Positions 1-39,004 of a stretch of 39,004 nt of DNA are shown here, in pieces; within the stretch, counting starts at the first letter, position 1, and the number at the start of each line of letters is the position of its first letter. The notes under the pieces are model-generated. The model was not told where the DNA came from. It worked only from the letters and a program-made list of their open reading frames with translations, and did no database searches. Made by a program: the position numbers and the translations under genes. The DNA lies in contig JAFRHR010000052.1 of NCBI GenBank assembly GCA_017433195.1, positions 1 to 39,004 of the forward strand. The letters are read 5' to 3'. Origin of the DNA: a bacterium (GTDB taxonomy: Bacteria > Cyanobacteriota > Vampirovibrionia > Gastranaerophilales > Gastranaerophilaceae).

Positions 1-310
1 CTCAGCTTCAAAAATCCTGTCGGATTTTTCCGCTTCGCGCTACACATGATTGTATTGAATTTGCTCCACGCTCGGTTTTTAGATTGGATACAAATTATTG
101 CTCCACGCTCAAAGTAGTAGAAACAACATCTTGGATTATTTCCGCTCGCCAACTCTTCACTCAGCTTCAAAAATCCTGTCGGATTTTTCCGCTTCGCGCT
201 ACACATGATTGTATTGAATTTGCTCCACGCTCGGTTTTGTCGTTGCTTCGTTATCACTGCCGCAACTTCAAACCTCGCTATCCGGAATTTCATTCCGTCC
301 GCAAATTCAA
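1..310. repeat. Complex dispersed repeat, left copy, with an internal 79-bp direct repeat
   Basis: Positions 1-79 and 160-238 are the same 79-bp sequence, separated by an 80-bp linker. Each unit contains a small hairpin (AAAAATCC-TGTC-GGATTTTT) and words such as GCTCCACGCTCGG. The reverse complement shares blocks in the same order with 2440-2805: GCGAGCGGAAATAATCC, GAGCAATAATTTG, AAAACCGAGC and AATCCG..AGGATTTTTGA. The short ORFs that cross it have no ribosome binding site and simply follow the repeat, so I treat it as non-coding. The window starts inside the element, so its left end is unknown. Confidence 0.8.
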
Positions 311-311
311 C

Positions 312-337
312 AAAAAAAAACCTTTCTGATCGAAAGG
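312..337 (-). terminator. Intrinsic terminator on the minus strand
   Basis: Read on the minus strand, a 6-bp stem (CCTTTC/GAAAGG, 5-nt loop) is followed by nine T residues. No minus-strand protein gene lies to its right before the plus-strand gene at 687, so it must end a short transcript. This is the main reason for proposing the small RNA at 312-415. Confidence 0.65.
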
Positions 338-415
338 CCCTTGGAATCTTTTGTATAATTCCTCGTGTGTGTAGAAGGTTAGTGTAGGTTGTATGAAAGG
401 TTTGGAGTTGTGTGC
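312..415 (-). ncRNA. Predicted small RNA, about 105 nt
   Basis: A minus-strand interval between a promoter-like element (421-457) and an intrinsic terminator (312-337). The interval from 415 to 338 has no ATG on this strand, so a peptide is unlikely. The 5' half is C/A-rich and mostly unstructured (AACTCCAAACC, AACCTTCTACACACAC). The 3' half has a GGAAT/ATTCC hairpin and then the terminator stem. CCTTCT-like stretches can pair with Shine-Dalgarno sequences, so base-pairing regulation is possible. The start site is estimated and I recognise no known family. Confidence 0.4.
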
Positions 416-420
416 TGTCT

Positions 421-457
421 TGTATATATATAAAGTATTTTTATATACTATGATTGC
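421..457 (-). promoter_or_regulatory. Third, weaker copy of the shared upstream element
   Basis: On the minus strand this has CAAT, 16 bases, ACTTT, then a run of TA steps. That is the same order and spacing as the elements at 20532-20573 and 26405-26447. The GTATATATAC palindrome is degenerate here and the CGGGAA tail is absent. It would place a start site near 415, at the beginning of the predicted small RNA. Confidence 0.4.
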
Positions 458-686
458 CTAAAGTATATAAATTTGTTACAAAAATTAATATATTACCCTA
501 AAAACCTTTTATATCGGGCTTCTTCTATTTTTGTTTATTTCATTTATACACCATTCAGAGGATATATTTGCATATTTTCTAAAGAGTTTAAAACACATGT
601 CGATAAAGCATGTTGACTTATTAAATAAAAACATTAAATACCACCATGTATATGTAAGTAAAATTGAATAGATAGGAGAACATACT

Positions 687-2345
687 ATGGGTATGGCAGC
701 ATCACAGGCAAGATATTTATCACTTGTCGCAAGAAAAACCAATGTTGAATGGGAAGGTCAACAAATTAACCAGTCAAGAACAGCACTGGCAAACAAGACC
801 GCAGCATTATTTAACCAGATGTTAGGAATGCAGGTACCAGATTGTCCGGATTGTACTGATTTCACAAATGTACAGTATTCGTTCACAGACGGCTTGAACG
901 CCTCAGTAATTGATAAGTATTATCAATTATCTTCACCTGACCCCGAATACAACTATGTAGTAACACACCACTACAACACAAACGTTTACACAGGATCTGT
1001 TAAAAAACTGAATGACCCGCAGGTAAGTTTCGGAGACAGAAACTATGTCGAGAATTTCCCTGCACGAATTGAAACAGAACAATATGCAGATGCGGTAAAT
1101 TCAAGAAGACACCTTTATAAAGAATGGCAAGTCGCAACCTTACAGCTTAAAAATGATAAGGCCGAAAATCCTGATTATATAACAAAACAAGCATTAGGCG
1201 GAGGGCAAGGAGATAAGACAATAGCCAATGACTATGACGGATATACATATGATGATAGCGATGGAGAATCCGGAAAACTCTCATGGGTATTCAAGAAAAT
1301 TTCAGATGCTAATTTTGAAAATGATATGTCTTTAATAGATGGAGAATTACAAGCCTTTTTAGATACGGATACTTTTAAAGATGAAATTGCAACTTATCGA
1401 ACAGCTCATACTACGCCACCTGAATCCGACTATACAGATATTCAAGTGCTAAAAGAAATTCTGCTTCGTGATGATGACGGGAACTACTGCAGAAAAGACA
1501 AAATAGCAGCGACAGTTGCTGACGCAACGAAAAAATTCTCAATTTATAACATTGAAGATTCTGTTGCACATTCAGAAAAAGTTGTCGCAGATGCAAAGAA
1601 AGCTTATGATGACAATGAAGCAATAATAAATCATTTTCATGAAACATACAGAATTAATCCGAAATATGTCGGAAACTGTGAATTAACGGAATTAACTCCT
1701 CCGTTAACAGATGATGAATGGGCTGAATTATCACAGTGTGTTAAAGATTTTGATAATAACAGTTATAATACATTCTTACAGGAATACTTCGATATTGATC
1801 CGGATACCCCTGATTATTTCCCTCAATATACTTACAGAGGTGATGGCGTATTCAAATTCACGTTAAACGGCGTTACCCAGTATACTACAATGGCAGATTT
1901 GGCAATGAGTTATATCAACGCTAATGATCCTCCGGGGAACGATATCGATTCGCAATACAAACTGGAATACTACAATGCTTCATACATTGAAACACCAATT
2001 GAAAAAACAGAAAGAGCATTGTTAGAAACAGACGGACAGGGCAGATTTAAATCAGTAAGATTTGAAGATGACAGCGTAACATACACTTTGAATTGCGAAA
2101 CAAAAGTAAATGAAGAAGCGTATAACGATGCAATGAATCAGTACTACCATGACGTATACTTATACGAAAAAGCAATTGCTGATATCAACGCTAAAACAGA
2201 AATCATTCAAAACCAGGATAGAACTCTTGAATTACGTCTGAAACAGTTAGATACAGAGCAAAGTGCTCTTTCAAACGAAATCGATGCAGTTAAAAAAGTT
2301 CTCAAAGACAACATCGAAAAGAGTTTCAAGACATTCGGAGAATAA
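687..2345 (+). CDS. Unrecognised 552-residue protein with helical N-terminus and C-terminal coiled coil
   Basis: I cannot assign a function. The start is well supported (TAGGAGAA, then ATG). There is no signal peptide. Residues 1-45 look like an amphipathic helix beginning MGMAASQARYLSLVARK. The middle (about 50-440) is rich in Asp, Asn and Tyr and has a cysteine pair (CPDCTD) near residue 55. Residues about 480-552 are a strongly predicted coiled coil with LELRLKQLDTEQSALSNEID and end in a short SFKTFGE tail. Conserved ends around a variable acidic middle suggest a secreted or assembled structural protein, but that is inference. The gene stands alone, has a long AT-rich 5' region, ends at a strong terminator and is bracketed by inverted dispersed repeats. 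Confidence 0.85.
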   Translation: MGMAASQARYLSLVARKTNVEWEGQQINQSRTALANKTAALFNQMLGMQVPDCPDCTDFTNVQYSFTDGLNASVIDKYYQLSSPDPEYNYVVTHHYNTNVYTGSVKKLNDPQVSFGDRNYVENFPARIETEQYADAVNSRRHLYKEWQVATLQLKNDKAENPDYITKQALGGGQGDKTIANDYDGYTYDDSDGESGKLSWVFKKISDANFENDMSLIDGELQAFLDTDTFKDEIATYRTAHTTPPESDYTDIQVLKEILLRDDDGNYCRKDKIAATVADATKKFSIYNIEDSVAHSEKVVADAKKAYDDNEAIINHFHETYRINPKYVGNCELTELTPPLTDDEWAELSQCVKDFDNNSYNTFLQEYFDIDPDTPDYFPQYTYRGDGVFKFTLNGVTQYTTMADLAMSYINANDPPGNDIDSQYKLEYYNASYIETPIEKTERALLETDGQGRFKSVRFEDDSVTYTLNCETKVNEEAYNDAMNQYYHDVYLYEKAIADINAKTEIIQNQDRTLELRLKQLDTEQSALSNEIDAVKKVLKDNIEKSFKTFGE

Positions 2346-2399
2346 TAAAACAATACATCCCATTAAAATGTCCAAACTTATCTATCATTTCATATATAG

Positions 2400-2428
2400 A
2401 CTGTCTGAATTTCAGGCAGTTTTTTTTT
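2400..2428 (+). terminator. Terminator of the 552-residue gene
   Basis: A 9-bp stem (ACTGTCTGA / TCAGGCAGT, one G-T pair) with a 3-base loop, followed by eight T residues, about 55 bases after the stop codon. Confidence 0.85.
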
Positions 2429-2439
2429 GCAAATTTTGC

Positions 2440-2805
2440 GTAGAGTGAGCAACGAAGTTGCGAAACTCGAAGTAGCGCAGAGCAAAATTCGCGGCAATTT
2501 TACGATAGTAAAATATAGCGAATGACTGCGATGCGTGAAGCAATAATTTGCATTCAATCTCAAAACCGAGCACGGAGTAAAACCAATACAATTTCGGTAG
2601 GGTGGAGATGAGCGCAGCGAACGAAACCCGTAAGAGCATATAGCCCGTTTGAGCGACAAAATCCGGTAGGATTTTTGAGCACTCTGCCGAAGAAAACAAT
2701 TAAGTATTGTTTTCTGAGAGGTAGAAGAGTTAGCGAGCGGAAATAATCCAAGATGTGGTTTCTCCTACTTTTTTGTGTAGAGCAATAATTTGCATTCAAT
2801 CCTTA
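2440..2805. repeat. Complex dispersed repeat, right copy (inverted relative to 1-310)
   Basis: It shares ordered blocks with the reverse complement of 1-310, including GCGAGCGGAAATAATCC near 2733 and GAGCAATAATTTGCAT near 2780. It also carries a 10-bp inverted repeat AGAAAACAAT/ATTGTTTTCT at 2691-2715 and an AAAATCC-GGTA-GGATTTT hairpin near 2659. GAGCGNAGCGAAC-like words recur. Overlapping ORFs on both strands have no ribosome sites and I regard them as spurious. The copy is longer and more diverged than the left one. Confidence 0.7.
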
Positions 2806-2840
2806 TCTCAAACAGCCCCTAATTCAAGATGACGAATCAT

Positions 2841-2920
2841 CACCTCATCCTAACCTTCCCCTCAAGGGGAAGGAACAATACACCCTCTCCTGTTAGTAGA
2901 GTGCATGAGTGAGGTAACAA
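2841..2920. repeat. Intergenic palindromic repeat with CACCTCATCC end
   Basis: Starts with CACCTCATCC, contains an 8-bp hairpin CCTTCCCC/GGGGAAGG at 2854-2873 and then ACCCTCTCCTGTTAG, and ends GTGAGGTAAC. The block CCCTCTCCTGTTAG recurs, inverted, at 35723-35792 together with a GGGTGAGGTG end. This looks like a degraded member of a small palindromic repeat family. Confidence 0.45.
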
Positions 2921-2959
2921 TTATTTACCCACCTCCATCCTCCCTAATTAGGGAGGATG
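2920..2959. repeat. Palindromic repeat with a 24-bp perfect palindrome
   Basis: Positions 2936-2959 are a perfect 24-bp palindrome centred on CCCTAATTAGGG. Next to it lies TTATTTACCCACC. A homologous element occurs at 29213-29254 in the opposite orientation with the same GGTGGGTAA neighbour. Confidence 0.6.
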
Positions 2960-3025
2960 CCTGTTGTTGCTGAATTTATGAAGCATACAACGGCAGGAGG
3001 GTAGTTTATACTTTCCTACTCATGC

Positions 3026-3038
3026 TATACTTTACCTA
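3026..3038 (+). promoter_or_regulatory. Extended -10 promoter placing the start site at the mrnC ATG
   Basis: TGCTATACT (extended -10) ends at 3031, seven bases before the ATG at 3038. No Shine-Dalgarno sequence lies between. A transcript from this box would begin at or beside the A of the start codon. Confidence 0.45.
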
Positions 3039-3406
3039 TGGACGAAATTTGTTTAAGAAATTATGCACATTTGGGCGATGCGGTCTGGGAATTATTTGTC
3101 AGAGAAAAAACAGTCTTTAAAACCCAAAAAGCAAAGAATTTGCACTCGCTTACGACAAAGCATGTCTGCGCAGGATTTCAAGCGGAACTTTTAAATTTTC
3201 TGACGGACAAACTGACAGAAGACGAAAAAGAGTTAGTAAGAAAGGCAGGAAATATTCCCGTTCCCATTGCAAGACGAAACATGCAAAAGGAATACCGAAT
3301 GTCGACATCTTTTGAGGCACTAATAGGCTGGTGCTATCTTAACGATAAAAAAAGACTTGAAGAATTGTTTGAGATTATATCAAATTCCGAAATTTTTCTG
3401 ATATAA
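3038..3406 (+). CDS. mrnC: Mini-ribonuclease III
   Basis: A 122-residue protein made of the RNase III catalytic domain only, without the double-stranded-RNA-binding domain; this is the hallmark of Mini-III, which matures the ends of 23S rRNA in Bacillus. Family features are LGDAVWELFVRE near residue 12 (the acidic GDA(V/I)YE-type helix), K..N.H..TT, RKAGN and STSFEALIGWCYL with the second acidic site. Length matches the family. There is no ribosome binding site, and the -10 box sits directly before the ATG, which suggests a leaderless mRNA. It is a monocistron followed by a mobile palindromic repeat; in Firmicutes the gene usually follows cysS, which is not the case here. Confidence 0.9.
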   Translation: MDEICLRNYAHLGDAVWELFVREKTVFKTQKAKNLHSLTTKHVCAGFQAELLNFLTDKLTEDEKELVRKAGNIPVPIARRNMQKEYRMSTSFEALIGWCYLNDKKRLEELFEIISNSEIFLI

Positions 3407-3451
3407 TTATTTCGTAATTGTATACTGTTTTTAAACAATTTAGGGCAAAAC

Positions 3452-3552
3452 TGTCATGCTGAACTTGTTTCAGCATCTTACAAACATCGTAAAAGAAAAA
3501 TAAATTTTCAATTGCATAATTTGACAGACCATGAAACTATTTCAGGGTGACA
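3452..3552. repeat. TGTCA-bounded palindromic repeat, copy 1
   Basis: A 101-bp element that begins TGTCATGCTGAACTTG and ends TTCAGGGTGACA. The two half-palindromes (ATGCTGAA..TTTCAGCAT and TGAAAC..TTCAGGGTG) surround a variable AT-rich centre. Related copies occur at 4287, 31598, 36430, 37538 and 38957. Confidence 0.8.
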
Positions 3553-3596
3553 ATATAAACCTAAAATCATTAATTAGACAGGGGGAGTTTTGAGAG

Positions 3597-4232
3597 ATGG
3601 ATTTAAGTAATTTAACTACATACATGCCTTTTTTGATAAAAGCAGGTTATGTCTTATTATATCTTTTATTTGCCTATATTTTGGGTTCAATTTCAACCGG
3701 TTTTATAGCAGTTAAACTTTTAACGGGACAGGACATAAGAGAAGTCGGCAGCGGCTCGACCGGTGCTACAAACGTAAAAAGAGTTTTGGGTACAAAATGG
3801 TTTTTTATCGTTTTGCTTACAGACGGTATTAAAGGAATTTTGACAGTCGTACTTGCAAGATATTTCTTTACCGACACGGCAGGGTTTATAACTGTTTTGA
3901 GTGCGGTTTTCGTTCTTTTGGGACACAGCAAATCCGTATTTCTTAAATTCAAAGGCGGGAAATGTGTTGCAACAGGGGTCGGAACAATTCTAGGTCTAAA
4001 TCCGCTTGTCGGTTTAATTGTTGCGGCAATTTGGGGCGCAATAACTTATATTTCAAAATACGTTTCTTTGGGCTCAATTATTGCACTACCTTTATCTGCA
4101 GTGATTATGTACTTTATGGATTCTCATATTGCATACTCAATTTACTGTTTAATCGGCGCAATTTATATTGTATGGCTGCACAGATCAAATATTGCAAGAT
4201 TAATCAATAACAGTGAAAGCAAAGTCAGATAG
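3597..4232 (+). CDS. plsY: Acyl-phosphate:glycerol-3-phosphate acyltransferase PlsY
   Basis: Integral membrane enzyme that transfers an acyl group from acyl-phosphate to glycerol-3-phosphate, the first step of phospholipid synthesis with PlsX. The 211 residues match the family. Signature regions are GSISTGFIAVKL (motif 1 region, about 30), REVGSGSTGATNVKRVLG (about 48-65), LLTDGIKG (about 75) and GHSKSVFLKFKGGKCVATG (about 107-125), the glycine-rich phosphate-binding loops. Several hydrophobic segments are visible. The start at 3597 follows GGGGGAG. plsY often neighbours der (7203), which here lies 3 kb away on the other strand. Confidence 0.95.
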   Translation: MDLSNLTTYMPFLIKAGYVLLYLLFAYILGSISTGFIAVKLLTGQDIREVGSGSTGATNVKRVLGTKWFFIVLLTDGIKGILTVVLARYFFTDTAGFITVLSAVFVLLGHSKSVFLKFKGGKCVATGVGTILGLNPLVGLIVAAIWGAITYISKYVSLGSIIALPLSAVIMYFMDSHIAYSIYCLIGAIYIVWLHRSNIARLINNSESKVR

Positions 4233-4243
4233 AGGGATTCTAT

Positions 4244-4286
4244 TGTCATGCTGAGACTTTAGCCGAAGTATCTCTTGAATTAATAT
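4244..4286. repeat. Partial TGTCATGCTGAGA element
   Basis: Begins TGTCATGCTGAGACTTTAGCC and ends at the next full repeat. It looks like half of a related element, truncated or invaded by the copy at 4287. Confidence 0.5.
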
Positions 4287-4352
4287 TGTCATGCTGAACT
4301 TGTTTCAGCATCTTTTCAATTCTTTAGATCCTGAAATAAATTCAGGATGACA
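4287..4352. repeat. TGTCA-bounded palindromic repeat, copy 2
   Basis: A short 66-bp version: TGTCATGCTGAACTTG at the left, TTCAGGATGACA at the right, with a reduced centre. It lies between plsY and the convergent gene at 4367. Confidence 0.75.
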
Positions 4353-4366
4353 GTTTATTTTGATGT

Positions 4367-5698
4367 TTAATTATTAAACGACTTTTTATAAAGCATTTCC
4401 CCGTAATCTAAGGCTTCTTTTCGGCCTGCAACGGGTAATTCCGCATTATTTTCTTTATCAATATTGTGTCTTAAAAACTTATTCAGAGCCTTTGGCAGTG
4501 CAAAACCAATCAATGCCGTATTTGCAATAAGTGATGCCCAGTATAAGCCCGCACCGACATTTTTTGTCTTTTTAAGACATTCTTTTGAAAGACCTTTTTC
4601 ATTTTCCAAGGTATTGAAATTCTTAATTCCGAGTTTGAATTTCTGGACAAAATTCAGGTTCTCACCTTTATCTTCCATAATTTTTGTGCCGAGGAATTTG
4701 TCTGCTGTACGCCCCATAATATTATTTAATAAATAATCCCCGCCAAAGAACATAGCAAAAAGTCCCGCATCTCTTAAAGCCCTGTCTTTTCTTTCGTTTT
4801 CGTCACGGGAAGAAATTATTTTTGCAGGGAAACTCGATAATGCCCAAATTGAAGCATAAATTGTTTTTGACATGTTTGTCCCTGAAGTATATTCAAAACG
4901 GTCCGGGTTATCGGATATTTTCTTCAGAACTTTATTCTCAACTTCGTTTAATAAACCTTCGCCTTTTTCGGCCTTTGCAAAGTTTTTGCTCAAACCTTTT
5001 GTAACGGTTTTTGAAAACAACAATGCAGGCACAACACAACATGCCAGATTAAGAGCCAATTTTAAACCTTTATTTTGTTTTTTATCCGAATCATTTTTTA
5101 AATTAAAACCTGCCGAAAAGTCCTTTCGGTTTGTTCGTTTTTCCGTTGTTTCCGTTGCAATCCATGGGATTGCAGACCACATCGCAGCGGTTGTCATAAA
5201 GTCAGTTGTCAAAACTTTTTCGTGAACATCAAGCAAATCTTTTTTCAGTTTTTCAGGGTTGTCATAACGGTCATAAATTTCATCATACGCTTTTTTATGT
5301 TCGTTTGTTCCTGCTTTTTTATCAAATATCTTTGCAGTTTCATCAAGTCCTTGCTTTAAATCCGCATCAGGCTTCAGATACTTTTTCGGAACCTGAATAA
5401 TTTTCTTCCCGACATCTTCAAGCGATTTTGTAATACCTTTATTTTTAAGAAAATGCTTGTTATATAGGGGTAAAAGCATTAATGGAGTTAAGTATGATGC
5501 GGCGAGATAAACCCCACCCATAATTGCACGTTCCTGCGCCTCGTATTTGTTATTAGACATTATACACTGAGGAACAGTGCTTCCGCCTATTGTAACAATT
5601 CCCCTGTTTATAAGTGTGTGATTTTGAACGTAAGCAGTTGTATTATATAAGTCAAACCTTTTAAAAGGTAATGTATTTTTAACTTCTTTGCATTCCAT
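4367..5698 (-). CDS. Unrecognised membrane-associated protein, 443 residues
   Basis: No family recognised. I chose the ATG at 5698; an in-frame TTG at 5710 would add four residues, and neither start has a clear ribosome site. Hydrophobic segments are seen near residues 58-80 (MGGVYLAASYLTPLMLLPLY), 215-235 (LNLACCVVPALLF), 310-330 (FAMFFGGDYLL) and 385-410 (LYWASLIANTALIGFALP). They are separated by long Lys/Asp/Glu-rich stretches. A helical membrane or membrane-attached protein is likely. It is the second gene in a minus-strand pair with the SIMPL protein gene (49-bp gap). Probably restricted to this lineage. Confidence 0.75.
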   Translation of the reverse strand: MECKEVKNTLPFKRFDLYNTTAYVQNHTLINRGIVTIGGSTVPQCIMSNNKYEAQERAIMGGVYLAASYLTPLMLLPLYNKHFLKNKGITKSLEDVGKKIIQVPKKYLKPDADLKQGLDETAKIFDKKAGTNEHKKAYDEIYDRYDNPEKLKKDLLDVHEKVLTTDFMTTAAMWSAIPWIATETTEKRTNRKDFSAGFNLKNDSDKKQNKGLKLALNLACCVVPALLFSKTVTKGLSKNFAKAEKGEGLLNEVENKVLKKISDNPDRFEYTSGTNMSKTIYASIWALSSFPAKIISSRDENERKDRALRDAGLFAMFFGGDYLLNNIMGRTADKFLGTKIMEDKGENLNFVQKFKLGIKNFNTLENEKGLSKECLKKTKNVGAGLYWASLIANTALIGFALPKALNKFLRHNIDKENNAELPVAGRKEALDYGEMLYKKSFNN

Positions 5699-5747
5699 GA
5701 TATATTTCAATCTTATTCAGTGATTGAGGTTAGTCAAATTAATTTTG

Positions 5748-6470
5748 TTACTTAATTTTGAATGTTACGTTTGCAACGGCTGTTATCTTTTTATCAATTG
5801 TTGAAGTATCGTTTATTCCCATATCGGAAACATTTGTTGAATCAACAGGAGTAATCTGATAAACGCCCATTCTTACTGATTTTACTTTACCCACATTGCT
5901 TCCTGTCGGTTTTAGCATTGATTTTGCTCTGTTTTTTGCATCCTGTGACGCTTTTTCAAGCAGAGAAACCTTTAAATCAGCCATCTTTGAATAATCGTAA
6001 GAAGGAGTTCTTACTTCAATATTAATTCCCTGGTTAATAAGACCTGTAATATCGTTTGAAATTTCTCTTATAACTTCAACATTATCTGATGAAATTAAAA
6101 CCGGCTGATAGTAGTTATATGCTTCGGGTATATTTGTTGAATAACCTGTTTTAGGGTCGTTTTTATAAACATCATAACCGTTTGATGTTTTAAGTTCTAT
6201 ATTTTTTATTCCTTTATCTTTTAAATACTTTTCAACTTCTTTATACTGATTTTGAGCGGTTGCATAAGCCTCCTGCTTTGTCGGTTTCTTAACATGTATA
6301 TCAAATTCCAAAGAACCTTTGTCAGATTTAACTATCTCAAAAGCGGAACCCGTAACCGAGATTTCATTTCTTGCCATTGCTGATGATGCAATTTTTGTTG
6401 AAACAATAAGAGCAAGACCTATTAAAGCGCCCAAAGTTAATATCTGAAATTTTTCTAATTTTTCTAACAT
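5748..6470 (-). CDS. SIMPL (DUF541) domain protein with N-terminal membrane anchor
   Basis: A 240-residue exported protein. Residues about 11-33 form an uncleaved signal or anchor helix (LTLGALIGLALIVSTKIASS). The rest matches SIMPL/DUF541 proteins: an opening ISVTGSA strand, a KGSLEF strand, a long helix-rich middle and the closing ITAVANVTFKI strand. Family members are periplasmic or surface oligomers, some linked to oxidative stress or signalling, with no settled biochemical role. The start is set by AAGGAGAG eight bases before the ATG. It is probably transcribed together with the gene at 4367. Confidence 0.85.
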   Translation of the reverse strand: MLEKLEKFQILTLGALIGLALIVSTKIASSAMARNEISVTGSAFEIVKSDKGSLEFDIHVKKPTKQEAYATAQNQYKEVEKYLKDKGIKNIELKTSNGYDVYKNDPKTGYSTNIPEAYNYYQPVLISSDNVEVIREISNDITGLINQGINIEVRTPSYDYSKMADLKVSLLEKASQDAKNRAKSMLKPTGSNVGKVKSVRMGVYQITPVDSTNVSDMGINDTSTIDKKITAVANVTFKIK

Positions 6471-6568
6471 AATAAACTCTCCTTTTATACTTCGGATTAT
6501 AACAAAAACATTATTTCATTGCTTAAAAAATTTTTTATGATATCTTAAAAGAAAAGGGGATACAAGCT

Positions 6569-7153
6569 ATGAGAATTTCTGCGGTTGATACACAAAACAC
6601 AAATTTTAACGGGATTTATGTACATACGATGAGTTCAAAATTTTCAAAGGCACAAAAGGTTGTTGCCGAAAAAATAAAACAGACATTAAGAACTCCTTAC
6701 CAGCAATTCGATTGCAAGACTGCCGAAAATTATTATAAAAACAATTACAATACAGATTTTCTGCTTGCAGCAGGCGAAGGTGATTCCGTAATATTAAGCG
6801 GAACAAAAGATATGCGTAACAAACATGGGCAGGAAGTTTTCAGTGACACATTTAGAATCGGAGAATTTGACAAAAATTTTGAAAAACAAAGTATGTTAGA
6901 TGAAGTTCAAAAATCCGTAGTAAAAGACAGAGACAAATCAAAAACAGGTATGTTAATAGGGGAATTTTTTGTTGCCGGTTTAATGATTTTAGCATCTATA
7001 TTTCAAAACCCCATTCATTCAAAAGGCGACAAATTAAAAGAAAAGTCCGTTATTGAAAATGCAGATACTCTTAAAATCAGCAAAGACACTCTAAAACAAG
7101 GCGCTGATACTATATTTACCGACACAGCAAAAGTTATGAAAAAGATAAAGTAA
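6569..7153 (+). CDS. Hypothetical protein with one C-terminal membrane segment, 194 residues
   Basis: Not recognised. AAAAGGGGA before the ATG supports the start. The N-terminus is short and polar and contains NTNFNGIYV. Residues 30-125 are mixed helix and strand with many Lys and Asp. Residues about 138-156 are a single hydrophobic helix (GMLIGEFFVAGLMILASIF). The last 38 residues are charged and Lys/Asp-rich. The topology suggests a tail-proximal membrane anchor. It stands alone between the SIMPL gene (divergent) and der (convergent). Confidence 0.75.
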   Translation: MRISAVDTQNTNFNGIYVHTMSSKFSKAQKVVAEKIKQTLRTPYQQFDCKTAENYYKNNYNTDFLLAAGEGDSVILSGTKDMRNKHGQEVFSDTFRIGEFDKNFEKQSMLDEVQKSVVKDRDKSKTGMLIGEFFVAGLMILASIFQNPIHSKGDKLKEKSVIENADTLKISKDTLKQGADTIFTDTAKVMKKIK

Positions 7154-7202
7154 ATCGGCTTTGGTAATCACTGAATCCCCTTCAATGTGAAAACAAACTA
7201 AT

Positions 7203-8528
7203 TTATTTACCCCCTCTTACGGAAATTCTGATTGGTGTTCCGACAAAACCGAAAGCCTCTCTTAACTTGTTTTCTATATATCTCTTGTAATTATCCTTTA
7301 AGAAATCAGGGTTATTTACAAAGATTGCAAAATAAGGCGGCTGAGTAGAAATTTGAGTTGTATATTTTATTTTTAAAGTTTTACCTTTTACGCTCTGAGG
7401 CGGATTTAAAGCATATGCCTCGTTTATAACTTTATTCAGCAAGCCTGTTGAAATTTTCTTTATGCAGTTTTCGTAAACCTCTTGTGATTTTACAAAAATC
7501 TGTTGTATTCTCTGATGAGTTAAAGCACTGATATAAATTTTCGGAGCATAGTCCAAAAACGGAATTTCTTTAACAAGTTCTTTTTCAAACTCCACAAGGG
7601 TATTCGGCTTTTTATCTTCTATTAAATCCCACTTATTAACGGCTATAACCAAACCCCTGCCTGCCTCAACAACTGTTGATGCAATTTTCTTATCCTGATC
7701 GGTAATTCCTTCAGACGCATCTATAACAAGTACGGCGACATCGCAATCTCTGACAGCCTTAATTGCTCTGTCAACGGCAAATTTTTCTACACCCCAATCG
7801 ACTTTTGATTTTTTCCTTATTCCTGCTGTATCGACTAAAATATAGGGCTTTTCCTCAAAAACAATATCACTGTCTATACTGTCTCTGGTCGTTCCCGAAA
7901 CATTTGAAACAATAACTCTTTTTTCACCCAAAAGCGCATTAACTATTGATGATTTTCCGACATTTGGTCTGCCGACAATTGCAATTCTTACAGGCTTTTC
8001 GACAATTTCTTCTTCAACTTCTCCTGCTTCCATATCTTCAACGATAAGGTCTAACAAATCACCAACCCCGCAGGAACCGTGAAGTGCCGAAATCGGATGA
8101 GGTTCCCCAAGAGAAAGTTCATAAAAATCACCTAACATTGCTGCGTTTTTCTGAGTATCAATTTTATTAACAGCAAGAAAAACAGGTTTTCCAGAACGTC
8201 TTAAAATATTTGCAATATCCCCATCAATTGGGTTAACCCCGTCAAGTCCGTCAACAACAAAAACTATTTTATCAGCTTCTTCACACGCAACTGAGGCTTG
8301 TGAATAAATTGATTTCATAACCTCATCATCGTCTTCTGGAATAATTCCGCCCGTATCAATGACTGTAAAATGTCTGTCCTGCCATTCGACATCAAAATAA
8401 AGGCGGTCTCTCGTAATTCCGGGAGCATCGTCAACTATTGCCTGACGTTTTCCGACAAGTCTGTTTACAAATGTTGATTTTCCTACGTTTGGTCGTCCTA
8501 CAACTGCGACAATTTGCTTCTTTTTCAT
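7203..8528 (-). CDS. der: Ribosome biogenesis GTPase Der (EngA)
   Basis: A GTPase needed for 50S ribosomal subunit assembly. The 441 residues hold two tandem G domains and a KH-like C-terminal domain, the layout unique to Der. G1 motifs GRPNVGKST (about 11) and GRPNVGKSS (about 186), G3 motifs DTGG and DTAG, and G4 motifs NKID and NKWD are all intact. The C-terminal domain ends with RISVRGGK. There is no clear Shine-Dalgarno before the ATG; a GATAAAAT -10-like box ends about 9 bases upstream, so the leader is probably very short. Divergently placed from the GH57 gene. Confidence 0.97.
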   Translation of the reverse strand: MKKKQIVAVVGRPNVGKSTFVNRLVGKRQAIVDDAPGITRDRLYFDVEWQDRHFTVIDTGGIIPEDDDEVMKSIYSQASVACEEADKIVFVVDGLDGVNPIDGDIANILRRSGKPVFLAVNKIDTQKNAAMLGDFYELSLGEPHPISALHGSCGVGDLLDLIVEDMEAGEVEEEIVEKPVRIAIVGRPNVGKSSIVNALLGEKRVIVSNVSGTTRDSIDSDIVFEEKPYILVDTAGIRKKSKVDWGVEKFAVDRAIKAVRDCDVAVLVIDASEGITDQDKKIASTVVEAGRGLVIAVNKWDLIEDKKPNTLVEFEKELVKEIPFLDYAPKIYISALTHQRIQQIFVKSQEVYENCIKKISTGLLNKVINEAYALNPPQSVKGKTLKIKYTTQISTQPPYFAIFVNNPDFLKDNYKRYIENKLREAFGFVGTPIRISVRGGK

Positions 8529-8558
8529 AAAATTTATTTTATCACAGATATTTTTTAC

Positions 8559-8589
8559 TTGAGTAATAATTTTTTGTTTGTATTATAAT
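8559..8589 (+). promoter_or_regulatory. Promoter overlapping the GH57 start codon
   Basis: TTGAGT (8559-8564), 16 bases, then TATTAT (8581-8586), which overlaps TATAAT (8584-8589). The first ATG (8588) lies within this box. Transcription would start around 8593, just before the second ATG at 8597. Confidence 0.4.
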
Positions 8590-10837
8590 GAACTTGATGA
8601 TAAACGGAGTTAAGAAATTATCAATTGCATTTTACTGGCACTTCCATCAACCGTCTTATTCTCTGGATAATACGGCACTTTTACCATGGGTAAGACTTCA
8701 CGCCGTCAAGGATTACCTTGATATGCTTTTGATTATGGAAAAATTTCCGAAACTCAAATTAAATTTTAATTTGGATACCGGCTTGTTGGATGCCATTCAA
8801 AAATATACAGATACAGATTATACGGATATTCCTGCACAATTAACACTGAAACAGGTTGATGATTTAACTTCGGACGAAAGAGAATTTATCTTAAACAACT
8901 TTTTCAGTGCAAAATATGCAACAATGATTTACCATCACGAAAGATATAAAGAACTTTATAAAAAATGTGTTTCTAACGAATATATTTCTATTGATGATTT
9001 TTCGGATTCGGAACTGTCCGATTTAATGGCTCTGTTCAATATGGCCTGGATGGATCCGTCTCATAAATACAGATATCCGGAATTAATGGAAATAGTAAAA
9101 AAAGACAGAAATTATACTCTTGAAGACAGAATAAGTATTATAAACCTGCATAAACAAATAATGTCTGAAATAATTCCGGCATACAGAAAATTTTCTGATG
9201 AGGGCAGAATAGAAATAACAACCTGTCCTTATTATCACCCGATTTTACCTATACTTTCAGACACAAAAAATGCAATAAAAGATACTCCTGTATCAGATGA
9301 CCTTCCGCAAAATATAAATATGAAGGATGATGCTTATGCACAGATAAAAAATGCTTTGGACAGAATAGAAGAATTATTCGGGAAAAGGCCAAAAGGGGTA
9401 TGGCCGTCAGAGCTTTGTCTGTGCCCTGAAACTTTAAAAATTATGTCTGATTTAGGAGTAAAATGGACTATTTCTGATGAAAAAGTTCTTGCAAATTCAA
9501 AAAATGTTCAATTTGTAAGAGATTTCAAAGGTAATTTAAAAGATCCGTATCACCTTCTGAAAACTTATAACTACAAAAAAGATGACTGTGATATTGATAT
9601 CGTATTCAGAGATGCTTCAATACCAAGTCTTATAAACTTTGAATACTTTAACTACGATTCCAAAAATTCGGCAGAAGATTTATATGACAAAATAAAACTT
9701 ATTCAGAACAAAATTTTGACTTCACCGGATAATGAACACTTAATTACAGTTGCTCTGGACGGAGAAAATTGCTGGGATAATTACATTAATGACGGGCAGG
9801 ATTTTCTGGAACATTTGTATTCGTTAATTGAAAATGACGATACACTTGAAACAGTTTTGATAAGTGATTATTTGGAAAAGGATAAAAGCAAAAAGGAACT
9901 TACTGATTTTCAGGCAGGTTCATGGGCAGATAACAATTTTAAACTCTGGATAGGAGATCCTGTTAAAGATTTGGCTTGGAATTATGTAACTACCGTTCGT
10001 GAAGATATTACAAATTTCGGGAAAAATAACAGTGTAGATATTTCTGAATCTATGAAGGAAATCTATATTGCTCAGAGCAGTGACTGGTTCTGGTGGTACG
10101 GAGAACCAAACAACTCCGAACAGGATTATATTTTTGACTACCTTTTCAGAGAACATTTAAAAAATGCATATTCGCTTTTAAATATATCCTATCCGGATTT
10201 TTTGGACAAACCGTTAATAAGTGCCTACGGTTCTTCAACAAGACATCCGCACGGAATAATAAACCCTTCAATATCGGGTTCATCAGAAGCTGATTTTGAA
10301 TGGCTTAATGCCGGTTGCATAAGTATGCCTGACGGCCCCGTTTATCAGGAAGGCAAAGTTTTTGACAAAATATGCTACGGATACAGCAACAGTAACGTCT
10401 ATTTCAGAATTTACGTTAATCCGAACTATTTTTCATCAAACGATAATGAAAATTTAAAAATAAATCAACTCTTTATTTATACAAGAAATACGTCAAAGAG
10501 AATTTTGGCATCAAGAATAAGAGTTTTGAATAAAACAGAAAACGTATTTCCTATTTTGAAAGAGAAATTTAATTCTGAAATTTTAATTAGATTACAAAAC
10601 AAAGAGTTATATCCTGTGTCGATTGCAAAAGCATCATGCGACGGACTATGGATATTGGCAAATCCTCAAAAAATCAAATCTGCAATGAATGATGTTATTG
10701 ATTTATGTATTCCTTTTGAACTACTCTCAATTTCAGAGGGCGATACAATGGAATTTTTCTTTACAACAGCAGTTAACGGAGTAAAAGAATCTTTTATCCC
10801 TCAGGACAGTTTTTTGGTAATGGAACGCCCGATATAA
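8588..10837 (+). CDS. Glycoside hydrolase family 57 protein
   Basis: A cytoplasmic alpha-glucan-active enzyme (amylase, 4-alpha-glucanotransferase or related), 749 residues; no signal peptide. The GH57 (beta/alpha)7 core begins at IAFYWHFHQPSY and continues with the YYHPILPIL motif. GVWPSELCL carries the likely nucleophile E275, and LDGENCWDNY (391-398) the likely acid/base region. The last 200 residues are a beta-rich accessory domain. The start is uncertain: the ATG at 8588 overlaps a good -10 box, and the ATG at 8597 would then be a nearly leaderless start. The exact specificity cannot be read from sequence; glycogen or maltodextrin metabolism is likely. Confidence 0.9.
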   Translation: MNLMINGVKKLSIAFYWHFHQPSYSLDNTALLPWVRLHAVKDYLDMLLIMEKFPKLKLNFNLDTGLLDAIQKYTDTDYTDIPAQLTLKQVDDLTSDEREFILNNFFSAKYATMIYHHERYKELYKKCVSNEYISIDDFSDSELSDLMALFNMAWMDPSHKYRYPELMEIVKKDRNYTLEDRISIINLHKQIMSEIIPAYRKFSDEGRIEITTCPYYHPILPILSDTKNAIKDTPVSDDLPQNINMKDDAYAQIKNALDRIEELFGKRPKGVWPSELCLCPETLKIMSDLGVKWTISDEKVLANSKNVQFVRDFKGNLKDPYHLLKTYNYKKDDCDIDIVFRDASIPSLINFEYFNYDSKNSAEDLYDKIKLIQNKILTSPDNEHLITVALDGENCWDNYINDGQDFLEHLYSLIENDDTLETVLISDYLEKDKSKKELTDFQAGSWADNNFKLWIGDPVKDLAWNYVTTVREDITNFGKNNSVDISESMKEIYIAQSSDWFWWYGEPNNSEQDYIFDYLFREHLKNAYSLLNISYPDFLDKPLISAYGSSTRHPHGIINPSISGSSEADFEWLNAGCISMPDGPVYQEGKVFDKICYGYSNSNVYFRIYVNPNYFSSNDNENLKINQLFIYTRNTSKRILASRIRVLNKTENVFPILKEKFNSEILIRLQNKELYPVSIAKASCDGLWILANPQKIKSAMNDVIDLCIPFELLSISEGDTMEFFFTTAVNGVKESFIPQDSFLVMERPI

Positions 10838-10949
10838 AATTACATAAATTTTAAGTTTACAAACCTTAATAAAGCATGGTTTTTTAGCAATTTTTTTTCT
10901 TCATAATTTTATAATTAAGTAGATGGTGTAGTTTTTTGCAAAGGTTTAT

Positions 10950-12194
10950 ATGGAAATCTCTAAAATTTGTTTAAACAATGCGTTTTTCCAACGTAAAAAC
11001 AATAATTCCGTTCATGAAAAAACTTTAAATTTTTCCACGAATCCTTTGTCATGCAAACTACTCAACAGTCCGTCAGCAGATACCTTTGTAAAATCACCGG
11101 AGAGCTTATCCTTCACCTCAAACAGAGGTCCGGCAGGAAAAACATCAGAAGCCTTTATACTGAAAGGCATTGATAGAATCAGAGGGCCTTACAGCGGTAT
11201 CCCTATGATTTCAAGAGATACAATGGAGCAATTATGTGACAGAATAGATAAGGCAAACTCCCCTCAGGATATGATGAATATCATAAGACCGTATCAGGAT
11301 TGCCTTCAGCCTGTCCAAAAAGAAGTATTCTATTTGGTTGACGGATATCTGAACAAATATCCGAATGCTTCAATAAACGAATGTCTGGCATCAAAATTAC
11401 CTACATCAGTAAGAAGATTGGGAGAAAAAGAAAGACAAATTCTTACAACCATACATGATAGCCTTGACACCATAACTTTCAGACCGGACAAAAACAAATT
11501 AAAAAGAGTTGTTAACGACGGTATTCGTAAAACTCGTGAATATACGACAGGAACAAACAAAAAAGGTGAAACTGTAATTACGGGTTCTAATTTCAGAAGA
11601 AAAAAATTAATCAATTCATTTAAAGATGTAAAATCTTATTACTGCGACAATAATAATGAATTTTATTACAAATCGGATGAGAGAATATTTACACCACTTG
11701 AAAAACTATATGAATCATTACCTGAATCAAAATACGATTTTGATGCATTTGTCGTAAAATACGGACAACCCAACAAAAGCAACAAAGAAATTGCAAGAAA
11801 TATAATTCAACCATCAATGGCAACTGTTGAACACATTAAGACCGTAAAACATGGCGGCAAAAACGACCTGAGAAACTTTATGTTGGCAACAGATATTAAA
11901 AACTCTGAAAGAAGTGACGATAACCTTGCAACCTATACCCGCAAACACCCTGAAATAAAACAATACTGTCAGTGGTATACCGATGACATTATAGGGCTTA
12001 TAAAAGACGGCAAAATGAAAGGTTACGAATGGTATCCTTATGCGTTAAAAGAAACCCTTAAAAATGAATCAGCAGGAGAAATAGTCATTGACGTTTCAGA
12101 ACTGAATCTTACCGAAAAACAGATTCAGCGAGGCATTGCTTATTATGAAGTTGCAAGGGAAGAACGTCTTACAAGAGCTAACGAAATGCACTAA
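10950..12194 (+). CDS. Hypothetical protein with C-terminal HNH-like motif, 414 residues
   Basis: No full-length family recognised. Residues 1-75 are Ser/Asn-rich and look disordered. Residues 75-260 are mostly helical. Around residue 294 lies VEHIKTVKHGGKNDLRNFML, then KNSER. The order E-H, GG, N, N matches the core of HNH nucleases (E294, H295, then the two Asn positions). The usual zinc-binding Cys pairs are absent, which also holds for many HNH subfamilies. It is alone, with no adjacent immunity, methylase or integrase gene. It could be a nuclease, an effector or a degenerate fold. A weak AAGG lies before the ATG. Confidence 0.7.
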   Translation: MEISKICLNNAFFQRKNNNSVHEKTLNFSTNPLSCKLLNSPSADTFVKSPESLSFTSNRGPAGKTSEAFILKGIDRIRGPYSGIPMISRDTMEQLCDRIDKANSPQDMMNIIRPYQDCLQPVQKEVFYLVDGYLNKYPNASINECLASKLPTSVRRLGEKERQILTTIHDSLDTITFRPDKNKLKRVVNDGIRKTREYTTGTNKKGETVITGSNFRRKKLINSFKDVKSYYCDNNNEFYYKSDERIFTPLEKLYESLPESKYDFDAFVVKYGQPNKSNKEIARNIIQPSMATVEHIKTVKHGGKNDLRNFMLATDIKNSERSDDNLATYTRKHPEIKQYCQWYTDDIIGLIKDGKMKGYEWYPYALKETLKNESAGEIVIDVSELNLTEKQIQRGIAYYEVAREERLTRANEMH

Positions 12195-12195
12195 T

Positions 12196-12222
12196 AAAAA
12201 TAATTGAAAACAATTATTTTTT
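12196..12222 (+). terminator. AT-rich terminator after the HNH-like gene
   Basis: An 11-bp stem (AAAAATAATTG / CAATTATTTTT) with a four-A loop just after the stop codon and ending in T residues. The stem is AT-rich and so rather weak. Confidence 0.55.
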
Positions 12223-12261
12223 CATATAAGATAGTTATATGATTTTAAGGAGGGCTCTTAT

Positions 12262-13407
12262 ATGAAAGATTTTGTAAAGATATTGTTATGTGCATGTTTC
12301 ATGTTTTTAATAACAAATCCTGCTCGTGCATTTTATTCAGATATGGATGAAACTCACTGGGCATATTCTCAGATTAAAATACTGACCGAAAAGAATGTCG
12401 TTGTCGGATATCCTGACGGAAGTTTTCACCCGGATGAAAATGTAACCAGAGCAGAATTTGCATCTATGGCAATTAAAGCATTGGGACAGGAACACACAAC
12501 AATTGCACAACCAATTAATTATACTGATATTGATCCTGATTTTTGGGCTTATGATGCAATACAAAAAGCAGTTTATTTTGATTTGATTTCAAATGACAAA
12601 AACAATCAGACTTTCAGACCTGATGATTCTGTTTCAAGAGCTGAGTCATTATCTATAGCAGTTAATGCACTTACAACAGAACAAATAAGCAAAGAAAAAG
12701 CAAAAGAAATTTTATCAAAAATCTATAAAGATTATGAAGTAATTCCTGAATGGTTCATCATTTCAGCAGGAAAAGCAGAAATTCTTGAAATGATAGTATG
12801 CATGCCTGCAAGAAAAGGATTTATGGACGCAACAAGACCTGCAACAAGAGCAGAAGTTGCAGCTATTTTGTTCAACATGATGGAACAGGCAAAACTTAAC
12901 CCTAACGCAAAACTTGCAGAAGCAATGAGAAAGAAAACAGGTGAAGGTTATGTTATTAAAACTGCTTACGTTCAGGGTTCAGTAGGTACGATTCCTGCAG
13001 GTTCTGTTATCCCTGTAGAAATAGGAACTGTTTTGGGGTCTCAGATATCTCAAAACGGCGACCTTTATATCGGAAAAGTTCCGCAAAACTACATTACAAA
13101 AGAAAAATTCATCCTTGTTTATAAAGGTGCTGACATCAAAGGACAAGTCGTTAATGCCGAAATCGGAAAACTGTTTGTAAGAAACGGTAAATTGGAAATT
13201 GGTAATGAATTACTTGTTACAACTAACGATCAGGCAGTTCCTCTTAAAGGACTTTCCGAAGTTACAATGAAGAAATCCAAATTCATGGCCTGGATAAGAA
13301 AAGTATTTAAAGGCGAAAAAATACTTGCCGTTCCGGGTAATGTCGTTTATGTAAAAACTCTAAACGATATCAAAGTTGATTTAACAAACGGCTGGATTTA
13401 CGAATAA
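12262..13407 (+). CDS. Exported S-layer-homology (SLH) domain protein
   Basis: A 381-residue cell-envelope protein. Residues 1-23 are a signal peptide ending PARA. Two clear SLH domains follow: about 28-70 (HWAYSQI..GYPDGSFHPDENVTRAEF) and about 92-133 (DFWAYDAI..FRPDDSVSRAES), and a weaker third runs to about 205 (TRPATRAEVAAILF). The C-terminal 170 residues are beta-rich and unassigned, without the OprB porin barrel of cyanobacterial SLH porins. SLH domains bind peptidoglycan-linked polymers, so this probably anchors to the wall. It has a very strong ribosome site (AAGGAGGG) and a strong terminator, so high expression is likely. Confidence 0.9.
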   Translation: MKDFVKILLCACFMFLITNPARAFYSDMDETHWAYSQIKILTEKNVVVGYPDGSFHPDENVTRAEFASMAIKALGQEHTTIAQPINYTDIDPDFWAYDAIQKAVYFDLISNDKNNQTFRPDDSVSRAESLSIAVNALTTEQISKEKAKEILSKIYKDYEVIPEWFIISAGKAEILEMIVCMPARKGFMDATRPATRAEVAAILFNMMEQAKLNPNAKLAEAMRKKTGEGYVIKTAYVQGSVGTIPAGSVIPVEIGTVLGSQISQNGDLYIGKVPQNYITKEKFILVYKGADIKGQVVNAEIGKLFVRNGKLEIGNELLVTTNDQAVPLKGLSEVTMKKSKFMAWIRKVFKGEKILAVPGNVVYVKTLNDIKVDLTNGWIYE

Positions 13408-13422
13408 ACATAATTTTAAAAC

Positions 13423-13460
13423 AAAAAATACTCCTTATCTTGTTATAAGGAGTATTTTTT
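13423..13460 (+). terminator. Strong terminator after the SLH gene
   Basis: A perfect 16-bp stem (AAAAAATACTCCTTAT with its complement) and 6-base loop, ending in six T residues. It separates the SLH gene from the downstream ABC operon. Confidence 0.9.
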
Positions 13461-13493
13461 TGCAAAAACAATAGCATTAACGGTTGATTTTTT

Positions 13494-13523
13494 TTGAAAA
13501 ACTGTATGTTATTCTGATATAAT
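13494..13523 (+). promoter_or_regulatory. Promoter overlapping the start of the ABC operon
   Basis: TTGAAA (13494-13499), 18 bases, then TATAAT (13518-13523) preceded by TG, an extended -10. The ATG at 13522 lies inside the -10 box, which is odd. A weaker alternative (TTGATT at 13484 with TATGTT at 13505) would start transcription about five bases before the ATG. Confidence 0.4.
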
Positions 13524-15369
13524 GAAGCGCATTTTATACTTTATTTTCATATTATTACTTATTTTTATATTCGGAAAATCATGCATAAAAGCAGACATTC
13601 CTGAATCAAACACGTTCAGCTCTGCAAATGCTGAAGCAGAACAGGAAATAGATTATCCCAAATCACCGAGAAACATAACAATAAATAATATAGATTATCT
13701 GCAATCGCAAGCTCCGTGTGGCAATTACGGAGGAGAACTAATTTCTTCAATTATCGGAGAGGGCCCAAAAACCTTTAATCCGTTTACCGCAACTGATGCA
13801 ACTTCTTCTGAAATGGGAAGCATTATGTATGACGGACTTTTTACAACAAATGCCGTTACGGGAAATATAGTTCCTAAACTGGCAAAATCCTATGAAATAA
13901 AAGGAAATGACTATATCATAACTTTAAGACACGGAATAAAATGGTCTGACGGTGTTCCTATTACTGCAGAAGATGTTTTATTCACCTGGAATGACATAGT
14001 TTTTGCAGGATTAGGTAATACATCTGTCAGAGATATGCTCATAATAAACGGGAAACTGCCGACACTAACAAAACTCGATGATTATACCGTAAAATTCACT
14101 TTACCAACTCAGTTTGCACCGTTTTTAAGACAGTTAACACTCCCAATAGCGCCAAAACACTATTTTACCCAAAAACCTGATTGGGATAAAAATTTTGATA
14201 CATTTTTATCGACCACAACTAAGCCCGAAGAAATTGTTTCAAGCGGGGCATTCCGCCTGAAAGAATACGTTGCTGCGCAAAGAGTCGTTTTTAAGAAAAA
14301 CCCGAATTACTATGAAATAAACCTTAAAAGACAACGCCTCCCATATCTTGAAAAACTCGTATTTTTAATAGTCGGAGATTTTAATAACGAAATTCTGAAA
14401 TTTGAAGGCGGAGAACTTGACGTTATTGGTTTAAAAGGCGGAACAGTCGCTTTATATAAAGGAAAAGAAGCAAAATCAGACTACAAAATATATAATTTAG
14501 GCCCTGATACAGGAACAATGTTTGCTGCAATAAATATGAACACAAGAAAAAACAAAGACGGAAAATTCTATGTTGATCCTGTTAAACAGAGATGGTTTAA
14601 TGACCGCAATTTCAGAGCGGCAATCGATTATGCAACAGACAGAAACAATATGGTTATTAATGTTGCTCAGGGTATCGGAATTCCTTTATTTACCGCAGAA
14701 AGTTTAAACTCAATATACTTAAATAAAAATCTGAAAGGACATTCAAAAGATATTAATCTGGCAGAAAGCTACCTTAAAAAAAGCGGTTTTTATAAAGATT
14801 CAAACGGAATATTACATGATAAATACGGGAATACAGTTGAATTTAATTTATACACAAATGCAGGCAATACTGAAAGAGAAGCTGTTTGTGTAATGCTGAA
14901 ACAGGATTTGGAAGAACTCGGAATGAAGGTTAATTTTAAACCTCTTGAATTTAATTCACTCGTCAATAAATTAACCAATTCTTATGACTGGGACTTGATG
15001 GTAATGGGGTTAACCGGTTCTCCTTTAGAACCTCATTCAGGAAAAAATGTCTGGTATTCGACAGGTTCTCTGCACTTATTTAATCAGCGTCCCGCAGGAA
15101 AACCCGCAACCGACAAGTTAAATTTTGAAAAAGAGTTAGATGATATTTTTGATATCGCATCTTTAAAAGTAAATTTTGCAGAGAGAAAGAAATACTATGA
15201 CAGATATCAGGAAATAATTTATAACGAAAAACCTCTTATTTATTTATACTCACCAATAAGGATTTCGGCTATAAGACGTAAATTCGGGAACCTATTCCCG
15301 TCATCTTTAATGGGTTTGACCTATAATATTGAAGAAATTTTTGTTAAAAACACCGAGGAAACCAAATGA
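13522..15369 (+). CDS. ABC transporter substrate-binding protein, peptide family (SBP_bac_5)
   Basis: A periplasmic solute-binding protein of the OppA/DppA family, 615 residues. The N-terminus is a hydrophobic signal segment (ILYFIFILLLIFIFGKSC), followed by a low-complexity Ala/Glu linker. Domain features are GPKTFNPFTATDATSS, YDGLFTT, LRHGIKWSDGVPITAEDVLFTW and RNFRAAIDYATDR. The C at residue 21 could be a lipidation site, but the preceding residues (FGKS) do not make a good lipobox. It is first in a six-gene operon with two permeases. The ligand cannot be told from sequence; oligopeptides are the family default. Confidence 0.92.
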   Translation: MKRILYFIFILLLIFIFGKSCIKADIPESNTFSSANAEAEQEIDYPKSPRNITINNIDYLQSQAPCGNYGGELISSIIGEGPKTFNPFTATDATSSEMGSIMYDGLFTTNAVTGNIVPKLAKSYEIKGNDYIITLRHGIKWSDGVPITAEDVLFTWNDIVFAGLGNTSVRDMLIINGKLPTLTKLDDYTVKFTLPTQFAPFLRQLTLPIAPKHYFTQKPDWDKNFDTFLSTTTKPEEIVSSGAFRLKEYVAAQRVVFKKNPNYYEINLKRQRLPYLEKLVFLIVGDFNNEILKFEGGELDVIGLKGGTVALYKGKEAKSDYKIYNLGPDTGTMFAAINMNTRKNKDGKFYVDPVKQRWFNDRNFRAAIDYATDRNNMVINVAQGIGIPLFTAESLNSIYLNKNLKGHSKDINLAESYLKKSGFYKDSNGILHDKYGNTVEFNLYTNAGNTEREAVCVMLKQDLEELGMKVNFKPLEFNSLVNKLTNSYDWDLMVMGLTGSPLEPHSGKNVWYSTGSLHLFNQRPAGKPATDKLNFEKELDDIFDIASLKVNFAERKKYYDRYQEIIYNEKPLIYLYSPIRISAIRRKFGNLFPSSLMGLTYNIEEIFVKNTEETK

Positions 15370-16331
15370 AACTTTTGAAATACATACTAAAAAGAATATT
15401 TCAGGTTATACCGCTGCTTGTCATAGTATCGGTAATCAGTTTCTTTATTATAAGATTATCACCGGTTGATCCTTTGGCAGAATTAAAATTAAACCCGTCA
15501 ATATCACAGGAGGTTTTGCAAAAAGAGACCAGACGACTTGGGCTTGATAAACCGATTATAGTTCAATACGGTCTTTGGGCAGGTTCATTTATCAGAGGTG
15601 ATTTGGGAATAACTTCAAGCGGAGAAAAAGTTTCCGTAAAAATAAAAGAAAGAGCATTTAACACTCTGATTTTGGCGTTCTGTGTCGTATTTATGACATG
15701 GATAACAGGGATTCCGCTTGGTATAATTTCCGCAGTAAAACAAAACTCCGCAATTGACAGGCTTTTAATGGTTTTGGCAAGTGTCGGAATGGCTGTCCCA
15801 TCATTTTTCTTTGCCATACTATTATTGATTTTTGCCGTAAAAACAGGCTGGTTTCCTGTCGGAGGACTCACAAGTCATAACTTCAGCGATTTGAGTTTGT
15901 GGGGAAAAATAACCGATATGGCACACCACCTGGTTTTACCTGTAACCGTACTGTTTACAATTTCAATTGCCGGACTTCAAAGACAAATGAGAGCAAATAT
16001 GCTCGATGTTTTGGACAGTGATTATGTAAAATTTGCAAGAGCTAAGGGCTTGAGCGAATTTAAAATCATATTTAAACACGCACTCAGAAATGCAATAAAT
16101 CCTCTTATAACACTTTTGGGATTTGAATTTGCAGGACTGTTAAGCGGTGCTGCCCTGACGGAATACGTTTTTCAGTATCCGGGGCTCGGCAGACTTATTT
16201 TGGAAGCAGTAATGAAATCGGATATAAATTTGGTTATGGCTTCACTTATGATAGGTTCAATAATGCTTGTCATAGGAAATTTAATTGCTGATATTTTACT
16301 GCTTATTACTGACCCGAGGATTAGAACATGA
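15366..16331 (+). CDS. ABC transporter permease, DppB/OppB type
   Basis: A 321-residue inner-membrane permease with six hydrophobic segments. It starts with the family N-terminus (KYILKRIFQVIPLLVIVSV) and has LGLDKPIIVQYGLW before the second segment. The cytoplasmic EAA loop reads DYVKFARAKGLSEFKIIFKH, and the C-terminus ends LLLITDPRIRT. It overlaps the binding-protein gene by 4 bp (ATGA), so translation is coupled. It pairs with the next gene to form the membrane channel. No ATP-binding subunit gene is present in the cluster, so an ATPase must come from elsewhere in the genome. Confidence 0.93.
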   Translation: MKLLKYILKRIFQVIPLLVIVSVISFFIIRLSPVDPLAELKLNPSISQEVLQKETRRLGLDKPIIVQYGLWAGSFIRGDLGITSSGEKVSVKIKERAFNTLILAFCVVFMTWITGIPLGIISAVKQNSAIDRLLMVLASVGMAVPSFFFAILLLIFAVKTGWFPVGGLTSHNFSDLSLWGKITDMAHHLVLPVTVLFTISIAGLQRQMRANMLDVLDSDYVKFARAKGLSEFKIIFKHALRNAINPLITLLGFEFAGLLSGAALTEYVFQYPGLGRLILEAVMKSDINLVMASLMIGSIMLVIGNLIADILLLITDPRIRT

Positions 16332-17383
16332 TGAAACAACTGTTTAAAAATAAATTAGCCGTTGTTGCATTAAGTATTCTGACATTTTTATACTTAATAG
16401 TCATCTTTGCTGACTTTATTGCTCCATACAGTAAAAATTACTCGGACAGAGAAAGAGCTTATGTTCCGCCGTCTCAGGTTTATACAATTAATGAATACGG
16501 TAAAATCTCAAGACCATACACTTATAACTATATAAGAGAATACGATCCCGAGCTTATGCAGACAGTTTATAAACAAGACCGTTCTCATAAATATCGTATA
16601 AAACTTTTCGGAAGAGGGGAAAAATATAAATTTTTGGGGCTTATTCCGACAAGCAGACATCTGATTACGGCAGAAGACGGAGGATGTTTATATCTGCTCG
16701 GAACTGATATAAACGGCAGAGATGTATTTTCAAGATTACTTTTCGGCGGCCGCATTTCTTTAACAATAGGTTTTCTTGCCTTACTTGTTTTATTCCCGAT
16801 AGGACTTATATACGGAGGTCTTTCGGGATACTTTGGCGGTGTTGTTGATACCGTAATGATGCGATTTGCTGAAGCCGTGATGGCAATTCCGAGTTTTTAT
16901 CTGTTAATTATTTTAGCAGCAATTTTACCTCCCAATATGACAAGTACCCAAAGACTTGCCCTTATAGTCGTAATTCTTGCATTGATTGGCTGGGCAGGAT
17001 TTGCAAGAGTAGTCAGAGGAATGGTACTTTCAATAAAAACTCAGGAATTTGTACTCGCCGCAAAAACAATAGGCGCAAAACCCTTCAGAATTATTGTCAA
17101 ACATATTTTGCCGCAGATTTCAAGTTACATAATAGTTGCAATAACTTTAAGCGTTCCGTCATATATCCTCTCAGAATCAGGATTGAGCTTTTTGGGACTT
17201 GGAATCCAGCAGCCTGATGCAAGCTGGGGTAATATGCTTAAAGAAGCACAGGAATTTACAAATATTTTGTACAGGCCATGGTTATTAACCCCCGGAGTTT
17301 TAATTTTTATTGCAGTAGTGTCTTTTAACATAATAGGTGATACAATAAGAGATATTCTGGATCCTAAAAAGAAGGATACATAA
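16328..17383 (+). CDS. ABC transporter permease, DppC/OppC type with extended periplasmic segment
   Basis: A 351-residue permease. TM1 is near residues 9-30. An unusually long hydrophilic segment of about 85 residues (35-118) follows before LLGTDINGRDVFSRLLFG, where standard DppC proteins have only a short linker; similar long insertions are known in YejE-type permeases. The EAA loop is FVLAAKTIGAKPFRIIVKH, and the end is GDTIRDILDPK. It overlaps the previous gene by 4 bp and has two Met codons in a row at its start. It forms the heterodimeric channel with the DppB-like protein. Confidence 0.93.
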   Translation: MMKQLFKNKLAVVALSILTFLYLIVIFADFIAPYSKNYSDRERAYVPPSQVYTINEYGKISRPYTYNYIREYDPELMQTVYKQDRSHKYRIKLFGRGEKYKFLGLIPTSRHLITAEDGGCLYLLGTDINGRDVFSRLLFGGRISLTIGFLALLVLFPIGLIYGGLSGYFGGVVDTVMMRFAEAVMAIPSFYLLIILAAILPPNMTSTQRLALIVVILALIGWAGFARVVRGMVLSIKTQEFVLAAKTIGAKPFRIIVKHILPQISSYIIVAITLSVPSYILSESGLSFLGLGIQQPDASWGNMLKEAQEFTNILYRPWLLTPGVLIFIAVVSFNIIGDTIRDILDPKKKDT

Positions 17384-17407
17384 CAAAAAAAATAAGGATA
17401 AGAGTAA

Positions 17408-18130
17408 ATGGAAAGTTTTATAAATACAAATTTAGATTTTTTTGTCAGAGTTCTTGCTGCACTGATTTTGGGATTTATTCTTGGTTTTGAAAGAGAAGTC
17501 ACAAATAAATGTGCAGGGCTCAGAACAAATATTCTCGTATGTTTGGGCGCTTGTGTATTTACAATAATATCAATATACGGCTTTCCTACTGTAACCTCCG
17601 GAGACCACCCTAACGGGATAAGAGATACCGCCCGTGTTGCGGCTCAGGTTGTAACCGGTATCGGTTTTATAGGTGCAGGAACAGTTTTGAGAAACGGGCC
17701 TACAATTTTGGGTATTACAACTGCAGCGACTTTGTGGATTTCAGCAAGTATAGGTATGGCTTGCGGAACTGCGCACTATGATGTTGCAATTTTTACAACT
17801 CTTTTATCAGTTCTCGTTTTGACTGTTATAAGAATTTTCGAAAGAGATGTGCTTACAAGCTCATCTAAAAATGTAAATTATTTAAAAATCACATTATATT
17901 GTGCCAATGAATATGCTCAAAAAATTCAGGATTATATTACCTCAGAATTTAGTGCTCTTATGGATTTTTCCGTAAAAACACTTGTTGAAAACAAAGATGA
18001 AACAAAAATTTCTTTTTCGCTTGAAATAAACAACAAAAAACCAATAGATGCGTTAAATAATAAACTGAAAAAACTTGAAGGAATAAAATCTTTATCAATA
18101 AGGGATCTTAATGAAGAATTCTGTAAATAA
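17408..18130 (+). CDS. mgtC: MgtC/SapB family membrane protein
   Basis: A 240-residue inner-membrane protein. The N-terminal 140 residues carry the MgtC signature: LILGFILGFEREV, GLRTNILVCLGACVFTIIS, RVAAQVVTGIGFIGAG and GITTAATLWISASIGMACG. The C-terminal 80 residues look like an ACT-type soluble domain, as in longer MgtC proteins. Members are linked to growth at low magnesium and, in pathogens, to survival in host cells; the molecular action is not transport of Mg2+ itself. AAGGA precedes the ATG. It follows the ABC genes by 24 bp and overlaps the next gene by 20 bp, so all are probably one operon. Confidence 0.9.
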   Translation: MESFINTNLDFFVRVLAALILGFILGFEREVTNKCAGLRTNILVCLGACVFTIISIYGFPTVTSGDHPNGIRDTARVAAQVVTGIGFIGAGTVLRNGPTILGITTAATLWISASIGMACGTAHYDVAIFTTLLSVLVLTVIRIFERDVLTSSSKNVNYLKITLYCANEYAQKIQDYITSEFSALMDFSVKTLVENKDETKISFSLEINNKKPIDALNNKLKKLEGIKSLSIRDLNEEFCK

Positions 18131-18722
18131 TCAAACCCGAATTATAAAATTTGTACAAACAGCCATTATAACCTTTATGGTTGTAGCAATCGTAGTTGTT
18201 GGCTCTCTGTTTACATCTTATAAACACGTTGAACGCAAATTAAAAAAATCCACCAAATACAATGAAAAAATTGAATACTACATGGTCGGATTAATGATAG
18301 AACAAACAAAATACTTTAAAAGCCTGAATCCTATGGATTATAATATAGATGCCAGACTTGGTTATCTGTATATGATTTATAATGATTACAAAAAATCTGA
18401 AGAAGCATATAACAGCGCAATTGAAAAAGCCCCAAATAATGCTTATGAACCGCAGTTTGGACTTGCCAGCCTTTATATAAGACAACAAAAATATGACATA
18501 GCAGAAGATTATATAAAAAATATTAAAGATAAACCAAATGAAAAATTGATAAAATTTAAAGGAGATATATACGACAAATTAGGAAAAGCTTATTATAAAG
18601 ATGGTTATTATTACAGGGCAGCTAAAAGTTATGAAAAATCTTTGAATTACTATACAAAATTAAAAAAATTCCCACAAAAAGACATTAATACAATAAAAGA
18701 AAAAACCGCAGTAATTACATGA
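18111..18722 (+). CDS. Membrane-anchored TPR protein, upstream part
   Basis: 203 residues. Residues about 13-33 are a transmembrane anchor (QTAIITFMVVAIVVVGSLF). Two or three tetratricopeptide-type repeats follow (LGYLYMIYNDYKKSEEAYNSAI; GKAYYKDGYYYRAAKSYEKS). The start overlaps the end of mgtC by 20 bp, with AAGGGA in front. The stop overlaps the next ORF's ATG (ATGA), and that ORF opens in the middle of another TPR unit. The two ORFs may therefore be one protein split by a frameshift, or a coupled pair. TPR domains mediate protein contacts; the partner is unknown. Confidence 0.75.
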   Translation: MKNSVNNQTRIIKFVQTAIITFMVVAIVVVGSLFTSYKHVERKLKKSTKYNEKIEYYMVGLMIEQTKYFKSLNPMDYNIDARLGYLYMIYNDYKKSEEAYNSAIEKAPNNAYEPQFGLASLYIRQQKYDIAEDYIKNIKDKPNEKLIKFKGDIYDKLGKAYYKDGYYYRAAKSYEKSLNYYTKLKKFPQKDINTIKEKTAVIT

Positions 18723-19408
18723 ATCTGGCAGACTTATATTTAGATGCGGGAAAATACAATTATACAGTTAAGTGTCTTACAAAAGCAGAAGAATATATGC
18801 CGGATAGCCTCGCAATAAAATACAAAAAAGCACTTGCACTTTTAGATTCAGATCCTGAACAGGCAGAAAAATTAATGCATCTCGTTTTTCAAAAAGATCC
18901 TGAGCACACTAATTTTTACATATATTATGATTTACTAAAAAGACTTGTAATCCAAAAATATAATGAGCAAAAATATGCAGAAGCAAAATTATACAAATAC
19001 CGTGCCGAAAAAATGACGAATTTTGTTCAGGAAAATATAATTTATAAAGATGAAATTGCGTTTGACGTAATTGAAAAAAACGTTGCAATTAAAAAGAAAA
19101 AAGCAAACATTACTTTCAGATTTAAAATAAGAAATTTATCAAGATTAGATTTAAGAAAATTGCATATTGATATAGTTTTCAAGAATAATGATAAAGAAAT
19201 ATACAGATTTGAACAGGAAGTTTTTAACAACTCTACCTACCTTACAACATACGAAGAAACTCCGGTATTTGATATAAAAATAAGTCAAAAAATAAATTAT
19301 TCAAAAAAACATACGCCAAACATTACAGCTGAAGTTGTTGTATATAAAAATCCTAACTACAAATACTCTGTAGGCAAATTTCAACTACCTATAACAATAA
19401 ATAACTAA
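18719..19408 (+). CDS. TPR protein with C-terminal beta domain, downstream part
   Basis: 229 residues. It begins directly with TPR-like helices (LADLYLDAGKYNYTVKCLTKAEEY) and has no signal peptide or anchor of its own. Residues about 125-229 are beta-rich with a hydrophobic alternating pattern (NITFRFKIRNLSRLDLRKLHI), resembling a small Ig-like or FxLYD-like domain. It overlaps the previous ORF by 4 bp. If made separately it would be cytoplasmic, while a fused form would be anchored and probably extracytoplasmic, which suits the beta domain better. Its stop codon overlaps that of the convergent transglycosylase gene. Confidence 0.7.
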   Translation: MNLADLYLDAGKYNYTVKCLTKAEEYMPDSLAIKYKKALALLDSDPEQAEKLMHLVFQKDPEHTNFYIYYDLLKRLVIQKYNEQKYAEAKLYKYRAEKMTNFVQENIIYKDEIAFDVIEKNVAIKKKKANITFRFKIRNLSRLDLRKLHIDIVFKNNDKEIYRFEQEVFNNSTYLTTYEETPVFDIKISQKINYSKKHTPNITAEVVVYKNPNYKYSVGKFQLPITINN

Positions 19409-19992
19409 ATCTGAGCATTTTCTTTGTTTACAGGAGTCGGGGCATCGCTACTTTCAGGAAGAACCATATCAGGCTTTTCTTCAGTTACGCCATGTTCAAA
19501 AATATTTGTTCCCAACATCATTGGATCCGGATTTGCTTTTAATCTGTTATATTCAGACATAACGTTATTTATAAATTTCTTGGTTTCTCTGAACGGAGGA
19601 ACCGCATTATTATAACGTTTAACATTCCCCGGGCCTGCATTATACGCAGCCAAAGCCAACTCGGTAGATCCAAACATCTTGTACATCATCTTGTAATAAA
19701 TCAAACCGCCTTTTATATTTTCGTTCAGATAGTAAGGATTAACACCTAATTTTTTTGCGGTTGATGGCAACAATTGATAAACTCCGACTGCACCGTACGG
19801 GCTTTTTAAATCATGGCGGAAGCCTGATTCCTGTTTTGCAATACTTAGTGCCAAAGCCGGGTCAACACCTAATTCATGAGATTGCTTGATAATAGAACCT
19901 TTAACGTGATTTAGCGGAACCTCTGCTGCATTAACACTGCCGCATAGTAAAAACACTATGGCAATAGTGGATAATATCAGTTTTTTTGTCAT
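19405..19992 (-). CDS. Exported soluble lytic transglycosylase (SLT domain)
   Basis: A peptidoglycan-cleaving enzyme, 195 residues. The signal peptide is residues 1-22 (LILSTIAIVFLLCGSVNAA). The SLT domain runs from about 35 to 150 with catalytic E55 in AKQESGF, then YGAVGVYQLLPSTAKKLG and LALAAYNAGPGNVKRY, all standard. The C-terminal 45 residues are a Pro/Asp-rich tail. There is only a weak ribosome site (GAGGA) before the ATG. Its stop overlaps the stop of the convergent TPR gene by four bases. About 100 bases upstream of the start can fold into a compact three-way junction, which suggests control through the leader RNA. Confidence 0.93.
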   Translation of the reverse strand: MTKKLILSTIAIVFLLCGSVNAAEVPLNHVKGSIIKQSHELGVDPALALSIAKQESGFRHDLKSPYGAVGVYQLLPSTAKKLGVNPYYLNENIKGGLIYYKMMYKMFGSTELALAAYNAGPGNVKRYNNAVPPFRETKKFINNVMSEYNRLKANPDPMMLGTNIFEHGVTEEKPDMVLPESSDAPTPVNKENAQI

Positions 19993-20007
19993 TTAAATCC
20001 TCTTCGG

Positions 20008-20092
20008 GTTGTAACTTGCGAATCCGGTTGAACCTACCTAACAGTCAACAGCTAATAAATAAGCTCTCGCGGATAATATAAACTTATGTTAC
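20008..20092 (-). promoter_or_regulatory. Candidate structured leader RNA of the transglycosylase gene
   Basis: Read on the minus strand: GTAAC (near 20090) pairs with GTTAC (near 20014). Inside it, ATCCG pairs with CGGAT. Two hairpins sit within that: AGCTTATTTATTAGCT, and GTTGA/TCAAC with a CTGTTAGGTAGGT loop. The result is a nested three-way junction ending about 15 bases before the start codon. It does not match the conserved cores of the c-di-GMP (GEMM), c-di-AMP, TPP or cobalamin riboswitches as I know them. The pairing is drawn by eye. Confidence 0.35.
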
Positions 20093-20233
20093 GTCTTCAA
20101 GAATATTTTTCAAGTCCATGGACACCTTTTTTAATTATCTGATTTTTGTTTTTTTAAATATAATAAAGGTTTTCAGATTTGTAAAGAAATTTAAAGTTTA
20201 GCATTTTCAGACTTTAAATCAAGAATTTAAGAT

Positions 20234-20264
20234 AAAAAAAAAGACTATTTTCATAGTCTTTTTT
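20234..20264 (-). terminator. Terminator of the ribbon-helix-helix gene
   Basis: A 12-bp stem (AAAAAAGACTAT and its complement) with a TTTC loop, flanked by A and T runs, so it can work in both directions. On the minus strand it lies about 50 bases after the stop codon at 20311. Confidence 0.8.
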
Positions 20265-20310
20265 AAAATACTTACCATAATCTTAATCTTACAAAATTTT
20301 CCCCACCGAA

Positions 20311-20499
20311 CTAATCAAGTAATGCCTCTAACAATGTAGCTGCCTTTGCGGATGATGCACTGCTGCGAACTCTGCTTCTGTGAATATAAGTTCTGAGTGC
20401 TTCTCTTATTAATTCAGATCTTGATCTGTTTTCACCATCTGCTACTTCATCAATCTTGCCTAAAAATTCTTCCGGCATTGAAATTAAAACTCTTGCCAT
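20311..20499 (-). CDS. Ribbon-helix-helix (CopG/Arc-type) transcriptional regulator
   Basis: A 62-residue DNA-binding protein. Residues 2-8 (ARVLISM) form the beta strand that inserts into the major groove; two helices follow (EEFLGKIDEVADG, then SRSELIREALRTYIHRSR). The C-terminus is Ala-rich and short. This size and layout match stand-alone RHH regulators, which bind palindromes as dimers. No toxin gene is next to it, so an antitoxin role is not supported. GGAGA precedes the ATG. Upstream lies a 43-bp element with the perfect palindrome GTATATATAC, also found upstream of the gene at 26479; autoregulation is a reasonable inference. Confidence 0.88.
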   Translation of the reverse strand: MARVLISMPEEFLGKIDEVADGENRSRSELIREALRTYIHRSRVRSSASSAKAATLLEALLD

Positions 20500-20531
20500 T
20501 TTTATATTCTCCTATATTACCACTTTTGTAT

Positions 20532-20573
20532 TTCCCGTATATATACAAAGTATTTACTTTTTTAAAAATTGAC
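20532..20573 (-). promoter_or_regulatory. Shared upstream element, copy A
   Basis: On the minus strand this reads GTCAAT, 16 bases, ACTTT, then GTATATATAC (20537-20546) and GGGAA. With one flanking base it is almost identical over 43 bases to 26405-26447, and it sits at nearly the same distance (32 bases) from its start codon. The spacing does not fit a simple sigma-70 -35/-10 pair at the GTCAAT box. Confidence 0.7.
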
Positions 20574-20614
20574 TTTTAGGGGATAAATATTAAGAAGTGT
20601 TACAAAATACGGTA

Positions 20615-21304
20615 TTATTTTGAAAAGAATTTAAACTTGAAAAGCACTAATATCGCGTGAAGTCCGTCTTTCCATGTAACTTTTTTACCTTCATCATAAA
20701 TTCTTCCGTTGTAACTTATCGGAACTTCTTTTAATCTTGCACCGGCTTTCAGGACTTTTACTGTTATTTCAGGCTCAAAATCAAATCTGTTGCTTGTTAT
20801 TTCCACTTTGTCAGCATATTCCTTTTTTAATGCTTTAAAGCAGGTTTCCATATCAGTTAATTTAACATTAAACAAAATATTTGTAATAAATGTCAGAGTT
20901 TTATTTGCAATAAGACTCAGGGGTAAAAAGTTCTTCAGATTTTCTTTATTTGCAAGCCTTGAACCAAATACAACATCAGCCTTATCTTCCAGAATTAAAG
21001 GAAGCATTAAATTATAATCTTCCGGATTATATTCCAAATCTGCATCCTGAATAATAATAATATCTCCTGTTGCCGCTTTAAATCCTGTTCTTAATGCAGC
21101 GCCTTTTCCCTGATTATATTCGTGCAGAATGACCTTATACGGAATTTCTTTATATAACTCTCTTGTCCCGTCTGTTGAATAATCATCAATAATGATTATC
21201 TCTTTTTCCAGACCGCAATAATCAGTAGTTTCCACTTTTTTCAGCAACTGCAAAAAAGTGTTTAATTCGTTATAAACCGGTATGAGTACTGTAATCTTTT
21301 TCAT
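20615..21304 (-). CDS. Family 2 glycosyltransferase, DPM1/polyprenyl-phosphate sugar synthase type
   Basis: 229 residues with a GT-A fold. The N-terminal nucleotide-sugar site is ITVLIPVYNEL, then IIIIDDYSTDGT and NQGKGAALRTGFKAATGDIIIIQDADLEYNP; the DAD is the metal-binding motif. The region MPL..ADVVFGSRL and later D-M-E-T-C-FK match dolichol- or undecaprenyl-phosphate mannose/glucose synthases. There is no C-terminal membrane pair, so it is of the soluble DPM1 type. The product would feed lipid-linked sugars into envelope glycan or glycoprotein synthesis. Divergent from the signalling operon at 21373. Confidence 0.9.
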   Translation of the reverse strand: MKKITVLIPVYNELNTFLQLLKKVETTDYCGLEKEIIIIDDYSTDGTRELYKEIPYKVILHEYNQGKGAALRTGFKAATGDIIIIQDADLEYNPEDYNLMLPLILEDKADVVFGSRLANKENLKNFLPLSLIANKTLTFITNILFNVKLTDMETCFKALKKEYADKVEITSNRFDFEPEITVKVLKAGARLKEVPISYNGRIYDEGKKVTWKDGLHAILVLFKFKFFSK

Positions 21305-21314
21305 AATAAAATAA

Positions 21315-21343
21315 TTGTTAAAAGTATATATATATAGTACAAT
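21315..21343 (+). promoter_or_regulatory. Promoter of the signalling operon
   Basis: TTGTTA (21315-21320), 17 bases, TACAAT (21338-21343), 30 bases before the ATG at 21373. The spacer is AGTATATATATATAG, rich in TA steps and similar to the palindromic core of the shared element. Confidence 0.6.
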
Positions 21344-21372
21344 AAATAAAGAAAAAGGTTAATATTAAGGTT

Positions 21373-23022
21373 ATGGATTTAAAGAATTTTATTACAGAAA
21401 TATTAAACGAAATTGCTGAATCGAATTTTTCCGATTTACTTAACAGAATAAATGAATTTAAAAATAAAAATAAAGATTATACAGCCGCATGTTACACCCT
21501 GATAGGTTTAATGAATTATATTCAGAAAAATTACGAAGCGGCATTATCAATAATTAATGATGCAAAAATTCTTATTGAATATAACCCTGAAATAATAAGT
21601 AAAATAACTTACGAAACTATCGTAGGTTACATAAATTGCGCAGAAATGAATGATGACGTATATTCAATTCACTACAACTGCGCAAGACATTATGCGGATA
21701 TTTCAAAAAATAATGATTTTTTAAACCAACTTGAAAATTTAATAAAAAAACTGCCTTGTGAAAATACAAAAAACGGAGATCCGTTATCAGCCCTTGTTAC
21801 AATTGGACAGGCTGTTGCGGCGGATAAAAATATTGATTCACTTTTAAAAACAATTGCCGAAGAAACAAAAATTGCAATTCAGGCAGACAGATGCACCGTA
21901 TTTTTATACGATAAATCAAAAAATGAATTATGGTCTAAAGTTGCACTTGGTTTGGGCAGCAAAGAAATAAGATTTCCGGCGGATAAAGGTCTTGCCGGAC
22001 ACGTTGTCACAACGGGCGAAACAATAAATATCAAAGATGCCTACGAAGATGACAGATTTAACAAAGAAATAGATTTACAGACAGGATACCGCACAAAATC
22101 AATTCTTTGTATGCCTATAAAAAATCAGAAACAGGAAATTGTGGGTGCTTTTCAGGTTCTGAACAAACTGAACGGCTATTTTACAAAAGAAGATGAAGAC
22201 ATTTTGGTTGCAATAGGTTCAAGCGCAGGAATTTCCCTTGAAAACGCTAAACTTTTTGAAGAACAGAAAGTTCTTCTTGAAGAACAAAAGGTTGTTTTTG
22301 ACAGTTTTATAAAAACACTTGCAGCATCTATCGATGCCAGAGATAAGATTACGGCAGGTCATTCAACAAGAGTTCGCATGTATGCGGTTTTGATAGCTGA
22401 AGCTATGAACTTCTCCGATAAAGATGTTGAAATAATCAAAAAAGCCGCAATTTTACATGATATCGGAAAAATCGGAATAAGAGATTCTGTTTTGCAGAAA
22501 GAAGGAAAACTTACTCCGGAAGAGTACAAACACATTCAGGAACACGTTGAAATAACACATAACATTCTTGAAAAAATTCATATGTCAGAAGAATTCAGAC
22601 TTGTAACCGAAATTGCATGTTCACACCACGAAAAAGTTGACGGAACAGGTTACTACAGACATCTGAAAGGCGAAGAAATTCATATAGGCGGACGTATTCT
22701 TGCTGTTGCAGACGTCTTTGACGCTATAACATCAAAAAGACATTATCGTGACAAAATGCCTATATTTAAAGTAATTGATATTCTTATTTCCGATTCCGGC
22801 ACTCATTTTGATAAGAATATTGTGGATAAATTCTTATCAATTCCGTTAGACAAAATAGTAAATGTATTTTTAACGGAAAATCACTTAATACTTGAAGAAA
22901 ATGATCGTCAAATACTTTCTGAGTCAACTCTGCTTGATATTTATAACACTTATAAAGAAAATCAGATCTCTTCACTTACTGAATTATTTAATAAATACTA
23001 TATTGGTGTTAAAGATGAATAA
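21373..23022 (+). CDS. GAF and HD-GYP domain protein (putative c-di-GMP phosphodiesterase)
   Basis: 549 residues. Residues 1-125 are helical and TPR-like. A GAF sensor domain follows at about 140-295 (IAIQADRCTVFLYDKS..DKGLAGHVVTTGE). A short coiled linker (EEQKVLLEEQKVVFDSF) leads into the HD-GYP domain (about 310-490). Metal ligands are present: H362-D363 in LHDIGKIGI, H418-H419-E420 and D423. The signature reads DGTGYYR (423-429) rather than GYP, so the proline is replaced by tyrosine. Family members hydrolyse c-di-GMP. It is the first of five genes; its stop overlaps the next start by 8 bp. Confidence 0.92.
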   Translation: MDLKNFITEILNEIAESNFSDLLNRINEFKNKNKDYTAACYTLIGLMNYIQKNYEAALSIINDAKILIEYNPEIISKITYETIVGYINCAEMNDDVYSIHYNCARHYADISKNNDFLNQLENLIKKLPCENTKNGDPLSALVTIGQAVAADKNIDSLLKTIAEETKIAIQADRCTVFLYDKSKNELWSKVALGLGSKEIRFPADKGLAGHVVTTGETINIKDAYEDDRFNKEIDLQTGYRTKSILCMPIKNQKQEIVGAFQVLNKLNGYFTKEDEDILVAIGSSAGISLENAKLFEEQKVLLEEQKVVFDSFIKTLAASIDARDKITAGHSTRVRMYAVLIAEAMNFSDKDVEIIKKAAILHDIGKIGIRDSVLQKEGKLTPEEYKHIQEHVEITHNILEKIHMSEEFRLVTEIACSHHEKVDGTGYYRHLKGEEIHIGGRILAVADVFDAITSKRHYRDKMPIFKVIDILISDSGTHFDKNIVDKFLSIPLDKIVNVFLTENHLILEENDRQILSESTLLDIYNTYKENQISSLTELFNKYYIGVKDE

Positions 23023-24508
23023 ATTTTTTCATACAGCATTATTTTTTACTGTTTTAGCTTTAACCGTACAACCGGTCATGGCTGAAAATTTATTATTCGA
23101 CATAACAACCAACCAGACACATATTAACAATACTGTTGATACAGAAAAGAGTTTTAAAGAAAGCCTTGCTGCTGCAACTGAAAAATTTAAACAGGGAAAT
23201 GTTAATACCAGTTATGAAGAATTTAAATCTTTAATTGAACAAAATAAGGGCGAAGATTTTTATTTAATTTTAATTGCACAAAGAACTGCGGAATTCGGAA
23301 TGTCTGATTTAACAGATTTAGCTTTTAAATCGGTAAGTGATAATTTTCTTACATCAGTATATAAAGACAATTTGAATAAATACTATTCAACAATGAACAA
23401 TTTAAAGACAGAAGATATTATTTACCTTAGTGAAGCATATTCAAATATTTTTTATAACAATCTTATGCTTGAAACAATAAACGATTTAAAGAAAAAAACT
23501 GATTTGCTTACCCGCAATGATTATGCAAATTATTTGATGGCTTTGGCATACTACAAAATGGACAATCTTCCTCTTGCTCAAAAATACATAACCGTAGCAA
23601 GAACTCAAAATTCCGAAAGCACTAAATATAAATATCTTCAGGCACTTATTTTATCAAAAACAACTCAAACAAATTCAGCATTGAAATTAGTTAACGAAAT
23701 AAAAAAAGAAAATATACAAATAAAAGAATTAAATACAAAAATTTCGGCAGCAGAGTATCTCGTTTTATATAATATTAATAAGGATGCCGCAATAAAAGAT
23801 TACAATCTCGCATATTATCACTACGTTTCAGAGGAACCGCAAAAAGCGTTAAGACTTCTTACGACTATTCAAACAAAAAAGAAAAAGGTCAAAGCCTCTG
23901 TTTATGCTTTAATGAGCAAAATTTATTTTGACACATACGATTTTGAAAAAGCCTCCGAATTTGCACAAAAAGCATTAAAGCTAAATTCAAAAGAAAGTTT
24001 GGCTCTTGAATGTATGGGAGATTTAAAATACAAAAATGCAAAATATAAAAATGCTTTAACCTGCTATAAAACAGTTTATAAAATGAAGAACGCTCAAAAC
24101 GTTTCAATGAAGCTTTATAAAACGTACCAAAAAACGGAAAAGCCCAAAAAAGCAAACGAAATAATGCTGAAAAATTTAAAAAGCAATAATGTTGACCCGG
24201 AATTTTATATTGAAAAGGCAGCAATAACCAACGATAATAATAAAGTAATATATCTAAAAAAAGCATTATCTTATGATATTGAACAAAAAGATGCATGGTA
24301 TGCATTAGCGGAAGAAATGATAAAACGTAATGATAATTCCGCAGCTGAAAAGTTTTTGAAATATGCTTATTATATTGACGAAAACGATTTTAGGTATTAT
24401 TATTATCAAAGCCTTATAAAACGACAGGAAGGGCAACTTGATGAAGCTGTGAAGCTGATGAACAAATGTACAAAATTAAATCCTGACTTTAAAACGGAAA
24501 AGGAATAA
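23015..24508 (+). CDS. Exported TPR protein, 497 residues
   Basis: I start it at the ATG at 23015, which gives a proper signal peptide (KFFHTALFFTVLALTVQPVMA); the longer open frame back to 22892 runs inside the HD-GYP gene. The mature part is a solenoid of tetratricopeptide repeats, clearest at about 330-375 (ALMSKIYFDTYDFEKASEFA; ALECMGDLKYKNAKYKNALT) and at the C-terminus (YYYQSLIKRQEGQLDEAVKL). It overlaps the previous gene by 8 bp and ends 6 bp before a response regulator gene. A periplasmic scaffold in a signalling operon is a plausible role; no enzymatic motif is visible. Confidence 0.85.
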   Translation: MNKFFHTALFFTVLALTVQPVMAENLLFDITTNQTHINNTVDTEKSFKESLAAATEKFKQGNVNTSYEEFKSLIEQNKGEDFYLILIAQRTAEFGMSDLTDLAFKSVSDNFLTSVYKDNLNKYYSTMNNLKTEDIIYLSEAYSNIFYNNLMLETINDLKKKTDLLTRNDYANYLMALAYYKMDNLPLAQKYITVARTQNSESTKYKYLQALILSKTTQTNSALKLVNEIKKENIQIKELNTKISAAEYLVLYNINKDAAIKDYNLAYYHYVSEEPQKALRLLTTIQTKKKKVKASVYALMSKIYFDTYDFEKASEFAQKALKLNSKESLALECMGDLKYKNAKYKNALTCYKTVYKMKNAQNVSMKLYKTYQKTEKPKKANEIMLKNLKSNNVDPEFYIEKAAITNDNNKVIYLKKALSYDIEQKDAWYALAEEMIKRNDNSAAEKFLKYAYYIDENDFRYYYYQSLIKRQEGQLDEAVKLMNKCTKLNPDFKTEKE

Positions 24509-24514
24509 GAACAA

Positions 24515-25162
24515 ATGAAGAGCAATATATTAATAGTAGAAGATCATGAATTAACACGTTTCGGACTAAAAACAACTTTTGACGGAGTTGATTTTATAGG
24601 CTCAATATTTGAAGCAGGTTCTGCCGAAGATGCTTTTGATATATTGAAAAATGAAACAGTTCATTTGGTAATTATGGACGTTGGGCTACCGGGAATGAAC
24701 GGAATTGATGCAAGCAAAAAAATAAAATCCGAATACGATGACATAAAAATAATCATGCTTACATCTCACAACGATGAAAATGCAGTTTTGAACAGTTTAA
24801 AAGCAGGTGCAAATGCATATTGCTCAAAGGAAATAAATTTACAGAGACTTGTTCAGGTTGTAAACTCCGTACTTGACGGGGCATCATGGTTTGATCCTTC
24901 TATTTCACAGGTCGTACTTAAAGCAGCAACAAGCGGGAACAACAATGAACCTGTCAAAAAATCAAACGATTATAACCTGACTTCAAGAGAACACCAGATT
25001 TTAAAACTTATAACAGAAGGTTACAGCAACACTGAAATTGCAAAAGAATTAAATGTCAGTGTTAACACCACAAAGGCACACGTTGCAAGTATTTTGCAAA
25101 AACTTGTGGTAGATGACAGATTACAGGCAGCATTAAAAGCACTTAAAGAGAAGGTAGTATAA
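24515..25162 (+). CDS. NarL/FixJ-type response regulator
   Basis: 215 residues: an N-terminal receiver domain (1-120) and a C-terminal LuxR-type helix-turn-helix (about 150-210). The phosphorylation site is D55 in IMDVGLPGMNG, with the acidic pocket E9-D10 and the conserved T/S and K positions (MLTSHND; CSKEINLQ). The DNA-binding domain reads LTSREHQILKLITEGYSNTE and VNTTKAHVASILQKL. It is a complete, activatable transcription factor. No histidine kinase is encoded nearby. One base separates it from the next regulator gene, so the two are made together. Confidence 0.95.
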   Translation: MKSNILIVEDHELTRFGLKTTFDGVDFIGSIFEAGSAEDAFDILKNETVHLVIMDVGLPGMNGIDASKKIKSEYDDIKIIMLTSHNDENAVLNSLKAGANAYCSKEINLQRLVQVVNSVLDGASWFDPSISQVVLKAATSGNNNEPVKKSNDYNLTSREHQILKLITEGYSNTEIAKELNVSVNTTKAHVASILQKLVVDDRLQAALKALKEKVV

Positions 25163-25163
25163 T

Positions 25164-25778
25164 ATGGAAGGTATAGCAAAAATTCTTATAGTTGACGATA
25201 ATCCGAAATACCTGGCAGAGGCTCTGCCGATGTACGGTTATGATGTAGATGTCGCAACAGACGGATTAGAAGCACTTAAAGCAATTGCATCTATGAACTA
25301 CGATTTAATTCTGCTTGACGTAATGATGCCCAATATGGACGGCTGGGACACACTTAAAGCAATCCGAAACAATAAAGACACAAAAACCTTACCTGTTATT
25401 ATGATAACTGCCGTAAGCGAAGATCAAAAAGTCGTTTCAGGGCTAAAAATAGGTGCTGATGATTATATATTAAAACCGTTTGTTCTTCCGAATTTACTTG
25501 CAAGAATTGAGGCGGTACTCAGAAGATCAAACTGGAGCAAAGAAAAACAGAAACACCAAACTCTGACTATAAATGGAGATTTAAAGGTTTTAACCGAGCG
25601 TGAAAAAGATGTTCTTGCACTCGTTGCACAAGGCGCAAGCAATCAAGATATTGCCGCAAAACTCTTTATCCGTGACGTTACCGTAAAAACTCACTTAAAT
25701 ACAATATTTAAGAAATTAAAAGTTTCAAACAGAACACAGGCTGTTTTATTAGCATTACAAATGAATTTAATAAATTAG
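25164..25778 (+). CDS. Response regulator with OmpR-like receiver and LuxR-type DNA-binding domain
   Basis: 204 residues. The receiver domain has D11-D12, phosphorylation site D52 in LLDVMMPNMDGWD, T in MITAVSED and K in DYILKPF. This receiver looks more like OmpR/CheY-type ones than NarL ones. The output domain is LuxR-type (LTEREKDVLALVAQGASNQD; VTVKTHLNTIFKKLKV). The two consecutive regulators are not near-identical, so they are not a recent tandem duplication. They could form heterodimers or act in sequence. No partner kinase is present in the window. Confidence 0.95.
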   Translation: MEGIAKILIVDDNPKYLAEALPMYGYDVDVATDGLEALKAIASMNYDLILLDVMMPNMDGWDTLKAIRNNKDTKTLPVIMITAVSEDQKVVSGLKIGADDYILKPFVLPNLLARIEAVLRRSNWSKEKQKHQTLTINGDLKVLTEREKDVLALVAQGASNQDIAAKLFIRDVTVKTHLNTIFKKLKVSNRTQAVLLALQMNLIN

Positions 25779-25787
25779 GAGTAAACC

Positions 25788-26318
25788 ATGACATCAAAAG
25801 AAGAATTAGCAAATATTATAATAAATTCACCATCTGAATTTGAAGATGCGGTAGCAGGACAGGGCGAAATTGATTTATCAGAAGTAAGTTTATCAGATAT
25901 TACACTCTCTGATGTAACTTTTAATAATATAGATTTTAATTCTTCTTCATTTGCAGATTCATCTTTAACTGAAGTGAAATTTATTGATTGCGACTTAACT
26001 TCGGTTGATTTTACAAGAACTCACTTAATTGAATGTTCTTTTGAAAATTCTATTCTGAACGGAACAAATTTCAGTTATGCGACTTTAAGTTATTGCGATT
26101 TTACTGATGCAGATATGGCAGGTTGTATTTTTGAAGAAACAGATTTAACAGACTCTGATTTATCAAACAGTGAAAATTTGGCAGCATGCCGTTTTGATTC
26201 CGAAACAATTTGGCCGGATTCGGATTTGTTACCGGAAGATTTTGACGGAGTTTATTCTGATGATACTTCCGCTTTAAAAGATGAAGAGGACGAATATTCA
26301 TCACCTGACAGTTACTAA
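25788..26318 (+). CDS. Pentapeptide-repeat protein, acidic
   Basis: 176 residues. Residues about 30-140 consist of A(D/N)LXX-like pentapeptide repeats (DFNSSSFADSSLTEVKFIDC; NFSYATLSYCDFTDADMAGC). These form a right-handed quadrilateral beta helix. The ends are very acidic, above all the C-terminal 40 residues (DEEDEY). Acidic pentapeptide proteins can mimic DNA, as MfpA and Qnr do with gyrase, but most members have no known role, and cyanobacterial relatives have many. It is last in the operon, 9 bases after the second regulator, with TAGGAG before the ATG. Confidence 0.9.
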   Translation: MTSKEELANIIINSPSEFEDAVAGQGEIDLSEVSLSDITLSDVTFNNIDFNSSSFADSSLTEVKFIDCDLTSVDFTRTHLIECSFENSILNGTNFSYATLSYCDFTDADMAGCIFEETDLTDSDLSNSENLAACRFDSETIWPDSDLLPEDFDGVYSDDTSALKDEEDEYSSPDSY

Positions 26319-26404
26319 GAAAAACCCAAAACCATCTGTATATAAGCCTTTTGCTTAAGAAAGAAAAAATTTTTCTTAACATTTATTAACATTTATTCCC
26401 AAAA

Positions 26405-26447
26405 AGTCAATTTTATAAAACATAAATACTTTGTATATATACGGGAA
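26405..26447 (+). promoter_or_regulatory. Shared upstream element, copy B
   Basis: GTCAAT, 16 bases, ACTTT, the perfect palindrome GTATATATAC (26433-26442), then GGGAA. It is about 39 of 43 bases identical to copy A at 20532-20573, and ends 31 bases before the ATG at 26479. Such identity between two non-coding stretches in front of unrelated genes points to a regulatory role. Confidence 0.7.
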
Positions 26448-26478
26448 TTGATTTAAGAGTATAAAAAGGGGAATTTAG

Positions 26479-26727
26479 ATGGCAATAGGCGCAAGAGATA
26501 AGATTGATCGTTTGTTAGTTCAAAAATATCAAACAGAACAAGTTGACAATCATGACATTGAATACAATATGGTAGACGCAAGAGAAATGATGAGTGCTAT
26601 GAATGATTACGCATCAGTTCAGAGAAACATGTTAGCACTTTCTTCAAGATTAAAAATGGTTTGTTATTCTGTTAACGCAAACAATGCACAATACAGAAGC
26701 ATCAGACCATTAAAAGGGCTGTGTTAA
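26479..26727 (+). CDS. Small unrecognised protein, 82 residues
   Basis: Not recognised. AAAAAGGGGA before the ATG supports the start. It is helical, without signal peptide or membrane segment: MAIGARDKIDRLLVQKY, then a second helix (REMMSAMNDYASVQRNMLAL), and a C-terminal tail ending in KGLC. The size and helical hairpin pattern could suit a secreted WXG100-like or adaptor protein, but it has no WXG motif. It has its own promoter element (shared with the ribbon-helix-helix gene) and its own strong terminator, so it is an independently controlled unit rather than the end of the signalling operon. Confidence 0.75.
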   Translation: MAIGARDKIDRLLVQKYQTEQVDNHDIEYNMVDAREMMSAMNDYASVQRNMLALSSRLKMVCYSVNANNAQYRSIRPLKGLC

Positions 26728-26787
26728 TTTAATAAATTTAGGGTATTAAGAGTTACGAGTTTAGTTAGTTTAGGATTTCATAATAAT

Positions 26788-26818
26788 AAAAAAGGATGAC
26801 CAAAAGTCATCCTTTTTT
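26788..26818 (+). terminator. Terminator of the 82-residue gene
   Basis: A perfect 13-bp stem (AAAAAAGGATGAC with its complement), CAAAA loop, ending in six T residues. Confidence 0.9.
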
Positions 26819-26877
26819 AATACAAAAAAATAAAATAGTTTTGTAACATTATGTAAATAGTTTTATCTATTTGTTAA

Positions 26878-27015
26878 AGTTTTTTTTGTGATGAAAACGG
26901 AAATGAACTTTACTATCTAAAAAAAGAAAATGGCGAAATAAAAGCATATGATGAAAATAATCAACCCTACGAAATCACTGATGAAATAAAGGCATTTGCA
27001 AAAAAAGCTTTATAG
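26878..27015 (+). pseudogene. C-terminal gene remnant without a start codon
   Basis: An open frame from 26878 to the TAG at 27013 encodes 45 residues with protein-like composition (DENGNELYYLKKENGEIKAY, then PYEITDEIKAF). An in-frame stop (26875-26877) and a T-run lie directly upstream and no start codon is available. A strong terminator follows, as expected after a real gene. This looks like the 3' end of a gene whose 5' part was deleted. The family is not recognised. The rest of 26819-27086 is AT-rich and holds nothing else I can support. Confidence 0.55.
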
Positions 27016-27033
27016 AATAAAATCTTACTTATA

Positions 27034-27069
27034 AAAACAGGCTATCAGAAATTTTTGATAGCCTGTTTT
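27034..27069. terminator. Bidirectional terminator
   Basis: A 14-bp stem (AAAACAGGCTATCA with its complement) with an 8-base loop, between the gene remnant and the convergent cyclase gene. Both strands have T residues after the stem. Confidence 0.85.
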
Positions 27070-27086
27070 ATATTTAAAAATAATAT

Positions 27087-27959
27087 TTAAAACTCCAAAT
27101 TAATCTGAGTAAACTGAACGATTTTGTTTTTACCTCTTTTCTTTGCATTATAGAGGGCATGTTCAGCATATCTGATAATTGTGTTTGCATCTTCATCAAC
27201 ATTTTCCATACACGGATATGTTGCGATACCGCCTGAAATTGTAATCGGGTGGCGTTCTTCTTCGCCTGCCGGAATAAATTCCATTCTTTCAATATCACGT
27301 CTGAATCTTTCAGCAAACAAGAAAGCATTGTCTTCAGAAGTATTCGGCAATACTACCAAAAATTCCTCATCGCCGTAGCGGGTTAAGATATCTTCTTTTC
27401 TTATTAACTGCTGTAATTTACCTGAAAGATTTCTCAGCAAGATATCGCCCCATTCATAGCCATACATGTCGTTGATAACCTTGAAGAAGTCTATATCAAA
27501 CAACAAGCATGAAAGTTGGGTTTTATATCTTCTTGCACGTGAAATTTCTGATTCAAGACGTTCCTGTAAGTATTTTCTGTTATGAAGTCCTGTTAGTTCG
27601 TCAGTAACAGAAATTTCTTCCATTTTGTCTTTGTACTGTTTAATTTTTAACAAAGCTTTTGCTCTTATCAAAAGTTCTGTTTCATTAACAGGAGTTTTGA
27701 TAAAGTCATAACCTTCCGATCTTATTGTAATATCGGTAAAAATATCACCGACAAACAAAATCGGGCAGGTAAACTTTGTGGTCATTAATACGTCTTTTAA
27801 ATTTTCTGCCTGCTCAATAACCATAAGCGAAACATTTAAAAGCGTATAACCTTTTATATCATCGCTTGAAACAACCCTTACAGACGTATCCTCAATCTTT
27901 GATAACGGCTCTAAAAGTTCTGATGTTTCTTTGTTCGTGTAAATAACAATATTATCCAT
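27087..27959 (-). CDS. Diguanylate cyclase with receiver-like N-terminal domain
   Basis: 290 residues from the ATG at 27959, which has TGAGG eight bases upstream; a GTG at 27968 is a less likely start. Residues 1-115 resemble a receiver domain that lacks a clear phospho-acceptor pocket (PILFVGD, FIKTPVNETELL). The GGDEF domain follows from about 120 (VTDELTGLHNRKYLQERL; LLFDIDFFKVINDMYG). The signature reads RYGDEEF (194-200), where the usual form is GG(D/E)EF, so the second Gly is Asp. It would make c-di-GMP if active. A lone minus-strand gene. Confidence 0.9.
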   Translation of the reverse strand: MDNIVIYTNKETSELLEPLSKIEDTSVRVVSSDDIKGYTLLNVSLMVIEQAENLKDVLMTTKFTCPILFVGDIFTDITIRSEGYDFIKTPVNETELLIRAKALLKIKQYKDKMEEISVTDELTGLHNRKYLQERLESEISRARRYKTQLSCLLFDIDFFKVINDMYGYEWGDILLRNLSGKLQQLIRKEDILTRYGDEEFLVVLPNTSEDNAFLFAERFRRDIERMEFIPAGEEERHPITISGGIATYPCMENVDEDANTIIRYAEHALYNAKKRGKNKIVQFTQINLEF

Positions 27960-28001
27960 TTTAAGCACCTCATACTTCTACGTGGATATTATACCATAAA
28001 T

Positions 28002-29120
28002 TTACGCAATTGTCTTTGATTTTTCAACACATTCTATCAAAGTATTTGCAACAGTCTGTTGTTCTTCTCTCGTAAGTTCAGGGAACATAGGCAGAGAGAT
28101 AACAACTTCTGTATTATGTTCTGTTATCGGCAATGAACCTTTCTGATAACCTAAGTAGTTATGAACTTTCTGTAAGTGCAACGGTATCGGATAGTATAAC
28201 ATAGCACCTATTCCTGATTCCTGAAGCATTTTGTGAATTTCATCTCTGTTAGGAATTTTTACCGTGTACTGGTGGTAAACGGAATATGTATCATTGAGTT
28301 CAGCAGGAGTAATGATATCAGGACATTTTGCAAATAATCCGTTATAGTAATAAGCATTCTCTCTGCGTTTTTTATTCCATTCGTTGATGTAAGGAAGTTT
28401 TACTCTCAAAATAGCAGCCTGAATTTCGTCAAGTCTTGAATTTACGCCGATTTCATCATGGTGATATCTGATAGCACCACCATGATTTCTTATAGCAATT
28501 GCTCTGTTTTTGAGGTTTTCTGATTTTGTAACTAAAAGTCCTCCATCACCCATACCGCCTAAGTTCTTAGTCGGATAGAAGCTGAAGCATCCGAATTCAC
28601 CAAATGTACCGACCATTTTGCCTTTATATGTAGCACCAATTGCCTGACAGCAATCTTCAATTACCAACAATTCATAACGTCTTGCAATATCCATAATGGC
28701 ATCCATATCACAAGGCTGACCATATAAATGAACCGGAATAATTGCTTTTGTCTTTGGTGTAATTGCAGCTTCGATTTTCTTAGGATCTATATTGAATGTT
28801 TTTTCGTCAATATCAACAAATACAGGCTTTGCCCCAACAATACCTATTGCTTCCGCAGTTGCAACAAATGTAAATGCAGTTGTAATAACTTCATCCCCCG
28901 GGCCTATATCCAATGCTCTTAAAGCAATGTGTAATGCATCAGTTCCTGAGTTTAAACTTACGGCATGCTCAATCCCGATATATTCAGCAAGTTCTGTTTC
29001 CAATGCTTTTACGTTTGGACCTAAAATGTAAGAACCTGAACGAAGCACTTCACATACTGCTTTTTCAATGTCGTTGCCGATTGTTGCGTACTGCCTTTTT
29101 GAATCTAAAATAGGTATCAT
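28002..29120 (-). CDS. DegT/DnrJ/EryC1/StrS family aminotransferase
   Basis: A PLP-dependent enzyme that aminates keto-sugar nucleotides for amino-sugar or surface-glycan synthesis. 372 residues, full family length. Key parts are SLNSGTDALHIALRALDIGP (cofactor phosphate binding), ITTAFTFVATAEAI, IEDCCQAIGATYKGK, and the PLP lysine K185 in FSFYPTKNLGGMGDGG. RLDEIQAAILRVKLP and YYPIPLHLQ are also typical. AAGAGGAG precedes the ATG. No other sugar-nucleotide genes are adjacent, so the exact product is open; WecE-, FdtB- or PglE-like roles are all possible. Confidence 0.93.
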   Translation of the reverse strand: MIPILDSKRQYATIGNDIEKAVCEVLRSGSYILGPNVKALETELAEYIGIEHAVSLNSGTDALHIALRALDIGPGDEVITTAFTFVATAEAIGIVGAKPVFVDIDEKTFNIDPKKIEAAITPKTKAIIPVHLYGQPCDMDAIMDIARRYELLVIEDCCQAIGATYKGKMVGTFGEFGCFSFYPTKNLGGMGDGGLLVTKSENLKNRAIAIRNHGGAIRYHHDEIGVNSRLDEIQAAILRVKLPYINEWNKKRRENAYYYNGLFAKCPDIITPAELNDTYSVYHQYTVKIPNRDEIHKMLQESGIGAMLYYPIPLHLQKVHNYLGYQKGSLPITEHNTEVVISLPMFPELTREEQQTVANTLIECVEKSKTIA

Positions 29121-29212
29121 AATTTATCTCCTCTTTAAATAATAATCTTCCACAATTCTAGTTTACCACAGTTTTTCTGCGTCTTTACATAATCTTAATC
29201 TATGTAATGCGC

Positions 29213-29254
29213 CCCTCCCTAATTAGGGAGGGCAAGGGTGGGTAATTTTCCCGT
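29213..29254. repeat. Palindromic repeat with a 20-bp perfect palindrome
   Basis: Positions 29213-29232 are a perfect 20-bp palindrome centred on CCCTAATTAGGG, followed by GGGTGGGTAATTTTCCC. It is homologous to 2920-2959 in the reverse direction. It lies between the aminotransferase and transporter genes. Confidence 0.6.
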
Positions 29255-29285
29255 AGGGCAAATCCCACAAATTTTATTTTACAAA

Positions 29286-30614
29286 TTATTTTACCAAAAA
29301 TCTGAACCACAGATAAACTGAGCTTATTGCAAGCGCAATAAGTGTAATTGATGCGCCATATTTCATATATTCCAAAAACGGAATTTTAAAATCTTTTGAA
29401 GATGCGGTTTCAGACACAATAACATTTGCTGCCGCACCAATTATTGTTATATTTCCGCCGAGACATGCGCCTAATGACAATGCCCACCAAATAGGAAAAG
29501 CATAATCTCTGCCCATAACAATCTGTATTTGTTCAACTAACGGAGCCATTGTTGCTGTATAAGGTATGTTATCAATAAAGCCCGATAAAATTCCCGATGC
29601 CCACAAAACAACCATTGTTGTTGCTTCAAGTGAGCCGTGTGTTACTTTTAACAGCCATTCTGACATCATTTTTATTCCGCCGGATGCTTCAAGCCCGCCT
29701 ATTATTATGAATAAACCTATAAAGAAAAATATTGTACTCCACTCTACATCTTTAAAAACTTTTCTCGGTTTTTCAAAAATAAGCAAAATACTTGCACCGA
29801 ACATTGCTACTATACAGGTCTGAATGTGAGTTATATCATGAAGCATAAACCCGATTATAACTAACAAAAGTATGGTCATCGACCTTATAGCTAACTTCTT
29901 GTTTTTAATGGTTTTTGTATTATCAAGATTTTTTATCAATTCCATTTTTTCAGGTGCTGCAACAAGCTGCTTTCTGAATATAAAGAAAAGTATTGCCATT
30001 GCTACAACAAAAATTATAAAAACAATTCCGGTCAATTCAACTATAAAATCAAGGAACGAAAAATGCGCAGCACTTCCGATAATTATATTAGGAGGATCTC
30101 CAATAAGAGTAGACGTTCCGCCTATATTTGATGCAATAATTTCAGTAATCAAAAAAGGTCTCGGATCAATTTCCAAAACTTCCGCTATCAAAAAAGTTAT
30201 CGGCATAAGTAAAATTACGGTTGTAACATTATCAAGAAAAGCCGATGCAACTGCAGTAAATGCCCCTAAAGCCAATAATATAAGTTTCGGATTGCCGCCT
30301 GTTTTTTTAAGCATTTCATTTGCTAACCAATTATAAATTCCGCTCCTTGATGAAATAATTACTATTATCATCATTGAAACTAACAAAAATATAACATTGA
30401 AATCTATAAAATTTATGAAATAAAAACTATCAATGTCACCATTAGTAAATTTGTTTTGTCCCAACAGCCCCAAAATAATTGTAATAGATGCACCAACAAG
30501 CGCAACAGTGGTTTTTGAAATTTTTTCTGTTGCAATAAAAAAGTATGCCACAAGTAAAATTATGGCTGATATTACTATAGCGTTGTTATTTATTAACTCA
30601 ACCAGGGCTTCCAT
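29286..30614 (-). CDS. ArsB/NhaD family ion transporter
   Basis: A 442-residue inner-membrane protein with about 11-12 hydrophobic segments. Motifs are FLDNVTTVILLMPITFLIAE (about 128-147) and NIGGTSTLIGDPPNIIIGSA (about 164-183), which is the signature of the ArsB/NhaD/SLC13-like group. The second half repeats the pattern with GFIDNIPYTATMAPLVEQI and SLGACLGGNITIIGAAANVI, the inverted-repeat fold of these carriers. Substrates in the family include arsenite, Na+/H+ and carboxylates; no ars genes are nearby, so the substrate is not known. Confidence 0.92.
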   Translation of the reverse strand: MEALVELINNNAIVISAIILLVAYFFIATEKISKTTVALVGASITIILGLLGQNKFTNGDIDSFYFINFIDFNVIFLLVSMMIIVIISSRSGIYNWLANEMLKKTGGNPKLILLALGAFTAVASAFLDNVTTVILLMPITFLIAEVLEIDPRPFLITEIIASNIGGTSTLIGDPPNIIIGSAAHFSFLDFIVELTGIVFIIFVVAMAILFFIFRKQLVAAPEKMELIKNLDNTKTIKNKKLAIRSMTILLLVIIGFMLHDITHIQTCIVAMFGASILLIFEKPRKVFKDVEWSTIFFFIGLFIIIGGLEASGGIKMMSEWLLKVTHGSLEATTMVVLWASGILSGFIDNIPYTATMAPLVEQIQIVMGRDYAFPIWWALSLGACLGGNITIIGAAANVIVSETASSKDFKIPFLEYMKYGASITLIALAISSVYLWFRFLVK

Positions 30615-30693
30615 TTTTAGTCCTTTTACGAGAATAGTTTAAATTATTTGTTATTATACTATAAAAATTTTTTTAATAAAGTTATTAAATAAA

Positions 30694-30721
30694 TTGCAAA
30701 AATACACCAATTTCATATAAT
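30694..30721 (+). promoter_or_regulatory. Promoter of the Xer recombinase gene
   Basis: TTGCAA (30694-30699), 16 bases, TATAAT (30716-30721). Transcription would begin around 30728, two or three bases before the ATG at 30731, so the mRNA should be nearly leaderless. Confidence 0.6.
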
Positions 30722-30730
30722 AGAGAGGTA

Positions 30731-31588
30731 ATGTTTCAGTTATTATCACAATATTTAGAATATCTTGAAATAGAAAAAGGGCTTTCAATAAATACCATAG
30801 AGGCATACAGACGGGATTTGGAAGTTTTTTTAGAACAAAATTCGGATTGTGAAAATTTTGATAACTTCAAAAGAAATCATATAAATAACTACATAATGTT
30901 TCTGCACGATAAAAAATATGCTCCAAGCAGTATTATGAGAAAAATTGCGGCACTCAAAGGATTTTTTAAATGGGCGTGCTCAAACGAATTATGCACAGTA
31001 AATCCGACAATTACACTTGAACAGCCAAAACTACCCAAACACCTGCCGAAAGTTTTAACTCTGAACGAAATTGAAACAATTTTGAAATCAAATTTATCAC
31101 TTGAAGAACATTTGATTGTTGAACTCTTATATAGTTGCGGACTCAGAGTTTCGGAACTCGTCAATCTGACAGTCGGAAACATAAATCTGTCCTCAAAATA
31201 TATAATCTGCAAAGGTAAAGGCGACAAAGAAAGAATGATTCCGATAGGCGAAATCGCAAAAAAAGTGATTACAAAATACCTTGAAGAAAGGAAAATGCTT
31301 ATCGATAAATTCGGCCTGAACACAAACAGACTTTTGATAAAAGAAAACGGAAATTTTGTAACACGTCAGGATATTTATAAACTTATTCACAAAAAGGGAA
31401 TGGAAATAGGAAAAAATATTTCACCTCATACGTTAAGACATAGTTTTGCAACACATTTACTTGAAAACGGTGCGGATTTAAGAATTGTACAGGAATTACT
31501 CGGACACAGCGATGTTTCCACAACACAACTTTACACCCACGTCAGCAAAAAACGACTTAAAGATGTTTATTTTTCAATAAATAAATAA
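30731..31588 (+). CDS. xerD: XerC/XerD-type tyrosine recombinase
   Basis: A site-specific recombinase that resolves chromosome dimers at dif. 285 residues, with N-terminal core-binding domain (about 1-90) and catalytic domain (about 105-280). The full catalytic set is visible: R139 (CGLRVSELV), K163 (KGKGDKER), H233 and R236 (HTLRHSFATHLL), H259 (LLGHSDVSTTQLYTH) and nucleophile Y268. The length and HTLRHSFATHLLENGADLR fit housekeeping Xer rather than a phage integrase. XerC and XerD cannot be told apart from this gene alone. No tRNA, att site or phage gene is nearby. Confidence 0.9.
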   Translation: MFQLLSQYLEYLEIEKGLSINTIEAYRRDLEVFLEQNSDCENFDNFKRNHINNYIMFLHDKKYAPSSIMRKIAALKGFFKWACSNELCTVNPTITLEQPKLPKHLPKVLTLNEIETILKSNLSLEEHLIVELLYSCGLRVSELVNLTVGNINLSSKYIICKGKGDKERMIPIGEIAKKVITKYLEERKMLIDKFGLNTNRLLIKENGNFVTRQDIYKLIHKKGMEIGKNISPHTLRHSFATHLLENGADLRIVQELLGHSDVSTTQLYTHVSKKRLKDVYFSINK

Positions 31589-31597
31589 ACAGCAATA

Positions 31598-31698
31598 TGT
31601 CACCCTGAACTCGTTTCAGGGTCTTATAAATTACGCAAAACCAAATTTATCTTTACTTTACAATGTTGGATAGATGCTGAAACAAGTTCAGCATGACA
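31598..31698. repeat. TGTCA-bounded palindromic repeat, copy 3
   Basis: 101 bp, starting TGTCACCCTGAACTCG and ending GTTCAGCATGACA. It is inverted relative to copy 1: the ACCCTGA half is on the left and the GCTGAA half on the right. It lies just after the Xer gene. Confidence 0.8.
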
Positions 31699-31759
31699 GG
31701 TTTAAAGTAATTTGTAAAAATAACACCCGTTAATATCTCAACAAAACGTAAAAATAAAG

Positions 31760-31788
31760 TTGACAACGGAGTTTGTGCGTTGTTAGAT
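31760..31788 (+). promoter_or_regulatory. Promoter of rpsL-rpsG
   Basis: A perfect -35 TTGACA (31760-31765), 17 bases, and a weak -10 TTAGAT (31783-31788) preceded by TG. It gives a leader of about 65-70 bases before the ATG at 31863, preceded by AAAAAGGAG. Confidence 0.5.
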
Positions 31789-31862
31789 ATAAATACACTT
31801 TAGTCGAAATTTTCGTGCTGGATTTGACGGCTGAAAGTTATTAACAGAAAAAGGAGAAAAAA

Positions 31863-32240
31863 ATGCCTACAATCAATCAGTTAGTTCGCAGTGAGCGTAA
31901 AAAACTAACAGACAAAACAAAATCACCGGCTTTGATGGATTGTCCGCAAAGACGTGGTGTATGCACAAGGGTTTACACAACAACCCCTAAAAAACCAAAC
32001 TCAGCACTTAGAAAAGTTGCGAGGGTAAGATTGACAAACGGGTTTGAAGTTACGACTTATATTCCCGGTATCGGTCACAATTTACAAGAACACAGTGTTG
32101 TTCTTATAAGAGGCGGAAGGGTTAAAGACCTTCCTGGTGTAAGATATCACATCGTCAGAGGTACTTTGGATACAGCAGGTGTTGCTAACAGAAACCAGAG
32201 CAGATCTAAATACGGTGCTAAAAGGGGAGGTAAGAAATAA
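31863..32240 (+). CDS. rpsL: 30S ribosomal protein S12
   Basis: 125 residues, the usual length. S12 sits near the decoding site. [17 protein letters not shown] holds the lysine whose change gives streptomycin resistance, here wild type. [20 protein letters not shown] holds the second conserved loop. A strong ribosome site (AAGGAG) precedes the ATG. The stop overlaps the rpsG start by one base (TAATG), so translation of the two is coupled. Confidence 0.99.
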
Positions 32241-32710
32241 TGTCAAGACGTTCTAAACCTGAAAAAAGAATACAAACAGCAGATCCTTTATACGGCAGCG
32301 TTGATGTAACAAAATTCATCAACAGAATTATGCGCAGAGGTAAAAAATCTTTGGCTGAACGTATTTTCTATTCAACATTAAACAGAATTAAAGAAAGAAC
32401 TAACGAACAACCGTTAGAAATTTTCCAAAAAGCATTGAATAATGCAACTCCGTTGTTGGAAGTAAAAGCAAGACGTATCGGTGGTTCAACTTACCAGGTA
32501 CCGATAGAAGTAAAAGCAGACAGAGGTTTTGCTCTTTCATCATCTTGGATTATTGAAGCAGCTAAGAAAAGAGGCGGTAAGACTTTCATCGATAAACTTA
32601 CCAACGAAATTCTTGATGCATCAAACGGTGTCGGTGCAGCTTGCAAAAAGCGTGAAGATACCCACAAAATGGCAGAAGCTAACAAGGCTTTCGCTCATTA
32701 CAGATACTAA
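32240..32710 (+). CDS. rpsG: 30S ribosomal protein S7
   Basis: 156 residues, the normal length; S7 starts assembly of the 30S head and binds 16S rRNA. The opening SRRSKPEKRIQ and the central KARRIGGSTYQVPIEV are diagnostic. In many bacteria fusA and tufA follow in the same operon. Here a strong terminator and then a toxin-antitoxin pair follow, so the str operon is cut short at this point. S7 often represses its own operon through the rpsL-rpsG spacer, but the spacer here is absent because the genes overlap. Confidence 0.99.
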   Translation: MSRRSKPEKRIQTADPLYGSVDVTKFINRIMRRGKKSLAERIFYSTLNRIKERTNEQPLEIFQKALNNATPLLEVKARRIGGSTYQVPIEVKADRGFALSSSWIIEAAKKRGGKTFIDKLTNEILDASNGVGAACKKREDTHKMAEANKAFAHYRY

Positions 32711-32732
32711 TTCAATAATTGAATTAAATAAA

Positions 32733-32765
32733 AAAAGAGGCGGAACAACTGTTCCGCCTCTTTTG
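32733..32765 (+). terminator. Terminator of rpsL-rpsG
   Basis: A perfect 14-bp stem (AAAAGAGGCGGAAC with its complement), AACT loop, ending in T residues, about 20 bases after the rpsG stop. Confidence 0.92.
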
Positions 32766-32777
32766 AATTCTACCCCC

Positions 32778-32812
32778 TTGAAAAACTTATCATGTTGTGA
32801 TAATATGATAAT
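32778..32812 (+). promoter_or_regulatory. higBA promoter and operator
   Basis: TTGAAA (32778-32783) with a -10 region at TGATAATAT (32798-32806). Between and over them is the inverted repeat TTATCA-TGTTG-TGATAA (32787-32803), a likely HigA site. TGATAATA is repeated in tandem up to the ATG. The expected start site is within a few bases of the toxin start codon. Confidence 0.6.
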
Positions 32813-33091
32813 ATGATAAAATCCTTTAAAAACAAAGATGCCGAAAAAATATTTGACGGACAATATTCTAAAAAATATAGTAATTTACAAAATATAATCA
32901 AACGAAAACTTGATATGATACATTTTGCTCATTCCAAACAGGATTTAATTGTTCCCCCTTCAAACAGATTTGAAAATTTACAAGGTGATTTAAAAGAGTA
33001 CTATTCAATAAGAATAAACGACCAATACAGAATTATATTTCAATTCAAAGACGGAAATGCAGAAAATGTATACATAGATGATTATCATTAA
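32813..33091 (+). CDS. higB: HigB-type toxin (RelE/ParE superfamily)
   Basis: A 92-residue mRNA interferase-type toxin. IKSFKNKDAEKIFDGQYSKK at the N-terminus, the Pro-Pro-Ser-N-R-F-E-N-L segment and DQYRIIFQFKDGNAENVYID at the C-terminus are typical of HigB in the toxin-first arrangement. Members cut mRNA on the ribosome. The final DDYH motif includes the family's conserved His. There is no ribosome site; the mRNA is probably leaderless, which would keep toxin levels low. The antitoxin gene follows 37 bases later. Confidence 0.92.
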   Translation: MIKSFKNKDAEKIFDGQYSKKYSNLQNIIKRKLDMIHFAHSKQDLIVPPSNRFENLQGDLKEYYSIRINDQYRIIFQFKDGNAENVYIDDYH

Positions 33092-33128
33092 ATATTATTA
33101 ACTTTAACCTGAAAGTGAGGTAAACAAA

Positions 33129-33413
33129 ATGAATAGACCATATACACATCCCGGAGAAATATTACTTGAAGAATTTGTCAAACCATATGGTTTGACACAG
33201 AAAAAGTTATGCGAACTCTTGAATGTAGGAATAAAAACAATAAGTGAATTATATAACAAAAAAAGAGGTATTTCCCCCGTTATGGCATTAAAATTATCAA
33301 ATTTATTCGGAACCACTCCTGAATTTTGGATGAATGCCCAAACGGCATACGATCTTTATATCGCATATGGAAAAGAAAAAGACAACATAGACTGCATCAG
33401 AAAAATTGCATAA
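33129..33413 (+). CDS. higA: HigA-type antitoxin (XRE/HTH)
   Basis: 94 residues. It begins with the HigA signature HPGEILLEEFVKPYGLTQKK, then a helix-turn-helix (KLCELLNVGIKTISELYNKK) and MALKLSNLFGTTPEFWMNAQ. It neutralises HigB and represses the operon. AAGTGAGG lies before the ATG, so it has a better ribosome site than the toxin, in keeping with antitoxin excess. Confidence 0.94.
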   Translation: MNRPYTHPGEILLEEFVKPYGLTQKKLCELLNVGIKTISELYNKKRGISPVMALKLSNLFGTTPEFWMNAQTAYDLYIAYGKEKDNIDCIRKIA

Positions 33414-33446
33414 ATTTGCACTTTTTCTGCACTTTATTCAATAAAA

Positions 33447-33770
33447 TCATTCATTTATAACTGCTTTTACTATTTTGTAAACAGTTTCGATTTTTTCACG
33501 ACTTTTTAAATTTTTTATATCCAAAATGAGCTCATTAACAAGATCTTCTTGAGGTTTTATATGGTCACAAGCAAATAATTCTGAACTTGTTACATTCAAG
33601 ACTTCAAAAATTTTTTCAAGAGTCTCTGAGGTTAAAAAATTTTCGCCGTTTTCAATACCGCAAAGGGTGCGTGTTGCGATATCTAATTTCTCTGCCAATT
33701 TCTCTTGAGTTAGACCTCTTTTTTGACGTAATCTCTTTATTTTAGCCCCTAATTGTTTTTTAATACTCAC
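33447..33770 (-). CDS. XRE-family transcriptional repressor
   Basis: 107 residues. It starts at GTG (33770) with AAGAGG about nine bases upstream. The N-terminal helix-turn-helix is phage cI-like (GAKIKRLRQKRGLTQEKLAEKL; IATRTLCGIENGE). The C-terminal 45 residues are helical (LILDIKNLKSREKIETVYKI) and probably dimerise. It is convergent with higA. Two matching copies of an operator-like sequence lie at its start codon and about 80 bp upstream, so it probably represses itself. Other targets are not evident. Confidence 0.9.
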   Translation of the reverse strand: MSIKKQLGAKIKRLRQKRGLTQEKLAEKLDIATRTLCGIENGENFLTSETLEKIFEVLNVTSSELFACDHIKPQEDLVNELILDIKNLKSREKIETVYKIVKAVINE

Positions 33771-33793
33771 GATATTTAACCTCTTATCAATTT
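33769..33793 (-). promoter_or_regulatory. Operator-like repeat 1 of the XRE gene
   Basis: ACGATATTTAACCTCTTATC and the next five bases match 33850-33874 at 22 of 25 positions. This copy overlaps the start codon and ribosome site of the XRE gene. Confidence 0.5.
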
Positions 33794-33849
33794 TAAAAGA
33801 TATTTTGAAACTTAAAAACGATACAAAATTTCTTTAAAACTTAATAATT

Positions 33850-33874
33850 ACGATATTTAATATCTTAACAATTT
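33850..33874 (-). promoter_or_regulatory. Operator-like repeat 2 of the XRE gene
   Basis: Contains the perfect palindrome GATATTTAATATC (33852-33864) and the same flanks as repeat 1. The rest of 33794-34058 is AT-rich and holds the promoter region of the gene at 34059, with no clear consensus. Confidence 0.5.
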
Positions 33875-34058
33875 AAATATATGTTAAATTTTGTAAACCC
33901 CACAAAGCATTAATATATCTTACTTATTACAATTTTGAGAAATTTAATCTCGCAAAATCAGCAATTTTAATGTTAAAATTGTTTTTATATTTATATGGAT
34001 GTGAAGTTTAATAAACTTTAAACCCAAGAGTGTTATATTAAGAGAAAAGGAGATTACT

Positions 34059-34583
34059 ATGGTAGATTTTAACGGAGGACCGGTTAAAACAAAAACTATT
34101 GGCGGTGTAAAGTACAACGCAAATCAATTTGATGCAAAAGATTTAGGGGACGGAAGATTTCAATTAACGTCCAAAAAAACAAAAGAAATTATGATTTTTC
34201 CTGAACAACCTAGATATAGAACTATAGACGGAAGTTCAGGTCTTAGAACAGAGAGAAATGCAGAAGTAAAATTAGATATTGATGACGGAATGATTTGGGA
34301 TGATGCAAATTATGAAATATCGCAAATTGAAGGGCTTCAATTTAAATCCTCTAAAGAAGCTGTATCTAAGGTAAAATTAAAAGATTGCAACGACAGCACA
34401 GTAGATTTATCAGCAAATAATAGCCGTCATTACGCAGACAGCGCTATTGTTGAAGGTGGAAGCGGAAATGAAGTAATAATGGATAAAAAAGATAAAGCAC
34501 AATTTGATAGACCGGGACGTGCCCATCCTGCATACGTAGGCGGAGAAGGCATTGCTGCGCAGGATGATTATACTGCAAAATAA
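34059..34583 (+). CDS. Hypothetical beta-rich acidic protein, 174 residues
   Basis: Not recognised. A good ribosome site (AAAAGGAG) supports the start. There is no signal peptide or membrane segment. The sequence is rich in Asp, Gly, Lys and Asn, with short alternating strands (KTKTIGGVKYNANQF; GRFQLTSKKTKEIMIF; EVKLDIDDGMIW) and a Gly/Pro-rich tail (RPGRAHPAYVGGEGIAAQDD). A beta-roll or beta-helix-type fold is possible, as in some secreted or surface proteins. It stands alone, with its own terminator. The two ends differ in style from the middle but not in base composition. Confidence 0.75.
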   Translation: MVDFNGGPVKTKTIGGVKYNANQFDAKDLGDGRFQLTSKKTKEIMIFPEQPRYRTIDGSSGLRTERNAEVKLDIDDGMIWDDANYEISQIEGLQFKSSKEAVSKVKLKDCNDSTVDLSANNSRHYADSAIVEGGSGNEVIMDKKDKAQFDRPGRAHPAYVGGEGIAAQDDYTAK

Positions 34584-34603
34584 TAAATTGTTATTAAACA
34601 ACA

Positions 34604-34635
34604 AAAAAGAGTCCAAATAACTTTGGACTCTTTTT
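34604..34635. terminator. Bidirectional terminator
   Basis: A 14-bp stem (AAAAAGAGTCCAAA with its complement), TAAC loop, between the plus-strand gene at 34059 and the convergent fba gene. T runs are present on both strands. Confidence 0.88.
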
Positions 34636-34650
34636 AGTTTATATAAAACC

Positions 34651-35607
34651 TTATTTGTCAGCGTGACCTGCTGTACCCAAAACTTCCATTTTGTGTTTAA
34701 CAAGTTCTTTAACAGCTGCTCTTGCAGGTCCAAGATATTCTCTCGGGTCGAACTTAGAAGGTTCGTTAGTAAAGAATTCTCTTATTGTTGCAGTCATTGC
34801 TAATCTCAGGTCAGTATCGATATTGATTTTAGCAACACCGTTCTTAGAAGCATATGCCAACATGTCTTCCGGAACACCCTGTGCATTCGGCAACTGTCCG
34901 CCAAACTGATTACATTTTTCAACAAGGTATTGAGGAACTGAAGAACTTCCGTGCAATACGATAGGATAATCATAACCAACTGCATCGTTCAATGCTTTTT
35001 TACAATCAGCCAATCTGTTGAAATCAAGTTTCGGAGTACCTGAGAACTTGTAAGCACCGTGGCTTGTTCCGATAGCGATAGCTAAAGAGTCACAACCTGC
35101 TTCAGTAACCAACTTAACTGCTTCTTTCGGATCTGTGTAAGTTGAATCTGCGGCTTTAACTTTAACATCATCTTCAACACCTGCTAATTTACCGATTTCA
35201 GCTTCAACTGAAACGCCTCTTTCGTGAGCGTATTCAACAACTTTTCTTGTAACTGCTATATTTTCTTCCAACGCAAATCTGCTTCCGTCTATCATGACAG
35301 ATGAGAAACCGCCGTCTATACATGCTTTACAAATATCGAAATCAGCACCGTGATCTAAGTGTAATGCTATAGGAACTGTAGTTGTAGCAAGTGCAGCTTC
35401 AACTAATTTTACCAAATATGTCTGATTAGCATATTTTCTTGCTCCTGCAGAAACCTGCAATATAATCGGAGATCTTGTTTCTTCTGCTGCTTCAGCAATT
35501 GCTTGTAATAATTCCATGTTGTTAACATTGTAAGCACCGATTGCATACTTTCCTGCAAGTGCTTTTTTGAACATTTCGCCTGTTCCTACTAATTTTCTTT
35601 CGCTCAT
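34651..35607 (-). CDS. fba: Class II fructose-1,6-bisphosphate aldolase
   Basis: Cleaves fructose-1,6-bisphosphate in glycolysis and gluconeogenesis. 318 residues from the ATG at 35607, chosen because AAGGAG lies eight bases upstream; an ATG at 35628 would put this ribosome site inside the gene. Zinc ligands and active-site parts are ALHLDHGADFD, EIGKLAGVED, GTSHGAYKF and VLHGSSSVP, then NIDTDLRLA. These fit the class II (FbaA/Fba-like) group. A monocistron; the gene's codon choice and strong ribosome site suggest high expression. Confidence 0.97.
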   Translation of the reverse strand: MSERKLVGTGEMFKKALAGKYAIGAYNVNNMELLQAIAEAAEETRSPIILQVSAGARKYANQTYLVKLVEAALATTTVPIALHLDHGADFDICKACIDGGFSSVMIDGSRFALEENIAVTRKVVEYAHERGVSVEAEIGKLAGVEDDVKVKAADSTYTDPKEAVKLVTEAGCDSLAIAIGTSHGAYKFSGTPKLDFNRLADCKKALNDAVGYDYPIVLHGSSSVPQYLVEKCNQFGGQLPNAQGVPEDMLAYASKNGVAKINIDTDLRLAMTATIREFFTNEPSKFDPREYLGPARAAVKELVKHKMEVLGTAGHADK

Positions 35608-35688
35608 AAATTTCTCCTTCTTATTCATTTACTATGAATACTCTTTTAAAATAAAACAAAAACAGGTTAAATGCAAAGAATATTTTTA

Positions 35689-35697
35689 GGGGGGGGG
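35689..35697. repeat. Run of nine G residues
   Basis: An uninterrupted G tract in an otherwise AT-rich intergenic region, about 80 bases upstream of fba. Length variation by slippage is likely; it could also be an assembly-sensitive site. Confidence 0.8.
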
Positions 35698-35722
35698 TAA
35701 ATGAAGGGATGTCGATTTGATT

Positions 35723-35792
35723 ATCCCCTCGCCTAACAGGAGAGGGAGAAATTTCAATGTGAATTTATGAGCATTAGAAATTTGGGTGAGGT
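35723..35792. repeat. Palindromic repeat with GGGTGAGGTG end
   Basis: CCCCTCGCCTAACAGGAGAGGG at the left and TTTGGGTGAGGTG at the right. It shares, in reverse, CCCTCTCCTGTTAG and the CACCTCA end with 2841-2920. Confidence 0.45.
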
Positions 35793-35802
35793 GTTAATAT
35801 TA

Positions 35803-35916
35803 TGTCATTGCGAAAAAATCTTTGATTTCTGAAGCAATCCAGCCTTTTTACACTTATAATTTATAAAAACTCAATTAGCCGGATCGCCACGAAAACTGCG
35901 TTTTCTCGCGATGACA
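35803..35916. repeat. TGTCATTGCGA-bounded palindromic element
   Basis: 114 bp from TGTCATTGCGA to TCGCGATGACA. Inside are GAAGCAATCC and GGATCGCC..GCGTTTTC, a nested imperfect palindrome. It shares the TGTCA ends with the other family but not the centre. The gene-free stretch 35608-36024 holds this, the G run and the element at 35723, and nothing else that I can support. Confidence 0.65.
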
Positions 35917-36024
35917 TGTCTGACTTTTTACTTCCCCCTGTTTACCCCTACCCCAACTAAAGTTGTAGAAATTTCGACATTATTGGTACTTAATAAAATG
36001 TATTTAAAACTTTAAAATTAAAGT

Positions 36025-36375
36025 ATGAATATGAAAATGATAGAGACAAAAACTCATTACGTTTTTGATTTAGGTAATGACGTTATTTTTCCTGACAGTG
36101 TAAAACTAATAAAAGAACTTCTTAAAAGCGTTTCAAAAGCGAAAAAATTTGCTATAAATATGGAGCATGTAACTTCATGCTGCAACGAATTTTTTGATTT
36201 TCTGCAAAACCACACACGCAAAAGGAAAATAACTTTGGTAAATACACCTTCTGAAATTTTGGCATTACTCAACCTTACCCGAACGGACAAATCGGTTGAG
36301 TTATTTCAGTCTGTTATCGATATGGAGGAGAACAAACGGAGTATGATAAACAGAAAATTTGCCATTATAAACTAA
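36025..36375 (+). CDS. STAS-like domain protein, 116 residues
   Basis: The pattern of strands and helices (THYVFDLGNDVIFPDSVKLI; KKFAINMEHVTSCCNEFFDF; KITLVNTPSEILALLNLTRT) follows the STAS fold of anti-sigma-factor antagonists such as SpoIIAA. The phosphorylatable Ser/Thr position is replaced by a Cys-Cys pair (near residue 50), so phosphorylation-based switching is doubtful. Three Met codons occur in the first five residues, and no ribosome site is visible. No partner kinase or sigma factor is adjacent. The assignment rests on pattern only. Confidence 0.6.
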   Translation: MNMKMIETKTHYVFDLGNDVIFPDSVKLIKELLKSVSKAKKFAINMEHVTSCCNEFFDFLQNHTRKRKITLVNTPSEILALLNLTRTDKSVELFQSVIDMEENKRSMINRKFAIIN

Positions 36376-36429
36376 TTTGTATAAAATAAAAATAAACGTA
36401 TATGATTTTATCGTATTTGGCTTAAAAAT

Positions 36430-36528
36430 GGTCATGCTGAACTTGTTTCAGCATCTTACCAACAACGTGAAAACAAATAAATCCTTACTGCATAGTTCAT
36501 AAGACCCTGAAACGAGTTCAGGGTGACA
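36430..36528. repeat. TGTCA-bounded palindromic repeat, copy 4
   Basis: 99 bp. GGTCATGCTGAACTTG at the left (first base changed) and GAGTTCAGGGTGACA at the right, in the same orientation as copy 1. It lies between the STAS-like gene and dapF. Confidence 0.78.
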
Positions 36529-36575
36529 TATAAAGTCAGCATATTATGGTATCATATACTAAAAGGGAGAATCCT

Positions 36576-37424
36576 ATGACAACACTAAAATTTACAAAAA
36601 TGCAGGGCTGCGGAAATGATTTTATAATAGTCGATTACGGGGAATTTAAAAAAGCCGGATTAAATATGGAAGATTTTGCAAAAAAAGTCTGCAACAGAAA
36701 TTTTAGTGTTGGGGCTGACGGAGTAATCGTTCCGTTTTTGGGACAGAGTAACGATGTTGATGCAGAATGGCTTTTCTACAATTCTGACGGTTCAACTGCA
36801 CAAATGTGCGGAAACGGAATGAGATGTTTTACTAAATATCTGTTCGACAAAAAATATGTAAAATCCGAAGAAATGGTACTAAAAACGGGTTCCGGAATTA
36901 TTCATTCCCAAATTTTAAAAGACGGACAGGTCAGAGTTAATATGGGTTATCCGATTTTGGAACCTGAAAAAGTTCCGTTCAAAGGAAAAGAATGTATAAA
37001 TGCCCCGATAAAAATTGAAAACAACGAAATTACAATAAATGCAGTTTCAATGGGAAATCCACATTGCGTAATTTATACCGATGATAATGTTGATGACCTT
37101 GCTGTCGGGTTAGGACCATTACTCGAAAAGCACGAAATGTTCCCGCAAAAAACGAATGTTGAATTTGTTAATGTCATTTCAAGAGAAGAGATAAAAGTCG
37201 GAGTTTATGAAAGAGGCTGCGGTATAACTCAGGCCTGCGGAACAGGGGCTTGCGCTTCGGTTGTTGCCGGAGTTATGAATGATTTACTTGATAACAAAGT
37301 TACAGTAAATCTTCCTGGCGGAAAACTTCTTGTCGAATGGAACGGTTTTGTAAACGGATATATTGAACCGATATTTTTGACAGGGCCATGTGAATACTCT
37401 TTTGTCGGAGAACTTTATTTATAA
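36576..37424 (+). CDS. dapF: Diaminopimelate epimerase
   Basis: Converts LL- to meso-diaminopimelate for lysine and peptidoglycan. 282 residues from the ATG at 36576, chosen because AAAGGGAG lies seven bases upstream; the frame is open to 36546. The two catalytic cysteines are present: C78 in MCGNGMRCF and the partner in CGTGACASVVAG (about 220). The opening KMQGCGNDFIIVD and NPHCVIYTDD are also conserved. It implies a peptidoglycan with meso-diaminopimelate, in agreement with the lytic transglycosylase. A monocistron between palindromic repeats. Confidence 0.97.
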   Translation: MTTLKFTKMQGCGNDFIIVDYGEFKKAGLNMEDFAKKVCNRNFSVGADGVIVPFLGQSNDVDAEWLFYNSDGSTAQMCGNGMRCFTKYLFDKKYVKSEEMVLKTGSGIIHSQILKDGQVRVNMGYPILEPEKVPFKGKECINAPIKIENNEITINAVSMGNPHCVIYTDDNVDDLAVGLGPLLEKHEMFPQKTNVEFVNVISREEIKVGVYERGCGITQACGTGACASVVAGVMNDLLDNKVTVNLPGGKLLVEWNGFVNGYIEPIFLTGPCEYSFVGELYL

Positions 37425-37446
37425 AAAGTAAATAAATATAAACCTG
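37425..37446. repeat. 22-bp direct repeat, left copy
   Basis: AAAGTAAATAAATATAAACC plus TG, directly after the dapF stop codon. It is identical to 37609-37630. Confidence 0.75.
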
Positions 37447-37462
37447 ATTGATTTAAAGTTCG

Positions 37463-37519
37463 TAGGTCGGATTTACTAATCCGACAAATCCATATCATTG
37501 GCTTGGTAAAGCCAACCTA
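37463..37519. repeat. TAGGTCGG-bounded palindromic element
   Basis: TAGGTCGG at the left and CCAACCTA at the right. Inside are two hairpins: GTCGGATT/AATCCGAC and TTGGCTT/AAGCCAA. It is a third kind of small palindromic repeat in the window. Confidence 0.6.
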
Positions 37520-37537
37520 AATACTGCACTGTTTGCA

Positions 37538-37564
37538 AGACCCTGAAACGAGTTCAGGGTGACA
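37538..37564. repeat. TGTCA-bounded palindromic repeat, half copy
   Basis: GACCCTGAAACGAGTTCAGG followed by GTGACA: only the right half-palindrome of the family seen at 36430-36528. Confidence 0.7.
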
Positions 37565-37608
37565 ATACCATATAATTTATTTTAAAAAATGAGATTTATT
37601 ATAAATTT

Positions 37609-37630
37609 AAAGTAAATAAATATAAACCTG
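37609..37630. repeat. 22-bp direct repeat, right copy
   Basis: Identical to 37425-37446. The 162 bp between the two copies hold the repeat elements at 37463 and 37538. Confidence 0.75.
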
Positions 37631-37645
37631 TTTTGATAATTTGTA

Positions 37646-37672
37646 TTGAAATTTTTTTGTTTATGGTATTAT
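37646..37672 (+). promoter_or_regulatory. Promoter of rpsF-ssb-rpsR
   Basis: TTGAAA (37646-37651), 15 bases, and an extended -10 TGGTATTAT (hexamer 37667-37672). It gives a leader of about 20 bases, with AAGGAG before the ATG at 37699. Confidence 0.55.
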
Positions 37673-37698
37673 TCTCTTAATCAAGGAGAAAAAATACT

Positions 37699-38001
37699 AT
37701 GAAAAATTATGATTTAATGGCAGTATTTAAACCAAATCTTGACAATGATGAATTGGACAAAGTACTGGACAAAATGGCAAAAGGCTTAAAAGAATTGGGC
37801 GGTAAAGTTATATCAACTGAAAAAACCGGCCGTAAGAAATTAGCTTATGATATTCAAAACTTCAGAGACGGTTTCTTCGTAACTATGATCTTAGAAATTC
37901 CTGAAGACAAAGTTGCTGATTTCAACAGAAACTTAAGATTAAACGAAAATATCTTAAGAATAATGTTTTTGGAACAAACTAAAAGTATGCAGGGTGCGTA
38001 A
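37699..38001 (+). CDS. rpsF: 30S ribosomal protein S6
   Basis: 100 residues, normal length. YDLMAVFKPNLDNDELDKVL at the start, GRKKLAYDIQNFRDGFFVTM in the middle and the C-terminal LRIMFLE are the S6 pattern. It binds S18 in the 30S platform. The stop overlaps the ssb start by one base (TAATG). The order rpsF-ssb-rpsR is as in Firmicutes. Confidence 0.98.
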   Translation: MKNYDLMAVFKPNLDNDELDKVLDKMAKGLKELGGKVISTEKTGRKKLAYDIQNFRDGFFVTMILEIPEDKVADFNRNLRLNENILRIMFLEQTKSMQGA

Positions 38002-38396
38002 TGACAATAGCTAAAGCAGTTGTAACAGGTAAAGTATTCAGAACAACAGAAGAGAGATCTGCTCAGAGCGGATTTACAATGTATTCTTTTGTTATAGATA
38101 TAGGAGAAAAGGAAGAAACTCTTTTGAGAGTTATTTCTTACCGCTCTTCTTTATCATCAATGCTGAACGGTTTATCTAAAGGCGACAGAGTTCTTGTTGA
38201 AGGACGTTTACAAACAAACAATGTAAAATCTTCAGACGGAACAGAAAGAAAAGTTTTTGAACTTATCGCATCAAGTATAGAGTTAATGAATTCATCAGGC
38301 TCAGTTTCTTCTGATTATTCAACTCAGGATGTTGTTGAATTTGATCAGGAAGAATTTGCCGATGAACTTATATCAGGGGAAGAAGTTCCCTTTTAG
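38001..38396 (+). CDS. ssb: Single-stranded DNA-binding protein
   Basis: 131 residues with one OB fold (about 1-105: KAVVTGKVFRTTEERS; ETLLRVISYRSSLSSML; GDRVLVEGRLQTNNVK). A short acidic linker follows, and the protein ends in EEVPF, the conserved acidic tip that recruits repair and replication proteins. The linker is shorter than in E. coli, giving a compact SSB. It is coupled to rpsF by a one-base overlap and followed by rpsR after 36 bp. Confidence 0.95.
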   Translation: MTIAKAVVTGKVFRTTEERSAQSGFTMYSFVIDIGEKEETLLRVISYRSSLSSMLNGLSKGDRVLVEGRLQTNNVKSSDGTERKVFELIASSIELMNSSGSVSSDYSTQDVVEFDQEEFADELISGEEVPF

Positions 38397-38432
38397 AAAG
38401 TAAAAAACAGGGTAGAAAGGCAGAAATAAAAA

Positions 38433-38666
38433 ATGGCAAAACCGGATATGCAAGACAGAAAAAAACGTAAAAACTGCAACTTCTGTGCAGATCACGTTGA
38501 ATTCATCGATTACAGAGATGCTGCTAAGTTAAAAAGATATTTAACTGAAGCAGGAAAAATCATTCCAAGACGTGTAACAGGAAACTGTGCAAAACACCAG
38601 AGAATGATTACTAACGCTGTAAAACGTGCAAGAGAAGCAGCAATTCTTAATTACGTTTTTGATTAG
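38433..38666 (+). CDS. rpsR: 30S ribosomal protein S18
   Basis: 77 residues. [20 protein letters not shown] near residue 12 keeps two cysteines, and the remainder ([38 protein letters not shown]) is the S18 core that binds S6. CAGAAATAAAAAA before the ATG gives a poor ribosome site, though GTAGAAAGG lies slightly further upstream. A Cys-containing S18 of the zinc-binding type is possible. Confidence 0.98.
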
Positions 38667-38678
38667 TATTATTTTAAT

Positions 38679-38716
38679 ATACGGAGTAAAGTTGCAACCC
38701 AACCTTGCTCCGTATA
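38679..38716 (+). terminator. Probable terminator of rpsF-ssb-rpsR
   Basis: An 8-bp outer stem (ATACGGAG/CTCCGTAT) with an inner imperfect stem, about 12 bases after the rpsR stop. The following T run is short (ATATTTG), so termination may be partial. Confidence 0.6.
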
Positions 38717-38747
38717 TTTGTGTCAAAATTTAACGAGGTTTTTAATT

Positions 38748-38927
38748 ATGGATTCAAAAATCACAATCAGATCAGATAGAGAGACTGATTATACTTTTCA
38801 ATATAAAGGAGAAGATGTTACCCTGAAAGCAGGCAGCGTTTTGAGTATAGCAAACGGATTGTCAGAAGTTGTCCTGCCTACAACGACAATGAAAATTATT
38901 AATAATTTGATTGTTGTTAAGGAATAG
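38748..38927 (+). CDS. Small hypothetical protein, 59 residues
   Basis: I start it at the ATG at 38748, which has ACGAGG about ten bases upstream; the open frame extends back to a TTG at 38718 that overlaps the terminator region. The sequence is strand-rich (DYTFQYKGEDVTLKAGSVLS; GLSEVVLPTTTMKIINNLIV), like a single small beta domain. No family recognised. It may be co-transcribed with rpsR by read-through. Confidence 0.6.
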   Translation: MDSKITIRSDRETDYTFQYKGEDVTLKAGSVLSIANGLSEVVLPTTTMKIINNLIVVKE

Positions 38928-38956
38928 TTTACAGTAACCTTCAATTATATCAGAAT

Positions 38957-39004
38957 TGTCATGCTGAACTCGTTTCAGCATCTTGCCAGCATTGGAAATA
39001 ACAC
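38957..39004. repeat. TGTCA-bounded palindromic repeat, copy cut by the window end
   Basis: TGTCATGCTGAACTCG and TTTCAGCATCTTGCC match the left half of copies 1 and 4. The right half lies outside the window. Confidence 0.7.

Follow-up and report, generated by a model that had tools for sequence, protein, structure and literature searches.

The window, by which we mean the whole contig of 39 004 nucleotides that was analyzed (contig C40 of a genome of 1.58 Mb in 69 contigs, 84.6% complete), almost certainly contains a previously uncatalogued small-RNA gene on its minus strand at 313–423. We call this RNA type A, and its features are collected in Table 1. A sequence-only reading had described a promoter-like CAAT-N16-ACTTT on the minus strand, followed by about 105 bases free of ATG and then a hairpin with nine T residues. 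That observation holds, and it understates what the window contains. The promoter reads GGCAATC-ATAGTATATAAAAAT-ACTTTATATATATACAAG, with its core at 457–429; ATATATATA follows directly after ACTTT, so that the motif stands as described except for an extra T, which is the last T of ACTTT itself. The ATG-free stretch extends over about 105–111 nt and ends in a hairpin at 342–316 and the nine T residues. The start of the RNA is predicted near 423. Relatives do not all lack an ATG; in many of them ACACATGAGGAATTA yields a frame of only 3 codons.

Table 1. Features of the type A small-RNA gene, further copies of its promoter in the window, and other small RNAs predicted under the same promoter.
Feature	Position	Strand	Sequence or pattern	Comment
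Small RNA (type A)	312..423	-		Predicted 5′ end near 423; about 105–111 nt; covariance match 313–402(-)
HLR1-like direct repeat	475..490	-	TATTAATTTTTGTAAC (TGTWAM-N4-TGTWAM, 11/12)	Presumed OmpR-family response-regulator site
Core promoter	429..457	-	GCAATC-N15-ACTTTATA	Consensus GMAATY-N15-TACTTTATATATATGTAAG
Block 1	393..402	-	AACCTTTCAT	Conserved, unpaired; predicted to pair with GAAAGGT-type leaders
Block 2	382..392	-	ACAACCTACAC	Conserved, unpaired
Block 3	368..383	-	ACTAACCTTCTACACA	Most conserved single-stranded part; invariant columns
Small hairpin	343..362	-	GGAATT-loop-GATTCC	Pattern kept in 138/138 copies
Intrinsic terminator	312..342	-	Hairpin + nine T
Second promoter copy	20544..20572	-		2 mismatches; before 62-aa ORF 20311–20499, MARVLISMPEEFL...
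Third promoter copy	26407..26435	+		2 mismatches; before 82-aa ORF 26479–26727, MAIGARDKIDRLL...
Type B RNA	L209		CTCTCTCTTCTT
Type C RNA	L210, L221		CCCTAATTCCCTTCCTA
Type D RNA	L206		ACTACACTTCACACA
Type E RNA	L196/L410; own genome C26:11639–11662	-	CTCTTAATATCCTCGTGTTTATTT	Sequence lies before terminator

The 111-nt RNA of the window is predicted to fold with an energy of –16.8 kcal/mol, against –8.6 ± 2.4 for shuffled sequences (z = –3.4). Its 5′ 60 nt are left unpaired, and are followed by a small hairpin and then by the terminator. Over 138 distinct copies, which are related to each other and hence not independent, the 44-nt core has a mean unpaired probability of 0.78. When 29 copies are aligned, the CACTAACCTTCT...ACACAYGAGGAATTA core is almost invariant, and the unpaired part holds three AACC-type blocks, AACCTTTC, AACCTAC and AACCTTCT. 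The small hairpin is never broken. One of its pairs varies between U-A and U-G, and no compensatory change was seen in it, so covariation is uninformative here. The terminator is found in every one of the 138 copies, its arms showing 51 different sequences, and a search confined to a narrower stretch still finds it in 137 of 138, compared with 32% of shuffles; a scan of the window by itself gave four terminators where 2.1 ± 1.5 were expected. Type A thus shows the features by which a trans-acting, terminator-ended small RNA was tested: its own conserved promoter, an intrinsic terminator and variable neighbors, and no conserved reading frame.

The surroundings of the gene within the window have features of their own. 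Dispersed direct repeats (ctcagcttcaaaaatcctgtcggatttttccgc... and similar, identified by eye) at 1–300 and 2440–2820 flank the small-RNA region, and these may create spurious open frames. An ORF of 552 amino acids at 687–2345 (+) diverges from the small RNA; a homologue was recognized by eye in L004, and Pfam gave no match. The HLR1-like box is situated between this ORF and the small RNA and could act on both.

How widespread is the type A RNA? A covariance model (R1, 93 positions) was built from the alignment of 29 copies, a 30th that was cut by a contig end having been dropped. A covariance search in related genomes had been proposed as a check on the gene, and R1 matches 154 of 191 genomes in the family to which the window belongs, titled Candidatus Gastranaerophilales in their records. 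Among those of good quality the figure is 134 of 160, and 36 of 41 genera are represented. The window itself is matched at 313–402(-) with an E value of 4.4e-11. Searches at the level of the class and the phylum matched 225 of 382 and 146 of 386 genomes, respectively, and among the matches listed every genome is the window's own or one of its family. A simple DNA search matched 185 of the 191 family genomes, many of them through the promoter alone. At least 113 stretches were matched in a pattern scan of named genomes; among the 80 loci listed most titles are Candidatus Gastranaerophilales, Melainabacteria, Cyanobacteria bacterium or uncultured bacterium, and the few labelled otherwise, such as Brachyspira or Acinetobacter, are taken for misnamed bins. 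Many genomes have at least two copies, some of them in tandem about 230–320 nt apart. Rfam 15 has no family matching the window at or above its gathering threshold. The core pattern found no match in viral contigs, and a phage origin is thus unsupported.

Variants of the RNA were also observed. L257 and L258 (genus g2) have a form with CACACTAACCTTTTACACATTGAG and a GC-rich terminator that lacks the GGAATT hairpin and may represent another branch of the RNA family. Variant type A copies adjoin a CoaD-like protein (by eye) in L254–L255, and another variant is present in L256.

The sequence-only reading had staked the gene on conservation of its promoter, spacer and terminator in relatives, and regarded the promoter as a variant of a recurring element. 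Both expectations are borne out. With R1 matching 154 of 191 genomes, the core promoter GMAATY-N15-TACTTTA is present in 131 of the 138 distinct copies and the 15-nt spacer is identical in all 131, alongside a terminator in 137–138 of 138. Written out by position, the element is G[C/A]AA[A/T][T/C], 15 nt and a TACTTTA-like string. Upstream lies a direct repeat, TGTWAM-N4-TGTWAM. Of the 130 distinct copies with enough upstream DNA, 124 contain it at a score of at least 11/12, compared with 2% of shuffles, and the core promoter always follows it at a distance of 33 or 32 nt. The spacing of four nucleotides is specific, since spacers of 1–3 and 5–8 give counts of 2 to 16 and strong enrichment occurs for spacer 4 alone. 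The feature by which an HLR1 site was tested, a direct repeat with a period of 10 bp that precedes the core promoter, is therefore present. Indeed, published HLR1 sites of RpaB, for example TTACAATCGTTTACAA (other strand) as given in PMC6331805, match the same pattern. Reading the box as an inverted repeat (TGTTA-N7-TAACA, at least 9/10) is a weaker but possible alternative, at 82 of 130. An NtcA box was rejected; exact GTAN8TAC occurs in 5 of 130 copies, compared with 2.3 for shuffles.

The small RNA is likely to be under the control of a response regulator. The window's own genome encodes two OmpR-type regulators whose best NCBIfam matches are MtrA/RpaB/WalR-like. They score 199.6 and 204.8 bits where the RpaB cut-off is 330, so no RpaB equivalog was found in this 84.6% complete genome. 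Because both fall below the equivalog cut-offs, we infer only that the regulator is an OmpR-family protein of RpaB/WalR-like type.

The promoter is not confined to type A. In the window's own genome the core pattern, when two mismatches are allowed, occurs 111 times and the reversed pattern 52 times; when one mismatch is allowed, it occurs 67 times in G085 and 42 times in G187, where the reversed controls number 5 and 4. Dozens of protein genes are preceded by this promoter, and most encode uncharacterized proteins. When ten proteins were searched with Pfam (nine with the promoter, together with the product of the window's 687–2342 ORF), one exceeded the curated cut-off, a 4-alpha-glucanotransferase of GH77. 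Homologues of the 62-aa and 82-aa ORFs that follow the second and third promoter copies of the window have exact promoters in G085 and G187. Within the promoter-defined regulon (L192–L221 and L272–L332) a similar PKFGL/FKYGL-type C terminus was noted in L192, L207, L216, L314 and L332; perhaps it is a sorting signal.

The same promoter also precedes at least four further small RNAs (types B to E), predicted in the own genome as transcripts that lack an ORF and end in a terminator. The 24-nt string of type E (up to two mismatches) is found in 52 of 60 family genomes, with none for the reversed control, and the promoter lies upstream in 25 of 30 loci. Type E is even more conserved than type A.

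What would type A pair with? The CCTTCT-type stretches of its 5′ half had been suggested to pair with ribosome-binding sites, and target prediction against such sites was proposed. Across ribosome-binding regions at large, type A binds no better than its shuffles, of which 8 in 100 do as well. The partners that are enriched are leaders under the same promoter. An initial lead came from the own-genome leaders, where the longest complementary run averaged 6.36 compared with 5.76 in shuffles (reached by 0 of 200); the ΔG was reached by 10 of 200 shuffles, and the comparison with control genes, using 17 regulon entries of which one is the RNA's own downstream frame, gave p = 0.03–0.04. A first test on 28 leaders of two other genomes gave a ΔG matched by 6 of 200 shuffles and a longest run matched by 33 of 200; further leaders were added afterwards.

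The final set comprised 74 transcripts from three genomes (the own genome, G085 and G187, two of them of one genus), with start codons picked by script and other small RNAs excluded; an earlier set of 77 had contained three that were other small RNAs or doubtful. Strong pairing (ΔG ≤ –18) is predicted within nucleotides 0–60 of the leader for 20 of 74, whereas the two 60-nt segments that follow show it in 2 and 1 of 74. Shuffled RNA gives 6.3 ± 2.0 on the same leaders, and none of 150 shuffles reaches 20. The mean ΔG is –13.4 in the first 60 nt, compared with –8.7 and –9.0 in the following segments (Wilcoxon p = 1e-6). For G085 and G187 alone the numbers are 14 of 54 against 0 and 1 of 54, with 3.8 ± 2.0 for shuffles, none of 150 reaching 14. 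Non-regulon genes of these two genomes reach ΔG ≤ –18 in 4 of 60 cases (Fisher p = 0.005 against the regulon). The regulon as a whole shows no significant shift relative to non-regulon genes in G085 and G187 (p = 0.21), and the strong tail alone differs; therefore only a subset of the regulon would be targets.

The predicted duplexes have a consistent location. In 23 of 24 predicted targets (ΔG ≤ –16) the duplex spans the ribosome-binding region, so the proposed pairing with ribosome sites would apply to these targets, while such sites at large remain near the level expected from composition. An ordinary AGGA, GGAG or GAGG near the start is present in 7 of the 24, compared with 34 of 46 other regulon genes. 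The best example is L312, where TGTGTAG and AGAAGGTTAGT are predicted to pair with ACTAACCTTCTACACA, that is, with nearly all of block 3. Over 25 homologous pairs between genomes, target status agrees: eight are targets in both, 13 in neither and four in one (Spearman 0.60, permutation p = 0.0015), many of the pairs lying within one genus. Two genomes that have no R1 match provided 15 leaders, of which one had ΔG ≤ –18 and three ΔG ≤ –14. These pair more weakly than 77 leaders of other genomes (p = 0.02); they are a poor negative control, because divergent small RNAs with this promoter occur in the two genomes themselves. A search of 60 genomes revealed no long conserved target in trans: a 14-nt complement of the core (up to one mismatch, RNA copies and variants set aside) was not enriched, with about 12 occurrences and about 49 for the reversed-pattern controls, both being hand counts. 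Pairing with co-driven leaders is well supported by the computation.

Type A could be a genuine small RNA driven by this promoter and yet act on other partners: on the type E RNA, on a protein, or on a handful of unrelated messages. In that case its complementarity to the leaders would stem from composition, C/U-rich facing A/G-rich, and from an initial transcribed sequence held in common. We regard this as unlikely, while giving it appreciable weight. In its favor, the 5′ part of type A has an exact complement to type E of at least 14 nt in 60 of 137 copies, compared with 0 of 1370 shuffles, and the complementarity spans 14–18 nt in many relatives. The composition-level result for ribosome-binding sites in general points the same way, as does the finding that type E pairs with leaders no better than its own shuffles. 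Yet the window copy has just 6 nt complementary to type E. Moreover, on the regulon leaders type A outperforms its dinucleotide shuffles in both data sets; types B, C and D, whose promoter is of the same class, do not exceed theirs on these leaders.

The genomic neighbors bear on whether the element might instead act in cis, as an attenuator or a leader (L10-like, for instance) of a minus-strand gene that follows it. In 34 of 85 neighborhoods the first ORF downstream shares the strand of the RNA, and cmscan aligns L10_leader (RF00557) weakly with the terminator and A/T-rich flanks at 304–440(-), the best Rfam match below threshold. However, its 18.3 bits are far under the gathering score of 44, no such gene was seen downstream, and we reject identity with the L10 leader. 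Nor does any single gene follow the RNA: neighbors vary among genera, and the downstream ORF is on the opposite strand in 37 of 85 cases. The gene glnA adjoins RNA copies at 25 of 85 sites (L079–L158, a representative being confirmed), and elsewhere the adjoining genes encode TsaD, GAPDH, and sulfide/dihydroorotate dehydrogenase-like, lipoamide dehydrogenase-like and alpha-mannosidase-like proteins (the last by eye). A cis role for a neighbor such as glnA was rejected, as other genera carry other genes. With a terminator closing every full copy, and with only an open frame in repeat-like sequence downstream in the window, a cis-acting role is very improbable. That there is no gene at all, the element being a chance pair of promoter-like and terminator-like strings in AT-rich DNA or an untranscribed repeat, is scarcely credible. 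Within the window the promoter string alone does not exceed chance (15 matches at three mismatches or fewer, 14.7 expected), so that comparison had to decide, and promoter, spacer, box, RNA core and terminator are conserved across the family in differing neighborhoods.

We therefore favor, as fairly probable, a reading in which type A is an antisense RNA, present in multiple copies and controlled by a response regulator, that forms a feed-forward loop with the regulon to which it belongs and most likely limits translation of its targets. An OmpR-family (RpaB/WalR-like) response regulator would bind the HLR1-like box and control the small-RNA promoter. Window 313–423(-) would be transcribed as a trans-acting, terminator-ended RNA, and the three AACCU-type blocks of its unpaired 5′ domain would form duplexes in the cell with leaders at two places, the 5′ end and the ribosome-binding region. 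Its partners would be a subset of the messages driven by the same promoter class. The RNA would thereby probably control, by base pairing, messages switched on by its own kind of promoter, and regulator, small RNA and targets would make up the loop, with repression rather than activation as the presumed effect. Multiple and tandem copies would raise the dose of the RNA. More tentatively, a larger circuit is possible in the Gastranaerophilales, where one response-regulator and promoter class would drive many mostly uncharacterized genes and at least five small RNAs. Type A would pair with a subset of the leaders and, in many species, with type E; the small RNAs and messages of one promoter class might therefore titrate each other.

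There are known systems of related design. PsrR1 of Synechocystis acts in a feed-forward loop with the HLR1-binding OmpR-family regulator RpaB, and pairs with ribosome-binding regions (PMC6202907; HLR1, PMC6331805). Type A is similar in its putative loop with an HLR1-binding OmpR-family regulator and in its predicted pairing with ribosome-binding regions. The two were compared by sequence through Rfam alone, and they differ in that PsrR1 targets photosynthesis messages. The window's host family is regarded as non-photosynthetic. LhrC1-5 of Listeria monocytogenes, which depend on the two-component system LisRK, are multi-copy and have three redundant C/U-rich motifs that bind ribosome-binding sites (PMC4132741). 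Type A likewise is multi-copy, with three repeated C-rich single-stranded blocks and putative two-component control. However, the UCCC motif of LhrC is absent from the window RNA (by inspection), the type A blocks being AACCU-type, and the predicted targets of type A share its own promoter class.

The sequence-only reading had also seen a likeness in style, without homology, to the cyanobacterial Yfr RNAs, and for the features tested this was right. Like Yfr1 and Yfr2/Yfr10, type A is nearly lineage-wide and has an ultraconserved, unpaired C/A/U-rich motif before its terminator; its phylogenetic range is another. The Yfr2 motif is GGAAACA. This sequence is present in 0 of 138 copies of type A, as is the undecamer ACUCCUCACAC, and membership of Yfr1/Yfr2 was rejected. 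According to PMC2190773, Yfr1 has ACUCCUCACAC unpaired and a 5′ stem-loop before it; no such stem-loop was found in the window copy, the sole one folded for this. In having a complementary partner RNA, type E, type A also resembles the Yfr1–Yfr2 pair as described in PMC6778093. The best reading is that type A would work like PsrR1/RpaB or LhrC/LisR, but not, by the features tested, like Yfr1.

We found no report in the open-access literature of a regulatory RNA in the gut relatives of the cyanobacteria (Melainabacteria, Gastranaerophilales, Vampirovibrionia). The type A RNA can be put to a direct test, since its promoter is sharply delimited and a regulator box, a list of targets and a family-wide model accompany it. 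It suggests that small RNAs are under HLR1-type control beyond the photosynthetic cyanobacteria too, and its promoter class joins a large set of unknown genes into one regulon.

Follow-up and report, generated by a model that had tools for sequence, protein, structure and literature searches.

A conserved intergenic element of the Gastranaerophilales is probably an alternative-sigma core promoter, distinct from the likely operator of a ribbon-helix-helix protein

The window analysed here, a contig of 39,004 nucleotides from a bacterium of the Gastranaerophilaceae (GCA_017433195.1, JAFRHR010000052.1), carries nearly the same non-coding element upstream of two unrelated genes, one encoding a ribbon-helix-helix (RHH) protein and the other a protein of 82 amino acids. 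What does this element do? The initial annotation took it to be an operator through which the RHH protein would regulate both its own gene and the 82-aa gene, the two forming a small regulon. The observations on which that proposal was built are confirmed. When searched for with a 46-base pattern that covers it, the element is found solely at 20532-20577 (minus strand) and 26402-26447 (plus strand), with 0 matches expected from 100 dinucleotide-preserving shuffles, and the two copies are identical at 40/44 bases. The distance from the last base of the element to the ATG is 32 nt for the RHH gene and 31 nt for the 82-aa gene, and both copies contain a perfect palindrome, GTATATATAC, in their core. 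The features of the window are given in Table 1.

Table 1. Promoters, sequence elements and genes in the window
Feature	Position	Strand	Evidence
Core promoter of RHH gene, 44 nt, AAGTCAATTTTTAAAAAAGTAAATACTTTGTATATATACGGGAA	20532..20575	-	PWM 36.8 bits; R1 model E 1.0e-7
Proposed -35 hexamer TCAATT, RHH gene	20567..20572	-	CAATT columns 90-100% conserved (38 sites); fixed 17-nt spacer
Proposed -10 hexamer TTTGTA, RHH gene	20544..20549	-	TT columns invariant
Palindrome GTATATATAC, possible (weakly indicated) RHH site over -10	20537..20546	-	Sequence; GTATATA-type enrichment in RHH and C19-sigma promoters
Ribbon-helix-helix gene, 62 aa	20311..20499	-	Pfam RHH_1 E 1.5e-10
Core promoter of 82-aa gene, 44 nt	26404..26447	+	PWM 33.7 bits; R1 model E 4.1e-8
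Proposed -35 hexamer TCAATT, 82-aa gene	26407..26412	+	Conserved CAATT columns; fixed 17-nt spacer
Proposed -10 hexamer TTTGTA, 82-aa gene	26430..26435	+	TT columns invariant
Palindrome GTATATATAC, 82-aa gene side	26433..26442	+	Sequence
82-aa gene, order-specific family	26479..26727	+	Matches in 83/116 relatives
Further strong class site, facing left contig end	417..460	-	PWM 27.7 bits; R1 E 3.5e-7
Weaker class site, 57 nt before 174-aa gene	33958..34001	+	PWM 16.8 bits
Weaker class site, 22 nt before 414-aa gene	10884..10927	+	PWM 14.7 bits

Two such similar copies could stem from a DNA segment that was duplicated recently, and 28/40 of the bases upstream of them also agree. Agreement falls to 15/40 downstream, however, and a duplicated segment is rejected because orthologues of both genes carry the element independently, in the same place across genera; we regard this origin as very improbable indeed. 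The pair is not private to the window. A third site in the same genome, before an unrelated 169-aa gene, is identical to each window copy at 39/44 bases, and the sites before the 82-aa paralogue 82c and before a gene on another contig (C7) share 42/44 bases with each other. The near-identity of the window pair is simply the look of strong members of one class.

We collected the upstream regions of relatives of the RHH and 82-aa genes and fitted a two-block matrix, which gave a motif of approximately AAGGCAATTTTT, 9 nt and AATACTTTATATATATACRGGA. The 9-nt gap between the blocks is present in 57/62 orthologous promoters drawn from both gene families. Over 38 sites, the CAATT and TT columns are 90-100% conserved and the TT is invariant. 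Written as a promoter, the class consensus is [G/T]CAATT, a fixed N17 and TTTATA, followed by TATATAC and purines. The pattern CAA.T-N17-TTTAT occurs in 13 upstream regions; the reverse-complement, reversed and shuffled controls gave 0-4, and spacers other than N17 between CAA.T and TTTAT give counts near background. A degenerate pattern of GCAATTT and TTTATATA with a 17-base gap misses the class, the actual gap being 16.

Gene-context statistics of the motif were taken from 395 kb, about a quarter of this genome, which is 84.6% complete. The matrix, trained on some of the sites that were afterwards counted, finds 20 sites of at least 14 bits in this sample, and 20/20 are intergenic although 87% is coding; the same matrix finds 0 sites in the reversed sequence of the sample. 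Nearly all of these sites are followed on their own strand by an open frame. Site counts per genome come from whole-genome searches with a sequence model, R1, and this genome-wide scan, as called for in the initial annotation, gives 53 sites at E<=0.1. Among the genes downstream of sites in this genome are two that encode RHH proteins and three 82-aa paralogues, together with many that encode small or repetitive proteins specific to the lineage.

These properties suggest what kind of element it is. The element has two blocks with a constant spacing of about 17 nt, points in one orientation towards the gene and lies in intergenic DNA shortly before genes, as does a core promoter of the sigma70 family. 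The blocks are not those of an RpoD promoter, as the consensus is GCAATT/TTTATA and not a TTGACA-like -35 with a TATAAT-like -10. Upstream of several tRNA genes of this genome there is a TTGAC/TATAAT-like sequence instead of the class, and RpoD-like promoter signals are separately enriched in upstream regions. Conservation, fixed spacing, orientation, intergenic position, restriction to one order and the dissimilarity to tRNA promoters all support the class; the counterpoint to a promoter reading is that TTTATA does not have the usual A at the second -10 position. The palindrome had been placed over the likely -10 region. That the region is a promoter is supported, but GTATATATAC lies inside the -10 block and is mostly dictated by the promoter consensus.

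The class is a property of the order. The number of R1 sites per genome is 17-64 in 58/58 Gastranaerophilales genomes; for 24 genomes representing other orders of Vampirovibrionia, some of which had as many first-look candidates as the order genomes, it is 0-7. The 82-aa family is likewise placed in Candidatus Gastranaerophilales, and among the relatives listed (83/116 with a match) there is no match outside the order. The 82-aa protein has no Pfam, PDB or Foldseek relative. We considered whether it might be a type III needle and do not propose this: the protein is predicted to be helical, but the model is poor (pTM 0.32) and Foldseek, Pfam and PDB gave nothing. A maf-like gene often follows the 82-aa gene (L019-L047, L134), and at one of these loci (L134) there is an FlhB/SctU-like start further downstream.

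Several other observations concern the sites and the genes behind them. In this genome two 82-aa paralogues are arranged in tandem (G000:C49, L078:3935-4789), each with its own class site; that of the second lies about 250 nt before the gene, with unexplained intervening sequence. Many class-downstream proteins have a short polar N-terminus (L080, L081, L084, L096, L209 and window positions 10950-12194) with a [ST/N]F[GKT][GQR]-like motif, for example SFKG, FTG or SFGR, and it is possible that this motif serves as a shared targeting signal. The intergenic regions of this genome also contain an interspersed palindromic repeat, CCTGA...TCAGG and TGAA...TGACA, which dominates the dyad statistics and partly swamped an unsupervised dyad search. 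In another genome, G025, the first bases of contigs C27 and C28 carry near-identical class sites and the same following gene start, which suggests a repeated gene breaking the assembly.

Which sigma factor could read such a promoter? Seven matches to Sigma70_r2 were found in this genome. When 76 RpoD-like sigmas of 20 genomes are placed in a tree, two clades prove to be confined to the order, and we call them C20-type and C19-type. The former is present in 13/13 and the latter in 12/13 of the order genomes in the tree, and both are absent from the seven outside genomes (0/7 each). In a second set, C19-type genes were found in 12 more genomes, and searching gave C20-type matches in the same 12, one of them ambiguous and absent from the tree, so that of the 25 order genomes examined at most one is without a C20-type sigma. 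This distribution is the same as that of the promoter class, as would be expected of its reader. Both order-only sigmas are nearest to RpoD and to cyanobacterial RpoD/SigA-family models and score below every curated cut-off. RpoD and another group-2-like clade have kept the promoter-contacting residues, while the C20-type is altered at T440 (to I/V/M) and R584 (to K) and the C19-type at T440, R441, R584 and R586. It has been reported that T440 contacts -12 and that T440I suppresses a -12 change; R584 contacts -31, and R584A prefers A:T over C:G at that position (PMC2613000). The class carries T where TTGACA has the C that is read at -31.

The genomes that lack the RHH protein show whether the element depends on it. 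No RHH homologue was detected in G025 and G059, which belong to one genus. Despite this, 41 elements occur in G025 (99% complete), and an element of 20.9 bits is still found at its 82-aa gene. An RHH operator should be found only alongside the RHH protein; the element is independent of it, because G025 retains the class, including the 82-aa promoter. The reading in which the RHH protein binds GTATATATAC and thereby joins the two window genes would account for the perfect palindrome in both copies, and for GTATATA-type sites being enriched in RHH promoters and before C19-type sigma genes. Set against the survival of the class in G025 and its presence before dozens of unrelated genes, most of them without the G of GTATATATAC, this reading is not supported, and we consider it quite improbable; the RHH protein may still bind GTATATATAC at the two window promoters, a possibility that the sequence weakly indicates.

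The likely operator of the RHH protein is GTATATAC, distinct from the 43-bp element. GTATATA[CT] or [AG]TATATAC occurs upstream of the core in 12/31 RHH promoters (0.5 expected), at 11-12 or 22-23 nt, and in 0/29 of the 82-aa promoters. RHH self-control is therefore probable, acting through the GTATATAC-type palindrome and not through the 43-bp element, and RHH control of the 82-aa gene is not borne out. Sites of the GTATATA type are also found before 18/24 C19-type sigma genes (2.0 expected), often in tandem at 11-12 bp; the figures for other sigma genes, some with shorter upstream stretches, are 1/13, 0/12 and 0/13. In the best C19-type cases the arrays lie across an apparent TTGAAA-N17-TATACT, which is the position expected for repression. 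C19-type genes from genomes without a detected RHH protein have no such sites (0/3), these three genomes amounting to about two lineages, one genome being just 66% complete, and hence to few independent losses. The GTATATAC arrays thus show both target specificity and loss alongside the RHH protein. As judged from these sequences, the best candidate target beyond the protein's own genes is a sigma-factor gene, the C19-type. The idea of an RHH regulon is partly supported, but the target was the wrong one.

If the C19-type were the reader of the promoter, RHH repression of its gene would govern the class indirectly. The C19-type clade is confined to the order, has changes at all four residues named above, and its gene carries the GTATATAC arrays. 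On the other hand, G072 (99% complete) is without a C19-type sigma and yet has 27 model matches; four sites of at least 24 bits are found in 279 kb, one of them just before an RHH gene, and none in the control. We consider the C19-type an unlikely reader, and the C20-type is favoured because G072 keeps the class. The class is probably read by an alternative sigma, for which the C20-type (G000:C20:4743-5714) is the likeliest candidate on the grounds of co-occurrence. Against this candidate, no clear class site was found in the upstream region of the C20-type gene itself. Our literature searches found no paper naming both Gastranaerophilales and sigma factors, and none on the relative Vampirovibrio with sigma factor and promoter.

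Since it is by co-occurrence in a single order that the C20-type is linked to the class, any order-specific activator would fit equally. RpoD could read the promoter with the aid of such an activator bound at GCAATTTTT, and an activator site at fixed spacing would look alike. However, GCAATTTTT is neither a palindrome nor a direct repeat, unlike the usual activator sites, TTTATA is a poor RpoD -10, and a constant spacer of 17 nt is the geometry usual for sigma factors. Overall, RpoD with an activator seems to us improbable, to about the same degree as the C19-type sigma.

Taken together, we think there is a good probability that the element is an order-wide core promoter read by an alternative sigma, the C20-type, and that the RHH protein forms a separate layer of control through GTATATAC. 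The promoter would consist of a -35 of [G/T]CAATT, a fixed 17-nt spacer, a -10 of TTTATA, TATATAC and a purine-rich start region, and the C20-type sigma would read the promoters of the class. The RHH protein would bind GTATATAC arrays and repress the C19-type sigma gene; it would act also on its own genes, as an added layer outside the 43-bp element.

The order also has a second type III export apparatus. In addition to a flagellar FHIPEP export gate, where there is one, all order genomes tested encode a gate of a second type. In this genome an operon with FliE, FliF, FliH and an FlhA-like gene (L209:10220-16108, G000:C67) is separate from the flagellar operon on C35, and order genomes without the flagellar type retain the second export operon. 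Its FlhA-like protein reaches neither the FlhA nor the SctV curated cut-off. There is also a 490-aa protein that matches only the C-terminal half of FHIPEP (L210:2920-4389, G000:C34), and a similar half-FHIPEP protein of about 485-520 aa occurs in nearly every order genome tested. A link between this apparatus and the promoter regulon is speculation. It is conceivable, though rather doubtful, that the order has a private programme, with two RpoD-derived sigmas with altered residues, one of them RHH-repressed, and a class regulon of lineage-specific small proteins that are possibly exported by the second, non-flagellar apparatus.

With a recognisable promoter, a regulon can be read from each genome of this uncultured gut order, and dozens of genes, mostly without known function, are brought together under a single control. 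Order-specific RpoD paralogues, altered at the residues contacting -12 and -31, are also linked by it to a definite DNA signal, and it can therefore be tested how copies of RpoD gain new promoter specificity.

Among known systems, the cyanobacterial type 3 promoters read by SigF (pilA1, sigF) have TAGGC at -32 and GGTAA at -12 (PMC2758279). Like these, the present class is probably an alternative-sigma class of the Cyanobacteriota, unlike RpoD -35 and -10 sequences and with tens of candidate genes, and its upstream block is often TAGGCAATT. The TAGGC/GGTAA pair is not found here, however; in the place of GGTAA the -10 block reads TTTATA, and SigF was set aside as the reader on account of this difference. 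The class is also absent from other orders of Vampirovibrionia, and its candidate reader is RpoD-like. In this last respect the closer parallel is with the cyanobacterial group 2 sigmas, which are RpoD-like and non-essential, as both order-only sigmas are nearest to RpoD. Group 2 sigmas share RpoD promoters, whereas the order-only sigmas fall below the curated cut-offs and are changed at T440 and R584.

Finally, the RHH protein resembles the autorepressors CopG, EndoAI and NikR in being short and in having spaced palindromic arrays before its likely targets, and its PDB relatives are EndoAI and a CopG-family regulator. The half-site of NikR is GTATGA, which resembles the GTAT-ATAC found here. 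In contrast with these systems, the RHH protein has no metal-binding domain, no adjacent toxin gene was seen, and its likely target is a sigma-factor gene.
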